From Olsenella uli (GTDB lineage Bacteria; Actinomycetota; Coriobacteriia; Coriobacteriales; Atopobiaceae), in assembly GCF_016900775.1 (NCBI RefSeq), contig NZ_JACJKN010000005.1, positions 62,001 through 126,000 on the forward strand: a stretch of DNA of 64,000 bases, written 5' to 3'. The position numbers were made by a program, and so were the translations under genes. The notes beneath the pieces are model-generated. The model was not told the origin of the DNA. It worked only from the letters and a program-made list of their open reading frames with translations, and did no database searches. Position 1 is the stretch's first letter; each line of letters begins with the position of its first letter. Positions 1 to 64,000 of this stretch are shown piece after piece.

Positions 1-181
1 TGATCCGCTCCAAGGCGCCCCCATCGGCGTCAACCATCGCCTGGCAGTACTCGGCGACACGAGCGAGCAGCGCCCGCCCGTCGGCGTCAAGCTCGTCAAA
101 ACCCTCGTCGAGCACCTCGACATCCGGGTATGCCGCGAGATCGGACGGCGCAAGGCCGCCATGGTCGCCTCGCCTCGTCAT
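1..181 (-). CDS. Hypothetical protein, N-terminal part (runs off the left edge)
   Basis: An open frame starts at ATG 181-179 and stays open for 60 codons to the window edge, beginning MTRRGDHGG and ending in DADGGALERI. The ATG overlaps the TGA of the upstream reductase reading frame (ATGA), the usual sign of translational coupling. The residues are acidic and alanine-rich, fitting a soluble protein. I do not recognise the family. Because the gene upstream is broken by a stop codon, this gene may depend on re-initiation or be poorly translated. The rest lies outside the window. Confidence 0.5.
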   Translation of the reverse strand, partial: MTRRGDHGGLAPSDLAAYPDVEVLDEGFDELDADGRALLARVAEYCQAMVDADGGALERI

Positions 182-1311
182 TGGGCGCCCCCCTCGAAAA
201 ACGCGGTGCAGCGGCGCAGGTGGTCGATGACCTCGAGGTGCTGCGGGCAGGCGCGCTCGCACTGGCCGCAGGCCACGCAGTCGGATGCGCGACCGGCGCC
301 CGGAGCGGAGACGGCGCGGTCGTAGGCGGCTCGGGCCTCCTCAGCCTGGCCGTTGCCCAACCGTAGGTTCATCGCCGAGAAGATCTCGGGGATGGGGATG
401 TGGCGCGGGCAGCCCTCCGCGCAGTAGTGACACGCCGTGCACGGGATGGTGGAGGAGTTGCCCAAGATGCGCTGCGCCTGCTGAATCACGCGGCGCTCCT
501 CCTCGTCGAGCGGCTGGAAGTCGCGCATGTAGGAGAGGTTGTCCTTCATCTGCGCCACGTTGGACATGCCGGAGAGCACCGTGAGCACACCCGGCAGCGA
601 CGCCACGAAGCGGATGGCCCACGACGCGTACGACATGCGCGGTCTGCAAGCGTCCATGAGACGGCGAACCTCCTCCGGCGGGTTCGCCAGGTTGCCGCCC
701 TTGACGGGCTCCATGACCACGATGGGCTTGCCATGGGCGCGGGCCACCTCGTAGTTGGCGCGGCTCTTGACGCTCGGGTTCTCCCAGTCCGCGTAGTTCA
801 GCTGCAGCTGCACGAAGTCCACGTCAGGGTGCTCGGTGAGCAGCCGCTCAAGCAGGTCGGGTCCGCCGTGGAACGAGAAGCCAAGGCGACGAATCAAGCC
901 CTACCGCTTTTTCTCGGCCACGAAGTCCCAGAGGTGGAAGCGATCATACTTCTGATAGTTGTTGTCCATGAGCGCGTGGAGCAGGTAGTAGTCGAAGTAG
1001 CCCGTGCGCTCGAGCGAGGTGTCGAACTGCCGCTTCGCGGCCTTCTCGGTGGGTGCCATGAGAAACGCGTTGAGCTTGGTGGCCAGCGTGTAGGACGCGC
1101 GCGGGTAGCGCTCGACGAGCGCCTTGCGGATGGCGGCCTCGCTGCCCGCATACACGAACGCCGTGTCGAAGTAGGTGAAGCCCGCCTCCATGAACAGGTC
1201 GACCATCTGCTTGACCTGCTCGACGTCGGTCAGGGGTCCCTTGTGCGGCAGGCGCATGAGGCCAAAGCCCAGCTTGCCGGTCTTTTCCATGGGGGTGTGG
1301 CTCGCGTCCAT
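178..1311 (-). pseudogene. Aldo/keto reductase with C-terminal 2x[4Fe-4S] domain, split by an in-frame TAG
   Basis: This 378-codon frame encodes a predicted oxidoreductase of the aldo/keto reductase superfamily carrying a ferredoxin-like tail. ATG 1311 follows AGGAGG at good spacing. The first part has the reductase barrel start (KLGFGLMRLPHKG) and the FDTAFVY segment with the catalytic Asp and Tyr. The second part has two cysteine clusters, CTACHYCAEGCP and CVACGQCERACP, typical of two [4Fe-4S] sites. A TAG at 903-901 interrupts the frame just before GLIRRLGFSFHG, where relatives normally read through, and both sides are in the same frame. One G-to-T change in a Glu codon would explain it. 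A TTG at 897 could restart the distal half, but that half lacks the catalytic N-terminus. Read-through or a sequencing error is possible; inactivation is the simplest reading. Confidence 0.8.
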
Positions 1312-1476
1312 GATCGACCTCCTGTGATTTGCCAACGTGACCGCCGGGACGGACGGCGCTCCCGCCTTCAGCCTCTCATCACAACCGGCATAGTTCAATG
1401 GTCGATATTCCCAGTTTGGGCGCATATGCCACGCTTTTCGGGAAACCGTCGCGTTTCATGGGCCAAAAGGTGCCAT

Positions 1477-1507
1477 GGGTCAAAAGGTGCCTGACCCCTT
1501 TTGACCC
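1477..1507. repeat. Short palindrome at the 3' end of the DUF5131 gene
   Basis: The arms GGGTCAAAAGG and CCTTTTGACCC flank a short loop, forming a hairpin that overlaps the stop codon of the DUF5131 gene at 1480. A degenerate tandem half-copy (GGGCCAAAAGG) lies just to the left. It resembles the other hairpins of this window in placement, at a stop codon, but differs in sequence. Confidence 0.6.
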
Positions 1508-2406
1508 ACGCAGCGGCCGCAGTCGGAGCAGCCGTTGCAGATGAGGCGCTGCCCGCACGTCTCGCAGCGCTCGCGGAAGCTTGGCCGGTAGAGCTCCTCC
1601 TCCGGAATCGGCAGGCCGAGCGCGTCGTGCAGGCGCCACTCGATCGGACGGCCCGCGAAGCTCATGCCGGACTTGAACGCCTGCTCGGACTGGAGTCGGT
1701 GGCTGCGCAGGTGATAGGTCCGCCCGTCCTTCACAAAGACCGTGCCCGTCTCGGTGAACGCGAACGTCACGTCATGAGCGCGACACTGCGCAGCGAGCAG
1801 GCGCACCCAGTCGAAGTCGCACGGGCGCGCGCCGTCGTAGTTCTCGCCGCCGCAGATGACCTGCTCGATGCCGCAGCCGCGCACGTCGTCCCCGCCGTGC
1901 TCGCCAAGCCTCAGGTACTTCTCGATGTCCACCCGCCCGATGAGCGGCGCGCACATGATGCCCTTGTGCCTGGCCGGCGTGGCAAGCAGCAGCGCAGTCC
2001 GCTCGTCGGCGCGCCGCTGGTTCTCGCAGGTGACGTTGAGCATGACGTTGTCCCAACCCTCGCCCCAGTCGTCCGGCAGGCACGCGGCAAAGCGCTCCGG
2101 CCGCTTGGTGAGCAGCCAGAACCGCACGTCAGGACGCTGGCGCATGACGTCCCAGGCCTCGTCGCGCCAGGGGTCCGCCTCCTCCACGAAGAAGTCCGAG
2201 GTCATGCACACGCGAATGAGCTCGCCGGGGCGCACCTTGAGCGAACCGTTGCGCGAACGGGACAGCGGGTAGCGAAACCCCGCCTTGTTGCGCCGCACGA
2301 CGGAGCCGTCGAGCCCGCGCCAGCGGTCCATCGTGAACATGTAGCAGTTGGCGCAGCCCTCGCTCGCCTTGCGGCACCCGTGCCACGGGTTCCAGATGTC
2401 GCGCAC
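1480..2406 (-). CDS. DUF5131 family (phage Gp37/Gp68-like) protein with C-terminal Cys cluster
   Basis: The N-terminus reads IWNPWHGCRKASEGCANCYM, the hallmark of the DUF5131/Gp37-Gp68 family. The Cys residues in this motif resemble a radical-SAM-type metal site, but the family's reaction is not established. Later segments (FWLLTKRPER, a CGGEN segment near residue 210) fit the family barrel. The C-terminus adds a cysteine-rich stretch (CETCGQRLICNGCSDCGRC) that looks like a zinc or Fe-S binding tail. I chose GTG 2406, which follows a GAGGGGG site and begins right at the conserved motif. An in-frame ATG at 2454 would add 16 basic, low-complexity residues. Predicted length is 308 aa. The gene lies between two aldo/keto reductase genes, with no clear functional link. 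Confidence 0.8.
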   Translation of the reverse strand: MRDIWNPWHGCRKASEGCANCYMFTMDRWRGLDGSVVRRNKAGFRYPLSRSRNGSLKVRPGELIRVCMTSDFFVEEADPWRDEAWDVMRQRPDVRFWLLTKRPERFAACLPDDWGEGWDNVMLNVTCENQRRADERTALLLATPARHKGIMCAPLIGRVDIEKYLRLGEHGGDDVRGCGIEQVICGGENYDGARPCDFDWVRLLAAQCRAHDVTFAFTETGTVFVKDGRTYHLRSHRLQSEQAFKSGMSFAGRPIEWRLHDALGLPIPEEELYRPSFRERCETCGQRLICNGCSDCGRCVGQKGSGTF

Positions 2407-2509
2407 GCGCGCGGCCCCCTCTCGACGTTGCGTCCGCCGCAGCGAGGGTAGCATACACCCCTCGCGCGACAGAACAGGGCGGTACGGAGGCCGCGAGGCG
2501 CGTCCGAGC

Positions 2510-3184
2510 CTAGTAGAGTGCGGCGTCGCCGAGCTGCATCAGGTAGCGCAAAACGACCTGAGCTGCGGTCCTGCCGGGCGCCCGCGCCACCTCAACGAGC
2601 ACCGGCTCCCTCATGATCTCGGCGTCACCGTGCCCAAAGGGATACCAGCCCTCCAGCGTCACGTCGCCCAGGCCGATGCGCCCGAGCTCCTGCCGCAGCT
2701 CGTGCTGGTTCCAATACGGGTTGAGCTCCACCTGCAGCACCGCGAGCCTGATGGTGGCCACGGCCATGATCTCCTCGATCTTGCGCACCGGGAAGTTGGA
2801 GAGGCCGATCGAGCGCACCTTGCCCGCACGCACGGCGCCCTCGAGCACGGGCCACGCCTCGACGTAGGCGCCATAGGGCTGGTGAAGCAGCAGCAGGTCA
2901 AGATAGTCGGTACCCAGGCGCTCAAGGGTCGCGTCGATGTCCGGACCGGTCTGCCCGGCGGGATAGCTCTGCGGAAAGAGCTTGGAGGTGATGAACAGGT
3001 CTGCGCGCGGAACGCCCGACGCGGCGAGCGCCCTGCCAAGCGTCACCTCGTTGAAGTAGGCGTTCGCCGTGTCGAAGTGGCGATACCCCGTCTCGATCGC
3101 CACGGGGACGAGGCGGCTCATCTCGTCCTCGTTCATCATGTACATGCCGCATCCGAGCTGCGGGATGACATGACCGTCGTTCAT
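2510..3184 (-). CDS. Aldo/keto reductase, C-terminally short
   Basis: This is an NADPH-dependent aldo/keto reductase of the short bacterial 2,5-diketogluconate-reductase type. The catalytic residues are visible: Asp and Tyr in DTANAYFNE, Lys in ITSKLF and His in LLLLHQPYG. The substrate and cofactor segments GLSNFPVRKIEE and LQVELNPYWNQ are also present. At 224 aa it lacks about 50 residues: it ends VVLRYLMQLGDAALY just where relatives continue into the cofactor 2'-phosphate segment and final helix. It may therefore be a decayed copy or bind cofactor weakly. Start ATG 3184 has only a poor Shine-Dalgarno site. It is divergent from the HxlR gene at 3470, an arrangement often seen for redox-responsive regulators and the oxidoreductases they control. 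Confidence 0.75.
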   Translation of the reverse strand: MNDGHVIPQLGCGMYMMNEDEMSRLVPVAIETGYRHFDTANAYFNEVTLGRALAASGVPRADLFITSKLFPQSYPAGQTGPDIDATLERLGTDYLDLLLLHQPYGAYVEAWPVLEGAVRAGKVRSIGLSNFPVRKIEEIMAVATIRLAVLQVELNPYWNQHELRQELGRIGLGDVTLEGWYPFGHGDAEIMREPVLVEVARAPGRTAAQVVLRYLMQLGDAALY

Positions 3185-3469
3185 GGTAATCGTTGCCGAG
3201 AGGCCCGCAGAGCCCGATCTTCACGACCGACGCGCCCTACCTGGAGGCACGGGCGCCCGGCCGCGCCATCATTGGGCGCACTTCACGTTCTGGCTCGCCG
3301 CACGGGCCGATTCCTGCGGCGAGGCGCGCCAGCTCTTTTCGACTGGGCCCAGTCGCGGTAAGCCCGCGCGATGGGGCGTCAGGCCGTGTGCCCGCAAAGG
3401 ACGGCGAGGTCCATGCGGTCGAAGGCAAGGGTATGATACTTACATTTTGGAAGGCGCTAAGGAGCCATC

Positions 3470-3826
3470 ATGACCGACCGCTGCATATCCGACGAGTGCC
3501 TGGGCGAGACGGGCTTCTCGTACACCCTCTCGCTCATCAACGGCAAGTACAAGATGACCGTGCTCTACGCCCTCATGGAGTTTGGCGTGGTGCGCTTCAA
3601 CGAGCTGCAGCGCTACATCGGCACCGTCTCGTACAAGACGCTTTCCTCCACACTCAAGCAGCTGGAGGCCGACGGGCTCATCCACCGCGAGGAGTACCCG
3701 CAGATCCCGCCAAAGGTGGAGTACAGTCTCACCGAGCGCGGCCGCTCGCTCGTACCGGTGCTCGACCTCATGTGCGAGTGGGGCGACGAGCATCGCGCGG
3801 GCGCGCCAGAGAGGGGCGTGGGGTGA
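3470..3826 (+). CDS. HxlR family winged-helix transcriptional regulator
   Basis: This is a small (118 aa) MarR-like dimeric DNA-binding regulator of the HxlR class. It shows the family core INGKYKMTVLYALM, then FNELQRYIGTVSYKTLSSTL (recognition helix) and the wing region DGLIHREEYPQIPPKVEYSL followed by TERGRSL. A Cys sits near the N-terminus (CISDEC); in HypR/QorR-type HxlR proteins such a Cys senses electrophiles or oxidants, so redox control is plausible but not shown. ATG 3470 follows AAGGAG at proper spacing. A TATGAT -10-like hexamer lies at 3432-3437. The gene sits between a reductase (divergent) and a flavin reductase (same strand, 230 bp on), both likely targets. Confidence 0.88.
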   Translation: MTDRCISDECLGETGFSYTLSLINGKYKMTVLYALMEFGVVRFNELQRYIGTVSYKTLSSTLKQLEADGLIHREEYPQIPPKVEYSLTERGRSLVPVLDLMCEWGDEHRAGAPERGVG

Positions 3827-3886
3827 GCCAGAGGTCGCCTCTATAACGAGGCCGCCCCGAAGTGACAGCGCCTGAGAGGAGGCATC

Positions 3887-3970
3887 GTGGGCTGTGGTTC
3901 CGTCGTTCGTCGCACGCTCATGTGCCGCGACCACGAGGACGTCGCGCTTCTCTCGCTTTCCACAGGGTAA
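3887..3970 (+). CDS. Possible 27-residue peptide before the flavin reductase
   Basis: GTG 3887 follows a strong GAGAGGAGG site and opens a 28-codon frame ending at TAA 3970. The peptide reads VGCGSVVRRTLMCR then DHEDVALLSLSTG. The last part resembles the first strand pair of larger proteins (a Val-Ala-Leu strand followed by Thr-Gly), so it may be the remnant of a truncated gene. The strong ribosome site is the main support. It could also be a leader peptide for the flavin reductase. Confidence 0.3.
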   Translation: MGCGSVVRRTLMCRDHEDVALLSLSTG

Positions 3971-3980
3971 GCACCTTACC
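3966..3980. promoter_or_regulatory. Short perfect inverted repeat upstream of the flavin reductase
   Basis: GGTAAG-CAC-CTTACC forms a 6-bp perfect inverted repeat about 75 bp before the flavin reductase start. Its size and position fit an operator for a dimeric regulator such as the neighbouring HxlR protein. This is inference only. Confidence 0.35.
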
Positions 3981-4055
3981 TTACGGCCAGTACTAGCCAT
4001 GGGCGAGCCGAAGTCGGATACTGCGCATAACGGCCCTACGACGAGAGGAGAGCAC

Positions 4056-4616
4056 ATGAAGAGGAGCCTGGGCGACGCGGGCGAGCTGTTCCCGCAGTCG
4101 GTGTTCATCATCGCTAGCTACGACGAGAGCGGCGTGCCCAACGCCATGAACGCGGCGTGGGCCGGCGAGTGCACCCGCCACGAGATCTGCTTCAACATCG
4201 GCGACCACAAGACCACGGAGAACATCGTCAGGAAGGGCGCCTTCACCGTAGCGCCGGCCGACGCCGACAACGTGGTGACGGCGGACTACTTCGGCATCGC
4301 CACCGGCAACGAGGTCAACAAGGCCGAGAAGAGCGGGCTCACCTTCACCCGCTCCGAGCACGTGGACGCGCCCGTGATCGAGGAGTACCCGCTCACGATG
4401 GAGTGCGAGGTCACCGCCATCGACGGCGACGAGCACGGCGCGCGCATCGTGGGTCGCGTGGTAAACGTGCTCGTGGACGAGGAAATCCTCGGCGTGGACG
4501 GCAAGGTCGACTTTGGGAAGTGGCGGCCACTCGTCTACGACGCCGCGCACATGACCTACCGCGTGGTGGGCGAGGAGGTCGGCCGCGCCTGGAACGTGGG
4601 CAAGCCGCTCGTGTAG
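4056..4616 (+). CDS. Flavin reductase-like protein (FMN-binding split barrel, flavoredoxin type)
   Basis: This 186-residue protein belongs to the flavin reductase-like FMN-binding split-barrel family, which binds FMN and transfers electrons from NAD(P)H or acts as a flavoredoxin. Recognisable segments are FPQSVFIIASYDESGVPNAM at the N-terminus, the FNIGDHKTTENI loop, GAFTVAPADADNV, and a LEC-like strand (TMECEV) near residue 115. ATG 4056 has a GAGGAG site; a longer upstream frame exists but has no ribosome site. It has no signal peptide or membrane segment, so it is cytosolic. Placement after an HxlR regulator is common for this family, suggesting co-regulated redox metabolism. The native electron partner is unknown. 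Confidence 0.85.
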   Translation: MKRSLGDAGELFPQSVFIIASYDESGVPNAMNAAWAGECTRHEICFNIGDHKTTENIVRKGAFTVAPADADNVVTADYFGIATGNEVNKAEKSGLTFTRSEHVDAPVIEEYPLTMECEVTAIDGDEHGARIVGRVVNVLVDEEILGVDGKVDFGKWRPLVYDAAHMTYRVVGEEVGRAWNVGKPLV

Positions 4617-4694
4617 GCAGTGAGACAGACGGTTCGCGCGGTAAGATGGAACAAGAGTACCCACCCTCTCGTCCCGCATTGTTTCGCGTCGTCT

Positions 4695-5208
4695 TCACGA
4701 ACATGGACCTGGTTTTGTACCAGTGGGCCGCTCTCGACTGCCAGCAGCCCGACGCGCGAGGAGGAGCTCCCAGGCACCCGCCACGTCAACGCAGGGCACC
4801 GGGGAGCGGCGCGCAAGCTGTGCGTCATAGGTGACCACGTAATCCACGTCCGCGCGATAGGCCGACCCAAGCAGCAGGTCGTCCTCAAGGTTGTCGTGGA
4901 CGGGCTTAAGCGTGAACGCCTGCAGAACCTCGGGGTGTTCCGTCGGAACGATGAACGAGCTCTCGAGCACCATCCTCACGCAGTCCCAGGCGGTCTCGCG
5001 CGCCGGCATCATGCTCGTCATCCGCAGCCAACCTGTCACCCGCATCAAGCTCCTCCTGCCCGTGCATACGCTCAAGAACATCGGGAACCCGCCCCTGAAC
5101 GCTCAGGCACTCCCAAAGCGCGCGAACTATTCGCGAGGGCGTGCAGCCGCACGCCTCCAGCACGGCGTCACCGGCGCGCTTGACCGAACGGTCGAGGCGC
5201 ACGTTCAT
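4695..5208 (-). pseudogene. Toxin-antitoxin remnant: RelB-like antitoxin N-terminus joined to the C-terminal half of a PIN toxin
   Basis: ATG 5208 opens MNVRLDRSVKRAGDAVLEAC and continues to about VQGRVPDVLERM, a ribbon-helix-helix RelB/DinJ-type antitoxin start. That frame then degenerates and ends at 4906. A second frame (within 4695-5081) carries only the distal half of a PIN-domain RNase: AWDCVRMVLESSF, the acidic DNLEDDLLLGSAYRADVDYV segment and VTYDAQL with the final Asp. The proximal PIN half, with its first catalytic Asp, is absent. An internal deletion plus frame change that fused the two genes would explain this. Neither protein should work as the family does. An operator-like inverted repeat is still present upstream. 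Confidence 0.6.
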
Positions 5209-5233
5209 CTGCGTCGCTTCCGTGGCACCCCCT

Positions 5234-5262
5234 CGCTATACGGTTTAAAATCGTATACAGCG
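5234..5262. promoter_or_regulatory. Operator-like inverted repeat upstream of the antitoxin remnant
   Basis: CGCTATACG and CGTATACAGCG face each other across an AT-rich spacer (GTTTAAAAT), 25 bp before the antitoxin start on the minus strand. The symmetry and AT-rich core match the autoregulatory operator/promoter of ribbon-helix-helix antitoxins. The element is a clear AT island in GC-rich surroundings. Confidence 0.5.
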
Positions 5263-5276
5263 TAATGCGAGAGCCA

Positions 5277-6779
5277 TCATCGCAGCGTACGGGCGAGAAG
5301 GACCACGAGCAGCGCGGCGCACGCGAGCGCGGGAGCCGTGCCCAGAAGCGACGCCAGCCCCACGACAACGAGCGCGAGCACGGAGAACGCAAAGCCGGTC
5401 ACGAGCACCGATCCCAGCCGCACGGGCGCCGCAGGATCGTCGAGCCCACACGACAGGGCAAGAAGGACGTCGAGCGCGCAGCAAAGAAGGACCACGGTCA
5501 CCGGGTCAGCCCCCACCGCGGCCGCCGTGACCCCGCCAACAGCCCCGCTCGCCGCGAGCGTCACCACGAGCGCGGGCAGCGCATCGAGCACCAGCAGCTC
5601 AAGACGGCCGAACGGCAGCAGGGAGCGCACGAGGCGATTGCGACAGTCCTCCCGGAAGACATGCCCAAGCTCGAGCGGCTCGCACAGGGAGAGGCACGCG
5701 CAGACGAGCCAGCAGAGCGTCACGCCCGCGCCAGGTCGCAGCGTCATGACGAGCGCACCCATGGGCACCAGGAAACCGCCCACCGAGAACAGCCCCAGGA
5801 GCGCCGAGGGGCGCCGCGCGAGCGACGCGAGCGCGTGGGAGACGGGCGCCAGGCGTCCGGGCCGGAAGCGCCAGGTCCTTCTCGGCCGGCGGTGCCTCTG
5901 CGCGCGGCGACGGCGGCACGCCTCCTTGTAGGCGCCGGCGTCCGCGAGGGCGAGGAAGCGCATCGACCGACGCGCGGCGTAGAGCTCGTTGTCATCGATG
6001 ACGAAGGCCATGTCGGCGTAGCAGGACTTGTTGCCGGCCATGCCCAGAAGCAGCAGGTCGGCGAGAAGGACGACGACCACGGAATAGACGCCAAGGGACA
6101 GTGCCCGGGGCAGCAGCGCGGCGAGCGGCGCGGCTGCGAGCAGAAGCGCCAGGCCCGAGGCCGCCACGATCACGTAAGCCACGACGGTGGCCGCACGGCG
6201 ACGGTGCGGCTCGGCAACCGAGCGGGACAGCGCGGTGTCGAGCGCAAAGAGCCGCGCGGCCAGCATGAGGGCGGCACACATGGCGGCCCAGAGACCCAGG
6301 TGGGCGGAGGCAATCTCGCCGAGCAGGGCCCCACCGAGCGCGGAGACCAGCGCGATGACCGGCAGGTCGCGCAGGAGCCGCACGACGAAGAGCTCCTCGG
6401 GGCGCACGACGCGCGCGAGCCAGGTGATGTCCGGAGCGGTCAGGCGCAGCGGGGTCTCGCGCAGGTCGGAGACGCCCCACGCCACGAGGCCCGCCGCGGG
6501 CGCGAGCACGAGCAGGAGGTGCGCCAGCCGCGCGGAGACCGCGACGCCCAGGCCCTCGCGCAGCTGCCCTGCCAGGTCAAGGATCTGCGCGAACGAGAGC
6601 ACGAGCGACACGGCAACGAAAATGAGCAGGTAGAGCTGGTAGGCGCGGTCGAGAAGGTCGCGCTCCTCGTCTATGTCCGCCCCGGCGGCAAAGAGCAGAA
6701 AGCGAGCGCTCGCACGCACGTGGCGCCGCTCCAGGCGGACGAGCGCGCGCAGGCCGCCGCTGCGGGCACCGCCGCCCAC
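5277..6779 (-). CDS. Polytopic membrane protein, probable ABC-2-type permease
   Basis: This roughly 500-residue protein has many hydrophobic helices, for example LYLLIFVAVSLVLSFAQIL, LVIAL-type segments in the middle and a final LVVVGLASLLGTAPALACAA helix. A long Arg-rich cytosolic loop (around RRRRAQRHRRPRRTW) lies near the centre. GTG 6779 is one base after the TGA of the ATPase gene and has a GAGGGAG site; an in-frame GTG at 6809 would overlap that gene. The ATPase is directly upstream, so the two very likely form one ABC transporter with this protein as membrane partner. Sequence alone does not show the substrate or direction; export or an ABC-2-like role is most likely. I cannot name a specific family. 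Confidence 0.7.
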   Translation of the reverse strand: MGGGARSGGLRALVRLERRHVRASARFLLFAAGADIDEERDLLDRAYQLYLLIFVAVSLVLSFAQILDLAGQLREGLGVAVSARLAHLLLVLAPAAGLVAWGVSDLRETPLRLTAPDITWLARVVRPEELFVVRLLRDLPVIALVSALGGALLGEIASAHLGLWAAMCAALMLAARLFALDTALSRSVAEPHRRRAATVVAYVIVAASGLALLLAAAPLAALLPRALSLGVYSVVVVLLADLLLLGMAGNKSCYADMAFVIDDNELYAARRSMRFLALADAGAYKEACRRRRAQRHRRPRRTWRFRPGRLAPVSHALASLARRPSALLGLFSVGGFLVPMGALVMTLRPGAGVTLCWLVCACLSLCEPLELGHVFREDCRNRLVRSLLPFGRLELLVLDALPALVVTLAASGAVGGVTAAAVGADPVTVVLLCCALDVLLALSCGLDDPAAPVRLGSVLVTGFAFSVLALVVVGLASLLGTAPALACAALLVVLLARTLR

Positions 6780-6780
6780 C

Positions 6781-7428
6781 TCAGGACTCCCTCGTGAGCG
6801 CACCGTCACGCAGCGCGAACGAGACGTCCGGCGCGAGCCCCGGCACGTCGTGATGGCAGCTCAGGAGCACCGCCGTGCCCATGTGCGCCGCGGCGGCAAG
6901 CTCCTGGGAGAGCGTGAGCGAGGCCTCGTGATCGAGCGGGCCGTGCGGCTCGTCGAGCAGCAGCACGCGCGGGCGCAGCGTGAGGGCGAGCACCAGGGCA
7001 AGCTTCTCGCGCATGCCGCGGGAGTATGCCGAGGGCGGCAGGCGCTCCTGACCAGCAAGCCCAAAGCGCTCGAGCAGACGCTCGGCGCGCGGCTGGGCGT
7101 CCTCAGCGTGGTTGGCCGCGAAAACGAGCTCCAGGTGCTCGATGGCAGTAAGGTCGTCGTAGAAGGCGGGGACGTCGGGCACGAAGGAGAGCGTCCCGGG
7201 TACCAGGCGCGTGCGCCCCGTGAAGGGCTCGCCGGCCACCAGAATCTCCCCCGCGTCCGGCTCGAGCCAGCCCGCAAGACAGCGGAAGAGCGTGGACTTG
7301 CCCGCGCCATTGGGGCCGGTCAGAAAGGCCACCTGCCCCGCCGCGAGGGAGAAGGACACGCCCTCCCACACCGGCACGTCACCGTACCCAAAGCAGAGGT
7401 CCCGCACCTCGAGCGCCGCGTCCTCCAC
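6781..7428 (-). CDS. ABC transporter ATP-binding protein
   Basis: This is a 215-residue stand-alone nucleotide-binding subunit. Walker A is GPNGAGKST (about residue 35), the signature is the divergent YSRGMREKL in place of LSGGQ, Walker B is RVLLLDEPHGPLD and the switch His is in CHHDVPG. The SRGM-type signature is usual for ATPases of ABC-2 exporters (for example CcmA/NatA-like), which agrees with the polytopic partner gene that follows. GTG 7428 gives the normal family start (DAALEVRDLCFGYGD) and has a G-rich ribosome site; the longer frame from 7533 would add 35 unlikely residues. The ATP acts at the cytosolic face of the membrane. Confidence 0.88.
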   Translation of the reverse strand: MEDAALEVRDLCFGYGDVPVWEGVSFSLAAGQVAFLTGPNGAGKSTLFRCLAGWLEPDAGEILVAGEPFTGRTRLVPGTLSFVPDVPAFYDDLTAIEHLELVFAANHAEDAQPRAERLLERFGLAGQERLPPSAYSRGMREKLALVLALTLRPRVLLLDEPHGPLDHEASLTLSQELAAAAHMGTAVLLSCHHDVPGLAPDVSFALRDGALTRES

Positions 7429-7535
7429 GTGAGCCCCCCTCTCGTCAGATGCGGAGATGATACTCCCTCGCCACCCGACGTCAAGCCGACATGCCTCCAG
7501 CGTCATCCCCTCGGTCCGAGCGAGAGCCGACATGC

Positions 7536-7613
7536 GGCGACCCCCAGGCTCTTCTCGCCCAGCGACTTCTGCGCGCAGCGCAGTGAGCTGGGGAGAAGCG
7601 CCTGGGGGTCGCC
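7536..7613. repeat. Long hairpin with perfect 14-bp outer stem between valS and the ABC ATPase
   Basis: GGCGACCCCCAGGC (7536-7549) is perfectly complementary to GCCTGGGGGTCGCC (7600-7613). Inside it, CTTCTCGCCCAGC and GCTGGGGAGAAG extend the pairing with one mismatch, giving a near-continuous stem of about 26 bp. It lies 16 bp after the valS stop. No T-run follows on either strand, so it is not a typical intrinsic terminator. It could stabilise or separate the valS transcript. Confidence 0.75.
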
Positions 7614-7628
7614 CCGGCGCAGGAGGGC

Positions 7629-10316
7629 CTACGCGAAGTCCGCGATCTGCGCCTTCAGCTGCTCGATCGTGGCCGTGAGCTCGGCGGCCTGCGCGCGCTT
7701 CTTCTCGATGACCGCGGGCGCCGCCTTGGCGACGAAGCCCTCGTTGGCGAGGGTCCGCTCCACGCCCGCGAGGTCCTTCTCGGCCTTGGCGAGCTCCTTG
7801 GCGAGGCGCGCGGACTCGGCGGCCAGGTCAACGAGGTCGCCCACGTGGACGAAGATCTCCAGCCCGCCGTCGGCCACGGAGACGCAGCCCGCGGGCTTCT
7901 CGGCGCCGTCCCCGGCCGCGAAGGCGCCCACGTGGCCCACGGAGCGCACGAAGCCCTCCTGGCCGGCGAGCACCGCGGCCTCGTCGGCGCCGCAGCGCAC
8001 GGTGACGTCGAGCTCGGCGCGGGGCGACAGGCGGTAGCGGGCGCGCGTGGAGCGCACGCAGGAGATGACGCGCTTGGCAAGCTCGAAGTCCTTCTCGGCG
8101 CGCTCGTTCACGAACTCGGCGAAGCGCTCGGGCTCCGGCCAGGCGGCCACCATGAGGAACTCGGCGGAGTGGTCGTCCAGGCCGGACGCGGGCAGGGCGT
8201 CCCACACGCTCTCGGTCACGAACGGCATCACGGGGTGGAGCAGCCTCATGCAGGTGTCGAGCACAAAGACGAGGTTGCGCTGGACCTGCAGGCGCTCCTC
8301 AGGCGCGCCGTCAAGCAGGCGGCTCTTGCAGAGCTCGATGTACCAGTCGCAGACGTCGCCCCAGAAGAAGCTCTGGATCTCGCGCGCGTAGTCGCCGAAG
8401 GCGTAGGTCTCCAGCTGCTCGGTCGCGTGCGCGACGGCGCGCGCCAGACGGCTGAGCATCCACGCGTCCTCGGGCGTCACGGCGGCCGGGGCGCCCGGCT
8501 CATAGCCCTCGAGGTTCATCTGCACGAAGCGGCTCGCGTTCCAGATCTTGGTCACGAAGCCGCGGGCCTGCTCGGTGCGCGGGCTGTCGATCAGCTTGTG
8601 GGTCTTCTTGTCGATGTTGGCGTCGAACTTGACGTCCTGGTTGTTGGTGATGAGCGTGAGGAGGTTGTAGCGCATGGCGTCCGCGCCGTACTTCTCCATG
8701 AGCTCCATCGGGTCCACGCCGTTGCCCTTGGACTTGGACATGCGGCTGCCGTCCTTGGCAAGGATCGTGGCGTAGATGTAGACGTCGTGGAAGGGCACCT
8801 CGTCGGTGAAGTAGAGCGAGCTCATGATCATGCGCGCCACCCAGAGGGCGATGATGTCGCGCGCGGTCACGAGGACCTTGGTGGGGTGGTGGCCCTCCAT
8901 CTGATCGGGGTGGTCCGGCCAGCCCTGCGTGGCGAAGGTCCACAGCTGGCTCGAGAACCAGGTGTCCAGCACGTCCTCGTCCTGGCGCACGTGGTGCCCG
9001 CCGCACGTGGGGCACACGTCGGTGTCCTCCATGAGGGCGTCCTCCCAGCCGCAGTCCTCGCAGTAGAAGACCGGGATGCGGTGGCCCCACCAGAGCTGGC
9101 GGGAGATGCACCAGTCCTTGAGGTTGTCCATCCAGGTGAGGTAGGTCTGGGTCCAGCGCTCGGGGTGGAACGTGACCTCGCCCGACTTCACGACTTCGGT
9201 CGCGCGGTCCTTGAGCTTGTCCACGGCCACGAACCACTGCTCGGAGAGCCAGGGCTCGAGCGCGGTGTTGCAGCGGTAGCAGTGCATGACGGAGTGGTCG
9301 AGCTCCTCGACCTTCTCGAGCAGGCCGTGCTCCTCGAACCACGCCACCACGGCCTCGCGGCACTGGTCGCGGCTCATGCCGGAGAACTCGCCGTAGCCCT
9401 CGACCACGACCGCGTGCTCGTCGAAGATGTTGATCTGCTCGAGGTCGTGGGCCTGGCCCATCGCGTAGTCGTTGGGGTCGTGCGCGGGCGTGACCTTGAC
9501 GAAGCCCGTGCCAAAGCCGGCGTCCACGTGCCAGTCGGAGAAAATCGGGATCTCGCGGTCCACGATGGGCAGGCGCACCATCTTGCCCACGAGCCGGGCC
9601 TTCTCGGGGTCCTGCGGGGAGACGGCCACGCCCGTGTCGCCGAGCATGGTCTCGGGGCGCGTGGTGGCCACCGTGATGTGGTCGATGCCGTCCACGGGCT
9701 CCACGAGCGGGTACTGGAGGTACCAGAGGTGGCCCTTCTCGTCCTGGTACTCGGCCTCGTCGTCCGAGATGGCGGTGCAGCAGGAGGGGCACCAGTTGAC
9801 GATGCGCTTGCCGCGATAGATGAGGCCGTCGTGGTACCAGTCGCAGAAGACCTTGCGCACGGCGCGGCTGAACTCGGGGCTCATGGTGAACTTCTCGTCG
9901 GAGAAGTCGATCGAGCAGCCCATGCGCTTGATCTGGCTGACGATGGTTCCGCCGTACTCACGCGTCCAGTCCCAGCAGGCGTCGAGGAACTTCTCGCGCC
10001 CGATCTCCAGGCGGGAGACGCCCTCGCTCTTGAGCTTCTTGTCCACCTTGGTCTGCGTGGCGATGCCCGCGTGGTCGGTGCCCAGAATCCAGCGCGTGGA
10101 GCGGCCGCGCATGCGGCTGTAGCGCACGTAGGTGTCCTGGATGGAGTCGTCCATTGCATGGCCCATGTGCAGGATGCCCGTCACGTTGGGCGGCGGGATG
10201 ACGACGGTGCAGTCCCCCACCCCCTTGGAGCGCTGGTAGCAGCCGGCGCTCATCCAGCGCTCGATGAGCTCGGGCTCGGCGGTTGCGGGGTCGTAGTTCT
10301 TGGGCATCTCTTCCAC
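7629..10316 (-). CDS. valS: Valine--tRNA ligase
   Basis: This 895-residue class I aminoacyl-tRNA synthetase charges tRNA-Val with valine, with editing of threonine. The HIGH-type signature is PPPNVTGILHMGHAM (about residue 45) and the KMSKS loop is SRMSKSKGNG (about residue 527). The editing-domain segment TTRPETMLGDTG is present. Cys pairs (CPSCC, CYRC, and CEDC with CPTC) suggest structural zinc sites, and the C-terminus is the charged coiled coil that contacts tRNA. GTG 10316 follows GGAGAGGA and gives VEEMPKNYDP; ATG 10307 is an alternative. The frame runs open far upstream, but that part has no family similarity. Length fits bacterial ValRS. No T-box is visible before it; the TatD gene starts divergently 166 bp away. 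Confidence 0.97.
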   Translation of the reverse strand: MEEMPKNYDPATAEPELIERWMSAGCYQRSKGVGDCTVVIPPPNVTGILHMGHAMDDSIQDTYVRYSRMRGRSTRWILGTDHAGIATQTKVDKKLKSEGVSRLEIGREKFLDACWDWTREYGGTIVSQIKRMGCSIDFSDEKFTMSPEFSRAVRKVFCDWYHDGLIYRGKRIVNWCPSCCTAISDDEAEYQDEKGHLWYLQYPLVEPVDGIDHITVATTRPETMLGDTGVAVSPQDPEKARLVGKMVRLPIVDREIPIFSDWHVDAGFGTGFVKVTPAHDPNDYAMGQAHDLEQINIFDEHAVVVEGYGEFSGMSRDQCREAVVAWFEEHGLLEKVEELDHSVMHCYRCNTALEPWLSEQWFVAVDKLKDRATEVVKSGEVTFHPERWTQTYLTWMDNLKDWCISRQLWWGHRIPVFYCEDCGWEDALMEDTDVCPTCGGHHVRQDEDVLDTWFSSQLWTFATQGWPDHPDQMEGHHPTKVLVTARDIIALWVARMIMSSLYFTDEVPFHDVYIYATILAKDGSRMSKSKGNGVDPMELMEKYGADAMRYNLLTLITNNQDVKFDANIDKKTHKLIDSPRTEQARGFVTKIWNASRFVQMNLEGYEPGAPAAVTPEDAWMLSRLARAVAHATEQLETYAFGDYAREIQSFFWGDVCDWYIELCKSRLLDGAPEERLQVQRNLVFVLDTCMRLLHPVMPFVTESVWDALPASGLDDHSAEFLMVAAWPEPERFAEFVNERAEKDFELAKRVISCVRSTRARYRLSPRAELDVTVRCGADEAAVLAGQEGFVRSVGHVGAFAAGDGAEKPAGCVSVADGGLEIFVHVGDLVDLAAESARLAKELAKAEKDLAGVERTLANEGFVAKAAPAVIEKKRAQAAELTATIEQLKAQIADFA

Positions 10317-10481
10317 GGGGCGTCCTCTCCCGGTCGCGTGCATATCAGCCTTACAGGATAGCACGCGGGGGTGCGCCCGGGCGACGGCGGGCGCGCGGCG
10401 GGTGCCCTGCGCTGCGGGGACGCCCGCCCGACGCTTGCGCGGTCGGGCGCGGGAGGTATCATCGCGAGGAGGAGGGCGCGC

Positions 10482-11243
10482 ATGTGGACTGACGCACACT
10501 GCCATCTGGGATGGTTTTCCGACCCCGCCGCCGTGGCGCGCGAGGCGGCCGAGAAGGACCTCACGCTTCTCGCCGTCACGGTGACGCCGGCGGAGTACCT
10601 CGCGCGCCGGGGCGCGCTCGCGGGCGAGAAGAACGTGGCGCTCGCGGCGGGCCTCCACCCGTGGTGGGTGCGCGCCGCCTCCGACGCCGACGCGCTCTGC
10701 GAGCTGCTGCCGGAAACGCGCTGGGTCGGCGAGGTGGGGCTCGACCGCACGCCGCGCCATGCGGCGACGTGGGAGGCGCAGCTCGCGGCCTTCGAGCGCG
10801 TCTGCCGGGCCTGCGCCGAGACGAGCGCTCCCGATGCCCCCAAGGTCCTCTCGGTGCACGCGGTCCGCTCGGCCGGGGAGGTGCTGGACGCGCTCGAGCG
10901 GACGGGCGCGGCCGAGGGCTGCCGCTGCGTGCTGCACTGGTTCTCCGGCTCGTCGGACGAGCTCTGGCGCGCGGTGCGCCTGGGCTGCCTCTTCTCGCTC
11001 GGCGAGCGGGCGCTCGCGACGCGCCGCGGGCGCGAGTACGCCCGGGTCCTGCCCGCGGAGCGCCTGCTCGTGGAGACGGACCTCCCCGAGGCCGCCGGAT
11101 CTTTCGCGGGCGCCCCCGACATCGTGGCCTCGCTCGGGCGCACCGTCGCCGCCATGGCCGCGGTACGCGGCATGGACCCCTGCGACCTGCGCGTTCTTCT
11201 CGCCTCGAACGCCGCCGCCCTGGGCGTGCCGCCCGAGCCCTGA
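10482..11243 (+). CDS. TatD family metal-dependent hydrolase/nuclease
   Basis: This 253-residue protein is a TatD-type amidohydrolase-fold metalloenzyme; relatives act as Mg-dependent 3'-5' DNA/RNA exonucleases. The metal ligands are all visible: HxH in DAHCH (residues 5-7), Glu in VGEVGLD, His in SVHAVR, His in LHWFSGS and Asp in VETDLPE. ATG 10482 follows GGAGGAGGG. It is cytosolic with no signal peptide. It is on the short side for TatD (about 255-265 aa). Divergent from valS. A small hairpin (TGACAAA and TTTGTCA) covers its stop codon. Confidence 0.93.
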   Translation: MWTDAHCHLGWFSDPAAVAREAAEKDLTLLAVTVTPAEYLARRGALAGEKNVALAAGLHPWWVRAASDADALCELLPETRWVGEVGLDRTPRHAATWEAQLAAFERVCRACAETSAPDAPKVLSVHAVRSAGEVLDALERTGAAEGCRCVLHWFSGSSDELWRAVRLGCLFSLGERALATRRGREYARVLPAERLLVETDLPEAAGSFAGAPDIVASLGRTVAAMAAVRGMDPCDLRVLLASNAAALGVPPEP

Positions 11244-11317
11244 CAAACGACCCGGACACCTTTGTCAGGTCATGGTAGAGTTGACGGAGCGAACCAGCCG
11301 ACCTGACGGGAAGGCCC

Positions 11318-12457
11318 ATGAGACCACTCCGCAAGACGACGCGCGTGAGGAACCCGCACGTCAAGAACCCCATTTCCTCGACCATGCTTGCGAGCACGTC
11401 GGGGGAGCTCGACCTGCCGCTGACCGACGTCGTCATCGTCTTCGCGTGCAGCGAGAACTTCGTCCCCTACCTCTCCGTCGCGACGCAGTCGATCATCGAG
11501 AACGCGAGCCCGGAGCGCCGCTATGACATCGTGGTGCTCACGAGAAACATCTCCCCGGCGAGCATGATCACGCTCACGCGCCAGGCGACCTCGGAGAACG
11601 TGGGCATCGGCTTTCTTGACGTCGACGCCGCGCTCGGCGACATCAAGCTCCCCCATCACGGCCACTTCAGGCCCGAGACCTACTTCCGCCTGCTCGCCCC
11701 GCAGCTCCTTCCCAATGTGGACAAGGCCATCTACCTGGACTCCGACCTCATCGTCGACGACGACGTCGCCAAGCTCTTCGACACTGACGTCACCGGCTAC
11801 CCGCTCGCCGCCACGCGCGACGCGGACACGATCGGCCAGATCGAGGGCTACGACGCATCCGTGGGGCCCTACCTGAGAGACGAGCTCGGCATGGACGACC
11901 CGCACGACTACTTCCAGGCGGGCGTCATCCTGATGAACCTCGCGGAGCTGCGCCGCACCGTCCCGCCCGAGCGCTTCCTCGCGCTCTCGACCGATCGCAT
12001 GTGGCGCTGGCTCGACCAGGACGTGCTCAACAAGGTGGTGAACGGCCACTACGTGCGCGTGCACATGCGCTGGAACTACCTCATGGACTGGCAGCACCTG
12101 CGCCGCACCCACATCGTGGCCAACGCGCCTGCCGACGTGCGCGCGGAGTATGCCGAGGCGGCCGCGGACCCCGCGATCGTCCACTTTGCCGGGCCGGACA
12201 ACCGCCCCTGGCTCTACCCCGACGCGGACGGCGCCGACCTCTTCTGGCGCTACGCGATGCACTCCCCCTACCTCGACGAGATACGCGGGCAGCTCGAGGA
12301 GTCGCGCGCCTCGGCGGCGGGCCTCGCCAAGCGGCTGCAGGTCATCCTGCTCTACAAGGGCATCATGCCGGCCTTTGACAAGACGTGCCCCGCCGGGTCC
12401 AAGCGTCGCAGCGCCATCATCAAGACCTACATGCGCCTCGGCGGCGCCAATCTGTAA
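11318..12457 (+). CDS. Glycosyltransferase family 8 protein
   Basis: This is a retaining GT-A-fold glycosyltransferase of family 8 (379 aa), which uses UDP-sugars to build lipopolysaccharide-like or surface glycans. It shows the N-terminal strand DVVIVFACSENFVPYLSVAT, the DxD metal/nucleotide site in AIYLDSDLIVDDD (about residue 140), FQAGVILMNL, WLDQDVLNKV and the late IVHFAG...RPW segment that binds diphosphate. ATG 11318 follows GGGAAGG. There is no membrane segment, so it is cytosolic or membrane-peripheral. The acceptor is unknown. It stands alone between TatD and the convergent clpX, and its TAA lies inside a palindromic repeat. Confidence 0.9.
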   Translation: MRPLRKTTRVRNPHVKNPISSTMLASTSGELDLPLTDVVIVFACSENFVPYLSVATQSIIENASPERRYDIVVLTRNISPASMITLTRQATSENVGIGFLDVDAALGDIKLPHHGHFRPETYFRLLAPQLLPNVDKAIYLDSDLIVDDDVAKLFDTDVTGYPLAATRDADTIGQIEGYDASVGPYLRDELGMDDPHDYFQAGVILMNLAELRRTVPPERFLALSTDRMWRWLDQDVLNKVVNGHYVRVHMRWNYLMDWQHLRRTHIVANAPADVRAEYAEAAADPAIVHFAGPDNRPWLYPDADGADLFWRYAMHSPYLDEIRGQLEESRASAAGLAKRLQVILLYKGIMPAFDKTCPAGSKRRSAIIKTYMRLGGANL

Positions 12458-12482
12458 GTTGGGGACAGTCCCCAACTTACAG
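12452..12482. repeat. Family-A palindrome (perfect, 31 bp) over the GT8 stop codon
   Basis: Perfect palindrome with core TTGGGGACAGTCCCCAA and flanks CTGTAAG/CTTACAG. It contains the TAA of the glycosyltransferase gene. The same core brackets the RAYT gene at 55.5-56.4 kb, so I class this as a REP-like element. Confidence 0.85.
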
Positions 12483-12496
12483 AAACTATTTATGTG

Positions 12497-12522
12497 AATT
12501 GGGGACTGTTCCCAACTTACAG
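12497..12522. repeat. Family-A palindrome, second adjacent copy
   Basis: Slightly degenerate copy (TTGGGGACTGTTCCCAA core with CTTACAG flank), 14 bp after the first. Two copies close together resemble the paired arrangement of REP doublets in other bacteria. Confidence 0.75.
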
Positions 12523-12556
12523 GCGGGCCCGGAGGTTGCTCCGGGCCCGCCTTGTT
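12522..12556 (+). terminator. Intrinsic terminator after the glycosyltransferase
   Basis: GGCGGGCCCGGA pairs with TCCGGGCCCGCC (12540-12551) around a short loop and is followed by TTGTTT. The T-rich side faces the plus strand, fitting termination of the GT8 transcript before the convergent clpX. Confidence 0.8.
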
Positions 12557-12576
12557 TGAGTCTGTGGGGAGTGGGC

Positions 12577-13884
12577 TTACGCCACGCGGTGCTTGCCGTG
12601 GGCGGTGGTCACGATCCTCGGTGACTCCCCGCCGCCGACGGACTCCTTGGTGACGATCACCTTGGTGATGTCGAGGTCGCTCGGCAGGTCGAACATCGTG
12701 TCCTGGAGCGTCGCCTCGCAGATGGCGCGCAGGCCGCGGGCGCCCGTGCCGCGGGCGATGGCCTGGCGGGCGATCTCCTCGAGCGCCTCGTCCTCGAAGA
12801 CCAGCTCCACGCCCTCGAGCTCGAACATGCGGCGATACTGCTTGACGAGGGCGTTTCGGGGCTGCGTGAGGATGCTCACGAGGTCGGACTCGGTGAGCTC
12901 GCGCGTGGCGGTAATCACGGGGATGCGGCCGAGGAACTCGGGGATCATGCCGAACTTGTGCAGGTCCTGCGGCATGACCTGCTCCATCAGGTAGTCCTCG
13001 TCCTTCTCGGCGTTGCGGCCGACCTCGGCGGCAAAGCCGATGCCCTTCTTGCCGATGCGGTCGGCCACGATCTTGTCGAGTCCCACGAAGGCGCCGCCGC
13101 AGATGAAGAGGATGTTCGTGGTGTCGATGCGGATGAGCTCCTGCTGGGGGTGCTTGCGGCCGCCCTGCGGGGGCACGCTCGCCTCGGTCCCCTCGAGAAT
13201 CTTGAGGAGGGCCTGCTGGACGCCCTCGCCGGAGACGTCGCGCGTGATGGAGAGGTTCTCGGCCTTGCGGGCGATCTTGTCGATCTCGTCCACGTAGACG
13301 ATGCCCACCTGCGCGCGCTCCACGTCGCCGTCGGCGGCGGTGATGAGCTTGAGCAGGATGTTCTCCACGTCCTCGCCCACGTAGCCGGCCTCGGTGAGGG
13401 TGGTGGCGTCGGCGATGGCGAAGGGCACCTCGAGGAAGCGCGCGAGCGTCTGCGCGAGCAGCGTCTTGCCCGTGCCCGTGGGGCCCAGCAGCAAGATGTT
13501 GCTCTTGGCGATCTCGACCTCCTCCTCGCCCTCGGCTACCTCGTCGTTGCCGGAGAGGATGCGGCGGTAGTGGTTGTAGACGGCCACGCTCATGGCGCGC
13601 TTGGCCTGCTCCTGGCCCATGACGTACTGGGAGAGCTCGTCGTAGATCTCGTGCGGGGTGGGGAGGTTCTTGATCGGCGCCTGCTCGGGCGCCTCCTCGA
13701 CGGCATCGGCCGCCTCGACGTCCACCTCGTCGATCATCTCGGTGCAGGCGTGCACGCACTCGTCGCAGATGAAGACGCCGCCCGGGCCGGCGATGAGCTT
13801 GCTCACCTGGCTGCGGCTCTTCCCGCAGAACGAGCAGTGCATCTCGTTGGAGAAGCCGGGGCCTCCCTGATCAAAGCTAGGCAT
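12577..13884 (-). CDS. clpX: ATP-dependent Clp protease ATP-binding subunit ClpX
   Basis: ClpX is the AAA+ unfoldase that recognises tagged substrates and threads them into ClpP. The 435-residue protein starts with the four-Cys zinc-binding domain (CSFCGKS...CDECV), then Walker A GPTGTGKT (about residue 125), the pore loop GYVGED, Walker [11 protein letters not shown], the sensor region and the IGF-type ClpP-binding loop IGFAAEV. Length and order are typical. It follows clpP by 4 bp, so the two are co-transcribed and the chamber and unfoldase are made together. Acts in the cytosol. Confidence 0.98.
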
Positions 13885-13888
13885 CGAG

Positions 13889-14506
13889 CTACTCCTGGGT
13901 CTGGTCGGCGCGGGACGTGATGACCTTGTCGACGAGGCCGTAGGCGCAGGCCTCGGCGGCGCGCATGTAGTTGTCGCGCTCGGTGTCGGCGTTGATCTTC
14001 TCGATGGGCTGGCCCGTCGCCTCGGAGAGGATCTCGTTCAGGCGCTGGCGGATCCAGCGGGTCTCGTCGGCCACGATCTGGATGTCGGTCTGCTGGCCGG
14101 AGACGCCGGAGCTCGGCTGGTGGATGAGCACCATCGAGTTGGGGAGCGCAAGACGCTTGCCCTTGGCGCCGCACGCGAGGATGGCGGCGCCCATGGAGGC
14201 GGCCATGCCCACGCAGATGGTGGAGACGTCGGGCTTGATGAAGTTCATCGTGTCGATGATGCCCAGGCCTGCGTAGACGTCGCCGCCCGGGGAATCCACG
14301 TAGAGGGCGATGTCCTTGTCAGGGTCCTGGCTCTCGAGGTGCAGGAGCTGCGCGATCACGAGGTTCGCCGAGTCGCGCGTGACCTCCTCGCCGAGAAACA
14401 CGATGCGGTCGTTGAGCAGGCGGGAGTAAATGTCGTAGCTGCGCTCGCCGCGCGGGGTCTGCTCGACCACGTACGGGATGAGCGGGATGTTGGTGGGATG
14501 GTGCAT
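13889..14506 (-). CDS. clpP: ATP-dependent Clp protease proteolytic subunit ClpP
   Basis: ClpP is the tetradecameric serine protease chamber that works with ClpX. In 205 residues it has the N-terminal [20 protein letters not shown] segment, the active Ser in [11 protein letters not shown], His in [10 protein letters not shown] and an Asp near residue 180. The C-terminal [13 protein letters not shown] is typical. ATG 14506 follows GGAG at 6 bp; the longer frame from 14560 has no family similarity there. It lies between tig and clpX in one unit. Confidence 0.98.
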
Positions 14507-14581
14507 GCGGTCTCCGTTTCTTGTAGAAGGCCCCGGACGAGGCGCGCTCGCCCGGGGCACTTCGGTGCCTGATGAGCGGGA

Positions 14582-15940
14582 CTACTCGGCGTCGGCGGCC
14601 TCGTCGTCCTTCTCGCCCGCGGCAGCGCGCTCGGCGACCTCGTCCACGACGTTCACCTTGGCGTTCTCGACGAGCCAGTCGAGGGCCTTGGTGCGGCGAA
14701 TGGAGTCGCGGATGGCCGGGAGGCGGCCCTCCTCGCGCCACTGCTTGACGGAGGCGTCGACGTCCTCCACGCCGGCGCGCTCGAACTCGGCGCGGACGTC
14801 GTCCTCGGTGGCCTCGAGGCCGAGCTTGGCGGCCACGGCGTCGAGGGCGAGCGACTGGCGGGCGCGCTCCTCGGCCTGGACGCGCAGATCGGCGATGAAG
14901 TCGTCGGACTTCAGGCCGCGGGCGCGCAGGAACATGTCGAGGGAGACGTTCTGGCGCTGGAGCTGGGAGAGGAACTCGGAGGCGAGCTCGTTGAAGATCT
15001 CGTTCTGGTAGGCCTCGGGCACGGTCTCGAGCTTGAGCAGCTTGCCCATGGCCTCGACGACGCGGTCCTCCTTGAGGTTGGGGATCGTGGTCTTCTTGTC
15101 GCCCTCGATCTCCTCCTTGACGGCGGCGCGGAACGCCGCGACGTCGTCGAAGCCGAACTTCTTGGCGACCTCGTCGTCGAGCTCGGGGGTGACGGCCTTC
15201 TTGATGCCGTTGAGCTTCACCTTGACGGAGAAGGTGTGGGAGTGCTCCTCGCCCTCGTGGACGTGGGTGTGCGTCCACTCGATGGCCTTCTCCTCGCCCT
15301 TCTTCATCCCGACGATGCCCTCCTGGAGCTGCTCGGGGACCTGCTGGCCGTCGAGCGAGAGCAGGCGGTTGGTGCCGGCGAGGTGGCCGGCGCCCTCGAC
15401 GTTCTCGATGTCAACGGAGACCACGTCGCCGGGCTCGACGGCGCGGTCCTCCTCGACGTCCTCGTAGGTCACCTGGTAGGTGAGGAGCTGGTTGATCTGC
15501 CAGTCGATCTCGGCCTCGGTGGCCTCCTCGGGCGGAAGGTTGATCTCGGGGGCGTCATAGCTCTCGAGCTCGCAGGCCGGGCGCACGCCGATGGTAGCGG
15601 AGACGACGTAGTCGGTGCCCTGGGCGGCGAGCTCGGGGTCGGCGCCCTCCGGGCCAAAGCTCACGCGGCCGACGGGGGTGACGTCGAGCTCCTCGAGCAT
15701 CATGGGCTCGACGGCGCCGAGCAGGTCGTTGGTCGCCTGGGCGAGCACGGCCTCGCGGCCGATGATGCCGTCGATCACCGGGCGCGGCGCGTGACCGCGG
15801 CGGAAGCCCTGGAAGTTGTACTTCTTGGCGATGTCCTTGTAGGTCTTGGCGATGGCCTTGTCGACATCGGCAGCCGGGACGGTGACCGTGGCGGCCATCT
15901 TGTCGTCGATCGGCTTCTCAGCGGTGACGGTGATCTTCAA
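14582..15940 (-). CDS. tig: Trigger factor (ribosome-associated chaperone, peptidyl-prolyl isomerase)
   Basis: Trigger factor binds the ribosome exit tunnel and helps nascent chains fold. The 452-residue protein has the N-terminal ribosome-binding domain with the signature YNFQGFRRGHAPRPV (canonical GFRxGxxP, about residue 45), a middle FKBP-type isomerase domain (VEPGDVVSVDIENVEGAGH onward) and a helical C-terminal chaperone domain. TTG 15940 is the start, backed by GGAGGAAC just upstream. The FKBP domain carries an unusual His-rich insert (THTHVHEGEEHSHTF), possibly metal-binding. It is the first gene of tig-clpP-clpX, a standard order linking folding and degradation. Confidence 0.97.
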   Translation of the reverse strand: MKITVTAEKPIDDKMAATVTVPAADVDKAIAKTYKDIAKKYNFQGFRRGHAPRPVIDGIIGREAVLAQATNDLLGAVEPMMLEELDVTPVGRVSFGPEGADPELAAQGTDYVVSATIGVRPACELESYDAPEINLPPEEATEAEIDWQINQLLTYQVTYEDVEEDRAVEPGDVVSVDIENVEGAGHLAGTNRLLSLDGQQVPEQLQEGIVGMKKGEEKAIEWTHTHVHEGEEHSHTFSVKVKLNGIKKAVTPELDDEVAKKFGFDDVAAFRAAVKEEIEGDKKTTIPNLKEDRVVEAMGKLLKLETVPEAYQNEIFNELASEFLSQLQRQNVSLDMFLRARGLKSDDFIADLRVQAEERARQSLALDAVAAKLGLEATEDDVRAEFERAGVEDVDASVKQWREEGRLPAIRDSIRRTKALDWLVENAKVNVVDEVAERAAAGEKDDEAADAE

Positions 15941-15996
15941 CGTTCCTCCAGTGTCTCGTGCGGGCGGGCTTGCCCCGCCGTGCGTGCCGTTTGTGC

Positions 15997-16083
15997 TGGT
16001 GCGGGCGAAAGGACTCGAACCTTCACGGGGTCTCCCCCACTGGAACCTAAATCCAGCGTGTCTACCAGTTCCACCACGCCCGC
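15997..16083 (-). tRNA. tRNA-Leu(UAG)
   Basis: Cloverleaf with acceptor arm GCGGGCG/CGCCCGC, long variable arm typical of class II tRNAs, T-loop GGTTCGAGTCC and anticodon TAG in loop TTTAGGT between CTGGA and TCCAG. The 3' ACCA is encoded. It decodes CUN leucine codons and lies just upstream of tig on the same strand. Confidence 0.96.
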
Positions 16084-16180
16084 AGCTTGCACAGCCTTAT
16101 GAATATACCAAACTTCTAGAGGATACCCACGTCTTGGCAGATATTTCACGTCAGGCCTGCGGGTTGCCGTGCGAGGAACC

Positions 16181-16242
16181 GTGCGAAGGGGACAGTCACT
16201 TTTGCACACGCGCCTGTGCAAAAGTGACTGTCCCCTTCGCAC
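16181..16242. repeat. Family-B hairpin pair (perfect 27-bp inverted repeat)
   Basis: Two family-B units face each other as exact reverse complements: 16181-16207 and 16216-16242, with an 8-bp loop. Each unit has the core AAGGGGACAGTCACTTTTGC or its complement. It lies 15 bp past the stop of the ABC gene at 16258. As RNA it would form a 27-bp hairpin able to block exonucleases or terminate transcription. Confidence 0.9.
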
Positions 16243-16257
16243 GCCAACGCGGGGCCG

Positions 16258-18120
16258 TCAGCCCTTCTCGCCGTCCACGTAGTAGCTGGCCTGGGCGTTC
16301 CACAGGCTCGCATAGAGACCGCCGGCTGCAAGAAGGTCCTCGTGGGAGCCCGCTTCCGCGATCCGCCCGCCGTCGAAGACGACGATTCGGTCGCAGAAGC
16401 GGCAGCTGCTCATGCGGTGCGAGATGTAGACGGCCGTGCGGCCCTCGACCATGCGGTCGAACCCCTCGTAGACCTCGGCCTCGCTGATGGGGTCGAGCGC
16501 GGCCGTCGGCTCGTCCAGGATGACGAGCGGCGCGTCCTTGTAGAGCGCGCGGGCGAGCGCAAGCTTCTGCGCCTCGCCGCCGGAGATCATCACGCCGTCG
16601 CCGAGGTCCTTGTAGAGGAGGGTGTCGAGCCCCTGCGGCAAGGCCCGCACCAGCTCGGCCGCCCCCGCCTGCGCAAGCGCCGCCCACATCCGCTCGTCGT
16701 CGCGCGCGTAGCCCGCCGCCAGGTTCTCCCACACCGGGAAGGCGAAGAGCCTGAAGTCCTGGAAGACCACGGCAAAGAGGTCGCGGTACTCGTCCTCGTC
16801 GTACTTGCGGATGTCCACGCCGTTCAGCGTGATCCGCCCCTCCGTGGGGTCGTAGAGGCGAACAAGCAGCTTGATGAAGGTGGTCTTGCCCGCGCCGTTG
16901 GGCCCCACCACGGCCAGCCTGTGCAGGGTGTCCAGCTTGAGGCTCACGTCGCGCAGCGCCCAGGAGCTCGTGCCCGGGTAGCGGAAGCTCACGTGCTCGA
17001 AGGCAAGCTCGAAGAGCCCGTCGTCGCGCTTCTCCACCGGGATGGTCCCGTGCGGGCGCGGGTCCTCCATGTCCATGAGGTCGAGAAAGACGCCCAGGTA
17101 TCCGCAGCACTCCCGCAGGCGGGCGCTCTTCTCGCAGAGCGTCGCGTAGGCCCCTCCGAACTGCGCGAGCGCGCCCGCGTAGGTGGTGAACGACCCCACG
17201 GTGATGGCCCCGGCCAGCACCTTCACCGCGACGATCGCGTATGAGGCCACCACGAAGACCGCGCTCAGCGCGCCCGTCCCCACGTCGAGGCGACGCGTGG
17301 AGGTGAACCAGCGGTCGTAGAAGCCGATCGAGGCGCGGGTGTTCTCCTCGAGGTTGCGCATGAGCATGCCGCGCATGTCGTAGATGCGCGCGACCTTGGG
17401 CACGCGCCGGTCCTCAAGCACCAGGCCGAGCAGGTACGTGAGGCGGTTCTCGACCGAGGCGTAGTCTTTCGTGAAGCCCCGCATGACGCGCCCGCGCAGC
17501 CGCCCCAGCGCGCCGTTGCCCGCGACCGCCCACCCGAGCGCGGCCAAGAGGAGCAGCGCGGAGACCGCCGGCGAGGCCGCTGCCGAGAGCGACGCGCCGG
17601 CGCGGCCCGGGGCCAGACAGAGCGCCACCACCAGGCCCACGCACGCGAGCATGTTGAGCAGCGCGCACAGGGCGTCGCGGTAGAACCCGGCCACCGCCCC
17701 GAGGTTGCCCTGCATGGACGCCGTGCGCTCCACGTAGGCGATACGCTCGGAGATCTTGGGGTCCTCCATCGTCTCGTAGCTCAGGCTCATGGCCTTCTCG
17801 CGCAGCATCACGGTGAACTCGCGCATGACGCGCATGGAGCCCACGGTGGCGCGCCGCTCGCACCGGGCGCGCACGCACGAGGCGAGAAACGCGCAGGCCA
17901 CGATGCATGCCGCCATGACCGCGCTCACGCGCGCGCTTCCTGCCGCGAGTGCGTCGACGAGGCGGGCCGTGAGGATGAGGGAGGCGTAGAGGGCCCCCAC
18001 CCGCACCGTCGCGTCCACGAGCATGACGGGGATGAGCGCGCGGTCGATCCGGTGCACCACGCCGAGCAGGCGAAGGCCCGTGCGATGGAACGCCAGGGGC
18101 TCGCGGATCCTATCGAGCAT
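16258..18120 (-). CDS. ABC exporter, fused permease/ATPase (pair 2, second gene)
   Basis: This 620-residue half-transporter has an N-terminal six-helix exporter domain (about residues 20-330) and a C-terminal ATPase. Walker A is VGPNGAGKTT (about 405), Q-loop VFQDFRLF, signature ISGGEAQKL (about 513), Walker B LVILDEPTAALD with catalytic Glu (about 537) and switch His in YISHRMSS. ATG 18120 overlaps the end of the preceding ABC gene by 11 bp, so the two are translationally coupled and likely form a heterodimer in the membrane. It is a close paralogue of the gene at 20115 (both begin MLDR, then REPLAFHRTGLRLL). Substrate unknown; exporters of this shape move peptides, drugs or lipids. Confidence 0.9.
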   Translation of the reverse strand: MLDRIREPLAFHRTGLRLLGVVHRIDRALIPVMLVDATVRVGALYASLILTARLVDALAAGSARVSAVMAACIVACAFLASCVRARCERRATVGSMRVMREFTVMLREKAMSLSYETMEDPKISERIAYVERTASMQGNLGAVAGFYRDALCALLNMLACVGLVVALCLAPGRAGASLSAAASPAVSALLLLAALGWAVAGNGALGRLRGRVMRGFTKDYASVENRLTYLLGLVLEDRRVPKVARIYDMRGMLMRNLEENTRASIGFYDRWFTSTRRLDVGTGALSAVFVVASYAIVAVKVLAGAITVGSFTTYAGALAQFGGAYATLCEKSARLRECCGYLGVFLDLMDMEDPRPHGTIPVEKRDDGLFELAFEHVSFRYPGTSSWALRDVSLKLDTLHRLAVVGPNGAGKTTFIKLLVRLYDPTEGRITLNGVDIRKYDEDEYRDLFAVVFQDFRLFAFPVWENLAAGYARDDERMWAALAQAGAAELVRALPQGLDTLLYKDLGDGVMISGGEAQKLALARALYKDAPLVILDEPTAALDPISEAEVYEGFDRMVEGRTAVYISHRMSSCRFCDRIVVFDGGRIAEAGSHEDLLAAGGLYASLWNAQASYYVDGEKG

Positions 18121-20002
18121 CGCGCTCGCCTCCCTTCTCGCCGTGCGCCGCGTCCTTCTCGCCAAGCGCCGCGCCCAACTCGCCGTCCTCGTAGTAGCGG
18201 GCCTGGGTCTCGAACATGCGGGCGTAGGCGCCGCCCGCGGCCATGAGCTCGTCGTGCGTGCCCTCCTCCACCACGCGCCCTCCCTCCATGAACACCACGC
18301 GCTCGCAGAAGCGCGTGGACGAGAGGCGGTGTGAGATGAAGACGCTCGTCTTGCCGTGGGTGAGCTCGTCGTAGCGCTCGTACATCTGGCGCTCGGCGAG
18401 CGGGTCCAGGGCGGCGGTCGGCTCGTCGAGAAGGACCACCGGCGCGTCCTTGTAGAGCGCGCGGGCGAGCATGAGCCGCTGGGTCTCGCCGCCGGAGAGG
18501 CTCACCCCCTCGGGGTCCACGTCCTGCCCGAGGCGGGTGTCCGCGCCGTGGGGCAGGCCGTCGACCTTCTCGGCCAGGTCGGCGCGCTCGAGGCTCTCCG
18601 CGAGGCGCCCCTCGTCCACGGAGGCGGGGTCGTCCGCGCAGGTCACGTTGTCCGCAACGGAAAACGAGAACGGGAAGCAGTCCTGGAAGACGACCGAGAG
18701 CTCCCGCCAGAGCGCGCGCCGCTCGATCGCCGAGACGTCCTGACCGTCCAGGTAGACCGCACCCGAGCTCGGCCGGTACAGTCCGCACGCGAGCTTCACG
18801 AGCGTGGTCTTGCCCGCGCCGTTGACGCCCACCAGCGCGACCTTCTCGCCCGCGCGGATGGTGAGGGTCAGGTCGTGTACGGCGTCGGTCCTCCCGTCGT
18901 AGGAGAAGCAGACGTGGTCGAAGCGGATCTCGTGCGCGTGGCCGGGGCGGGCGACGCCCTCGCCGCCGCGGCTCGGCTCGCAGTCCGCGTGGAAGTCGCG
19001 GTAGGCCCCCACGTGGCGGGCGTTCTGCGTGAGCGACGTCAGGCCCTCGAACGCCGCCTGCATCCAGGTGCCAAAGCCGCTCACCATGCCCACCATGAGC
19101 AGGAACGCCGGGAGGTCGAGCGCGCCCGAGAGGAGCCGCGCGATGAGCAGCGCGTAGGCCGCGGCGTCGCGCGCGAGGGCGAGCGCGACCGCGAGGTAGC
19201 CCGAGCGCTCGAAGGCGCGGTACTCCACGTCGCGCAGGGCGAGGTCGCGCTCGATCACGTCGGCGAAGGCGCGGGAGAACCACGCGGCCATGCGATAGAG
19301 GCGGATGTCCTTGCCGTTCTCGGGCGAGATGGTCTGCCGGCGCAGGTAGGAGAACTCCTCGCTCGTCTGGAACTCGGGGCCCATGACCTCGAAGCTCCTG
19401 TTGGAGGCCCAGGCGTTGCCCGCGACGGCGCCTGCCGTGAGCAGCGTGATGAGGGCGAGAAGCCCGGGCGCCCCCGAGCCGATGACCGCCCCGTAGGCCA
19501 CCATGCCGGCCGCGCCCGTGACGAGGCCGCGCAGGCTGAGCAGCACCTGGCCGACGCCTATGCTCATGTCCTGGAAGAAGGCCATATCGGCGGCCTGCAT
19601 CTTCTTGTTCGCCTCGTCGCTCTCTATGAAACGGTAGTCGGCGGCGAGGGCGTCGCGGCACATGTCGAGCCCGCCCCAGATGCGCGCGAGCGAGTCGTTC
19701 CAGGAGGCGCGGCGGTCGGCCCAGGTCCTGAGCACGCCGAGCGCCTGGATGAGGGCCGCGGAGACGGCCACGAGCGCAAGCGACGCGAGCGGGTCCCAGC
19801 CGGACGTGAGCGCGGCCACAACGACGCTCGGCAGGGCGGCCGCCAGGAACGGCTGCGCCACCCCGAGCGCCACGTCGAGCACAAAGACCCCCACGGCGCG
19901 GGCGCCGGCGTGGCGCCTCATCAGGCGCAGGGCGAAGAGGGCGTTGCTCGCCGCGGACCAGCGCCGCGTCGGCTCCACCGCGTTGACGTCAGTCATCTGC
20001 AC
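18110..20002 (-). CDS. ABC exporter, fused permease/ATPase (pair 2, first gene)
   Basis: A 630-residue half-transporter: transmembrane domain first, then ATPase with Walker A VGVNGAGKTT (about 394), VFQDCFPF, signature LSGGETQRL (about 504), Walker B VVLLDEPTAALD (about 525) and FISHRLSS. Both ATP sites of the expected heterodimer look canonical. The start is uncertain: GTG 20002 and ATG 19996 share a weak GAGGGG site. The C-terminal tail is charged and contains repeats of GEKD/GEKGG. It is paralogous to the gene at 21970. Lies about 110 bp after pair 1 on the same strand, so one four-gene transcript is possible. Confidence 0.9.
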   Translation of the reverse strand: MQMTDVNAVEPTRRWSAASNALFALRLMRRHAGARAVGVFVLDVALGVAQPFLAAALPSVVVAALTSGWDPLASLALVAVSAALIQALGVLRTWADRRASWNDSLARIWGGLDMCRDALAADYRFIESDEANKKMQAADMAFFQDMSIGVGQVLLSLRGLVTGAAGMVAYGAVIGSGAPGLLALITLLTAGAVAGNAWASNRSFEVMGPEFQTSEEFSYLRRQTISPENGKDIRLYRMAAWFSRAFADVIERDLALRDVEYRAFERSGYLAVALALARDAAAYALLIARLLSGALDLPAFLLMVGMVSGFGTWMQAAFEGLTSLTQNARHVGAYRDFHADCEPSRGGEGVARPGHAHEIRFDHVCFSYDGRTDAVHDLTLTIRAGEKVALVGVNGAGKTTLVKLACGLYRPSSGAVYLDGQDVSAIERRALWRELSVVFQDCFPFSFSVADNVTCADDPASVDEGRLAESLERADLAEKVDGLPHGADTRLGQDVDPEGVSLSGGETQRLMLARALYKDAPVVLLDEPTAALDPLAERQMYERYDELTHGKTSVFISHRLSSTRFCERVVFMEGGRVVEEGTHDELMAAGGAYARMFETQARYYEDGELGAALGEKDAAHGEKGGERDAR

Positions 20003-20114
20003 AACGAATCAAATCCCCTCTGTACGATCGCCACGCTAGCCCGAGCCGGGCGCACGGAACCCGCCGCCAAAGCGTGCGCGCAGCTCGGGACGGGCGAGAA
20101 GAACCGGCGGGCCG

Positions 20115-21980
20115 TCAGCCCTTCTCGCCGCCCACGTAGTAGCTGGCCTGGGCGTTCCACAGGCTCGCGTAGAGGCCGCCCGCGGCGAGAAGCCCCTCGT
20201 GGCCGCCGCGCTCCACCACGCGCCCGCCGTCGAAGACGATGATGTCGTCGCAGAAGCGGCAGCTGCTCATGCGGTGCGAGATGTAGATCGCGGTCTTGCC
20301 GGCAACCATCCGGTCGAACCCGGCGTAGACCTCGGCCTCGCTGATGGGGTCGAGCGCGGCGGTTGGCTCGTCCAGGATCACGAGCGGCGCGTCCTTGTAG
20401 AGCGCGCGGGCGAGCGCGAGCTTCTGAGCCTGGCCGCCGGAAGGCGCGATGCCCGGGCCCAGGTCGTTGTAGAGGCGGGTCTCGAGCCCCTCCGGCCATG
20501 CGCGCACGAAGCCGGCGTCGACCCGCTCGAGCGCCTCCCAGAGCCGCACGTCGTCGCGCGGGTAGCCCGCCGCCAGGTTCTCCCACACCGGGAAGGCGAA
20601 GAGCCTGAAGTCCTGGAAGACTACCGCCATGAGGTCGCGGTACTCGTCCTCATCGTACTTCTCGATGTCGATGCCGTTGAGCGTGATGCGCCCGAACGTG
20701 GGTCGATACAGGCGGCACAGCAGCTTGATGAAGGTGCTCTTGCCCGCGCCATTGGGGCCCACCACGGCCATCTTGCGCCTCATGCCCAGCTTGAGCGTGA
20801 CGTCATGCAGAATCTCCTCGGAGCTGCCGGGATACGAGAAGCTCACGTGCTCGAAGGCGAGCTCGTACTCGCCGTCGTCGCGCTTCTCGGGCGGGATGGA
20901 GCCGCGCTCGCTTGCCTCGGGCATGTCGAGAATGGCCAGGAACTCCTCGAGGTAGCTGCAGTGCTCGCGCAGGTCGTTGTTGCGGCTCACGAGGTTGGAC
21001 CAGGCGGTCCCCAGTTGCGCGAGGGCGCCCGCGTACTGCGTGAACGCGCCGATGGAGATGGCGCCGGCGAGCACCTTCACGGCGACGATCAGGTAGGACG
21101 CCACGATGAAGGCGCCGTTGATGCCCGTGGACGCCACAGCCACGCGGCGGTTGCCCGCGCGCCAGCGGTCGTAGAAGCCCACGCTCGCGCGGTTGGTCTG
21201 GTCGAAGGCACCCATGAGCATGTCGCGCATGCCGAAGACGCGCTCCACCTTGCCGTCGGCGCGCTCGCCCGCGACGAGGTCCATGAAGTAGACCATCCGG
21301 CGCTCCCACGCCCCATCCTGCGCCGAGAAGCGCTCGGTGATGCGGCGGCTGAGCGCGGAGACGGCGGCCTGGCCGCGCACGAGCAGCGCCACCGCGCAGG
21401 CGAGAAGGACCGCGGATGCCGCCGGGCTCGCCAGCGCTGCGAGCACGCCCTCTCCGCCCGCGGCCGGGGCGGCCGCGACGAGGCCCACCATGAGCGCGAG
21501 GCAGGCCACGAGCGACAGCGCGCTCTCGAGCAGGGCGCGGTAAGCGGCCGGGATCATGGAGAGGCCGCCCTTGATGCGCACCGTCTGGTCGAGCGCGGCG
21601 ACGCGGCCCTGGAAGGCGGGGCTCGAGAGGGTCTCGTAGTCCAGGCGCAGCGCCTTCTTGCGCGTGAGCAGCTGGAAGGCCAGCCAGCTCACCCAGGCGC
21701 CGTCGTTGCGGTGGTACTCGCAGACGCGCTCCACCACGCCGGCCGCGGCCGACACCGCCACGATGGCCGCCGCCGACGCCACGCTCGCGCGCCAGTCGAG
21801 CGCGATGAGCGAGTTCACGAGAAGCGCCGTGAGGAAGAGGTTGGCGTAGATCGCCGCCACGCGGGTCACGGCGTCAACCACGAGCGCGGGCACGAGCGCC
21901 CGGTCGAGCCCGTGCAGGATCTTGAGCAGGCGAAGCCCCGTCCGGTGGAACGCCAGGGGCTCGCGGGTCCTATCGAGCAT
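20115..21980 (-). CDS. ABC exporter, fused permease/ATPase (pair 1, second gene)
   Basis: A 621-residue half-transporter starting MLDRTREPLAFHRTGL. The ATPase has Walker A VGPNGAGKST (about 410), VFQDFRLF, a signature with Pro in place of the first Leu/Ile (PSGGQAQKL, about 514), Walker B LVILDEPTAALD and YISHRMSS. ATG 21980 overlaps the previous ABC gene by 11 bp, exactly as in pair 2. Its C-terminus (SLWNAQASYYVGGEKG) is almost the same as that of the gene at 16258 (YYVDGEKG), so the pairs arose by duplication. Partner: the gene at 21970. Confidence 0.9.
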   Translation of the reverse strand: MLDRTREPLAFHRTGLRLLKILHGLDRALVPALVVDAVTRVAAIYANLFLTALLVNSLIALDWRASVASAAAIVAVSAAAGVVERVCEYHRNDGAWVSWLAFQLLTRKKALRLDYETLSSPAFQGRVAALDQTVRIKGGLSMIPAAYRALLESALSLVACLALMVGLVAAAPAAGGEGVLAALASPAASAVLLACAVALLVRGQAAVSALSRRITERFSAQDGAWERRMVYFMDLVAGERADGKVERVFGMRDMLMGAFDQTNRASVGFYDRWRAGNRRVAVASTGINGAFIVASYLIVAVKVLAGAISIGAFTQYAGALAQLGTAWSNLVSRNNDLREHCSYLEEFLAILDMPEASERGSIPPEKRDDGEYELAFEHVSFSYPGSSEEILHDVTLKLGMRRKMAVVGPNGAGKSTFIKLLCRLYRPTFGRITLNGIDIEKYDEDEYRDLMAVVFQDFRLFAFPVWENLAAGYPRDDVRLWEALERVDAGFVRAWPEGLETRLYNDLGPGIAPSGGQAQKLALARALYKDAPLVILDEPTAALDPISEAEVYAGFDRMVAGKTAIYISHRMSSCRFCDDIIVFDGGRVVERGGHEGLLAAGGLYASLWNAQASYYVGGEKG

Positions 21981-23826
21981 CGCCGTCTCCCTCCCCGGCG
22001 TGCAAAAGTGCCTGTCCCTTTTGAACGCCGTCCTCGTAGTAGCGGGCCTGGGTCTCGAACATGCGGGCGTAGGCGCCGCCCGCGGCCATGAGCTCGTCGT
22101 GGGTGCCGTCCTCGGCGAGCCGTCCGCCCTCCAGGTACAGCACGCGCCCGCAGAAGCGCGTGGACGCGAGGCGGTGCGAGATGAAGACGCTCGTGCAGCC
22201 CTCGGTGAGCTCGTCGTAGCGCTCGTACATGCGCGCCTCGGCGATGGGGTCGAGCGCGGCAGTGGGCTCGTCCAGAATCACGACCGGGGCGCCCTTGTAG
22301 AGCGCGCGGGCCAGCATGAGGCGCTGGGTCTCGCCGCCGGAGAGCGTCACGCCCTCGTCGTCAATGTCCTGGCCCAGGTAGGTGGCCAGGCCCTGCGGCA
22401 GCGAGCGCGCCTTGTCGAGCAGGTCGGCCTGCGAGAGCGCCGCCACCAGGCGCCCGTCGTCGCCACCCGCGGCGTCCCAGGCGCAGGCCACGTTGTCGGC
22501 CAGCGGTATCGACAAGACCGCGGGGTCCTGGAACACCACGGCGAGCTCGGCGAACAGGGCTCGCCGGTCGAGCTCGCGCACGTCCACGCCGTCGATCGTG
22601 ACTCGCCCGGAGGTGGGTTCGATCAGGCCGCACGCAAGCTTCACGAGCGTGGTCTTGCCCGCACCGTTAGGCCCCACGAGCGCGACCTTCTCGCCCGCGC
22701 GGATCGTGAGGGTGAGGTCGGAGAGCGCGCTCCTCTCGCCGTCGTAGGAGAAGCTCACGTGGTCGAAGGCGATCTCGTGGGCGCGCCCCGCCGTGGGCAG
22801 CGCGGCCACGGGACGCGGCCTCGGCTCGCAGGCGCGCTGGAAGGCGCGGAACCCGCCCACCTGCGCGCTCTTCTGCACCAGCAGGGCGAGCGCGCCGAAG
22901 AGCCCTCCCATCCAGGTGCCAAAGCCGGCGACCATCCCCACGAGCAGAAGGAAGGCGGGCAGGTCGATCGCGCCCGAGAAGAGCTGGGCCACGAGCACCG
23001 CGTAGGCCACGGCGTCGCGCACGAGCGAGGAGGCCACGGACACGAGGCCCGCCACCTCCTGGTCGCGCCACTCCCCGCCCCAGGCGGCACGCACGCGCGC
23101 GGCCGCGGCGTCAAGCTCGGCGGACATGATGCCGCGCATGCGGTAGATCTTCACGTCCTTGGCGCTTCTCGGCGAGAGGGCCTCGCCGATGAGGTGGTCG
23201 TACTGCTCCAGCGAGCGCATCTCCGCCTCCTGGCGCGCCGGGGCGCGGCGCTGCAGGACCACCGTGGCCGCCACGGCCGGCACCGACACCGCCACGAGGA
23301 AGGCAAGGAGCGCCGGGCGGCCCCAGCCGATGACGCATGCGTAGACCACCACGCCGCCGAGGTTGGTGGCCAGGTCAAAGAGCGCGGTGAGCGTCGCCTG
23401 CGAGCCGCTGTCCGGGCCGTTGAAGAAGCAGGCCTGCGCCACGCCCTTGCCCTGCCTGGCGTCCTCGGTCTGCAGGTAGTCGTAGTCCGCGGCGAGAAGC
23501 GCGTCGAGGTAGGCGCTGTAGAGCGCAGATCGGGTGTTGCTGCACGCGCCTGAGCGCTGGTTGGCCGTCCACGCCTGAAGGACGCGTGCGAGCTGATAGG
23601 CCGCCACGTAGGCGGCGAGAAGCCCGAGCGCGGCCGGCGCGGGCATGCCGCTCGCCAGGACGCCCACCACGAAGCTCGGCAGCGCCGCCCCCAGGAAGGG
23701 CAGCGCCACGCCGAGCGCGACGTCGGCCGCACACGCCGCCACCGCGCCCCAGCCAAGGCCGCGGCGCATGGCGCGCAGCACGTAGGCGACGTTTGACGCC
23801 GTAGAGAAGCTCTTGCTCATGTGCAC
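21970..23826 (-). CDS. ABC exporter, fused permease/ATPase (pair 1, first gene)
   Basis: A 618-residue half-transporter and the likely first gene of the exporter cluster. The membrane domain precedes an ATPase with Walker A VGPNGAGKTT (about 388), VFQDPAVL, signature LSGGETQRL (about 496), Walker B VVILDEPTAALD and FISHRLAS. GTG 23826 has AAGGA at 5 bp; ATG 23820 is the alternative. Its C-terminal tail is odd: the paralogue ends in a GEKD-rich tail, while here a family-B palindromic repeat has been inserted and is translated as VQKGQALLHAG. The insertion keeps the frame and the 11-bp overlap with the next gene. Confidence 0.9.
   Translation of the reverse strand: MHMSKSFSTASNVAYVLRAMRRGLGWGAVAACAADVALGVALPFLGAALPSFVVGVLASGMPAPAALGLLAAYVAAYQLARVLQAWTANQRSGACSNTRSALYSAYLDALLAADYDYLQTEDARQGKGVAQACFFNGPDSGSQATLTALFDLATNLGGVVVYACVIGWGRPALLAFLVAVSVPAVAATVVLQRRAPARQEAEMRSLEQYDHLIGEALSPRSAKDVKIYRMRGIMSAELDAAAARVRAAWGGEWRDQEVAGLVSVASSLVRDAVAYAVLVAQLFSGAIDLPAFLLLVGMVAGFGTWMGGLFGALALLVQKSAQVGGFRAFQRACEPRPRPVAALPTAGRAHEIAFDHVSFSYDGERSALSDLTLTIRAGEKVALVGPNGAGKTTLVKLACGLIEPTSGRVTIDGVDVRELDRRALFAELAVVFQDPAVLSIPLADNVACAWDAAGGDDGRLVAALSQADLLDKARSLPQGLATYLGQDIDDEGVTLSGGETQRLMLARALYKGAPVVILDEPTAALDPIAEARMYERYDELTEGCTSVFISHRLASTRFCGRVLYLEGGRLAEDGTHDELMAAGGAYARMFETQARYYEDGVQKGQALLHAGEGDGDAR
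22000..22026. repeat. Family-B repeat inside the coding end of an ABC gene
   Basis: Copy with arms GTGCAAAAG and CTTTTGAAC around TGCCTGTCC (one mismatch in the arms). Unlike the other copies it lies within a reading frame, about 30 bp before the stop of the gene at 21970. Confidence 0.85.
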
Positions 23827-24054
23827 TCACATCCTTTCGTCCGAGAATGTGATACCGCGCCGCGGGCGGCCGCGGGGAGCATCCGCACGAGTTGCGCGAT
23901 TTTTCGCGCGAGTTGTCACGGGCGGCTGGGCGGGGAGCTTCGAGTTTTCGTCGCGCCCGACGCGGCAGCGCACCGCCCCGGACGCAGAGCTCGTGCCAGA
24001 CAGCTGCGCTATACTGCCGCCAGCCCGGCGAGGGCCGAAGGCGAGGAGGTCGGA

Positions 24055-24699
24055 ATGGACGTGCCACACTGGCCGTACTGGCGGCAGAACGCTCAGGGTG
24101 GGGTGCAGATCTGGTACACGGACATGCCCGAGCGCCCCTTCGTCGCGCCCGACGCGGACGAGCGCGTGGAGCGCGCCACCACCGAGATGAGGGACCTCGC
24201 CAAGAGGCTCGCCCCGCGCGGCGAGAAGCCCCTCGCTCTTCTCGAAATAGCCCCTGACCTGCGGCTTGTTCAACTTACGCGCATCCCGGAGCAGGCGCTC
24301 TCCTGGTACCAGGACCCCGAGACGCTCTGGATGGTCGACGGCAGGCGCGACCCGTACACGCCAGAGCGCCTCGCGCAGATGTACTCGTGGCTCTCCGAGC
24401 ACGGCGAGCTGTGGTTCATCGAGGTCATGGCTCGCGAAGGCTGGCGCGTCGTCGGCGACGTCACGCTCTGCCCCGACGACCTCCCCATCGTCATCGGCGA
24501 GAAGGGCCTGCGAGGGCGCCACATAGGCCGCCGCGTGATCGCCGCCCTGTGCAAGCGCGCCCGCGAGCTGGGGCGCGACGAGGTCCGCGTCGCAGAGATC
24601 TACGACTGGAACGAGGCCTCCCAGCGCTGCTTCGCCGCCGCGGGCTTCTCGCCCTACGAGCGCACCGAGCACGGGGCCCGCTGGCGCCGCGCGCTGTAA
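24055..24699 (+). CDS. GNAT family N-acetyltransferase
   Basis: This 214-residue protein ends in a GNAT acetyltransferase domain: VGDVTLCPDDLPIVIGEKGL (strands 4-5), then the acetyl-CoA loop GLRGRHIGRRVIAALCKRA (Q/RxxGxG/A-like RGRHIGRR) and the late WNEASQRCFAAAGFSPYERT segment in which Asn and the following helix position the cofactor. The first 80 residues are extra and unfamiliar. ATG 24055 follows GAGGAGG. A TATACT -10-like hexamer lies at 24010-24015. Substrate unknown. A 128-bp hairpin repeat follows it. Confidence 0.85.
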   Translation: MDVPHWPYWRQNAQGGVQIWYTDMPERPFVAPDADERVERATTEMRDLAKRLAPRGEKPLALLEIAPDLRLVQLTRIPEQALSWYQDPETLWMVDGRRDPYTPERLAQMYSWLSEHGELWFIEVMAREGWRVVGDVTLCPDDLPIVIGEKGLRGRHIGRRVIAALCKRARELGRDEVRVAEIYDWNEASQRCFAAAGFSPYERTEHGARWRRAL

Positions 24700-24749
24700 A
24701 GGAGCCGGCGGCTGCCCTGCGCCGCGCCCCGCACTCGATGCCCGCACCT

Positions 24750-24877
24750 GAGAAGTGCGGTCCTTACGCACCCCTCGCGCCCTCACTTCTCGCCAAAGCA
24801 CGAGCGGGCGCCCGCACTCCCGGCCCCGCACGCCCGCAATCGCCCGCACTCGATGCCCGCACTCGCGAGTGCGGGCC
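24750..24877. repeat. 128-bp duplicated hairpin element, copy 1
   Basis: This 128-bp block recurs at 26965-27092 with only two mismatches. It contains a hairpin from GAGAAGTGCGG facing CACTTCTC, several CCCGCACT units and a perfect 20-bp palindrome at its right end (CCCGCACTCGCGAGTGCGGG). It follows a GNAT gene and precedes the leader of the MFS gene. It has no coding capacity that I can support. Confidence 0.9.
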
Positions 24878-24948
24878 GACAAAGCCCTTCTCGCCCAGCC
24901 GACGTGCTACAATCCCCCCAGCAACCGGCTGATGCAAAGGAGGCCGCA

Positions 24949-24978
24949 ATGAGGCAGACGAACGAGGAGACCCGCTAG
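24949..24978 (+). CDS. Leader peptide MRQTNEETR before the MFS transporter
   Basis: ATG 24949 follows an excellent AAAGGAGG site and opens a 9-residue frame (MRQTNEETR) ending at TAG 24976-24978. A TACAAT -10-like hexamer lies at 24908-24913. The stop is only 4 bp before the 5' arm of an intrinsic terminator, and the repeat GAGACCCG occurs once within the last codons and once in the terminator arm. This layout is that of ribosome-controlled attenuation of drug-resistance genes, where a stalled ribosome changes the RNA fold. I infer that it controls the MFS gene downstream. Confidence 0.65.
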   Translation: MRQTNEETR

Positions 24979-24982
24979 GGAG

Positions 24983-25030
24983 ACCCGTTTTCCGAGGTAG
25001 CGCCGCCGCCCGCATGACGGACGGGTTTTT
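24983..25030 (+). terminator. Intrinsic terminator (attenuator) in the MFS leader
   Basis: ACCCGT (24983-24988) pairs with ACGGGT (25021-25026) and TCCG with CGGA nearer the loop, followed by a run of five Ts. It stands between the leader peptide and the MFS gene, so it must be bypassed for expression. The second GAGACCCG copy forms its 5' arm; the first copy, in the leader ORF, could compete for the same 3' arm. Confidence 0.7.
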
Positions 25031-25134
25031 GTCGTGCGCCTCGAAGCTGCCGCATCACGCCCGTGCAGACGCCGAACGCCTCTCCCCCGCGAGTCCACGC
25101 AGACCCGCACGCCTCTAGGGAAAGGCACCCTCTC

Positions 25135-26337
25135 TTGCATGTCGACATCCGCCGCCAGACGCGGCTCTACTACGCCTACGTGGCGCTCTCCAACCTGTCC
25201 ATGATCTCCGTGGTCATGAATCTCTACCTCGCCCACCTGGGCTTCTCGCTCTACCAGATCGGCATCCTGCTGGGTATCCTGCAGGTGGCAAACACCGTCC
25301 TCGAGATCCCGACCGGCTTTGTGGCCGACCGCTTCGGCAACCGGGCGAGCCTGATCTTTGCCCTCGCGCTGCAGATGGCGGCCTACGCGCTCATACCGCT
25401 TGCGGGGGCGCTGCCCGCCATGGCGGCCGTGATGGTGCTGCTCGCGCTCGCCAACACGCTCACCACGGGGTGCGCCTCGGCCATCGTCACCAACGCGCTT
25501 CTCGCCGAGGGGCGCTCCGACCAGCTCACCGACCTCTCCGCACGCTCCGGCGTCATCTTCTACCTCTGCTACGGCGTGGCCGCGCTGGCCTCGGGCTGGC
25601 TCAGCGAGCAGAGCTACGAGCTCGTGATCGCCCTCAGCGTGGGCTGCCTCGCGGGGGCGCTCACGGCCGTGGCGCTCATGCGAGAAGTGCGGGCCGGGGG
25701 CGAGAAGGACGGCGGAGACCGACCGATTCGCGTCCGCGAGGCCGCGCGCTACGTGGTCTCCAACCGGCCGGCGCTCTACTATGCGCTCGTGGAGGGCGCC
25801 GTGGCGTGGTCGATGGTCCCGGTGGACGACTTCTACAACAACTACCTGCACGACTTCCTGGGCATCCCGCTACCGCTCGTGGGCGTGGTCGTGGCCGCGC
25901 AGTTTGTGGCGGCGAGCCTCGCCGGGCTTGCGAGCTCGCGGCTTGCGCGCCATGTGCCCGAGGGGCTCGTCGCGCGCGTGGGGCCGGCGGTGACGGTGGC
26001 GGTCTTCCTGTGCTTTGCGCTCGCCCCGGACCCGCGCGCGGCCATCGCGCTCTACCTGCTAGGACTTGCGACGTTTCGGCTCACCAACCCGGTGCGCTCC
26101 AAGCTGCTGAGCCTCGGGGTCGACGCGCGTTTCCGCGTGACCGTGGCCTCGTTCAGCTCCATCGCGATCTCGCTTCTGTCCGCGGTCTCGCAGCCGATCT
26201 TCGGCTGGCTATCGGGGGCGCTCGGCATGCGCGCCGCGATGGTGGTCCTCATGGCGATCACGCTGGCTCTTCTCGCCGCGATCAACCTCGCGTTTCCGGA
26301 CGCGACGTCCGCGGACGCGGTCGAAGGGGGCAACTGA
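25135..26337 (+). CDS. MFS transporter (probable drug efflux)
   Basis: This is a major facilitator protein of about 400 residues with 11-12 predicted membrane helices. Helices 1-2 surround LAHLGFSLYQIGILLGI and the loop 2-3 signature is GFVADRFGNRASL (GxxxDRxGRR-like), typical of the family. The frame is open from 25063; I prefer TTG 25135 because it follows AGGGAAAGG and gives a short N-terminus before helix 1 (HVDIRRQTRLYYAYVALS). The first 24 residues of the longer form look non-coding. The leader peptide and attenuator upstream suggest induction by a ribosome-targeting compound, which fits drug export; this is inference. Driven by proton gradient in the family. Confidence 0.85.
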   Translation: MHVDIRRQTRLYYAYVALSNLSMISVVMNLYLAHLGFSLYQIGILLGILQVANTVLEIPTGFVADRFGNRASLIFALALQMAAYALIPLAGALPAMAAVMVLLALANTLTTGCASAIVTNALLAEGRSDQLTDLSARSGVIFYLCYGVAALASGWLSEQSYELVIALSVGCLAGALTAVALMREVRAGGEKDGGDRPIRVREAARYVVSNRPALYYALVEGAVAWSMVPVDDFYNNYLHDFLGIPLPLVGVVVAAQFVAASLAGLASSRLARHVPEGLVARVGPAVTVAVFLCFALAPDPRAAIALYLLGLATFRLTNPVRSKLLSLGVDARFRVTVASFSSIAISLLSAVSQPIFGWLSGALGMRAAMVVLMAITLALLAAINLAFPDATSADAVEGGN

Positions 26338-26410
26338 CATGCGCGCTGATCCGCAGCACATCAGTTGGGACCAGACCTCAACATACATACCGCAAGAGAA
26401 GGGCGTGAAC

Positions 26411-26908
26411 ATGCTTCAGATACGAGAAATGCGGGGGCACGATATTCCCGAGAAGGCCGTCGTCCATGCGCAGACGTGGCGGGAAACCTATGCGGGAATG
26501 CTCCCCGACGAGCTTAACGCGCACATTACGCCGCAGTTCGCCGAGCGCCTCGCACATGAGCAGGCCGATTGGCTCACGACGCTCGTGGCGCTCTGGGACG
26601 GCCACATAGTAGGATACGCAAGCTTCTCCGCGGCACGCGAGCAGCTTGGGCGGGCCGACGCGACAGAGCTCTGCAACCTCTATGTGCTTCGCTCGCATCA
26701 GGGGCTCGGCGTAGGCTGGGCACTTGTCGATGCAGTCCGGGAGCGCATTGGCGAGAGCGACCTCGTGCTCACCGTGTTTGCAAGAAACGAGCAAGCGCAG
26801 GGGTTCTACCAGCACGTTGGTTTCAGGCTGACGGGACGGATGTTCCACGATGACGAGGCGGGCGACGAGCTCGAGATGCTGCTCGCTCAGTCGCCCGCGC
26901 GACCCTAG
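26411..26908 (+). CDS. GNAT family N-acetyltransferase
   Basis: A 165-residue single-domain GNAT enzyme: IREMRGHDIPEKAVVHAQTW start, central ATELCNLYVLRSHQGLGVGW with the acetyl-CoA loop (HQGLGVGWAL) and the late RNEQAQGFYQHVGFRLTGRM segment. The AxxWxETYxG(M) segment near residue 25 is seen in many stand-alone GNAT enzymes. ATG 26411 follows GAAGGG at 7 bp. Codon use looks more AT-rich than its neighbours, hinting at acquisition. It follows the MFS gene by about 70 bp and could be co-transcribed, which would pair efflux with acetylation. Substrate unknown. Confidence 0.88.
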   Translation: MLQIREMRGHDIPEKAVVHAQTWRETYAGMLPDELNAHITPQFAERLAHEQADWLTTLVALWDGHIVGYASFSAAREQLGRADATELCNLYVLRSHQGLGVGWALVDAVRERIGESDLVLTVFARNEQAQGFYQHVGFRLTGRMFHDDEAGDELEMLLAQSPARP

Positions 26909-26964
26909 GCGAGCCGACGCGCGCGGGCGAGTCCAATCTCGGGACGCACTTGAGGCAGGCGCTC

Positions 26965-27092
26965 GAGAAGTGCGGTCCTTACACACCCCTCGCGCCCGCA
27001 CTTCTCGCCAAAGCACGAGCGGGCGCCCGCACTCCCGGCCCCGCACGCCCGCAATCGCCCGCACTCGATGCCCGCACTCGCGAGTGCGGGCC
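26965..27092. repeat. 128-bp duplicated hairpin element, copy 2
   Basis: Almost identical to 24750-24877 (two mismatches), in the same orientation and again directly after a GNAT gene. The 20-bp palindrome lies 19 bp before the stop of the convergent GNAT gene at 27111, so it may also act as a bidirectional terminator. Confidence 0.9.
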
Positions 27093-27110
27093 AGCGGGCG
27101 CCGCGGCGGC

Positions 27111-27542
27111 CTACCCAGCGGGCACAAGGCGCACGTAGGCCACGCACCCCAGGCGCTCGGCGCGCGTGAAGCCGAGCGACTCGTAGAACGCACAGGTCCC
27201 GGGGCCATCATCGGCGAGAAGCTCCGTCTGGTAGACGCCGCCGAAGCGCTCGAGCACCGCGCGCACGAGGGCCCCTCCGATGCCGCGGCGGTGAAGCTCG
27301 GGCGCCACGACCACGTCCTGGAGAAAGACGATCGAGGCCCCGTCGCCCACGACGCGCGCGAACCCCACGAGCCTCTCGCCCGCAAAGGCGCCCCACACCG
27401 CAAGCGAGCCGGCAAGCGCGGCGCGGACCATCTCCGGGCGGCTCGTGTAGTTGACCCAGCCGACGGCCTGGTAGAGGTCGAGGATCTCGGCGATGCGCGC
27501 CTCGCGCTCGGCGGTCCCGAGCTCGCGAACCTCATACGTCAT
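27111..27542 (-). CDS. GNAT family N-acetyltransferase
   Basis: A 143-residue acetyltransferase with the DLYQAVGWVNYTSRPE start common to this subgroup, strand 4 IVFLQDVVVAPELHRRGIGG with the acetyl-CoA loop HRRGIGGAL, and the late CAFYESLGFTRAE segment. ATG 27542 follows GGAGGGGG. The subgroup is often called aminoglycoside- or GCN5-related but no substrate can be read from the sequence. It is convergent with the GNAT at 26411 and divergent from the flavodoxin-like gene at 27601, sharing a 58-bp promoter region. Confidence 0.9.
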   Translation of the reverse strand: MTYEVRELGTAEREARIAEILDLYQAVGWVNYTSRPEMVRAALAGSLAVWGAFAGERLVGFARVVGDGASIVFLQDVVVAPELHRRGIGGALVRAVLERFGGVYQTELLADDGPGTCAFYESLGFTRAERLGCVAYVRLVPAG

Positions 27543-27600
27543 GACAGCCCCCTCCGCGACGCGGCACTACAATGGCAGCATAGCGGAGAAGGGAGTTGCC

Positions 27601-28161
27601 ATGTGGCACGCTGACAGCCGCCCCCTGCCGGAGGACCGGCACGTGTGCGTCATCTACCTCTCGCGCGCGGGCAAGGCGCTCGACGACGAGGGTCACCTCA
27701 TGGAGGCGGAGCCCTCCCCCGCCTCGGAGGCCGCCGAAGCGCTCGAGCGGCTGCTCTGCGAGCGGCTCTTCTCGCATCGCGCTGACGCACCGCACGGGCA
27801 GAGCCTCGTTATGGTCAACGAGGTGGTCGAGAAGGGCGGCGCACTCGTCATCCAGCCCCACCTGCCGAGCATCCTCGAGCGCTACGAGACCATCGTCGTC
27901 TGCGCGCCCGTCCGGGACGGGCATCTCGCCCAGCCGGTCGAGGCGGCGCTCGCGCAGCGCGGCCCCCACGACTTCACCGGCCACGCCGTCCGGCCCGTCT
28001 GCACGCTCGCGGACAGCATGGGAACGGCTGCGGACATGGCACGCGACCTGCGGCGCGTTTGCCCGGGAGCCACCGTGGGCGAGCCGCTGGCCCTTCTCGG
28101 CGAGAAGGGCGCGGACTTCGAGCCCCAGCTCGCGGCGCACCTCGACGACTGGCTCCGCTGA
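27601..28161 (+). CDS. Flavodoxin-like protein with unusual phosphate loop
   Basis: This 186-residue protein has a flavodoxin-type layout: a first strand CVIYLSRAGK, helices between, ETIVVCAPVRDGHLAQPVEA in the middle (strand 4 region, where flavodoxins read pIWwgt.p.pv..F) and the late VCTLADSMGTAADMARDLRR helix. The FMN-phosphate loop normally reads (S/T)xTGNT; here it is SRAGKALDDEG, so FMN binding may be lost or changed. ATG 27601 follows GAGAAGGGAG. Cytosolic. Assigned by fold pattern, so the family call is moderate. No operon partner is evident. Confidence 0.6.
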   Translation: MWHADSRPLPEDRHVCVIYLSRAGKALDDEGHLMEAEPSPASEAAEALERLLCERLFSHRADAPHGQSLVMVNEVVEKGGALVIQPHLPSILERYETIVVCAPVRDGHLAQPVEAALAQRGPHDFTGHAVRPVCTLADSMGTAADMARDLRRVCPGATVGEPLALLGEKGADFEPQLAAHLDDWLR

Positions 28162-28190
28162 CGCCGTCGCTCGCCGCGCGCCGTCGTACC

Positions 28191-28217
28191 GTGCAAAAGT
28201 GCCTGTCCCTTTTGCAC
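28191..28217. repeat. Family-B palindrome at the stop of an ABC exporter
   Basis: GTGCAAAAG and CTTTTGCAC flank TGCCTGTCC; perfect 9-bp arms. It ends 1 bp before the TAG of the ABC gene at 28219. Confidence 0.88.
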
Positions 28218-28218
28218 G

Positions 28219-29934
28219 CTAGTTGCTCACCGTGAAGAGGGAGTAGAAGTAGCCGCGGGCCGCCATGAGCTCGTCGAAGGTCCCGCGCTCCACCACGCGC
28301 CCATCGCGCAGGGCAACGACCTCGTCGTAGCGCTCGAGCAGCGGCGCCTCCAGACGGTGCGTCACCACCACGCGCGTGAGCCCCTCGAGCCCCAAGATCT
28401 CCTCGCCCACCGCGCGAGCCGTCTGGTTGTCGAGCGCCGCCGTGGCCTCGTCAACCAGCAGCACCGGCGTGCGCCGCAGGAGAGCCCGCGCGATCGAGAC
28501 GCGCTGCCGCTCGCCGCCGGAGAGCGCGGAGCCGTTCTCGCCGCAGCGGAAGCCCTCGCCCTTCTCGGCCACCAGAGCCGCCAGGCCGGCGCGGCGCACG
28601 GCGTCGTCCACCGCCTCGTCGGGGAAGTCGCGAAACATCGTCACGTTGGCGCGGATCGTGTCGTCGAAGAGGAAGACGCTCTGGTCGATGAGGCTCACCA
28701 GGTCGTAGAGGCTGCCGGCCTCCACGTCGCGCAGCTCGTGGCCGTCCAGCGTAATAGAGCCCTCGTAGCCGTCGTAGCCGCCCATGAGGAGGTTGAGCAG
28801 CGTGGACTTGCCGGAACCGGAGGCGCCCACCACCGCGTAGCTGCGCCCGGCCGCAAGCTCAAGCGAGACGTCGCGCAGCACCGGCGCGCCCGGCTCGTAG
28901 CCAAAGCTCACGCCCGAGACCTCGATGCCGCGCTCGAGCCGCGAATCGATCCTCTCGCCGGCGCGCTCCGCGTTCTCGCGCGTGGCCGCGGCGAGCTTCT
29001 CCACCAGGCCCGCGGCGGCCCGTCGGCTCGCCCAGTACTGCGGCACGATGCTAATCGGCTGCATGAGGTAGTTGCACAGGTTCACAAAGATGAGCACCGT
29101 GCCGGCCGTGATCTGCCCGTCGATGGCGAGCCACGCCCCAATGAAGAACACGCCAAACTGAAGCAGCACCGAGCACAGGTCGCCGGAAACCGCGGTGATC
29201 AGGCAGTCCCACCAGTAGCGGGCGCGCTTTGCCTCCTCGGCCGCCCCGCTCGCCGCGTCGAAGAGGCCGCGCGCCTGCGCCTCGGCCTTGAAGCTCTTGA
29301 TGACGGAGAAGCCGGCCAAGAGGTCGCGCAGCTCGGAGACGAAGGCCTCGTTGCGGTCGGACACGGCGCGCTCGCGGACGGCGAGCTCGCGGCCCATGAG
29401 CACGGAGGCCGCAAGCGGCAGCAGCGAGAGCGCCACAGCGGCCAGCGTCAGCGGCACGCTGTAGAAGAGCATCATCGCGAGCGTGCCCACGAAGAGCAGC
29501 GCGTGATAGACGAGCAGGAACGACCGCTTGAGGTAGCCCTCCTCGACTGAGGCCACGTCGTTGGTGAGCAGGCTGAGGTAGCTGCCCGTGTTCTCGCGCG
29601 AGAAGGCGCGGATGCTCTTCTCGGAGAGGCGCCTGAACGCCAGCGACTTGTAGCTCACCAGCGCCCGGAACACGAAGTCCGACTTGGCGCGGTACATCCC
29701 CACGCTAATCGCAAACGACGCCACCATGAAGACGGCGCAGAGGGCGAGAAGAGCCTGGAGCCGCCCGAGGTCGCCGGCGGCGATGACGTCGATGATCTCC
29801 CCGAGCAGCCAGGAGCCGATGAGGGCCGACGGGATGTCGAGCACCGTGAGCGCGAGCGCCGCCGCGAAGCGGGCACGGTTGTGGTCGAAGAAGGCACGGA
29901 AGTACTCCCGCGCGGCAGGCGTGATGGATGTCAT
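28219..29934 (-). CDS. ABC exporter, fused permease/ATPase
   Basis: A 571-residue half-transporter, not closely similar to the four at 16-24 kb. Six membrane helices occupy residues 20-300; the ATPase has Walker A GASGSGKST (about 373), signature ALSGGERQRVSIARAL (about 471), Walker B VLLVDEATAALD (about 497) and VVTHRLEA. Alone in its unit, it likely works as a homodimer. ATG 29934 follows GGGGAGAG. No peptidase or substrate-binding domain is present. It is next to a LytTR-type two-component system on the same strand, an arrangement used for peptide or bacteriocin export and immunity; a functional link is plausible but no peptide gene is visible. Confidence 0.9.
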   Translation of the reverse strand: MTSITPAAREYFRAFFDHNRARFAAALALTVLDIPSALIGSWLLGEIIDVIAAGDLGRLQALLALCAVFMVASFAISVGMYRAKSDFVFRALVSYKSLAFRRLSEKSIRAFSRENTGSYLSLLTNDVASVEEGYLKRSFLLVYHALLFVGTLAMMLFYSVPLTLAAVALSLLPLAASVLMGRELAVRERAVSDRNEAFVSELRDLLAGFSVIKSFKAEAQARGLFDAASGAAEEAKRARYWWDCLITAVSGDLCSVLLQFGVFFIGAWLAIDGQITAGTVLIFVNLCNYLMQPISIVPQYWASRRAAAGLVEKLAAATRENAERAGERIDSRLERGIEVSGVSFGYEPGAPVLRDVSLELAAGRSYAVVGASGSGKSTLLNLLMGGYDGYEGSITLDGHELRDVEAGSLYDLVSLIDQSVFLFDDTIRANVTMFRDFPDEAVDDAVRRAGLAALVAEKGEGFRCGENGSALSGGERQRVSIARALLRRTPVLLVDEATAALDNQTARAVGEEILGLEGLTRVVVTHRLEAPLLERYDEVVALRDGRVVERGTFDELMAARGYFYSLFTVSN

Positions 29935-30080
29935 GTCTCTCCCCTGTTCAAACGAAACCAGTATGTCAGGAGAGACCTAGAGCATGACGACCTTTCGCCG
30001 GGAACAGGACGGCTCCATCATAGGGCGCGGGCGCCGCGCGGACCCACAGCTTTCGGCGAGCGGCGCCGGCCGACCGCGCC

Positions 30081-30107
30081 GTGCAAAAGTGACTGTCCCC
30101 TTTGCAC
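30081..30107. repeat. Family-B palindrome at the stop of the sensor kinase
   Basis: GTGCAAAAG, then TGACTGTCCCC, then CTTTGCAC. It ends 1 bp before the TAG of the kinase gene at 30109. Confidence 0.88.
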
Positions 30108-30108
30108 G

Positions 30109-31368
30109 CTACAGCGGCAGGCTGACCTCGGCGGCAAAGACGCCCGGCTCGTTGGCGAGGTTCAGGAAGCCCTCGTACTTCTCGACCACCGCGGCCACGC
30201 GCTTCATGCCCAGGCCGTGGTTGCCGCGCTTCTCGCTGATGTAGTTGCGCTGGTTGAAGCTCGGGTCCTCCACGGCGGAGTTCTGGATGGACGCGTAGAG
30301 CTGGCTGCCGCGCGCGGCCACGTAGACGCGCAGCCACCGGCCGTCCGCGGGCAGCGCCGCGCAGGCCTCGATCGCGTTGTCGAGCAGGTTGCCCAGGATC
30401 ACGCAGAGGTCCACGTCGTCCACCGTGAGCGCGTCGGGCACGCGCGCCTTGCATGTCACGGCCACGCCGTCGCGCTCGGCAAGGCTGAGCTTGGAGTTCA
30501 GGATGGCGTCCACCATGAGGTTGCCGGACTTGACGTAGGTGTCCACGCGGTCGAGGTCGGCCTCGAGCTCGTCGAGGTAGGCGGAGAGCTCCGCGAGCTG
30601 CCCGGCGGCGAGCTCGGCCTTCATGACCTGAAGGTGGTTGTGGTAGTCGTGGCGCCAGCCGCGCATGTCCAGGTAGATGGCGCGGATCTCGTCGTACTGG
30701 CGGGAGAGCACCTCCTGCTGGAAGCGCTCGGCCGAGCTCTCGAAGCCGCGGCGCAGGCGCGCGTAGCCCCCGGTGACGAGCGCGTAGGAGCCAAAGGCGG
30801 CGAGAAGCGCGAGCGCCGCGGAGGCGGGCGGCCCCGCGACCGTGAGCGTCCCGAGCGCGGCCATGACGCAGGCGAGAAGGGCCACGTCGCGGCGAGAGAG
30901 CGTGCCGCGGCGCCGCATGGCGAGCACGAACGCGAGCGCGAGCGGCGCCACTGTGAGCGCGGCAACGACCCGCCCGGGCGCGCGCCCCCCGAACGCGACG
31001 CACGCCAGGCCCACAAGGGCCGCCTCGGCGAGCCCGGGCGCCACGGCGGCGCGCCAGGTCAGCGCGAGCGGTTCCTCGTCGAAGAACGCGTCGAGAAGGA
31101 CGAGGGCGAACGTGACCGCGAGCCATGCAGCGGCGACGCCCCAGGGCGCCCCGGCGCGCGCCGCGCCCGAGAGGGCCCCGGTGAGCGCCCAGGTAGCCAG
31201 GTCCTCCCCGAGCCAGCCCGCGGCGAGCGCGAGCGCGCAGGTCCCGAGCGTCACCGCCCACGCGCCGCGGCTCGCGCGCAGCCGCCCGAGCGACGCGACG
31301 TGCAGGACGTAGGCGACGAGCCAGGCCGCCTGGGACCCCAGGGCCACCGCGAGCTCCGCCCCGCTCAT
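30109..31368 (-). CDS. Sensor histidine kinase, LytTR-system (AgrC/7TM) type
   Basis: This 419-residue kinase has an N-terminal block of several hydrophobic helices (about residues 1-215, Ala/Leu-rich), then a dimerisation region whose phosphoacceptor His is likely in MRGWRHDYHNHLQVMK and a C-terminal GHKL ATPase with N-box LGNLLDNAIEACAA and G-box NHGLGMKRV. Such kinases sense extracellular peptides or membrane signals and phosphorylate LytTR response regulators. ATG 31368 overlaps the regulator's stop codon (ATGA), so the pair is translationally coupled. Lying at the membrane next to an ABC exporter, it may sense what the exporter carries. Confidence 0.88.
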   Translation of the reverse strand: MSGAELAVALGSQAAWLVAYVLHVASLGRLRASRGAWAVTLGTCALALAAGWLGEDLATWALTGALSGAARAGAPWGVAAAWLAVTFALVLLDAFFDEEPLALTWRAAVAPGLAEAALVGLACVAFGGRAPGRVVAALTVAPLALAFVLAMRRRGTLSRRDVALLACVMAALGTLTVAGPPASAALALLAAFGSYALVTGGYARLRRGFESSAERFQQEVLSRQYDEIRAIYLDMRGWRHDYHNHLQVMKAELAAGQLAELSAYLDELEADLDRVDTYVKSGNLMVDAILNSKLSLAERDGVAVTCKARVPDALTVDDVDLCVILGNLLDNAIEACAALPADGRWLRVYVAARGSQLYASIQNSAVEDPSFNQRNYISEKRGNHGLGMKRVAAVVEKYEGFLNLANEPGVFAAEVSLPL

Positions 31369-32087
31369 CCGAGGGTCCCCCGGCACCACGCGAGCCACGC
31401 CTGGTTGAGCGGCTCCCAGCGCCCGCGCGCGATCGGCAGGCTCGCGCCGTCGTCCATCTCCACGTCGCGGCGGGTGATGCGCCGCACGTGCGCGAGGTTC
31501 ACCAGGCAGGAGCGGTGGCACTTCGTAAAGAGCGTCGACTCCTCAGCGAGCTCGGCCTCCACGCGCGCGAGCCCCTCCTTGCTGCGCAGGCACGTCCCGT
31601 CCGCCAGGTGCACGAGCGCGTCGTGGCCCGACCCCTCCACGTAGCAGACGCGCGAGACTACGACGCGGCTCGTCTCGCCCGCGGACTCCACCACGAGCAC
31701 GGGCTCGGCGCGCCCCAGGCGCTCCCGCGCGCGGTCGAGCGCCAAGAAGAGCCTGTCGGCGCGCGCCGGCTTGAGTAGGTAGGAGACCGCGTCCACGTCA
31801 TAGCCGTCGAAGACGTGGTCGATGATGCCGGTCACGAAGACGACCTGCGTGCGCTCGCCGCGCTCGCGCAGGAGCCGCGCGAGCTCCATGCCGCTCGCGC
31901 CGGGCATCTCTATGTCGAGCAGCGCCACGTCCGGGGCGCCGTCGTCGAGCGAGAAGAACAGCGCGTCGGCGGAGACGAACGTGTCCACGCGCGCCTCGAC
32001 GCCGCGCCCGCGCGCCCAGTCGCGCGCGAGGCCCGCGATGAGGTCCGCGGCGGCCCGCTCGTCGTCGCACACGGCAATCTGCAGCAC
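31365..32087 (-). CDS. LytTR family response regulator
   Basis: A 240-residue regulator with an N-terminal receiver domain (IAVCDDERAAADLIAGL; phosphoacceptor Asp in VALLDIEMPG; conserved Lys in YLLKPARADR) and a C-terminal LytTR DNA-binding domain (VVVSRVCYVEGSGHDALVHL, then FTKCHRSCLVNLAHVRRI). The LytTR domain binds pairs of direct repeats about two helical turns apart. GTG 32087 is chosen because it starts exactly at the receiver strand; AGGAGG lies 10 bp before. The frame extends upstream to 32183 without similarity. Two GCGTAAG repeats lie 80-110 bp upstream and may be its binding site. Confidence 0.92.
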   Translation of the reverse strand: MLQIAVCDDERAAADLIAGLARDWARGRGVEARVDTFVSADALFFSLDDGAPDVALLDIEMPGASGMELARLLRERGERTQVVFVTGIIDHVFDGYDVDAVSYLLKPARADRLFLALDRARERLGRAEPVLVVESAGETSRVVVSRVCYVEGSGHDALVHLADGTCLRSKEGLARVEAELAEESTLFTKCHRSCLVNLAHVRRITRRDVEMDDGASLPIARGRWEPLNQAWLAWCRGTLG

Positions 32088-32167
32088 GCCCTTCTCGCCT
32101 CCTCTCTGACCTAGCCATGATAGCGCTCGGAGCGCCGGGGGCGCGACGGGGGGGTCGCGCAATCCCC

Positions 32168-32196
32168 GCGTAAGAGAACGCACAGACTTGCGTAAG
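32168..32196. promoter_or_regulatory. Candidate LytTR binding site: two GCGTAAG direct repeats 22 bp apart
   Basis: GCGTAAG occurs at 32168-32174 and again at 32190-32196, a 22-bp period, in the gap between the LytTR regulator and the divergent importer operon. LytTR proteins such as AgrA bind direct repeats at that spacing. A weaker half-site (ACGTAAT) follows at 32222. A short palindrome (CTCACGCCGTGAG, 32293-32305) near the importer start is another candidate site for a different regulator. Confidence 0.45.
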
Positions 32197-32366
32197 CCGC
32201 CGGCACGGCGAGGTCAGCGAGACGTAATGGAGCGTCAGCTTTTCGAAAGCGCGGGTCGAACGGGCGACACGGCGCGCTGAGCGTCCCATAGACTCACGCC
32301 GTGAGCAAGCCGTGCGACTGGCGCGCGGCTGACCGTTTCCCATGGCACGACCCGAAGGGAGCACCT

Positions 32367-33518
32367 GTGAAGAAGAGCACCACCCACCTCGTCGGCATGC
32401 GCGCGCTCTCGCGCCGCAACTTCCTCGGCATGGTCGGCATGGCCAGCCTCGCCTGCGCCGCCGGCCTCGGCCTCACCGGCTGCGATGACGGCGGCTCGGC
32501 ACAGCCGGCCGTGGACTACAACTCGATGAGCCTCGAGGACCTCGTCGCCCAGGCGCAGGAGGAGGGCGAGATCGCCTCCGTCGGCATGCCGGACACCTGG
32601 GCCAACTGGGTCGAGACCTGGGAGGACATCGAGGCCGAGTACGGCATCACGCACGCCGACCAGGACATGTCCTCCTCCGAGGAGCTGGCGATGTTCCGCG
32701 AGGAGGGCGTCGACGGCACCAAGGACATCGGCGACGTGGGCCAGTCCTGGGGTCCCACTGCCGAGGAGCAGGAGCTCACGCTCAAGTACAAGACGAGCTA
32801 CTGGGACGAGATCCCTGACTGGGCCAAGGACGACGACGGCGACTGGGTCGTGGGCTACTACGGCACCATCTCCCTCATGTCCAACGACTCCACCGTGCCC
32901 AGCGCTCCGACGAGCTTCCAGGACCTCCTCGACGGCGACTACAACGTCTGCGTGGGCGACGTCACGGCGGCGGCCGTGGCGCAGTACGCGGTGCTCGCCG
33001 CGGCCTACGCGCTCGGCGGCGGCATCGACGACATGCAGCCCGGCTACGACTTCCTGAAGCAGCTCGCCGAGCAGGGCCGCCTCGACGTCTCCGACGCCTC
33101 GCTCGCGCGCATCGAGTCCGGCGAGATCGACGTCTGCATCAACTGGGACTACAACTCCCTCAACTACCGCGACCAGATCCTCGAGAACAACCCCAACGCG
33201 CAGTTCTCGGTCAGCATCCCGTCGGACGCCTCCGTCCAGTCCGGCTACTGCACGATCATCAACAAGAACGCGCCGCACCCGGCGGCCGCCTGCCTCGCCC
33301 GCGAGTTCATCCTCTCCGACGAGGGCCAGATCAACCTCGCGCGCGGCTACGCCACCCCGATCCGCGACGTTGAGCTGCCCGAGGACGTGGCGGCCCTGCG
33401 CCTGCCCGACGAGCAGTACGGCGACCACGTCCAGACCGTCGACGAGTCCGTCTGGAGCGGCGTGTGCCAGGACATGATCACCTGGTACCAGGAGAACATC
33501 ATCCCGATCCTCGGCTAG
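32367..33518 (+). CDS. ABC importer substrate-binding lipoprotein (Tat-type signal)
   Basis: This 383-residue protein is the extracellular solute receptor of the importer that follows. The N-terminus has a twin-arginine signal (ALSRRNFLGMVGMASL) and a lipobox LTGC near residue 35, so it is probably exported folded and anchored by lipid. The mature part belongs to the polyamine/iron/phosphonate-type binding protein class (cluster D), with GTISLMSND, PTSFQDLLDGDY and the ARGYATPIRDVELP end. GTG 32367 follows GAAGGGAG. The ligand is not readable from sequence; the linked PHP phosphoesterases hint at a phosphorylated compound. First gene of a five-gene unit. Confidence 0.88.
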   Translation: MKKSTTHLVGMRALSRRNFLGMVGMASLACAAGLGLTGCDDGGSAQPAVDYNSMSLEDLVAQAQEEGEIASVGMPDTWANWVETWEDIEAEYGITHADQDMSSSEELAMFREEGVDGTKDIGDVGQSWGPTAEEQELTLKYKTSYWDEIPDWAKDDDGDWVVGYYGTISLMSNDSTVPSAPTSFQDLLDGDYNVCVGDVTAAAVAQYAVLAAAYALGGGIDDMQPGYDFLKQLAEQGRLDVSDASLARIESGEIDVCINWDYNSLNYRDQILENNPNAQFSVSIPSDASVQSGYCTIINKNAPHPAAACLAREFILSDEGQINLARGYATPIRDVELPEDVAALRLPDEQYGDHVQTVDESVWSGVCQDMITWYQENIIPILG

Positions 33519-33567
33519 TCACAAGAAGGAGGCAGGGCCGGGTGCCGCGCGCGCCCGGCCCGCGCGT

Positions 33568-34515
33568 ATGGAAAACACCGTCACCATCGGCGAGAAGGAC
33601 GCGGGCGCCCGGGGTGCGACCGCCGCGTCGGGCTCCGGGACCGGGACCCGCGCGCAGGGCCGCGCAGGGTCCCGCAGGCGCCTCGGCTGGGTCGCCATCG
33701 TCCCGTTCTTCGTCATCGTCGCACTCTTCGAGATCATGCCGCTCCTGCAGCTGGCGCTCAACAGCGTCATCGGGCGCGACTCCGAGACGCTCGGCCTCGA
33801 GAACTACGTCCGCGTCTTCACCACCCCGCTCTACCAGCAGTCCATCTGGAACAGCGTCTGGATCAGCCTGCTTTCCGCCGTGGTCGGCATCGTCGTGGCG
33901 TTTCTCGCCGCGCGCTTCGCCCACGAGGCGAGTCCTCGCGTGCGCAACGCCTTCACGATGATCCTCAACATGATGTCGAACTTCTCCGGCGTGCCCCTGG
34001 CCTTCGCCTTCATGATCCTCATGGGCAACGCCGGCGTGCTCACGCTCATCGGCCAGCGCTTCGGCATCCCGCTTCTCGCCAACTTCGACCTCTACGGGGC
34101 CGACGGCCTCGTGATCATGTACATCTACTTCCAGATCCCGCTGGCCACGCTGCTGCTCATCCCCGCCTTCGCGGGCATCAGGAAGTCCTGGCGCGAGGCC
34201 GCCACGATCCTGCAGGCGTCGACCTTCGACTACTGGTTCAGGATCGTCATCCCCAACCTCATGCCGTCGATCCTCGGCACCCTCTCGGTGCTCTTCTCCA
34301 ACGCGCTCGCGGCCTACGCCACCGCCTACGCGCTCGTGATGAACAACTATGCGCTTCTCGCCCTGCAGATCACCTCGCGCTTCAAGGGCGACGTCCAGAC
34401 CGACGCGGCCACCGGCGGCGCGCTGGCCGTGGTGCTCATCGCGCTCATGGTCGTGTGCACGCTCGTGAACAACTACTTCACGCGCCGCGCCGCCAAGGGA
34501 AGGGAGCTCGTCTGA
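33568..34515 (+). CDS. ABC importer permease 1
   Basis: A 315-residue inner permease with six helices. The N-terminal 40 residues are Gly/Ala/Arg-rich and cytosolic. The coupling loop that contacts the ATPase is WREAATILQASTFDYWFRIV, ending before PNLMPSI, an EAA-motif typical of the spermidine/putrescine and iron permease class. ATG 33568 lies rather far from the AAGGAGG at about 33525, and no better start is in frame. It overlaps the next permease by 1 bp (TGATG). Confidence 0.9.
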   Translation: MENTVTIGEKDAGARGATAASGSGTGTRAQGRAGSRRRLGWVAIVPFFVIVALFEIMPLLQLALNSVIGRDSETLGLENYVRVFTTPLYQQSIWNSVWISLLSAVVGIVVAFLAARFAHEASPRVRNAFTMILNMMSNFSGVPLAFAFMILMGNAGVLTLIGQRFGIPLLANFDLYGADGLVIMYIYFQIPLATLLLIPAFAGIRKSWREAATILQASTFDYWFRIVIPNLMPSILGTLSVLFSNALAAYATAYALVMNNYALLALQITSRFKGDVQTDAATGGALAVVLIALMVVCTLVNNYFTRRAAKGRELV

Positions 34516-35351
34516 TGGCCGAGAAGAACCTGCGCGCCGCGCACGCACCCGCCCAGAAGACCTCGCTCGCCGGCAAGATCTTCCTCGGCGTCGTTGCCGC
34601 CTACCTGCTCGTCCCCTTCCTGGCGACGCTCGTGTACTCGCTGTTCGTGGAGTGGACCGACATCCTTCCGTCCGGCTTCACCCTGCGCAACTACCAGGAG
34701 CTCTTCACCAACACCGTGTTCTGGGCCTCCATCGGGCGCACGCTCGTCCTGTGCCTGGTGAGCGTCGCCATCACGATCGTGCTCATCCTGCTCGCGATGT
34801 ACGTCGTCGTGGCCGTCAACCGCAAGGTCGCGCCGGTGATGCAGTTCCTCTGCATGATCCCGTACGCCCTGCAGGGCGTGATCCTCTCGATCGGCATCAT
34901 CTCGCTCTACACCGGGACGGGCACGATCCTCTCCAACCGCATGTTCATGCTCTTCGGCGCCTACACGATCCTGGTGCTCCCCTACATCTACCAGGGCATC
35001 CGCAACGCGCTCAACTCCATCGACGCGGGCATGCTCATCCAGGCGGCCGAGATGCTCGGGTGCGGGCGCTTCCGCGCCTACGTGCAGGTGGTCCTGCCCA
35101 ACATCCTCTCCGGCATCCTCGTCTCGAGCCTGCTCGCCGAGAGCATCATCTTCGGCGACTTCGTGCTCGCCAACAACATCGCCGGCACCAACTACCAGAA
35201 CATCCAGGTGTTCCTCCAGGCGAACATGGACGTCTCGAGCGGTCTTTCGAGCGCCGTCGTCGTCATCATCTTCGTGGTGGTCGCGCTCGTAACCGCGCTC
35301 GTCCTGAAGCTTCAGGGCGCCGCCCAGAACAACGCTAAGGAGCAGGCATAA
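34515..35351 (+). CDS. ABC importer permease 2
   Basis: A 278-residue partner permease with six helices (for example FLGVVAAYLLVPFLATLVYS and VVVIIFVVVALVTALVL). The EAA coupling loop is IQAAEMLGCGRFRAYVQVV before LPNIL. It starts inside the stop of permease 1 and is followed after 1 bp by the ATPase gene, so the three are tightly coupled. With permease 1 it should form the heterodimeric membrane channel. Confidence 0.9.
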   Translation: MAEKNLRAAHAPAQKTSLAGKIFLGVVAAYLLVPFLATLVYSLFVEWTDILPSGFTLRNYQELFTNTVFWASIGRTLVLCLVSVAITIVLILLAMYVVVAVNRKVAPVMQFLCMIPYALQGVILSIGIISLYTGTGTILSNRMFMLFGAYTILVLPYIYQGIRNALNSIDAGMLIQAAEMLGCGRFRAYVQVVLPNILSGILVSSLLAESIIFGDFVLANNIAGTNYQNIQVFLQANMDVSSGLSSAVVVIIFVVVALVTALVLKLQGAAQNNAKEQA

Positions 35352-35352
35352 C

Positions 35353-36384
35353 ATGGCTTACATCGAGTTTAGGGACGTCGTTAAGCGCTTCGGCGACAAC
35401 ACCGTCCTCGACCACATCAACTTCGGCATCCAGCAGGGCGACCTCGTGACGCTGCTCGGCCCCTCCGGCTGCGGCAAGTCCACGCTGCTGCGCTGCCTCT
35501 CGGGCCTCGAGAGCGTCAGCGAGGGCCAGATCGTGCTCGACGGCCGCGACGTCACCAACGTGCCCGCGTCCAAGCGCAACATCGGCATGGTCTTCCAGCA
35601 GTACAGCCTCTTCCCCAACATGACCGTCGAGCAGAACGTCGCCTTCGGCCTCAAGATGAAGAAGGTGCCGAAGGACCAAATCGAGAAGAAGGTCGCGGAC
35701 GCCATCGAGATGGTCGAGCTCAAGGGCAAGGAGCGCGCCTACCCGGCCAACCTCTCCGGCGGCCAGCAGCAGCGCGCGGCCCTCGCCCGCTCCATCGTGA
35801 CCGAGCCCTCGGTGCTCCTGCTCGACGAGCCCCTCTCGGCCATCGACGCCAAGCTCCGCAAGGCGCTGCAGTCCCGCATCCGCGAGATCCACAAGGAGCT
35901 CGGCCTCACCACCATCTTCGTCACGCACGACCAGGACGAGGCCATGGTCATGTCCGACGTGATCCAGCTCTTCCACTCCGGCCGCATCGAGCAGGCCGGC
36001 AGCCCCGTCGAGGTCTACACGAGCCCCGTCTCGGAGTTCGCCGCGAGCTTCATCGGGAGCTACAACCAGCTCAGCGCCGGCGAGTTCTCCCGCCTGACCG
36101 GCGTTGCCGTCCCGGCCGGCAACGTGGTCGCCGTGCGCCCCGAGACCATCGGCATCTCCCTCGAGAGGCCCGAGGCCGCCGAGGGCGCCTACGTGGTGCG
36201 CGGCACCGTCGTCGACAGCACCCCGCGCGGCAACGTTTTGCGCTACACCGTCAACGTGGGCGAGACCACGCTGCGCGTCGACGTCCTCTTCCGCAGCTTC
36301 CACATGTTCGACGACCTCGACACCGTCTGGCTCACCCTCCCCGAGCACGACTGCCTCTGCATCCCCGCCGAGAGCGCCGCGTAA
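35353..36384 (+). CDS. ABC importer ATP-binding protein (PotA/UgpC-like)
   Basis: A 343-residue ATPase with an accessory C-terminal domain. Walker A is GPSGCGKST (about residue 37), Q-loop VFQQYSLFPNM, signature LSGGQQQRAALARS, Walker B VLLLDEPLSAID and switch His in VTHDQDEAM. Residues 240-343 form the OB-fold (TOBE-type) regulatory domain (PAGNVVAVRPETIGISLERP). This layout belongs to the polyamine, iron and phosphonate importer ATPases. It energises the two permeases upstream. Confidence 0.93.
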   Translation: MAYIEFRDVVKRFGDNTVLDHINFGIQQGDLVTLLGPSGCGKSTLLRCLSGLESVSEGQIVLDGRDVTNVPASKRNIGMVFQQYSLFPNMTVEQNVAFGLKMKKVPKDQIEKKVADAIEMVELKGKERAYPANLSGGQQQRAALARSIVTEPSVLLLDEPLSAIDAKLRKALQSRIREIHKELGLTTIFVTHDQDEAMVMSDVIQLFHSGRIEQAGSPVEVYTSPVSEFAASFIGSYNQLSAGEFSRLTGVAVPAGNVVAVRPETIGISLERPEAAEGAYVVRGTVVDSTPRGNVLRYTVNVGETTLRVDVLFRSFHMFDDLDTVWLTLPEHDCLCIPAESAA

Positions 36385-36414
36385 CGGGGGCGCCGGCGAG
36401 AGGGACGTCAGTCC

Positions 36415-36429
36415 GTCCCCTTTGCACGC
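36415..36429. repeat. Partial family-B element
   Basis: GTCCCCTTTGCACGC matches the right half of family-B hairpins; the left half (CGTCAGTCC) is degenerate. It lies between the ATPase and the PHP gene. Confidence 0.5.
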
Positions 36430-36464
36430 CTCCCCTTCGCCCCACCGACAGCAAGGAGCGCACC

Positions 36465-37460
36465 ATGCCCTTCTCAGACCAGGCCTTCCTCGCCCCCGGC
36501 GGCAGCCGCTACAAGGGCAACCTGCACAGCCACACCACCAACTCCGACGGCCGCCTCACCCCCGCGGAGTCCGTCGCGGCCTTCCGCGCGCACGGCTACG
36601 ACTTCCTGTGCCTCTCCGAGCACGACCTCTACACCGACTACTCGGACGCCTTCGACGACGAGGGCTTCGTCATCCTCCCCGGCCTCGAGGCCTCGGCCTA
36701 CCTGTACGCGGACGAGTCCGAGTCCGTGCGCCTGCGCTGCCATCACATGCACGGCATCCTCGGGACCGACGAGATGGTCGGCGCGGCGCCGCGGCTCTTC
36801 TCGCACATGGAGCGCCTCGAGCCGATCCGCTGCCACGGGAGCTGGGACGGCGAGGCCGTGGCCGGCGAGCTGGCGCGGCGCCTTGCCGAGCGCGGCTGCG
36901 TCGTGACGTACAACCACCCCATCTGGAGCCGCGTGGAACCAGACGAGTTCTGCGGGGCCGAGGGGTACTTCGCGCTCGAGATCTTCAACTACGATACGGT
37001 GAACGAGTCCGGGACCGGCTATGACGTCACCTACTGGGACCTCATGCTGCGCCGCGGGCGTCGCGTGCTCGGCTTTGCCTCCGACGACAACCATAACGAG
37101 GGCCTGTTCGACGACGCCTTCGGCGGCTGGGTCGTCGTGCGAGCTCCCGAGCTCTCGAGGGACGCTATCGTCCGCGCGCTTCTCGCAGGCGACTACTACT
37201 CCTCGAGCGGCCCCGAGCTCCTCTCCTGGGGAGTCGAGGCCGGGCGGGTGTGGGTCGAGTGCTCGCCGTGCGAGCGCGTGAACCTCGTGGCGGGAGGCCC
37301 CGTCAACGCGGGCGGCACCGTCATCGCGCAGGCCGGCACCGAGGGCCTCACGCACGCGGAGTTCGAGCTGCGTGGCGGCGAGACCTACCTTCGCGTCGAG
37401 TGCGTCGACGCGCGCGGGCGGACGGCCTGGTCAAACCCCGCCTTCGCGGACGAGGCATAG
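36465..37460 (+). CDS. PHP-domain phosphoesterase, CehA/McbA-like
   Basis: A 331-residue metallohydrolase of the PHP superfamily, which cleaves phosphate esters with two or three metal ions. Metal ligands visible: HxH in NLHSHTTNSDG, His/Asp in SEHD, Glu in PGLEAS, His in TYNHPIW and Asp/His in SDDNH. The KGNLHSHTTNSDGRL start and the C-terminal beta-sandwich resemble CehA/McbA members. ATG 36465 has a spaced AAGGAG. It follows the importer ATPase by 80 bp on the same strand. I infer that it processes the imported compound, for example by removing a phosphate or opening a phosphodiester. No signal peptide, so it acts in the cytosol. Confidence 0.82.
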   Translation: MPFSDQAFLAPGGSRYKGNLHSHTTNSDGRLTPAESVAAFRAHGYDFLCLSEHDLYTDYSDAFDDEGFVILPGLEASAYLYADESESVRLRCHHMHGILGTDEMVGAAPRLFSHMERLEPIRCHGSWDGEAVAGELARRLAERGCVVTYNHPIWSRVEPDEFCGAEGYFALEIFNYDTVNESGTGYDVTYWDLMLRRGRRVLGFASDDNHNEGLFDDAFGGWVVVRAPELSRDAIVRALLAGDYYSSSGPELLSWGVEAGRVWVECSPCERVNLVAGGPVNAGGTVIAQAGTEGLTHAEFELRGGETYLRVECVDARGRTAWSNPAFADEA

Positions 37461-37507
37461 GCGGGCGCACGTCCTTCTCGCCCGGCGGCGAGCACATGGC
37501 CCACGCG

Positions 37508-37545
37508 AAAGGCACGCCCCAGGCCTACGGAGCGTGCCTTTTGCC
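37508..37545. terminator. Terminator between convergent PHP genes
   Basis: AAAGGCACGC (37508-37517) pairs perfectly with GCGTGCCTTT (37532-37541). A-rich and T-rich edges lie on opposite sides, so it can end transcription from both directions. Confidence 0.75.
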
Positions 37546-37585
37546 TAAATCGGGGTACGACGAGAAGGGCGGCCGCCCCGGTGCC

Positions 37586-38428
37586 CTACCGCAGCGGCAT
37601 GGACTCCCAGGAGCCGTCCGCGCGCGGGACCTCGGCCGTGCGGTAGCCCACCTCCCAGGCGTGCGCGTAGGCGGCGCGGATCCCGTCGCATATGTCTTCC
37701 GGCCGGTGGCCGTCCGAGCCAACGGTGATGGGCACCCGCGCGCGTCGGAAGCGCTCGAGCAGGCCGCGGGCGGGGTAGTAGTCCCCCACCCCCTTGCGCC
37801 AGCCGGCCGTGGAGAGCTCCACGCGCCGCCCCGTGTCGCGCGCACAGGACGCCATCTGGTCCCAGAGGGGCACGAGGTCGATCGTAGGGGCAAAGCCCGC
37901 GTTCGCGAAGCGCATGGCGAGGTCGGGGTGCGCCATCGTGGAGAAGGGAAGCGGGCTCTCGCAGGCGCGGCACCACGTGGCGGCGTAGCGGCGCCACACC
38001 TCGTCGGGGCCGAGCTCGCGCCAGATGCGCTGGTCGGAGGGGTCGTCGATCCAGGCCCCGTCGTCCTGCTCGCCCAGCCAGTGGACACTTCCCAGGAGAA
38101 CCTGTGCGTCGGCCGCCCAGCGCTCGACGTTGCCCTCGCAGCCGGGGTACCAGTCGCACTCGAACCCGTAGATCATCTCGAGGCCGGGGTGGGCGTCGCG
38201 GGCGGCCTCCCACGCGGCGCGGTGCTCGGGGAGCTCGGCCTCCACGACCTGCACCTCCCCCGCCGGGTCCATGACGGCAGGCAGCGTGAGGTGGTCCGTC
38301 GAGACGAGCACGCGGCAGCCGGCGGCCTCCGCGGCGTGCGCGTTCTCCTCGAAGGTCCCCGCCCCGTCCGAGAAGTGCGTGTGGGTGTGGGTGTCAACGA
38401 TAGATCCGGGAGCGAGCGGACGTGCCAC
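37586..38428 (-). CDS. PHP-domain phosphatase, histidinol-phosphatase-like
   Basis: A second PHP enzyme of 280 residues, more like HisJ/HisK-type phosphatases. Ligands: DTHTHTHFSD, STDHL, Glu in FECDWYPG, His in MAHPDLAM and Asp/His in GSDGHRPEDI. GTG 38428 follows AAGGAG at 6 bp and starts right before the first motif; the longer frame from 38575 is not supported. No his genes are nearby and it is convergent with the importer-linked PHP gene, so a role in phosphoester use rather than histidine synthesis is likely but unproved. Confidence 0.82.
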   Translation of the reverse strand: MARPLAPGSIVDTHTHTHFSDGAGTFEENAHAAEAAGCRVLVSTDHLTLPAVMDPAGEVQVVEAELPEHRAAWEAARDAHPGLEMIYGFECDWYPGCEGNVERWAADAQVLLGSVHWLGEQDDGAWIDDPSDQRIWRELGPDEVWRRYAATWCRACESPLPFSTMAHPDLAMRFANAGFAPTIDLVPLWDQMASCARDTGRRVELSTAGWRKGVGDYYPARGLLERFRRARVPITVGSDGHRPEDICDGIRAAYAHAWEVGYRTAEVPRADGSWESMPLR

Positions 38429-38569
38429 GGGGTTCTCCTTGCTTCTGCGGGCTGCACTCACACCGATGATATCCCAGCCCCGTTCGCGTCGTGTAAGCGG
38501 CCCATAAGGCGGGCCGCCGGGCGTGAAGCCCGACGGCCCGCCGCACGGGGGTCGAAAGCGTGCGGAAGC

Positions 38570-38596
38570 GTGCAAAAGTGCCTGTCCCTTTTACAC
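38570..38596. repeat. Family-B palindrome at the carB stop codon
   Basis: GTGCAAAAG, TGCCTGTCC, CTTTTACAC; one arm mismatch. It lies 2 bp after the carB TAA. Confidence 0.85.
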
Positions 38597-38598
38597 GC

Positions 38599-41817
<3,219 letters not shown>

Positions 41818-43086
41818 CTAGAAGCGCCTCCCCTCGCGGACGTCGATGGCGAGGTAGTCGTCCTCGCCGCGCATGAGCTTGGCAAACGCCGCAAAGGCGT
41901 ACGTGGAGTCGTTGGGGCCGGGCTTGGCCTCGGGGTGGTACTGCATGGAGAAGGCCGGGATGTCGAGGAACTGGATGCCCTCGGGCGTGCCGTCGTTGAG
42001 GTTGACGTGCGTGAGGCGGATGCGGCCGTACTTCTCGCTCTGGACCACCGGCGCCACGTGGCGGCGGCTCCAGAAGCGCAGGTCCTCGTCCGCGGGGTGC
42101 TCCGCCACGCCGCCCGAGAGCTCCGGCACGAGCGGGCCGAAGGACGAGAAGACCGGGCCGTAGTTGTGGTTCTGCGCGGTGATCTCCACCTTGCCGGTGA
42201 GCAGGTTCATCACGGGCTCGTTGCCGCCGTGGTGGCCGTACGGGAGCTTCTCAATCTGGCCGCCGGCCGCCATGGAGATGACCTGGTTGCCGAGGCAGAT
42301 GCCAAAGACCGGGAGCTTGCCGAGGCACGCGCGCACGGCCTCGACCACGGGCGGGACGGAAATGGGGTCGCCGGGGCCGTTGGAGAAGAACACGCCGTCG
42401 GGCGCCATCTCGAGGACCTTCTCAGCCGGCGTGTCCCACGGCACGACGGTGACCTCGCAGCCGGCGGCCGAGAGGCGCTTGGCGATGCCCTTCTTCTCGC
42501 CGCAGTCGTAGGCCACGACGCGCAGGCGCGGCTGGCCGTCGGCGTCCTGGCCGGGCACGACGTAGGGCTCGTCCGTGGAGACGTCGGCCACGTAGTTGTG
42601 GTCGGCGATGGCCGGGGAAGCCTTGACGCGGGCGACGAGGCTCTCCGGGTCGAGGTCCGTGGTGGAGATGGCCGCCCGCATGGCGCCGCCCTCGCGGATG
42701 GCAAGCGTCAGGGCTCGGGTGTCCACGTCCTCGATGGCAACGACGCCGCGCTGCTCGAGGAAGGCGGGCAGGGACTCCACGGACTGCCAGTTGCTCGGCG
42801 TGTAGCACATGTCGTGGACCACGAGACCGGAGAGGTGCAGCGGGTCGCCCTGCATGTCCTTCTCGTTGATCCCGTAGTTGCCGATCTGGGGGTAGGTGAG
42901 CGTCACGATCTGGCCCGCGTAGGACGGGTCGGAGACGATCTCCTGGTAGCCGACCATCGAGGTGTTGAACACAATCTCGCCGAAGGTCTCGCCCTCTGCG
43001 CCTGCAGAGCGCCCAAAGAAGTGCATCCCGTTCTCGAGCGCGAGCAGCGCCCTCGGATGCCTGCCGTCGTCAACCAGTAGGTTCAC
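41818..43086 (-). CDS. carA: Carbamoyl-phosphate synthase small subunit (glutamine amidotransferase)
   Basis: CarA hydrolyses glutamine and passes ammonia to CarB. The class I amidotransferase domain has the nucleophile Cys in PVFGICLGNQV and the His/Glu pair in MQYHPEAKPG; the N-terminal domain shows GETFGEIVFNTSMVGYQE. I take GTG 43086 as start, with AAAGGGCGG about 10 bp upstream; this gives 422 aa, somewhat longer than many CarA proteins (about 360-390). The frame stays open to 43287, but that region is the leader with a terminator hairpin. Same transcript as carB. Confidence 0.96.
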   Translation of the reverse strand: MNLLVDDGRHPRALLALENGMHFFGRSAGAEGETFGEIVFNTSMVGYQEIVSDPSYAGQIVTLTYPQIGNYGINEKDMQGDPLHLSGLVVHDMCYTPSNWQSVESLPAFLEQRGVVAIEDVDTRALTLAIREGGAMRAAISTTDLDPESLVARVKASPAIADHNYVADVSTDEPYVVPGQDADGQPRLRVVAYDCGEKKGIAKRLSAAGCEVTVVPWDTPAEKVLEMAPDGVFFSNGPGDPISVPPVVEAVRACLGKLPVFGICLGNQVISMAAGGQIEKLPYGHHGGNEPVMNLLTGKVEITAQNHNYGPVFSSFGPLVPELSGGVAEHPADEDLRFWSRRHVAPVVQSEKYGRIRLTHVNLNDGTPEGIQFLDIPAFSMQYHPEAKPGPNDSTYAFAAFAKLMRGEDDYLAIDVREGRRF

Positions 43087-43133
43087 ATCAACACCGCCCT
43101 TTCGTCGTGCGCCCAGGGGCAAACCCGCAGCTA

Positions 43134-43170
43134 CAAAAAACGGAGCAACCGCCGCGCGGCGGAGACTCCG
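43134..43170 (-). terminator. Intrinsic terminator in the carAB leader (candidate attenuator)
   Basis: On the minus strand CGGAG...CTCCG encloses a second GC stem (CCGCC/GGCGG) and is followed by TTTTTTG, about 50 bp before the carA start and about 70 bp after a TATACT -10-like site. GCAGCTGC upstream and GTAGCTGC downstream of it are complementary and could form an alternative fold. Upstream, CGGT-ACGAGAG-ACCG (around 43207-43221) is a small stem-loop that might bind a regulator such as PyrR. Attenuation by pyrimidine supply is the natural guess. Confidence 0.65.
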
Positions 43171-43238
43171 AATAAGGCAGCTGCAGTTAGGTTGTGGACG
43201 CCTTTTCGGTCTCTCGTACCGTCTTAAAGGTCTTAGAC

Positions 43239-43244
43239 AGTATA
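43239..43244 (-). promoter_or_regulatory. Probable carAB promoter -10 element
   Basis: TATACT on the minus strand, about 155 bp before the carA start and before the leader terminator. The -35 region is weak. Position makes the 43.13-43.24 kb stretch a transcribed leader. Confidence 0.45.
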
Positions 43245-43296
43245 GCCGGTCGGCCGTTGCTTGTGGGACGACATAACGCCTTCGCAAAAAAACATG

Positions 43297-43390
43297 AGCG
43301 GCTTGGGGACGGGTTATTCGCCGCAGCCTCTTTGGGACAGGCCGGCCTGTCCCAAAGCCTCTGAGAGAGACAACCCGTCCCCAAACCGCT
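43297..43390. repeat. Family-C long hairpin, copy 1
   Basis: Outer arms AGCGGCTTGGGGACGGGTT and AACCCGTCCCCAAACCGCT (43372-43390, one mismatch) enclose an inner perfect palindrome, CTTTGGGACAGGCC facing GGCCTGTCCCAAAG (43330-43357). It lies between the divergent carA and PTS promoters. Together with the carA leader and the operator at 43454 it fills the 420-bp gap between these genes. Confidence 0.88.
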
Positions 43391-43453
43391 GCCGTTCACC
43401 ACGAATATGATGCCGCTGGCGGATGGTGACCCAGGTTCTCGCCTGCTCAGCAT

Positions 43454-43471
43454 AACTCTATATATAGTTAT
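43454..43471. promoter_or_regulatory. AT-rich palindromic operator before the PTS genes
   Basis: TAACTCTATATATAGTTA is an 18-bp near-perfect palindrome (8 of 9 pairs) in a strikingly AT-rich 35-bp island (43452-43482) about 40 bp before the IIC start. AT-rich dyads of this size are typical of GntR/HutC operators, and a GntR gene lies at the end of this cluster. The island may include the -10 region. Confidence 0.6.
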
Positions 43472-43510
43472 ATATACATAGTAGGCAGCCGCAAGGAGAG
43501 AGGAAGAGAA

Positions 43511-44380
43511 ATGATTGGAGCACTGCAGATCCTGCTGTTGTCGCTCGTGGCTGCGTTCACCGTCGTGTGTGGGCAGAACTGGTGGCAGACGGCCAACCAG
43601 CCCGTGTTCGTTGGCCTCGCGGCCGGCGTCATCATGGGCGATCCGGCCACTGGCATGTTCATCGGCGGCAGCATGCAGCTCACGGTCCTGGGCATCGGCA
43701 CCTTCGGAGGGTCGAGCCACATTGACGCCAACACGGGCTCTATCATCGCGACGGCCTTCTCCGTCGCCCTCGGCATGGACCCGTCCCAGGCGCTCGCGGC
43801 CATCGCCGTGCCCGTAGCGGCCATCCTCACCGTGGTCGACGTGCTCGGCCGATTCTGCAACACGTTCTTCCAGCACCGGATCGACACCATGATCGAGCGA
43901 GAGGACTACGCCGGCATCGAGCGCAACTTCCTCTACGGCATCATCCCCTGGGCGCTCTCCCGCGCACTCCCCGCGGCGCTCGCGCTTGCCTTTGGCCAGG
44001 GCGTCGTCCAGTCGCTCATGGACATCCTGAACGGCCCTCTCGCCTGGCTCGGCACCGGCCTGGGCGTCGCCGGGGCGGTCCTGCCCGCGGTGGGCTTTGC
44101 CATCCTGCTTCGCTACCTGCCCGTCAGGGAGAACTGGCACTACCTCGTCTTTGGCTTCGTGGTCACCATCTTCTTCAACTACCTCTTCACCAACGTGAAG
44201 TCGATGGGCACCGCCGTGGCCGGGGCCGTCGAGGGCTTCTCCGGCAACTTCATCGGCCTGCCGATGCTCGGCATCGCGCTCGTGGGCCTGTTCCTCGCCG
44301 TGAGCCACTACAAGACCACGTCCGGGCGCACCGCCTCGCAGGACACTGCCCAGGAGGGGGATGACGACGATGAGCTCTAA
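43511..44380 (+). CDS. PTS mannose/fructose/sorbose family transporter, IIC component
   Basis: A 289-residue membrane component of a mannose-family (EII-Sor) phosphotransferase system. It has the family pattern LQILLLSLVAAFTVVCGQNW, the VGLAAGVIMGDPATGMFIGG segment and SMQLTVLGIGTFGGSSHID, with about seven hydrophobic segments. The sugar binds here and in IID while crossing the membrane. ATG 43511 follows AAGGAGAGAGGAAGAG. It overlaps IID by 20 bp. No IIA or IIB gene is found in the window, so phosphate must come from components encoded elsewhere. Confidence 0.93.
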   Translation: MIGALQILLLSLVAAFTVVCGQNWWQTANQPVFVGLAAGVIMGDPATGMFIGGSMQLTVLGIGTFGGSSHIDANTGSIIATAFSVALGMDPSQALAAIAVPVAAILTVVDVLGRFCNTFFQHRIDTMIEREDYAGIERNFLYGIIPWALSRALPAALALAFGQGVVQSLMDILNGPLAWLGTGLGVAGAVLPAVGFAILLRYLPVRENWHYLVFGFVVTIFFNYLFTNVKSMGTAVAGAVEGFSGNFIGLPMLGIALVGLFLAVSHYKTTSGRTASQDTAQEGDDDDEL

Positions 44381-45197
44381 CGAGAAGAGCACGACGCGCT
44401 ACGCCGTTACCAAGGCCGACATCAACCAGATCAACCGCCGCAGCATCTTTGGCTTCCAGCTCGGGTGGAACTACGAGCGCATGCAGGGCTCCGGCTACCT
44501 GTTCACGATGCTGCCCGTCATGCGCAGGATCTACGGGGACCACACGCCCGAGCTCAAGCGCATGATGCAGACCGAGAACCAGTTCTTCAACACCTCGAAC
44601 TTCCTGAACAACCTCGTCATCGGCATCGACCTGGCCGTCCAGGAGGAGGAGGGCGCCGCCGCCGAGGACACGATTATCGGCATCAAGACCGGCCTCATGG
44701 GCCCCTTCGCCTCGGTCGGGGACGCCATCTTCGGATCGCTCGTGCCCACGATCTTTGGCGCGCTCGCGGCCTCGATGGCCGTGACCGGCAACCCGCTCGG
44801 CATCATCCTCTGGACCATCGAGTGCGTCGTCACCTTCGCGCTGCGCTGGTGGGAGACCGGCTTTGCCTACAAGACCGGGAGCAACCTCATCTCCACCATG
44901 CACAACAAGCTCAACGCCATCACGGCCTCCGCGAGCGTGCTCGGCATCTTCATGGTGGGATCGCTCGTGGCCTCGAACATCGGCGTCGTGTTCACCGTCA
45001 ACCCGAGCGTCGCGGGCGCCTCGATCAACCTCCAGAACACGCTCAACACCGTGCTCCCCGGGCTGCTGCCCGCCGGCATCGTGGCCCTCATCTACTGGGG
45101 CCTCGGCCGCAAGGGCATGACCTCCACCAAGATGATCTTCATCACCCTCGTGGCGGCCGTGGCACTCTCCGCCCTCGGCATCATCGCCAAGGGCTAG
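44361..45197 (+). CDS. PTS mannose/fructose/sorbose family transporter, IID component
   Basis: A 278-residue IID subunit, unique to the mannose PTS family. It shows INRRSIFGFQLGWNYERMQG, the FNTSNFLNNLVIGIDLAVQE segment and the DTIIGIKTGLMGPFASVGDA motif typical of IID, followed by membrane helices to the C-terminus. ATG 44361 is close to AGGAGG; ATG 44370 is the alternative. It pairs with IIC to form the sugar channel. Next gene: a sulfatase 107 bp downstream. Confidence 0.93.
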   Translation: MTTMSSNEKSTTRYAVTKADINQINRRSIFGFQLGWNYERMQGSGYLFTMLPVMRRIYGDHTPELKRMMQTENQFFNTSNFLNNLVIGIDLAVQEEEGAAAEDTIIGIKTGLMGPFASVGDAIFGSLVPTIFGALAASMAVTGNPLGIILWTIECVVTFALRWWETGFAYKTGSNLISTMHNKLNAITASASVLGIFMVGSLVASNIGVVFTVNPSVAGASINLQNTLNTVLPGLLPAGIVALIYWGLGRKGMTSTKMIFITLVAAVALSALGIIAKG

Positions 45198-45304
45198 CAA
45201 GGCCCGCCCCCCTGCGGCGCGCCCCGCTCCTCCTGCGGGACGCGCCATGTCCCTCCCGGCCGGGGCGCGGTATAACGAGTAGTACGGAGCGAAAGGAGCA
45301 GAGC

Positions 45305-46786
45305 ATGCCCGGACCAGAGATCCCGGCGCCCGTCGGGCGACCCAACGTCCTTCTCATCATGTGCGACCAGCTCAGGGGCGACTGCCTCGGCTTTGCCGGG
45401 CACCCCGACGTCAAGACGCCCTACCTCGACTCTCTCGCGGCGCAGTCGACATTCTTCGAGCGGGCCTACTCGGCGTGTCCCACGTGCCTCCCGGCGCGCG
45501 TCTCCCTCTTCACGGGCCAGACGCCCGCGCATCACGGCCGCGTTGGCTACGAGGACGGCGTGAGCTGGGACTTCCCCCACATGCTCCCCCAGGTCTTCTC
45601 CGACGCCGGCTACCAGACCGCCTGCGCCGGCAAGCTCCACGTGCACCCGCCGCGCCTGGCATGCGGGTTCCAGACGCTGCGCCTGCACGACGGCTATCTG
45701 GGGTGCTACCAGGGCGTCGACATCCCCTACTGGATGCACCAGGACGTCCATGACGACTACCTGCGCTTCCTTCGGCGCGAGCTCGGTCCCGACGCCGACG
45801 TGGACAGCACGGGGCCCGAGTGCAACTCCTGGGTCTACCACCCCTGGGTCTACGAGGAGCGCCTGCACCCCACCAACTGGGTTGCGGACGAGACGATCCG
45901 CCTGCTTGAGACACGCGACCGGACGCGCCCGTTCTTCCTCATGGCGAGCTTCGTGCGCCCGCACCCGCCGCTCGACGCCCCGGCCTCCTACTACGAGCGC
46001 TACGAGCGGCGCGAGCTGCGCGAGCCCGCCCGCGGGGACTGGGACGACCTCGCCGCCACCGAGCGCGACGGCATGGTGCCCAACAGTGTGCACGGCTGCC
46101 GCGACGCCACGCTGCGCCACGAGGCCATGGCCGGCTACTACGCCGCGGTCACCCACGTGGACCACCAGGTGGGCAGGCTCATCTCCGCCCTCAAGCGCGA
46201 CGGATCCTTTAACGACACGATTATCGTGTTTCTCGCCGACCACGGCGAGATGCTCTTCGACCACTCGCTCTGGCGCAAGCTCCTCCCCTACGAGGGCAGC
46301 GCGCGCATCCCGCTGTTCTTCCGCGTGGGCACCCACCTCGCCAAGGCGCCGGCACACCGCTCCCAGAGCGTTGTCGAGCTCATGGACGTCATGCCCACGC
46401 TGCTCGACCTCTGCGGCATCGAGGCCCCCGAGGGCGTGGACGGCTCCTCGCTCGCCGGCGACATCCTGCGCGCGGAGGAGCTCGAGCGGCCCTACGTCCA
46501 CGGCGAGCACGCCTTCACGCCGGAGCAGTCCCACCACTACATCGTGACCCCGCGCGACAAGTACGTCTGGTTCAGCCAGACCGGGCGGGAGCAGTACTTC
46601 GACCTCTCCGAGGACCGCAGCGAGGCGCACGACCTCATCGACGAGCCCGCCTACCGGGAGCGCGTCGCGCAGATGCGCGCCTGGCTCGTGTCCGAGCTCG
46701 AGGGCCGCGAGGAGGGCTTCGTCGAGAGCGGCCACCTCATCGCGGGACGGCCGCTCGTGAACGTGCTCGAGCGCCCGCTGGCATAG
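45305..46786 (+). CDS. Sulfatase (formylglycine-dependent, cytosolic type)
   Basis: A 493-residue alkaline-phosphatase-fold sulfatase. The N-terminal metal ligands are in LLIMCDQLRGDCLG, and the formylglycine motif is CLPARVSLFTGQ (CxPxR), needing a maturation enzyme to convert the Cys. Late ligands are in FLADHGEMLFDHSLWRK. There is no signal peptide, so it is predicted to act in the cytosol, removing sulfate after uptake. ATG 45305 follows AAAGGAG. Lying behind PTS IIC and IID and before a GntR regulator, it suggests import of a sulfated amino sugar or glycosaminoglycan unit; that is inference. No sulfatase-maturing radical SAM gene is in the window. Confidence 0.9.
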   Translation: MPGPEIPAPVGRPNVLLIMCDQLRGDCLGFAGHPDVKTPYLDSLAAQSTFFERAYSACPTCLPARVSLFTGQTPAHHGRVGYEDGVSWDFPHMLPQVFSDAGYQTACAGKLHVHPPRLACGFQTLRLHDGYLGCYQGVDIPYWMHQDVHDDYLRFLRRELGPDADVDSTGPECNSWVYHPWVYEERLHPTNWVADETIRLLETRDRTRPFFLMASFVRPHPPLDAPASYYERYERRELREPARGDWDDLAATERDGMVPNSVHGCRDATLRHEAMAGYYAAVTHVDHQVGRLISALKRDGSFNDTIIVFLADHGEMLFDHSLWRKLLPYEGSARIPLFFRVGTHLAKAPAHRSQSVVELMDVMPTLLDLCGIEAPEGVDGSSLAGDILRAEELERPYVHGEHAFTPEQSHHYIVTPRDKYVWFSQTGREQYFDLSEDRSEAHDLIDEPAYRERVAQMRAWLVSELEGREEGFVESGHLIAGRPLVNVLERPLA

Positions 46787-46832
46787 CGCCGGCGCAGGCG
46801 GGCCCGCCCGCCCAGGACGTCCCTCCTTCTGG

Positions 46833-46868
46833 CGACGGCCCACCCCCTCGGGGGCGGGCCGTCGTTTT
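46833..46868 (+). terminator. Intrinsic terminator after the sulfatase
   Basis: CGACGGCCC (46833-46841) pairs with GGGCCGTCG (46856-46864) around a C/G-rich inner stem, followed by TTTT. It separates the sulfatase from the convergent GntR gene. Confidence 0.85.
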
Positions 46869-46901
46869 GCGACTCGCGGCGCGAGGGCCTTCTCGGCGGC
46901 G

Positions 46902-47630
46902 CTAGCGCGCGACCTCCTCGATCATCATCTCGAAGTAGTCCCAGCGCTTGTACATCTCTATGTACTCGGCCACCTCGCCGCTGGGAAGCGTGGTGGTGTG
47001 GTTCTTGTGCACGCAGGGCGTCCCCGGCTCGATCCCGAGGCACGAGCGGACGCGCTCGGGCACGTCCAGGCACACCCGCACGAACTCCTGCGAGGCCTCC
47101 CGCGAGAGGCGGATGCCAAAGTCCTCGCGGAAGCGCCGGTAGATTGAGGCATAGTAGGAGGGCTCGACGTCCTGCCGGATGAAGCGCGCCGGGATGTATG
47201 ACGTCTGGAACTGGAAGGGCACGCCGCGGAAGCTGCGCACGCGCTCGATCACACAGTAGCCTCCCCCCTCGTCGAGGCCGAGCGTGGAGACCACGCCCTC
47301 GTCTCGCGCGGGGCCCGAGACGCGCTCGAGGGACAGGACCGTGGTGCGCTCCCCCTCGTCCTGACCGCTGTAGACCTCTATCTCGCTCATAAGCACGGGA
47401 CGGCGGCGGCGCGAGCGGGAGTGCGACACGAAGGTCCCCTTGCCCTGCTGGCGCACGAGCAGCCCCTCGGAAACGAGGTCGCCAACCGCGCGGATCACGG
47501 TGATCGAGCTCACGCCAAAGCGCTCGATCAGCTCGGCGTTGCTGTAGAAGCGGTCTCCCGGCTCGAAGGATCCCCCCTCGATCTCGTCTCTCAGGAGGTT
47601 CTCGATCTGATAGTACTTGGGGGTCCCCAC
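46902..47630 (-). CDS. GntR family regulator with UTRA domain (HutC/NagR type)
   Basis: A 242-residue regulator: an N-terminal winged helix (YYQIENLLRDEIEGGSFEPG, then NAELIERFGVSSITVIRAV recognition helix and GLLVRQQGKGTFV wing) and a C-terminal UTRA effector domain (VIERVRSFRGVPFQFQTSYI, later GTPCVHKNHTTT). Members sense phosphorylated sugars such as GlcNAc-6-P. GTG 47630 follows AAGGAGG; the frame from 47666 would add 12 residues. Convergent with the PTS-sulfatase unit, it is the likely controller, acting at the AT-rich dyad at 43454. Confidence 0.92.
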   Translation of the reverse strand: MGTPKYYQIENLLRDEIEGGSFEPGDRFYSNAELIERFGVSSITVIRAVGDLVSEGLLVRQQGKGTFVSHSRSRRRRPVLMSEIEVYSGQDEGERTTVLSLERVSGPARDEGVVSTLGLDEGGGYCVIERVRSFRGVPFQFQTSYIPARFIRQDVEPSYYASIYRRFREDFGIRLSREASQEFVRVCLDVPERVRSCLGIEPGTPCVHKNHTTTLPSGEVAEYIEMYKRWDYFEMMIEEVAR

Positions 47631-47682
47631 CAAGCCTCCTTCCTCATAGCTGGACCGTCTCATCATAGCAAGGTGGTGGTCT

Positions 47683-47774
47683 GCGGTTTGGGGACGGGTT
47701 ATTCACCGCAGCCCCTTTGGGGCAGGCCGGCCTGCCCCAAAGCCTCTGAGAGAAATAACCCGTCCCCAAACCGC
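47683..47774. repeat. Family-C long hairpin, copy 2, at the hydF stop codon
   Basis: Outer arms 47683-47703 and 47754-47774 are perfect 21-bp reverse complements (core TTTGGGGACGGGTTATT). The inner palindrome reads CTTTGGGGCAGGCC facing GGCCTGCCCCAAAG. The right arm touches the last base of the hydF stop codon. Confidence 0.9.
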
Positions 47775-49000
47775 TACAGCGCGGCGAGCGCCTCCGGGAA
47801 GGGGGAGAGGCTGCGGCGCAAGATCCCGTGCATGTGGGCGATCGCGACACCGTAGTTGGTCATCGGGACCCCCTGCGCCTCGGCGCGCGCCTGACGGGCG
47901 CGCATCTCGCGCGCGGTGAGCGTGCAGCCGCCACAGTGGACGACGGCCGAGAAGGGTGTGAGGTCCTCGGGAAAGTCCGCGCCGCTCGTGAAGGCAAGCT
48001 CGAGCTTCGCCTTCGTGTGCGCGGAGAGCCAGGCGGGCAGCTTGACGGTGCCGATGTCCTCGCACTGCCGGTGGTGCGTGCACCCCTCGCTCACGAGCAC
48101 GCGGTCACCGTCGCGCAGGCGGTCGAGCGCAGCGGCGCCGGCGACGGCGGACACGAGGTCCCCCTTGTAGCGCAGCATGAGGATCGAGAAGGACGTCAGC
48201 GGTACGTCGGCGGGCACGACGCGCGAGACGGGGCCAAACACCTGCGAGTCCGTCACCACGAGCGCGGGAGGCCCGACAAGCGCGTCGAGCGCGCGGGAGA
48301 GCTCGGTCTCTCGGCAGGTCACGGGCACGCATCCGGCGTCGAGGAGGTCGCGGATCACAAGCTGCTGCGGGAGGATGAGGCGGCCCCGGGGCGCGGAGGC
48401 GTCGATCGGGCAGACAAGCACCACGGCGCTTCCGGCGGGCACGAGGTCGGCGACAACGCGCCGCGGCGTCCCGACCGGCACGACCCGGGCGAGGCGCTCC
48501 TTGAGCTCGCGCACGCCCTCCCCCGTCCGCGCGCTCACCGCGACCGTACGCGCGGCAAGCGCGGGACCCTTCTCGGCAAGCGCCGCGAGAGCCGCGCGGG
48601 CGGCCGGCAGGTCGCACTTGTTCCAGGCCACGACATACGGGACGCCGCGACCCTCGATGACGGAGAGCAGCGCGCGGTCAGCCTCCGAGAGGCCACGCGC
48701 GCCGTCCACGACGAGCACCGCGACGTCACAGGTCGCGAGCGCCCGCCGCGCTCGCTCCACGCGCCGGGCGCCGAGCGCGCCCTCGTCGTCCACCCCGGGC
48801 GTGTCGACGATGACGACCGGGCCCAGCGGCAGGAGCTCCATCGCCTTGCGCACCGGGTCCGTCGTGGTGCCGCGTACCTCGGAGACCACGGACAGCTCCT
48901 GGCCGGTCACCGCGTTCACCACGCTTGACTTGCCGGCGTTGCGCACGCCAAAGAACCCGATGTGCGTGCGCTCGCCCGACGGCGTCTCGTTAAGTCCCAT
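47774..49000 (-). CDS. hydF: [FeFe]-hydrogenase maturation GTPase HydF
   Basis: HydF is the scaffold and carrier GTPase that assembles the 2Fe subcluster of [FeFe]-hydrogenase with HydE and HydG. The 408-residue protein has a G domain (Walker A GVRNAGKSSVVNA, switch GTTTDPV, DTPGVDDEG, and NKCD), a dimerisation domain, and C-terminal cluster ligands in EGCTHHRQCEDIG and HCGGCTL, matching CxHx(n)HCxxC. ATG 49000 follows GGAGG. No hydE, hydG or hydrogenase genes are in the window. Presence implies a hydrogen-metabolising anaerobe. Confidence 0.96.
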   Translation of the reverse strand: MGLNETPSGERTHIGFFGVRNAGKSSVVNAVTGQELSVVSEVRGTTTDPVRKAMELLPLGPVVIVDTPGVDDEGALGARRVERARRALATCDVAVLVVDGARGLSEADRALLSVIEGRGVPYVVAWNKCDLPAARAALAALAEKGPALAARTVAVSARTGEGVRELKERLARVVPVGTPRRVVADLVPAGSAVVLVCPIDASAPRGRLILPQQLVIRDLLDAGCVPVTCRETELSRALDALVGPPALVVTDSQVFGPVSRVVPADVPLTSFSILMLRYKGDLVSAVAGAAALDRLRDGDRVLVSEGCTHHRQCEDIGTVKLPAWLSAHTKAKLELAFTSGADFPEDLTPFSAVVHCGGCTLTAREMRARQARAEAQGVPMTNYGVAIAHMHGILRRSLSPFPEALAAL

Positions 49001-49013
49001 CTCTCCTCCATTT

Positions 49014-49109
49014 GGGGACGGGTCATTTCTCTCAGAGTTTTTGGGACAGGTTCGGACGGGCCGCCCGCGGGACCTGTCCCAAATTCTCTGAGAGAAATGA
49101 CCCGTCCCC
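49014..49109. repeat. Family-C long hairpin, copy 3
   Basis: Perfect 24-bp arms at 49014-49037 and 49086-49109 (core GGGGACGGGTCATTTCTCTC) with an inner TTTGGGACAGGT/ACCTGTCCCAAA stem. It lies between the hydF start and the end of the transglutaminase-like gene; hydF ribosome-binding bases are only a few bp away. Confidence 0.9.
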
Positions 49110-49126
49110 CTTTGCTACTACCTGTC

Positions 49127-51883
49127 TTATGCCGAGAGCAGGCTCGGGTCGATGTAGTCGGAGATGAGCGTGTCGGCCATCCACGACGAGTTGTACGAGC
49201 GGCCTTGGAGCGCCGGATCGTCCTGGGCGAGCATCATGTACTCGTCGGTCGAGGCGGTGTTGGACTGGTCGCCCGGGTCGTTCCAGGTCGGGTCGACCAC
49301 GACCCAGCTGCCGTCGATGTTCACGAGGTTCCAGGCATGGTCGGTCGCGTAGACGCCGGGCTGGGGCGGCACGTTGCCGGTGGCGTACACCGACTCGAGG
49401 CCTGCGCGGTCGGCGAGGAGCTTGAAGGACTGCGCGTAGCCGGAGCAGATCGAGCCGCCGTCGAGAATGAGCGTGCGCACGGTGGACGGGTCCTGCGTCG
49501 CCGCGTCCATCGAGAAGCTCCCGGAGCTGATGGCGTCGTAGTTGTACCACAGGTTCTCAGCGATGTAGCCGTTGATGGCGCGCACCTTGTCGGCGTCGGA
49601 CATGCCGTCGGTGATGATCTCGCCGATGATCTCGTCGGCCTTGTCGCTCACCTGCTGGCGCTGCTCGTTCAGGACGTCCTGGTCGTTGACCTGCTTCCAC
49701 GGGGTCAGGCTGGTGACGGTGAGGAGCATCCTGCCGTCGCGGCGCGTCACCTGGTAGGTGGGGTTCCCGTTGAAGATGAGCGGGTTCTGGGCGCACGCCT
49801 CGAAGAGCGCGTCCGCGACGTTCGCGGTGTTCGCGGTGCCCGCGGCGTTCGCGTAGTCGGTGACGTCGAGGTAGGTGTTGCCCGCGAGCAGGTTGGCCGC
49901 GATGAAGCGCACGAGGTCGGACGAGGCGTTGATCTCATAGGGCACGTCGGGCATCGCGGTCGAGGGCTGCTGGCTCGCCTGGACGGCGTCCCAGTCGATG
50001 CCGTCCTCGGCGTCGATGCGCGTGGGCATGCCTGACGGCGGGTTCTCGCGCTGGAGCTCGTCGAGTGCCTGCGTGGCCGCCTGCTTGACCGACTCGATAC
50101 CGCCCGGCCAGTACGGCGCGAGCACGCCCAGCTCGCCGGAGAGCGCGGTGCCCGGCACCGTGTAGGGGATCACGTACATGTCGACGTTGCCCGTGGTGAG
50201 ATGCTGCTCGTCCGGACCGTACGTGAGGTACTCGTTGTCGGTCCGCGCGTTGTCGTAGTCGAGCTGGAGACGCTGGATGCCCACCGTGCCGTCTGCCATG
50301 GAGACGTACTCGAACAGGCGCCACTTCATGTAACCGACCGGATCGGTGGCCTGATCGGGCTCGGTGTCCGATCCCTGGTAGATGAGCGCGCTGTAGGTCG
50401 CAGATTCGAGCGGCATCTTGCCCAGGAGGTCGTTGATGTTCTGGAAGTCGAAGGGCGACTGGGTGTCCCCGTCCGCCCCGACCGCGATCACCGAGATGGA
50501 CGCGTCCTTGACATGGTCGGTATTGGGAACGTAGTCGGCAACCTCGAGGCCCTGCTGTCCGGAGGCGGCGTCCTGGCGATTCTCAAGAATCTCGTCCTCG
50601 GACTCCCCGACGAGAAGCTCGTCGAAGCGGCCGTTCTGCTGGAAGGTTCCGGCCACCCCGTCATCCTGCATCATCTGGTTGAACTCAGCGGCATCGGTGT
50701 CGTAGTCGGCGGTGTCGATCGAGGTATCCTGCGTCGAGGCGAGCAGGTCATAGGTATAGCGGTCTAAGACAGCAGCTGCCGTCTCATTGACGGCGGAAAG
50801 GTATACCTCGTAGTGGTCTGCACCCTCAACCGGATCCCATGAGATTGAAAGCGTGCCGGTGTCGGTAACGTTGACCTGGACGTTGTCTGGCTCGGCGAGC
50901 GCGTTCTCGTCCTTGTCGATATCGTTGGCAACCGTGAAATAGGTGACCTCGGGCTTGTCGAGCTTCTTTCCGTCCGAGCCGATGTAGCGCACCAGGTAGT
51001 AGCCGCCAGAGCCGTACCAACGCCCTAACGGAACAAACTCGTCTGACTCGGCGTCATCAAGATGGAAGAGATCGATCTCGTCGGTGTCGTTACCGTTCTC
51101 GTCACGCACCCGGGGGTCGGCGGGCGCCACATAGAGGGCGTTCGAGCCGTCATCGCTTTCGAACATCGTGACCGAGGTCGGGAACTCGTGCGAGAACGAG
51201 CTGTCGGTGTAGACTCGCGCGACGTCGTAGGGATTCGTGTTGCCGATCTGATCGAAGCTATCGAAGGTCATCTCGATGCCCTCGTCGAGCGGAAACTCGA
51301 ACTCGTAGCAGTCATCGAGATCGAGCTGGGCCTCCTGCAGGCTGTACTTGTCGGGATCCAGGGTGCCGTAGTACGAGGCGTCGCCGCCCGCGGGCGCGCC
51401 GCTGCCGCCGCCCAGCAACCGGGAGACCCCGAAGAAGCCGAGCACGGCAACCAGCACCACGACGACGGCCACCGCCACGGGGACCACCGGCACGCGCCTC
51501 TTGGCCTTGGGGGCGCCGGCAGACCACGGATCCCGGGGCTGGTCGAACGGGGGCTCGGGTGCGGCGTCCTGACCGGGACGCCCCTCGCCGGCGGCGCCGG
51601 AGGGCGCCTTCCCGCCGGACGCCGGTCCATCCCACCAGTTTCCGGACGACGCCTTCTCGGCGGGCGCCGGATCTTCAGCGGGCACATGGTCGCCGGCGGA
51701 CGCCTGCGACGAAGCGAAGGGAGACGCAGGACGGGAGCCCCGACCGCTCCCGTCCTCGTACCCGAACGCGAAATCGGACTGCGCGGCGGACAAGGGAGAA
51801 GGCGGCCCGCCAAGTTCCGCACCGCACGCGGGGCACCTCCTCGCATCGTCAGGAACGGATTGCTTGCAATGCGGACACAGCAT
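49127..51883 (-). CDS. Membrane-anchored transglutaminase-like protein with N-terminal zinc ribbon
   Basis: A 918-residue protein with an unusual order. Residues 1-24 form a zinc ribbon (MLCPHCKQSV, then RRCPACGAEL). A Pro/Ala/Gly-rich linker leads to one membrane helix at about 130-155 (VPVAVAVVVVLVAVLGFFG). The rest should lie outside: acidic beta-rich regions including a fibronectin-III-like stretch (SISWDPVEGADHYEVYLSAV), then a C-terminal transglutaminase/protease-like domain with Cys in GGSICSGYAQSF, His in TDHAWNLVNI and Asp in VVDPTWND. ATG 51883 follows GAGGAGG. Cysteine-triad domains of this kind crosslink or cut peptides at the cell surface; the substrate is unknown. A bacterial zinc ribbon in the cytosol may sense or dock. 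Confidence 0.8.
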   Translation of the reverse strand: MLCPHCKQSVPDDARRCPACGAELGGPPSPLSAAQSDFAFGYEDGSGRGSRPASPFASSQASAGDHVPAEDPAPAEKASSGNWWDGPASGGKAPSGAAGEGRPGQDAAPEPPFDQPRDPWSAGAPKAKRRVPVVPVAVAVVVVLVAVLGFFGVSRLLGGGSGAPAGGDASYYGTLDPDKYSLQEAQLDLDDCYEFEFPLDEGIEMTFDSFDQIGNTNPYDVARVYTDSSFSHEFPTSVTMFESDDGSNALYVAPADPRVRDENGNDTDEIDLFHLDDAESDEFVPLGRWYGSGGYYLVRYIGSDGKKLDKPEVTYFTVANDIDKDENALAEPDNVQVNVTDTGTLSISWDPVEGADHYEVYLSAVNETAAAVLDRYTYDLLASTQDTSIDTADYDTDAAEFNQMMQDDGVAGTFQQNGRFDELLVGESEDEILENRQDAASGQQGLEVADYVPNTDHVKDASISVIAVGADGDTQSPFDFQNINDLLGKMPLESATYSALIYQGSDTEPDQATDPVGYMKWRLFEYVSMADGTVGIQRLQLDYDNARTDNEYLTYGPDEQHLTTGNVDMYVIPYTVPGTALSGELGVLAPYWPGGIESVKQAATQALDELQRENPPSGMPTRIDAEDGIDWDAVQASQQPSTAMPDVPYEINASSDLVRFIAANLLAGNTYLDVTDYANAAGTANTANVADALFEACAQNPLIFNGNPTYQVTRRDGRMLLTVTSLTPWKQVNDQDVLNEQRQQVSDKADEIIGEIITDGMSDADKVRAINGYIAENLWYNYDAISSGSFSMDAATQDPSTVRTLILDGGSICSGYAQSFKLLADRAGLESVYATGNVPPQPGVYATDHAWNLVNIDGSWVVVDPTWNDPGDQSNTASTDEYMMLAQDDPALQGRSYNSSWMADTLISDYIDPSLLSA

Positions 51884-52007
51884 GGAGCCTCCTCGGTACT
51901 TGTCGAGCCCCTTTGTTTCCCAAGCGGCTCCCGACCACGTATATACAAGCCCCAGTATAAGGGGAATGCACGGGGGCGCTGGGCACGCCGTTCGGCCCCG
52001 CGCCATG

Positions 52008-52045
52008 AAAAAACAGCGGCGGAGGGACTTGCTCCTCCGCCGCTG
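52008..52045 (-). terminator. Intrinsic terminator after gdhA
   Basis: On the minus strand CAGCGGCGGAGG pairs with CCTCCGCCGCTG and is followed by TTTTTT. Strong, canonical. Confidence 0.92.
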
Positions 52046-52121
52046 CTGCGCGGTTCCCCTTCGGCGCGCCGCTAGCTCAGCAAGCTGCAGGCCGCGCGCC
52101 GTTGAACTCGTCTGCCGTTGG

Positions 52122-53690
<1,569 letters not shown>

Positions 53691-53706
53691 TTAGCACGCC
53701 AATTAG

Positions 53707-53736
53707 CAAAAGAGCCCGGACGCAGGGCCCGGGCTC
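53707..53736 (-). terminator. Terminator after tRNA-Gly
   Basis: On the minus strand GAGCCCGG pairs with CCGGGCTC and is followed by TTTTG, directly after the tRNA-Gly 3' end. Confidence 0.85.
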
Positions 53737-53745
53737 GTCAGATTC

Positions 53746-53819
<74 letters not shown>

Positions 53820-53825
53820 ATGCGG

Positions 53826-53902
53826 TGGTCGGGGCGACTGGATTCGAACCAGCGACCCTCTGCTCCCAAAGCAGATGCGCTACCAAGCTGCGCCACGCCC
53901 CG
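53826..53902 (-). tRNA. tRNA-Pro(UGG)
   Basis: Acceptor CGGGGCG/CGCCCCG, anticodon TGG in loop TTTGGGA flanked by a CTGC/GCAG stem, T-loop GGTTCGAATCC, encoded ACCA. First of a two-tRNA unit with tRNA-Gly. Confidence 0.96.
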
Positions 53903-53945
53903 GTCGCAAGTGGAAAGTATAGGCGAGCGCGCGGCGGCGGGCAAT

Positions 53946-53975
53946 CTGTAAAATGGGGACAGCCCCAATTTACAG
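53946..53975. repeat. Family-A palindrome before the DUF5684-like gene
   Basis: CTGTAAA-TGGGGACAGCCCCA-ATTTACAG; slightly degenerate copy with the same CTGTAA flanks as the copies at 12.45 kb. Confidence 0.8.
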
Positions 53976-54031
53976 AAATCCCGTACGTCGCCCGGGCGGG
54001 AAAACCGCATCCGCCGGAGAGGGAGGCCGCC

Positions 54032-54487
54032 ATGGAGGCCGTCTTTGTCAGCAGCTCGCTCGCGGCGCTCTGGCTTCCCGCGATCGCAATCCTGTCGCTC
54101 GCCACCGTCGCCGGCAGGTGGGTCGCCCTGGAGAAGATGGGCATGAGGCACTGGGCCGCGCTCGTCCCGGTCCTCTCGACCTGGGAGGTCGCGCGCGGCG
54201 CGTCCGGAAGCCGCGCGCTGTGCTCCCTCGCCACCGCCGCGAGCGCCGCGGCCCTCCTCTCGGACCTCCTCGGGCTGGGGCGGCACCTCGAGACGGAGTG
54301 GCTCGCCTCGCTCGTCTCCGTGCTGTGGCTCGTGGCACAGCTCGTGGTGAGCGAGCGGCTCGCGCGGGCGTTCGGGTCGGGGCCGGGCCTTGCGGCGGGG
54401 CTCGTCGTCCTGCCCATCGTCGCGTACCCGCTCCTCGTCTCCGGGGGCAGGGTCTACCTCGGGCCCGTTGACGTCCCAAAGCCATAG
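54032..54487 (+). CDS. Small four-helix membrane protein, DUF5684-like
   Basis: A 151-residue integral membrane protein with about four hydrophobic helices. The segment GRWVALEKMGMRHWAALVPVL followed by TWEVAR resembles the KaGxpGWaaliPiyN hallmark of DUF5684 and related small membrane proteins, some found next to signal peptidases. Function unknown. ATG 54032 follows GAGGGAGG. It is 60 bp upstream of the lipid kinase gene on the same strand and could share its transcript, suggesting an envelope role; this is weak. Confidence 0.65.
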   Translation: MEAVFVSSSLAALWLPAIAILSLATVAGRWVALEKMGMRHWAALVPVLSTWEVARGASGSRALCSLATAASAAALLSDLLGLGRHLETEWLASLVSVLWLVAQLVVSERLARAFGSGPGLAAGLVVLPIVAYPLLVSGGRVYLGPVDVPKP

Positions 54488-54547
54488 GCGGCGGAGAGGG
54501 GCGCCTGTCGTACAATCGAGGCGAGAAGAACCTCGAGAAGGGCACGC

Positions 54548-55471
54548 ATGGCTGACTCCCCGCTCGGACGCACGCTGCTGATAGCAAACCCCGCCGCCCA
54601 CAGCGGGAAGGGCGCCGCCGGGGCGCAGTTCGCCGAACGCTTCCTCGGCAGCTACGCCTCGGTCACGGACGGCTACGAGATTCGCCTCACGGGCGGCCCC
54701 GGCGAGGCCGAGGGCATGGCCGCGGACGCGGACGGCTTTGACACCGTCGTCGCGCTCGGCGGCGACGGCGTCATCCACGAGGTGGTGAACGGCCTCATGC
54801 GCCGGCCGCGCGACGGGCGCCCCCAGCTTGGCGTGATTCCGCTCGGCTCAGGCAACGACTACGCCCGAACGCTCGGCATGGCGAGAAACGACGTCGAGGC
54901 CGCGTTCGCCCAGCTCGTGCGCGGGTCCGCGCGGCCCGTCGAGGTCGGCCGCGTGAACGGCACCCACTTCATGCAGACGCTCTCCTTCGGCCTCGACGCG
55001 GCGATCGCGCTCGACACCACCGACCGGCGCGCCGCCAACACCTCGCAGGAGGGCGAGGCGCTCTTCGTCACCTCGGGGCTCAAGATCCTCTCCCGCGCCG
55101 GGAGGGGCTTCCCCTGTACGGCCCGCCTCGACGACGAGCCGCCGCTCGAGCTCTCCGCGCTCATCTTCGCCGTGCAGGTGGGGCCGAGCTACGGCGGCGG
55201 CTTCAAGATCTGCCCCGACGCCGACCCCTCGGACGGCCTGCTCGACGTCTGCTACAACGTCCGCAGGCCCGCGCTCCCCCACCTGCTCGCGCTCTTCGGC
55301 CTCGCGCGGACGGGGCGTCACGCGCGCTCGCGCGTCGTGCGCCTGCGCCGCATCCGCCACGCCGAGCTGGACTTCGCCGTCGAGCCGCCCTGCCAGGTCG
55401 ACGGCGAGCGCCTCACCGGCACCCGCTACCAGATCGACGTCATCCCCGACGCCCTCCGCGTCATCTGCTAA
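54548..55471 (+). CDS. Diacylglycerol/lipid kinase (DagK/YegS family)
   Basis: A 307-residue lipid kinase of the DAGK catalytic family, which phosphorylates diacylglycerol or related lipids with ATP. It starts LLIANPAAHSGKGAAG, has the nucleotide loop VVALGGDGVIHEVVNGL (GGDG, about residue 70) and PLGSGNDYARTLG, and ends with the QVDGERL segment of the family. ATG 54548 follows AAGG. Soluble, probably membrane-peripheral. It recycles diacylglycerol to phosphatidic acid in relatives. Its TAA lies inside a family-A palindrome. Confidence 0.93.
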   Translation: MADSPLGRTLLIANPAAHSGKGAAGAQFAERFLGSYASVTDGYEIRLTGGPGEAEGMAADADGFDTVVALGGDGVIHEVVNGLMRRPRDGRPQLGVIPLGSGNDYARTLGMARNDVEAAFAQLVRGSARPVEVGRVNGTHFMQTLSFGLDAAIALDTTDRRAANTSQEGEALFVTSGLKILSRAGRGFPCTARLDDEPPLELSALIFAVQVGPSYGGGFKICPDADPSDGLLDVCYNVRRPALPHLLALFGLARTGRHARSRVVRLRRIRHAELDFAVEPPCQVDGERLTGTRYQIDVIPDALRVIC

Positions 55472-55490
55472 TTGGGGACAGTCCCCAATT
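55470..55490. repeat. Family-A palindrome flanking the RAYT gene (left)
   Basis: Perfect 21-bp palindrome with core TTGGGGACAGTCCCCAA. It overlaps the lipid kinase stop codon and touches the last base of the RAYT gene. Confidence 0.92.
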
Positions 55491-56245
55491 CACACACATT
55501 TTTGATGCAGGGCCTTCTCGATCGCATAGCGGCCCAGGCCCGTCAGCCTCCCCATCTGCCTGACGGAGAGGCCCGCCTCGTCGAGCTTGCGGAGGAGGCC
55601 GGCCCTCACCGCCGGGGCCATCGTCTTCAAGCCGTCAAGCGTCTCGGGCCAGATCGCGGCCGAGGCCGCCTCGATCGCATCCTCGTCGGGAATCCGCGAG
55701 GAGGCCCTCGGGTAGTACGGGGCGGCCTTTGGGTCGTCGACGAACGCGCAAAAGCCGGGAGCCCCTCCGAGCATGTCCAGAACCATGCCAGTCTCGCAGA
55801 TGCCCGGAGCGCCGACGTACTCGGAGTAGCTGCTCCATCGGTAGTCTCGATGGTCCGCCACCCCGGCCTTGCTCGGGTTGCGGTGGATGTACCTCATCGT
55901 GACGAGCAGCTGCGCGTCGGTCCGTACGGCAACGCTCGTGAACCGCGAGGCGAAGACGTGCCCGACGTGCCCCCATCGCTCGTTGAAGTGACGCGCATAC
56001 GTGGTCGACACCAGATGCACGAACCCGCTCAGCTCCCCCTTGGCGTCGGCGACGAGCAGGTGCACGTGGTTGCTCATGAGGCACCATGCCATCACGCTCA
56101 GCGAGAACCGCTCAAGCGCGCGCCGCAGCGTCCAAAGAAACGCCTCGTAGTCGCCCTCGTCCTCAAAGATGACCTGCTTGCCCGTCCCTCTCATGATGAC
56201 GTGGTAGAACCCCTGCTCCGAAAGCTCCCTCGGCCCCCTCGGCAT
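55490..56245 (-). CDS. REP-associated tyrosine transposase (RAYT, TnpA_REP/Y1 family)
   Basis: A 251-residue Y1 HUH single-strand transposase of the IS200/IS605-related RAYT group, which binds and cuts REP hairpins. It starts MPRGPRELSEQGFYHVIMRG, has the metal-binding HUH motif in MSNHVHLLV (about residue 65) and the catalytic Tyr region MRYIHRNPSKAGV (about residue 125), then YRWSSYSEYVG. The C-terminal part carries a helix-turn-helix-like segment (SVRQMGRLTGLGRYAIEKAL). ATG 56245 follows GGAGGAG. It is flanked by family-A palindromes on both sides (55470 and 56349), the arrangement expected of a resident RAYT and its REPs. Confidence 0.92.
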   Translation of the reverse strand: MPRGPRELSEQGFYHVIMRGTGKQVIFEDEGDYEAFLWTLRRALERFSLSVMAWCLMSNHVHLLVADAKGELSGFVHLVSTTYARHFNERWGHVGHVFASRFTSVAVRTDAQLLVTMRYIHRNPSKAGVADHRDYRWSSYSEYVGAPGICETGMVLDMLGGAPGFCAFVDDPKAAPYYPRASSRIPDEDAIEAASAAIWPETLDGLKTMAPAVRAGLLRKLDEAGLSVRQMGRLTGLGRYAIEKALHQKCV

Positions 56246-56348
56246 GTCTCCTCCCCTCGACGGCGTGCGAGGAAACATACTCGGCAAGAAAATCTAAAGA
56301 AGACGCCGCCCGCCAACGGTTCGGCGGACGGCATCAAAAGTTTGTGCT

Positions 56349-56369
56349 AATTGGGGACTGTCCCCAATT
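56349..56369. repeat. Family-A palindrome flanking the RAYT gene (right), at the ptsI stop
   Basis: Perfect 21-bp palindrome, core TTGGGGACTGTCCCCAA, with the CTTACAG-like flank ATTTACAGG. It ends 7 bp before the ptsI stop codon. Confidence 0.92.
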
Positions 56370-56375
56370 TACAGG

Positions 56376-58079
56376 CTAGCGGGCGGCGGCCTGGAGCATG
56401 GCCTTGACCTCAGCGGCGGTCTTGAGCTTCATGACCTTCTCGGTGAGGGCGTCGGCGTCGGCCTTGGTCCACTCGGAGATGATGCGGCGCGTGCGCAGAA
56501 TCGACGGAGCGGACACGGAGAACTCGTTCAGGCCAAAGGAGAGCAGCACCGGGATGAGCAGCGGGTCGGCCGCGGCCTCGCCGCACATGCCCACCATGAT
56601 GCCGGCCTTGCGGCCCTCCTCGATGATGCGCTTGAGCGAGCGCAGCACCGCGGGCTGGTAGACGTCGTAGAGGTAGGCCACGCGGTCGTTGCCGCGGTCG
56701 GCGCACATGGTGTAGCCGATGAGGTCGTTGGTGCCGATGGAGAAGAAGTCGCACTCGGCCGCGAGGTCGTCGGCGATCAGCGAGGCCGCCGGGGTCTCGA
56801 TCATCGTGCCGACCTCGATGTCCTTGTTGTAGGACACGCCGCGGGCGTCGAGCTCGGCCTTGCACTCCTCGACGAGCGCCTTGACCTGGCGAATCTCGTC
56901 AAGGTTGGTGACGAGCGGCACCATGATCTTGATGTCGCCGAAGGCGGAGGCGCGCAGCAGCGCCGTGAGCTGGACCTTGTACTGGTCGGGGTTAGCGAGG
57001 CAGTAGCGCACCGCACGGTACCCCATGAAGGGGTTCTCCTCCTTCTGGAGGTTCATGTACGGAATCTCCTTGTCGCCGCCCACGTCGAGCGTGCGGATGA
57101 TGACCGGCTGGTCCTTCATGCGCAGCGCGACCTTCTGGTACGCGGCGAACTGCTCGTCCTCGGTCGGGAGCTCCTTGGCGTCCATGAACAGGAACTCGGA
57201 GCGGAACAGGCCCACGCCCTCGCAGTCGTGCTCGGCGGCGACGTTGGCGTCATCCGGGTTGCCGATGTTGGCCACGAGAAGGACGGTCTCGCCGTCGCCG
57301 GTGACGGTGGGCTTGCCGCGATAGGCCTCGAGCGCGGCCTTCTCCTCGGCGTACTGCTTGGCCTTGGCGCGGTAGTGCGAGAGGTCATTGTCGCCGGGGT
57401 TCACGAGCACGCGGCCGCGCGAGCCGTCGACGATGACCATGTCGCCGCTCTTGATGTTCTTGGTGACGTCGGCCACAGAGAGCACGGCGGGAATCTCGAG
57501 CGCGCGGGCGATGATGGCGGAGTGGGAGGTGCGCCCGCCGGTCTCGGTGACGATGGCGGCGACGTTGTCCTTGTCGATGTCAGCGGTCATGGACGGCGTG
57601 AGCTCGTGGACCACGACGACGGAGTTCTCGGGCAGCGTGGAGAGGTCGACGACCTCCTTGCCCAGAAGGTCGGCGAGAAGCCCGGTCTTGACGTCGGCGA
57701 CGTCGGCCGCGCGCTCGCGGAAGAGCTCGTCCTCCATGTTGGAGAACATGTTGTAGTACATGTCATAGGCCTCGGAGACGGCCTGCTCGGCGCACATGCC
57801 GCTCTCGATGGAGCCGTTGACCATGTCCTTGATGCCGTCGTCCTCCGCAAACTCGATGTGAGCGCCCATGATGGCGGCGGCCTCCTCGCCCACCGTCACC
57901 TTCATGCGCTCGATCTGGGCGTTGGTCTGCTCGATGAACTTGGCGACGGCCGCGGCGTAGCGTTGCTTCTCGTCGCCGGCGTCCTCGGGCTTGTGCGGCG
58001 TGAAGCTCAGGTCGGGCTCCACGGCAACACGCGCGACGCCGATGCCAATGCCGTCAGATGCGTTGACTCCCTCGTACAT
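56376..58079 (-). CDS. ptsI: Phosphoenolpyruvate--protein phosphotransferase (PTS enzyme I)
   Basis: Enzyme I takes phosphate from PEP and passes it to HPr, powering all PTS sugar uptake. The 567-residue protein has the N-terminal HPr-binding helices, the active His in GGRTSHSAIIARALEIP (about residue 188), and a C-terminal PEP-binding barrel with FRSEFLFMD, GGDKEIPYMNLQKEENP and the Cys region VGMCGEAAADP. ATG 58079 follows GGGGGAAGAG. It is about 110 bp after the 1-phosphofructokinase gene. No ptsH is adjacent. It would serve the IIC/IID system at 43.5 kb. Confidence 0.97.
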   Translation of the reverse strand: MYEGVNASDGIGIGVARVAVEPDLSFTPHKPEDAGDEKQRYAAAVAKFIEQTNAQIERMKVTVGEEAAAIMGAHIEFAEDDGIKDMVNGSIESGMCAEQAVSEAYDMYYNMFSNMEDELFRERAADVADVKTGLLADLLGKEVVDLSTLPENSVVVVHELTPSMTADIDKDNVAAIVTETGGRTSHSAIIARALEIPAVLSVADVTKNIKSGDMVIVDGSRGRVLVNPGDNDLSHYRAKAKQYAEEKAALEAYRGKPTVTGDGETVLLVANIGNPDDANVAAEHDCEGVGLFRSEFLFMDAKELPTEDEQFAAYQKVALRMKDQPVIIRTLDVGGDKEIPYMNLQKEENPFMGYRAVRYCLANPDQYKVQLTALLRASAFGDIKIMVPLVTNLDEIRQVKALVEECKAELDARGVSYNKDIEVGTMIETPAASLIADDLAAECDFFSIGTNDLIGYTMCADRGNDRVAYLYDVYQPAVLRSLKRIIEEGRKAGIMVGMCGEAAADPLLIPVLLSFGLNEFSVSAPSILRTRRIISEWTKADADALTEKVMKLKTAAEVKAMLQAAAR

Positions 58080-58187
58080 CTCTTCCCCCTACTTCCTGGC
58101 CGCTCGCACGGCCACTTCCCATTATGAGCTCGCCCCGTGGGGCGGAAGCACCGAGCAGCGCCGGAGGCCCGGCAAAGGGCCGAGCGG

Positions 58188-59192
58188 CTACTTCTCCGCC
58201 TTCTCGGCCTCCTCGCGCGCCTCCTCGCGCGCCTTGTTGGCCTCCATGTCGCGCGCGATGGAGCCAGGGATGGCGCGGCCCATCTTCTTGTAGAGCGCGC
58301 CGACGACGCGGTCGATCGTCGAGCGCTTGGCGATGCCCTTGCTCGCGGCCGTTGCGGTGCCGCAGGCGGAGGCGAAGATGAGCGCGGTCTCGTAGTCGAC
58401 GCCGCGCGTGACCTGGGCCAGGAAGCCGCCGACCATGGAGTCGCCGGCGCCGGTGGCGTTGACCAGGCGAATCTTGGCGGTGGGGACCACGTGCTCGGCG
58501 CCGTTCTCGTCGAGCAGCAGCGAGCCGTGGCCGCCGCAGGAGATGATGACGTTGCGCGCGCCGGCGTCCTGGAGCTTGTGGGCGTACGGCATGCACTCGT
58601 CGGGCTCCTCGATCTCCACGCCGAAGATGCGGCCGACCTCGTGGTTGTTGGGCTTGATGAGGAACGGGTGCGCCTCGAGGGACTCCATCAGGAGCTGGCC
58701 GGGGGCGTCCACGACGAACTGGATGCCGCGCCCGCCGAGACGGCGCATGATCTGCATGTACATGTCCTCGGGGAGCGAGTTGGGAATCGAGCCCGTGAGG
58801 ACGAGCGTGTCATCGGAGCCGACGATGTCCATGCGCTCGAGAAGCTCGTTGACCTTCTTCTCAGGGATCTTGGGGCCCATGCCGTTGACCATCGTCATGA
58901 CGATGCCGTTGAGCTTGACGTTGATTCGCGTGTAGCCGCGGTCGAGGATGACGAAGTTGCTCGCGATGCCCTTCTCCTGCAGGCGATGCAGGAGGTAGTC
59001 GCCGGTGAAGCCGGCGGCGATGCCCATCGCGATGCTGGGGACGTCGAGCTCGTTGAGCAAGGTCGAGATGTTGATGCCGTTGCCGCCGCAGTGCAGCTCC
59101 TCGTTCGAGGACCTGTTGGTGAAGCCCATGTCCAGCGTCAGGGGATGCATGACGTAGTCAAGGGCAGGGTTCAACGTCATTGTGTAAATCAA
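58188..59192 (-). CDS. fruK: 1-phosphofructokinase family hexose kinase
   Basis: A 334-residue PfkB-family kinase that phosphorylates fructose-1-phosphate to fructose-1,6-bisphosphate, linking PTS fructose uptake to glycolysis. It begins IYTMTLNPALDYVM, with GGNGINISTLLNELD (usually GGKGINV, so Lys is replaced by Asn), a middle VDAPGQLLMESL, and the ATP/anion-hole motif LVNATGAGDSMVGGF with the catalytic Asp. TTG 59192 is the start, supported by AAGGAG at 6 bp. The C-terminal 25 residues are an Ala/Glu/Lys-rich tail. Precedes ptsI. Tagatose-6-phosphate kinase activity is the main alternative. Confidence 0.88.
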   Translation of the reverse strand: MIYTMTLNPALDYVMHPLTLDMGFTNRSSNEELHCGGNGINISTLLNELDVPSIAMGIAAGFTGDYLLHRLQEKGIASNFVILDRGYTRINVKLNGIVMTMVNGMGPKIPEKKVNELLERMDIVGSDDTLVLTGSIPNSLPEDMYMQIMRRLGGRGIQFVVDAPGQLLMESLEAHPFLIKPNNHEVGRIFGVEIEEPDECMPYAHKLQDAGARNVIISCGGHGSLLLDENGAEHVVPTAKIRLVNATGAGDSMVGGFLAQVTRGVDYETALIFASACGTATAASKGIAKRSTIDRVVGALYKKMGRAIPGSIARDMEANKAREEAREEAEKAEK

Positions 59193-59419
59193 CGCGCGCT
59201 CCTTCCAACGGGCAGACTCACGGACTCAAGTATGCCGCATAACGTCGCGGCGACAAACCGGAAATTGCCCATACGGCATAATGATTTCCGCCAAAGGGGC
59301 GTCCCGGCCCCCGCGGGCGCGCGGAAAACGGGGAACCATCTCACACGTGCGTACCTCGGGGGCGAGAGAGGGGAAGGAGGCGCGGGGCGAGAAGAACGCT
59401 CGGCGCCGGACAAGAGAAC

Positions 59420-59444
59420 GGGCCGGGCCCAAGGGGCCCGGCCC
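59420..59444 (-). terminator. GC-rich hairpin after tRNA-Arg
   Basis: GGGCCGGGCCC and GGGCCCGGCCC (11-bp perfect) around a 3-bp loop, 11 bp past the tRNA-Arg 3' end; minus-strand sequence after it (GTTCTCTTG) is moderately T-rich. Confidence 0.65.
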
Positions 59445-59454
59445 GGAGCGGTCG

Positions 59455-59531
59455 TGGTGCGCCCTGAGGGATTCGAACCCCCGACCTTCGGATTAGAAGT
59501 CCGCGGCTCTATCCAACTGAGCTAAGGGCGC
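59455..59531 (-). tRNA. tRNA-Arg(UCU)
   Basis: Acceptor GCGCCCT/AGGGCGC, D-arm TAGCTCAGTTGGATAGAG, anticodon TCT in loop CTTCTAA, T-loop GGTTCGAATCC, encoded ACCA. Reads the AGA/AGG codons that are rare in this GC-rich DNA. Confidence 0.96.
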
Positions 59532-59557
59532 GCTTCGCGGCATGCCGCGTGGACATT

Positions 59558-60136
59558 CTATAGCAACCCGTAGGCGCGCGCCGCGAGAATGCCGGTCACG
59601 GTCTTGGCATCGTCGATGAGGCCGAGGCGGATGGCCTCCACCGCGTCCTCCACGGGCACCCACAGGACGTTCAGGAACTCGCCCTCGTCGGGCGCGGCCT
59701 CGCCCTGCGTGAGGCCGTGGGCGAAGTACACCGAGGTGTGCTCGTTCGTGAAGCCGGGGGCGCCGTAGGACTCGGCGAGGAGCTCAAGGCGGTCGGCCAC
59801 GAGCCCCGTCTCCTCGGTGAGCTCGCGGGCGGCACAGACGTCTCGCGGCTCGTCCGGGTCCACCTTGCCGGCGGGAATCTCGAGCGTCATCCGCCCCAGC
59901 GCCACGCGATACTGGCGCACCAGGCACACGAGCCCGTCGCGCACCGCCACCACGCCGGCGCCGCCGTGGTGGCGCACCACCTCGCGCCAGTCGAGGGATC
60001 CGTCGGAGAGCCCCACCCGCAGGTGCTCCACGGAGAAGATCCTCCCCTCCCACTCCACGTTCTTCTCGACCACCCGCTCCAGCAGGACCTCGTCCGGCTC
60101 GAGCGCGGCCGCGATGGCGTCAAGCCCCTCAGACAT
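59558..60136 (-). CDS. NUDIX hydrolase, ADP-ribose pyrophosphatase-like
   Basis: A 192-residue NUDIX enzyme that hydrolyses nucleoside diphosphate derivatives, most like ADP-ribose pyrophosphatases. The NUDIX box reads GKVDPDEPRDVC then AARELTEETGLVA (GX5EX7REUXEEXGU complete). Upstream, VCLVRQYRVALGRMTLEIPAG is the typical lead-in and, after the box, YGAPGFTNEHTSVYFA is typical of the ADP-ribose group. ATG 60136 lies 6 bp after the stop of the nuclease gene, so the two share a transcript. Cytosolic house-cleaning role. Confidence 0.93.
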   Translation of the reverse strand: MSEGLDAIAAALEPDEVLLERVVEKNVEWEGRIFSVEHLRVGLSDGSLDWREVVRHHGGAGVVAVRDGLVCLVRQYRVALGRMTLEIPAGKVDPDEPRDVCAARELTEETGLVADRLELLAESYGAPGFTNEHTSVYFAHGLTQGEAAPDEGEFLNVLWVPVEDAVEAIRLGLIDDAKTVTGILAARAYGLL

Positions 60137-60142
60137 GTGCCC

Positions 60143-60943
60143 TCACTCCCCCGCGGCGGAGAAGCGCCCCGTCGCGTAGTCGATGTCATACCCCGCGGCG
60201 GCGTTGTAGACCTCAACCTCGAGGTCCACCGCGCCGTCCGAGCTGCGCACGTCCACGATGACGCTCCGCGGCAGCAGCTCGTCGGCCTCGTAGACGGGCG
60301 TCGCCGAGTAGTAGACGGCGCCGCCCGGGTGCTCACGCAGCCAGTCGCGGGCGAGGCCCTCGGTGAAGGCCATGCCGCCGTCCTGGCCCGTGTTGTCGCC
60401 CACGTTCTGCGTGCGCGTGCCCGTCACCAGATTGTAGTCCGCGTCATCGCCGCCGAGGGACTTGGCGAGCAGGTGGCTGCGGTTGAAGAGGTGCCCGTGA
60501 TAGGCGGAGCCGTCGGGGTTCGTGATGTCCACCTCGCGGTTGTGCCCCCATCCCGCGGGGTGGATGTCCGAGATGTCCTCACGCTCCCTCCCGGAGCCCG
60601 CCTCGGCCATCTCGGGCGTGACGAGCGCGACCGCGCGGCCCGTGCGGCCGAGCGCGTCGAGCCCCTCGTAGCGTGCCTCCCCCGGCTCCAGCTCCACGTC
60701 CACGACGGCGGTCCCGACCACGCGGTAGTAGTCCGGGCTCTGCGCGGGGTCCCAGGCGGTGTAGCCCGCCTGACGCTCCGAGAGGCGCGCCGGCCCCTCC
60801 GTCCACGGCCAGCCCGGGATGCCTGGGAGGGCCCCCGCGGCCCCGAGCGCCAGGAGCGCCACGAACGCGAGCGCTACGACGCGCGCGGGCCAGCTCCGGG
60901 GCAGCCGCGCCGCCCCTCCCCGCATTGCCTTCCTTCTTGCCAT
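60143..60943 (-). CDS. Secreted-type DNA/RNA non-specific endonuclease
   Basis: A 266-residue nuclease of the DNA/RNA non-specific endonuclease (beta-beta-alpha metal) family, streptodornase-like. It has an Arg-rich start followed by one hydrophobic helix (VVALAFVALLALGAAGAL) acting as signal or anchor, then the catalytic GHLFNRSHLLAKSLGG segment (the family's DRGH-like site is here NRSH) and QNVGDNTGQDGGMAFTE. ATG 60943 follows GGAGGGAGG; the frame from 61330 runs through the repeat array. It likely digests extracellular nucleic acids for food or in competition. A gene for an inhibitor is not visible nearby. Confidence 0.88.
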   Translation of the reverse strand: MARRKAMRGGAARLPRSWPARVVALAFVALLALGAAGALPGIPGWPWTEGPARLSERQAGYTAWDPAQSPDYYRVVGTAVVDVELEPGEARYEGLDALGRTGRAVALVTPEMAEAGSGREREDISDIHPAGWGHNREVDITNPDGSAYHGHLFNRSHLLAKSLGGDDADYNLVTGTRTQNVGDNTGQDGGMAFTEGLARDWLREHPGGAVYYSATPVYEADELLPRSVIVDVRSSDGAVDLEVEVYNAAAGYDIDYATGRFSAAGE

Positions 60944-61041
60944 GCGCCTCCCTCCGACTCTCTCACCGGAAGGGTACCATGCGGCCCGGACGGAATCGCC
61001 GGCCTGCGCCGGGCTCGCGGCGCGGTTGAGAGCTGCGGCGC

Positions 61042-61269
61042 GAGCATGCCGTGGCGCACGGTTCTTCCGTCCGCAGGCCCAGTTCCGTGCCGTGGGGCAT
61101 GCTCGGCGCGTCCGTGCGCCGGGGAATGCTCGGACACACGTTCTTCTCGCCCCTCCGCGCTTTTGCTCGGCCTTGAGCATGTCTATTCGTACGCTTCTGC
61201 TGAGCATGCCTATGCGCACGGAAACGAGGCTAGATCGGGCAAAACCGTGCGCCGGGACATGCTCGTCGG
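61042..61269. repeat. Mirror-symmetric array of six 20-bp motifs (CCGTGCGCC...CATGCTC)
   Basis: Six variants of a motif (consensus CCGTGCGCCnnggCATGCTC) start at 61042, 61085, 61112, 61175, 61202 and 61245. Orientation is -, +, +, -, -, +, and the start-to-start distances are 43, 27, 63, 27, 43. The block is thus one large imperfect palindrome. Copies 1-2 and 5-6 can form local hairpins and 3-4 can pair in the centre. It fills most of the 400-bp gap between the nuclease start and tRNA-Lys and has no coding capacity that I can support. It could be a structured RNA, a multi-site operator or a recombination relic. Confidence 0.8.
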
Positions 61270-61305
61270 AGGGGCCTCGCCAAGACCCCACGCCCGACGC
61301 AACGC

Positions 61306-61337
61306 AAAACGGCCGGGCACCCAAAGGCACCCGGCCG
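61306..61337 (-). terminator. Terminator after the tRNA-His/Lys/Lys unit
   Basis: On the minus strand CGGCCGGGTGCC pairs with GGTGCCCGGCCG (two G-T pairs) around TTTG and is followed by TTTTG, just after the second tRNA-Lys. Confidence 0.9.
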
Positions 61338-61346
61338 AATCTATCG

Positions 61347-61422
61347 TGGTGGATCGTCAGGGGTTCGAACCCTGGACCTTGGGATTAAGAGTCCCCTGCT
61401 CTACCAGCTGAGCTAACGATCC
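61347..61422 (-). tRNA. tRNA-Lys(CUU), copy 2
   Basis: Acceptor GGATCGT/ACGATCC, anticodon CTT in loop CTCTTAA, T-loop GGTTCGAACCC, encoded ACCA. Identical to the copy at 61428, 5 bp away; a recent tandem duplication. Confidence 0.96.
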
Positions 61423-61427
61423 AAAAG

Positions 61428-61503
61428 TGGTGGATCGTCAGGGGTTCGAACCCTGGACCTTGGGATTAAGAGTCCCCTGCTCTACCAGCTGAGCTAACGA
61501 TCC
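61428..61503 (-). tRNA. tRNA-Lys(CUU), copy 1
   Basis: Same 76-nt sequence as the following copy, with CCA encoded. Middle member of the His-Lys-Lys cluster transcribed on the minus strand. Confidence 0.96.
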
Positions 61504-61516
61504 GTATTCGATTAAA

Positions 61517-61593
61517 TGGGGTGGGCGAAGGGTCTCGAACCCTCGACCTACGGAGCCACAGTCCGTCGCTCTGCCAACTGAGCTACACCCACC
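61517..61593 (-). tRNA. tRNA-His(GUG)
   Basis: Acceptor GTGGGTG/CGCCCAC with an extra 5' G (position -1) facing C73, the identity element of tRNA-His. Anticodon GTG in loop CTGTGGC; T-loop GGTTCGAGACC; encoded CCA. Confidence 0.96.
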
Positions 61594-61678
61594 ATTTTTG
61601 GCCACCTCTTCAAGCAGCTCGACTATTATGCAAAACCCGGGCGCGCGATGCAAGCACTTTTTTGAGGAGATTGCATCT

Positions 61679-61861
61679 TCACATCGCGAGGGCGAGAAGG
61701 ACGGCCGCCAGCAGGGCGAGAAGGACGACCGCGCAGCCGCCGCATCCGGCCCGCCCGCCTCCGCCGCCACGCATGAGCGGGCCCGCGCCGTAGTGCGCGA
61801 ACGCGCGCTCCGACGTGGACCAGCGGCCGTCCCGGTTGAGGTCGAAGGGGTTTCCCGCCAT
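61679..61861 (-). CDS. 60-residue membrane protein with an EF-hand loop
   Basis: ATG 61861 starts 1 bp after the TAG of the Fic gene. The protein begins MAGNPFDLNRDGRWSTSERA: residues 7-18 (DLNRDGRWSTSE) fit the 12-residue calcium EF-hand loop, with D, N, D, G, S and E at positions 1, 3, 5, 6, 9 and 12. A Gly-rich linker with two Cys (GCGGC) leads to a C-terminal hydrophobic helix (AVVLLALLAAVLLALAM), so it should be membrane-anchored. I do not recognise the family. Close coupling to Fic suggests linked expression. The frame could be extended to 61975 but not with support. Confidence 0.65.
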   Translation of the reverse strand: MAGNPFDLNRDGRWSTSERAFAHYGAGPLMRGGGGGRAGCGGCAVVLLALLAAVLLALAM

Positions 61862-61862
61862 G

Positions 61863-62612
61863 CTAGTCGAGCAGGCCCTCCCAGGTGAGCAGCGTCTCGT
61901 TGCGGAGGAACCGGCGGAACGGGCTGAGGTCCCCCTCAAGGTGGAAGACGTCGAGCGCCGCGTGGTAGGCGCCATGGTCCTGCGCGCGGATCACGATGGG
62001 CGGCATCCCCATGGCAAGCAAGACGCCGTTCATGAGCAGGCGCGCGGTGCGGCCGTTACCGTCCGCGAAGGGGTGAATCTCGGAGAGCCGCGCGTGGAGG
62101 TAGGCGGCGATGGTGAGATGGCGCCCCCCGGCCTCGAGCTCCGTGTTCACGTCGTCCGCGAGGACGCCCACCGCGTGCGGCACCTCGACCGCCGGGATGC
62201 CCACGGCAGCCGGCCCGCCCACGTAGTTGTCCAGCTTGAACGTGCCCGGACGCTCGCCGGCGAGCAGGAGCTTCTCCTTGTACGTCCCCATGGTCACGAG
62301 GCCCTGGGCCTCCTGGATGAGCTCCTCGGAGAGGCAGGGGTCCTCGGCGAGCTTGATGCGGGCAAGGTCCCAGGAGACCTTGAGGTTGCGCGCCTCGACG
62401 AGCACCTGGATGTCGCCGGTGTAGCCCTCGACGGCGTCGCCCTTGACGATCTGGCTCACGGTGGCAAACGTGAGCTCCTCGTTCTCTATCTTCTCGGAGT
62501 TGTAGACATAGTCGGGCACGAAGTCGGCAAGCAGCTTCTCCTGGCGCTCCTCCGGAAGCGCCACCCACGTGGCGACCAGCGCGTCGTAGCGATCCTTCAG
62601 CAGGTTAGCCAT
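61863..62612 (-). CDS. Fic family protein (probable AMP-transferase, self-inhibited class II)
   Basis: A 249-residue Fic-domain protein. Fic enzymes transfer AMP or other phosphate groups from nucleotides to protein hydroxyls. The catalytic motif is IHPFADGNGRTARLL (HPFxxGNGR, about residue 185), complete with the His base and Arg. The N-terminus has YNSEKIENE, matching the inhibitory (S/T)xxxE(G/N) helix placed before the domain, so it belongs to the self-inhibited class and needs no separate antitoxin. The flap segment GTFKLDNYVGG is typical. ATG 62612 follows GGGAGG. Target unknown. Confidence 0.93.
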   Translation of the reverse strand: MANLLKDRYDALVATWVALPEERQEKLLADFVPDYVYNSEKIENEELTFATVSQIVKGDAVEGYTGDIQVLVEARNLKVSWDLARIKLAEDPCLSEELIQEAQGLVTMGTYKEKLLLAGERPGTFKLDNYVGGPAAVGIPAVEVPHAVGVLADDVNTELEAGGRHLTIAAYLHARLSEIHPFADGNGRTARLLMNGVLLAMGMPPIVIRAQDHGAYHAALDVFHLEGDLSPFRRFLRNETLLTWEGLLD

Positions 62613-62727
62613 GGTGCACCTCCCATCGGACTGGTTGGTAGCATTCTACCGGCCGCCCGGGACGAGAAGGACGATCGACTCTGCCAGAGGCCCCACCCCC
62701 TCGGCAGAGGGCAGCGCGCAGGGGGGC

Positions 62728-62753
62728 GTGCAAAAGTGGTTGCCCCTTCGCAC
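62728..62753. repeat. Family-B palindrome, degenerate
   Basis: GTGCAAAAG, TGGTTGCCC, CTTCGCAC. Located between the frameshifted gene and Fic. Confidence 0.7.
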
Positions 62754-62802
62754 GGCCCCCGTTGCGCGCCTCCAGATGCGCCCCCTTCCGTCAGGTGCGC
62801 GG

Positions 62803-63011
62803 TCAGTCCTCGACTTCAATCTTCCCCACGATGCACCGGATGCGCGCCGGCAGCGTGTCGTAGCGCTGCCCGTAGAGGTCCAGCAGCGCCTGCACGCGCC
62901 TGCGGTCAACGGGCGCGCGCGGCTCTCGCGCAGCAGTGCCTCCGCCTCGCTGGCGAGCTCCTCCTCCGCGAGGCTCCCCCACGCGGCCCAACTGGGCATG
63001 TCTTCGGTCAT
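62803..63011 (-). pseudogene. Small hypothetical gene with a frameshift in a CG run
   Basis: From ATG 63011 the frame reads MTEDMPSWAAWGSLAEEELA then EALLRESRARP. The acidic, helix-like composition is lost at a run of alternating C and G (62911-62922). In another frame the downstream part reads VDRRRVQALLDLYGQRYDT then LPARIRCIVGKIEVED before a stop at 62803, which looks like natural protein. Joining them gives a plausible 69-residue acidic protein. One-base slippage in the GC repeat is the simple explanation; a sequencing error would do the same. Family unknown; it precedes Fic on the same strand. Confidence 0.5.
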
Positions 63012-63033
63012 CGGGCGCTCCGTTCTTCTCGCC

Positions 63034-63321
63034 TAGCGTTGGTTGGTGGGAACTGATCATGGCAACCTGAGGCGTTCTTGCCTCCTTCTGCCAGCAACAG
63101 ACTCGAGAATGGGACTCGAGGCCAACGAGACTACCCCCTTAATGTGGTCGAACCCCCAGAAAAGCCGACCTGGCCGCCTATCTCCCGGGACCGTTCCTCG
63201 CATTCCGCCCCGCCCGAACGCACGCGCCGGCGGAGGGGCTGTGCCAGATTATACTGTGGGGGCACAGTCGGAGACGACGGCTCTCGCTACCTCGGCACGC
63301 CGTCGTTCGACGTGGAAAAGC
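63034..63321 (+). other. Gap before the M42 peptidase gene, with promoter-like signals
   Basis: I see no gene here. TATACT (63250-63255) is a likely -10, placed between CTGTGCC (63239-63245) and GGCACAG (63261-63267), an inverted repeat that could be an operator. A second inverted pair (ACGACGGC, GCCGTCGT) follows at 63274-63306. A family-B repeat comes next, directly before the peptidase start. Confidence 0.4.
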
Positions 63322-63348
63322 GTGCAAAAGTGCCTGTCCCTTTTGCAC
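63322..63348. repeat. Family-B palindrome before the M42 peptidase
   Basis: GTGCAAAAG, TGCCTGTCC, CTTTTGCAC with perfect arms; identical in core to the copy at 28191. It lies in the 5' leader, 18 bp before the start codon, unlike most copies, which sit at 3' ends. Confidence 0.88.
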
Positions 63349-63365
63349 CCGGCGAAAGGACTCCC

Positions 63366-64000
63366 ATGGACGTCAGCAACGACGAGCTCGTGGCGCTTCT
63401 CGGCGCGCTCTCCAACGCGAAGGCGCCGTCCGGCTTTGAGGACGAGACGCTCGCGGTGGCGCGCGCGTTCTGCGAGGGCTGGGCCACGTTCGAGGAGAAC
63501 ACGCTGCGCGACGGCCTCATCACGCCGAAGAACTTCACCGGCGAGAAGCCCGTCCTCATGCTGGACGCCCACGGAGACGAGGTGGGCGGCATGGTCAAGG
63601 CCGTGCTCTCCAACGGCACGATGAGCTTCGTCGAGCTGGGCCGCTTCACGCCGGGGACGCTCGCCGGCCAGGGCGTGTGGGTGCGCGCGACCGACGGCTC
63701 CTGGGTGCGCGGCGTGGTAGGCGTGAAGCCGCCGCACTTCCTGAGCGAGGCCGAGCGCGCCTCGGGAAGGACCGCCCTCATCCTGGACGTGGGCGCGCGC
63801 TCGTACGAGGAGGCGGTCAACGCGTTCCACATGGGCATGGGCGAGCCGATCGTGCCGGACACGGCGTTTTCCTACGACGCGGCGCGCGGGGTGGCCCTTG
63901 GCAAGGCGTTCGACTGCCGCGCGGGCGTGTGCGCGATGCTGCTCGCCCTGCGCGAGCTCTCACGCCGCGACGACCTGCCCGTCGACGTGGTGGCCTCGAT
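63366..64000 (+). CDS. M42 family aminopeptidase, N-terminal part (runs off the right edge)
   Basis: ATG 63366 follows AAAGGA and the frame is open for 211 codons to the window end. It begins MDVSNDELVALLGALSNAKA then PSGFEDE, the usual M42 start, and has the first metal-binding site in LMLDAHGDEVGGMV (AHxDEVG) and the bridging Asp in ALGKAFDCRAGVCAML (DxRxG region). M42 enzymes form large cytosolic tetrahedral complexes that remove N-terminal residues from short peptides (glutamyl, lysyl or leucyl). The remaining Glu and His ligands should lie outside the window. Confidence 0.9.
   Translation, partial: MDVSNDELVALLGALSNAKAPSGFEDETLAVARAFCEGWATFEENTLRDGLITPKNFTGEKPVLMLDAHGDEVGGMVKAVLSNGTMSFVELGRFTPGTLAGQGVWVRATDGSWVRGVVGVKPPHFLSEAERASGRTALILDVGARSYEEAVNAFHMGMGEPIVPDTAFSYDAARGVALGKAFDCRAGVCAMLLALRELSRRDDLPVDVVAS

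Follow-up and report, generated by a model that had tools for sequence, protein, structure and literature searches.

A short leader ORF upstream of an MFS transporter gene in one genus of Atopobiaceae is a candidate ribosome-controlled attenuator

Background

The mef(E)/mel operon of Streptococcus pneumoniae is preceded by an attenuator that codes for the leader peptide Mef(E)L, MTASMRLR, and the parts of the report available to us describe a 327-nt leader, the macrolide arrest motif MRLR and a separate dIR1/dIR2 anti-attenuator (PMC4335068). In Bacillus subtilis, according to PMC9226507, whether transcription terminates intrinsically ahead of the resistance gene vmlR depends on an upstream ORF (uORF) and on alternative hairpins, and loss of the uORF start or of its ribosome site nearly abolishes expression. 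A third leader, toiL-topAI of Escherichia coli, has a uORF that is proposed to report several translation stresses, and the accessible text of PMC12121999 describes action on the ribosome site of the gene and Rho termination within it.

The locus described here lies in the window, the whole 64,000-nt stretch of Olsenella uli DNA that was analysed. It shares with mef(E)/mel, as far as that report was available, a short leader ORF, alternative folds and an intrinsic terminator, both of which are predicted here, and an MFS gene, which is a candidate efflux gene here. It differs in that its peptide is another one, the leader is compact, the putative antiterminator lies inside the ORF and there is no known inducer. 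It shares with vmlR the uORF and the alternative hairpins, and with toiL a uORF that may report on translation, while toiL differs in the step at which it acts. The system is known in kind, its peptide and its host group are new within the scope of our search, and its logic is possibly new. In one open library of the literature MRQTNEET had no match, and none of the 12 titles listed, out of 242 matching ones, describes such a system. One paper there, on a collection of pig gut isolates, matches both Atopobiaceae and leader peptide in the part of it that was available.

Results and discussion

The leader ORF and the genes downstream of it

The initial annotation had claimed that an ORF for MRQTNEETR lies behind a strong ribosome site and that a terminator and an MFS gene follow it. 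The ORF (ATG AGG CAG ACG AAC GAG GAG ACC CGC TAG) and its ribosome site are present (Table 1), and 3' of the ORF come, in this order, GGGAGACCCGTTTTCC, a GC-rich stretch, ACGGGTTTTTG and the MFS gene. These elements are as described, but the terminator is less sure because a simple scan of positions 24600-25300 did not find a terminator-like site and shuffled sequences fold as well as the 92-nt terminator segment (z 0.15). On both strands of the window, a strong ribosome site followed by an ATG ORF of 4-20 codons and by TTTTT 15-80 nt past the stop occurs once, compared with a mean of 0.067 in 30 Markov-1 controls. The promoter candidate is a TGnTAnnnT box about 40 nt upstream of the leader ORF, and a consensus scan of positions 24600-25300 found no -35/-10 promoter pair. 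At curated scores Rfam gave nothing but tRNAs in the window, with two chance-level matches in the leader region, and a riboswitch was rejected because an Rfam match was absent.

Table 1. Features of the leader region and of the genes downstream of it, in window coordinates
Feature	Position	Strand	Remarks
Extended -10-like box TGCTACAAT, putative leader promoter	24905..24913	+	TGnTAnnnT in 10/10 copies; start site predicted
Ribosome site AAAGGAGG of leader ORF	24936..24943	+	read in window
Leader ORF MRQTNEETR*	24949..24978	+	ten copies, 9 genomes, frame intact
Hairpin P1, putative antiterminator (ORF second half, stop codon, terminator 5' arm)	24960..24990	+	RNAalifold and pair scoring
GAGACCCG repeat	24967..24974 and 24980..24987	+	once in ORF, once in 5' arm of putative terminator
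Putative terminator stem	24983..25026 (24983-24988 and 24992-24994 with 25018-25020 and 25021-25026)	+	predicted
T-run of putative terminator	25026..25030	+	window copy and G008b only
MFS transporter gene	25135..26337	+	probable TTG start behind GAAAGG; Pfam MFS_1
GNAT acetyltransferase gene, directly 3' of MFS gene	26339..26908	+	Pfam GNAT domains

The MFS and GNAT genes are probably in the same operon. The MFS relatives have a TTG or GTG start at the equivalent place, and at three loci (L053, L054 and L056; G and L numbers denote genomes and loci) another GNAT-like gene overlaps, by eye, the end of the MFS gene. When the transporter was compared with the known drug-efflux MFS families of NCBIfam no match was above cut-off, the best scores being 20-32 bits against cut-offs of 335-800. 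Its AlphaFold model, which is of middling confidence (mean pLDDT 69.8), matches MFS structures of many kinds, among them NorA, MdfA and LmrP and also sugar and organic-anion carriers, and points to no particular substrate.

Distribution of the leader

Samples of the genus (31 genomes), family (140), class (396) and phylum (396) were searched. Conservation before related MFS genes, which the initial annotation had named as a check, was found: ten copies are present in 9 of the 31 genus genomes (the genus appears to be Thermophilibacter, of the Atopobiaceae), and each lies 180-186 nt upstream of the start of a gene of one and the same MFS subfamily (10/10, by independent DNA and protein searches). 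Conversely, the leader precedes 10/10 MFS copies that have a readable 5' end, the fragment in G019 starting at a contig end. The leader DNA pattern, with two mismatches permitted, gave 21 matches, namely, the 10 leaders and 11 others that carry two mismatches each and are regarded as unrelated; eight of the 11 were inspected, L033 at the wrong offset, and L049-L051 share letters with L034. The 23-nt ORF core has no mismatch in seven copies and one in three.

Among the 396 class genomes the covariance model R1 gave nine strong matches (E up to 1e-13), spread over eight genomes, and then weak ones with E from 8e-4 to 0.1. Since R1 was built from the leader sequences, its scores for them are not independent support, and G023, although it carries the leader, is absent among the R1 matches listed. 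At seven weak loci that were inspected (L069-L072, L077, L087 and L090) there was no such leader ORF; the other weak matches include second ones in G017 and G018. In the phylum sample the pattern matched only the window and one TTG-starting site in G578, and none of the three wider samples yielded another convincing leader copy. MFS genes of at least 59% identity are confined to the genus among the 140 family genomes, other matches, the truncated gene of G013 apart, being at most 31% identical. The next MFS relatives (E about 1e-27 to 1e-30) belong to another family of the order, and the leader was present in none of their 10 readable upstream regions out of 11 printed, L094 being off target. 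Mobile spread was considered and rejected because no MFS homologue was found in plasmid and phage collections at E 1e-5 and no leader pattern in viral contigs. In T. provencensis (G008, locus L053) both types of leader and MFS gene are found head to head, the leaders being 1.8 kb apart.

Conservation inside the leader

The peptide is MRQTNEETR in the window and in G008b. In the other eight copies, referred to as the other clade, it is MRQTNEETLR (G001, G008a, G013 and G022), MRRTNEETLR (G012), MRQANEETLR (G018 and G023) or MRQTNEETLH (G017). Thus positions 3, 4, 9 and 10 vary, residue 4 being Thr in eight copies and Ala in two, and Thr8 is found in 10/10. In the alignment, the ribosome site, the ATG and the frame are retained in 10/10 copies, with a single indel of three bases; in the other-clade copies compared the ribosome site reads AAGGGGG, AAGGAGG or GAGGGGG. 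Base changes in the ORF are of three kinds, all of them missense and none synonymous, and in the sequences the ORF bases seem constrained at least as much as the peptide. An amino-acid starvation attenuator was rejected because the peptide has no single-residue run and its final Arg is His in G017. The arrest sequence MRLR/MRLK of macrolide-type leaders (Mef(E)L, ErmK and MsrA), a motif taken from the available part of PMC4335068, is in none of the five peptide variants.

It could be argued that there is no regulation at all: recent common descent or gene conversion would have kept a short stretch, and its hairpins would be there by chance, the DNA being GC-rich. The leader is indeed found in one genus only, and two copies are close together in G008. 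Against this, a 24-nt core is identical between the window and G001 although the flanks have diverged on both sides and the MFS genes of the two agree at 61% of third positions (57-62% when the window gene is compared with six other-clade MFS genes), and the ATG, the ribosome site and the frame have been retained throughout. We consider the absence of regulation to be quite improbable.

Hairpin P1 and the putative terminator

It had been claimed that GAGACCCG is found both in the leader ORF and in the 5' arm of the terminator, allowing two exclusive folds. The window sequence does carry it at both places, and by folding two exclusive structures are also predicted. As a conserved switch, however, GAGACCCG was rejected because 8/10 copies read GAGACCCTCC in the ORF, which leaves the second repeat copy unmatched. 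The modelling partly supports hairpin P1 instead as the conserved competitor of the terminator. RNAalifold gave P1 in both alignments as GAACG-GG...CCUCC paired with GGAGG...CC-CGUUC, the loop holding most of the stop codon; the window copy differs in its inner helix, which is CCC/GGG. This pairing is possible in all ten leader copies, and the cells scored are standard pairs in 105 of 105 cases, compared with 59-67% when the 3' arm is shifted by one column. Compensatory proof for P1 is absent because no pair changes on both sides. Its energies are ordinary when compared with shuffles (0.7-1.8 SD lower, z -0.7 to -1.8, in five copies folded), and variable columns, 3/24 of paired and 11/38 of unpaired positions, are not clearly fewer when paired. 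These weak statistics count in favour of a chance hairpin.

The putative terminator stem pairs ACCCGU+CCG with CGG+ACGGGU; it is interrupted by a UUU bulge and its loop has 23 nt. Its arms have A-U pairs in the window where most relatives have G-C (GACCCG/CGGGUU and GGCCCG/CGGGCC), a difference that we count in favour of the attenuator. A U-tract follows in two of the ten copies, the window and G008b, and in the window the T-run may pair into another hairpin with bases downstream. Four tRNA 3' flanks were compared: two have a GC hairpin and TTTT, one a GC hairpin and a broken T tail, and one a GC hairpin but no T tail. Since some tRNA hairpins here are without a clean T tail, T-poor termination may occur.

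Folding with a ribosome on the leader

The folded RNA began 32 or 20 nt 5' of the ATG and ran to the terminator end, and a ribosome footprint from 14 nt upstream of the P-site codon to 13 or 16 nt from it was kept unpaired, which gives four settings; the folds are at equilibrium and are not kinetic. In the window P1 and the terminator are mutually exclusive by folding. With an empty leader the probability of the terminator was 0.07-0.11 and that of P1 0.90-0.98, whereas that of the terminator was 0.90-1.00 when any of codons 1-7 occupied the P site. At codon 8 it was 0.11-0.98, depending on the footprint, and at codon 9 and the stop 0.00-0.06. For the window and G008b together over the four settings, the terminator values were 0.01-0.11 when empty, 0.88-1.00 on codons 1-7 and 0.00-0.06 at codon 9 or the stop. 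Thus the claim that a stalled ribosome relieves termination holds in these folds for a ribosome on the last codons or the stop, but not for a stall on codons 1-7, which favours termination. By a looser control measure, any hairpin abutting the T-run, the values for the window were 0.45 empty, 1.00 early and 0.37 at the stop, and those for G008b were sharper (0.07, 1.00 and 0.10). On this looser measure 16 of 300 dinucleotide shuffles switched at least as strongly as the window, which is a further point for chance folding without regulation.

A clear switch was found in 5/10 copies (the window, G008b, G001, G017 and G018), the codon 1-4 values of G001, G017 and G018 depending strongly on the assumed start. 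The switch is erratic in G023. There is none in G022, where terminator-like pairing was 0.78-0.89 without a ribosome and P1 only 0.15-0.34, nor in G008a, G012 and G013, where terminator-like pairing was nearly nil apart from one value of 0.79 in G012. Since the other eight copies are without the U-tract and the switch is uneven, what the copies have in common is the ORF together with P1, and only for the window type can intrinsic termination fairly be predicted.

These differences between copies bear on whether the leader acts at another step, which could be Rho-dependent termination, the stability of the mRNA or its translation; P1 would then be the hairpin that does the work and the T-run would be incidental. 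All ten copies share the ORF and P1 whereas few have the U-tract, terminator-like pairing is nearly lacking in three of them, and toiL, in the portions of PMC12121999 available, is a precedent for a Rho-linked uORF sensor. On the other hand, the MFS ribosome site is about 140 nt past the leader stop, no conserved fold hiding it was seen in the alignments, which end about 60 nt before the site, and the T-poor tRNA hairpins leave T-poor termination open to such leaders. In our judgement action at another step is rather unlikely.

Proposed mechanism

We propose that the leader is a cis-acting ribosome-controlled attenuator of the MFS(-GNAT) operon, a prediction from sequence and folding to which we give an even chance. 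Transcription would begin just upstream of the leader ORF. Ribosomes on roughly the first seven codons would hold P1 open, the freed ACCCGU arm would pair with ACGGGU, and transcription would stop at the T-run. If the leader is empty, P1 would form first and block the terminator, and RNA polymerase would reach the pump gene; a ribosome halted on the final codons or at the stop would cover the terminator arm and would likewise allow read-through into the pump gene. The elements, their conservation and their linkage to one MFS subfamily are seen directly, and the competition between P1 and the terminator is predicted from folding.

What such an attenuator would sense is a separate matter. Tentatively, it may be a compact sensor of failing translation. 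Its antiterminator would be part of the leader ORF itself, and the pump gene would be on when the leader is empty or a ribosome is halted at its end, and off during normal or early-stalled translation. If this is the case, loss of the leader start codon should make expression constitutively on through read-through, opposite to vmlR as described in the available part of PMC9226507. The layout is similar to that of mef(E) and vmlR, as far as those reports were available, but the predicted sign differs, since here an early stall should terminate and an absent ribosome or one at the end should read through. If the model holds, gut Coriobacteriia would regulate a candidate efflux operon according to the state of their own translation, by means of a leader that differs from those in the reports consulted. 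The system would be a small, testable one in which to see which translation states a leader reports, and knowing the inducer would give a clue to what the uncharacterised transporter carries.

The alternative closest to the initial annotation is a drug-specific arrest attenuator, in which a drug arrests the ribosome at one particular codon of the leader. Its likeliest form, which is a fair test and no more, would be stalling by a phenicol or an oxazolidinone, with Thr8 as penultimate residue, codon 9 in the P site and the terminator arm covered. The penultimate residue that these drugs prefer is Ala and, to a lesser degree, Ser or Thr, according to the part of PMC8987054 available. In agreement with this, Thr8 is invariant, residue 4 is Thr or Ala, a codon-9 ribosome abolishes the terminator pairing of the window in the folds, and mef(E) is a precedent, as far as the available part of PMC4335068 goes. 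Other observations do not fit so well: four peptide positions vary, the pump is without a recognisable drug-resistance family, and the bases that code for NEET are part of P1. Because those bases lie in P1, they may be constant for reasons other than the peptide. Drug-specific arrest is an unlikely explanation.

The neighbourhood of the module

A 148-nt direct repeat, 94% identical between its copies, brackets the module of leader, MFS and GNAT genes in the window (24730-24877 and 26945-27092), and there are no further full-length copies in the genome. In T. provencensis (L053) one 128-nt stretch that is 99% like the first repeat copy is found 3' of the GNAT gene. In the other clade, a REP-like palindrome of the AAAGGGGACAGTCCCTTTT type lies between the leader and the MFS start in 8/8 copies (L039 and L041-L047), at the same place and with letters that differ among the eight; it is absent from the window and G008b. 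The module is flanked, within 18110-31521, by ABC exporter-like genes (28219-29934 by Pfam and three at 18110-23826 by eye) and by a GHKL histidine-kinase-like gene. In G013 (L043) the leader is intact and the MFS gene is truncated, with 49% identity over residues 9-59; only about its first 60 residues are present, and the sequence that follows resembles, by eye, the histidine-kinase-like gene at 30109-31521 of the window.
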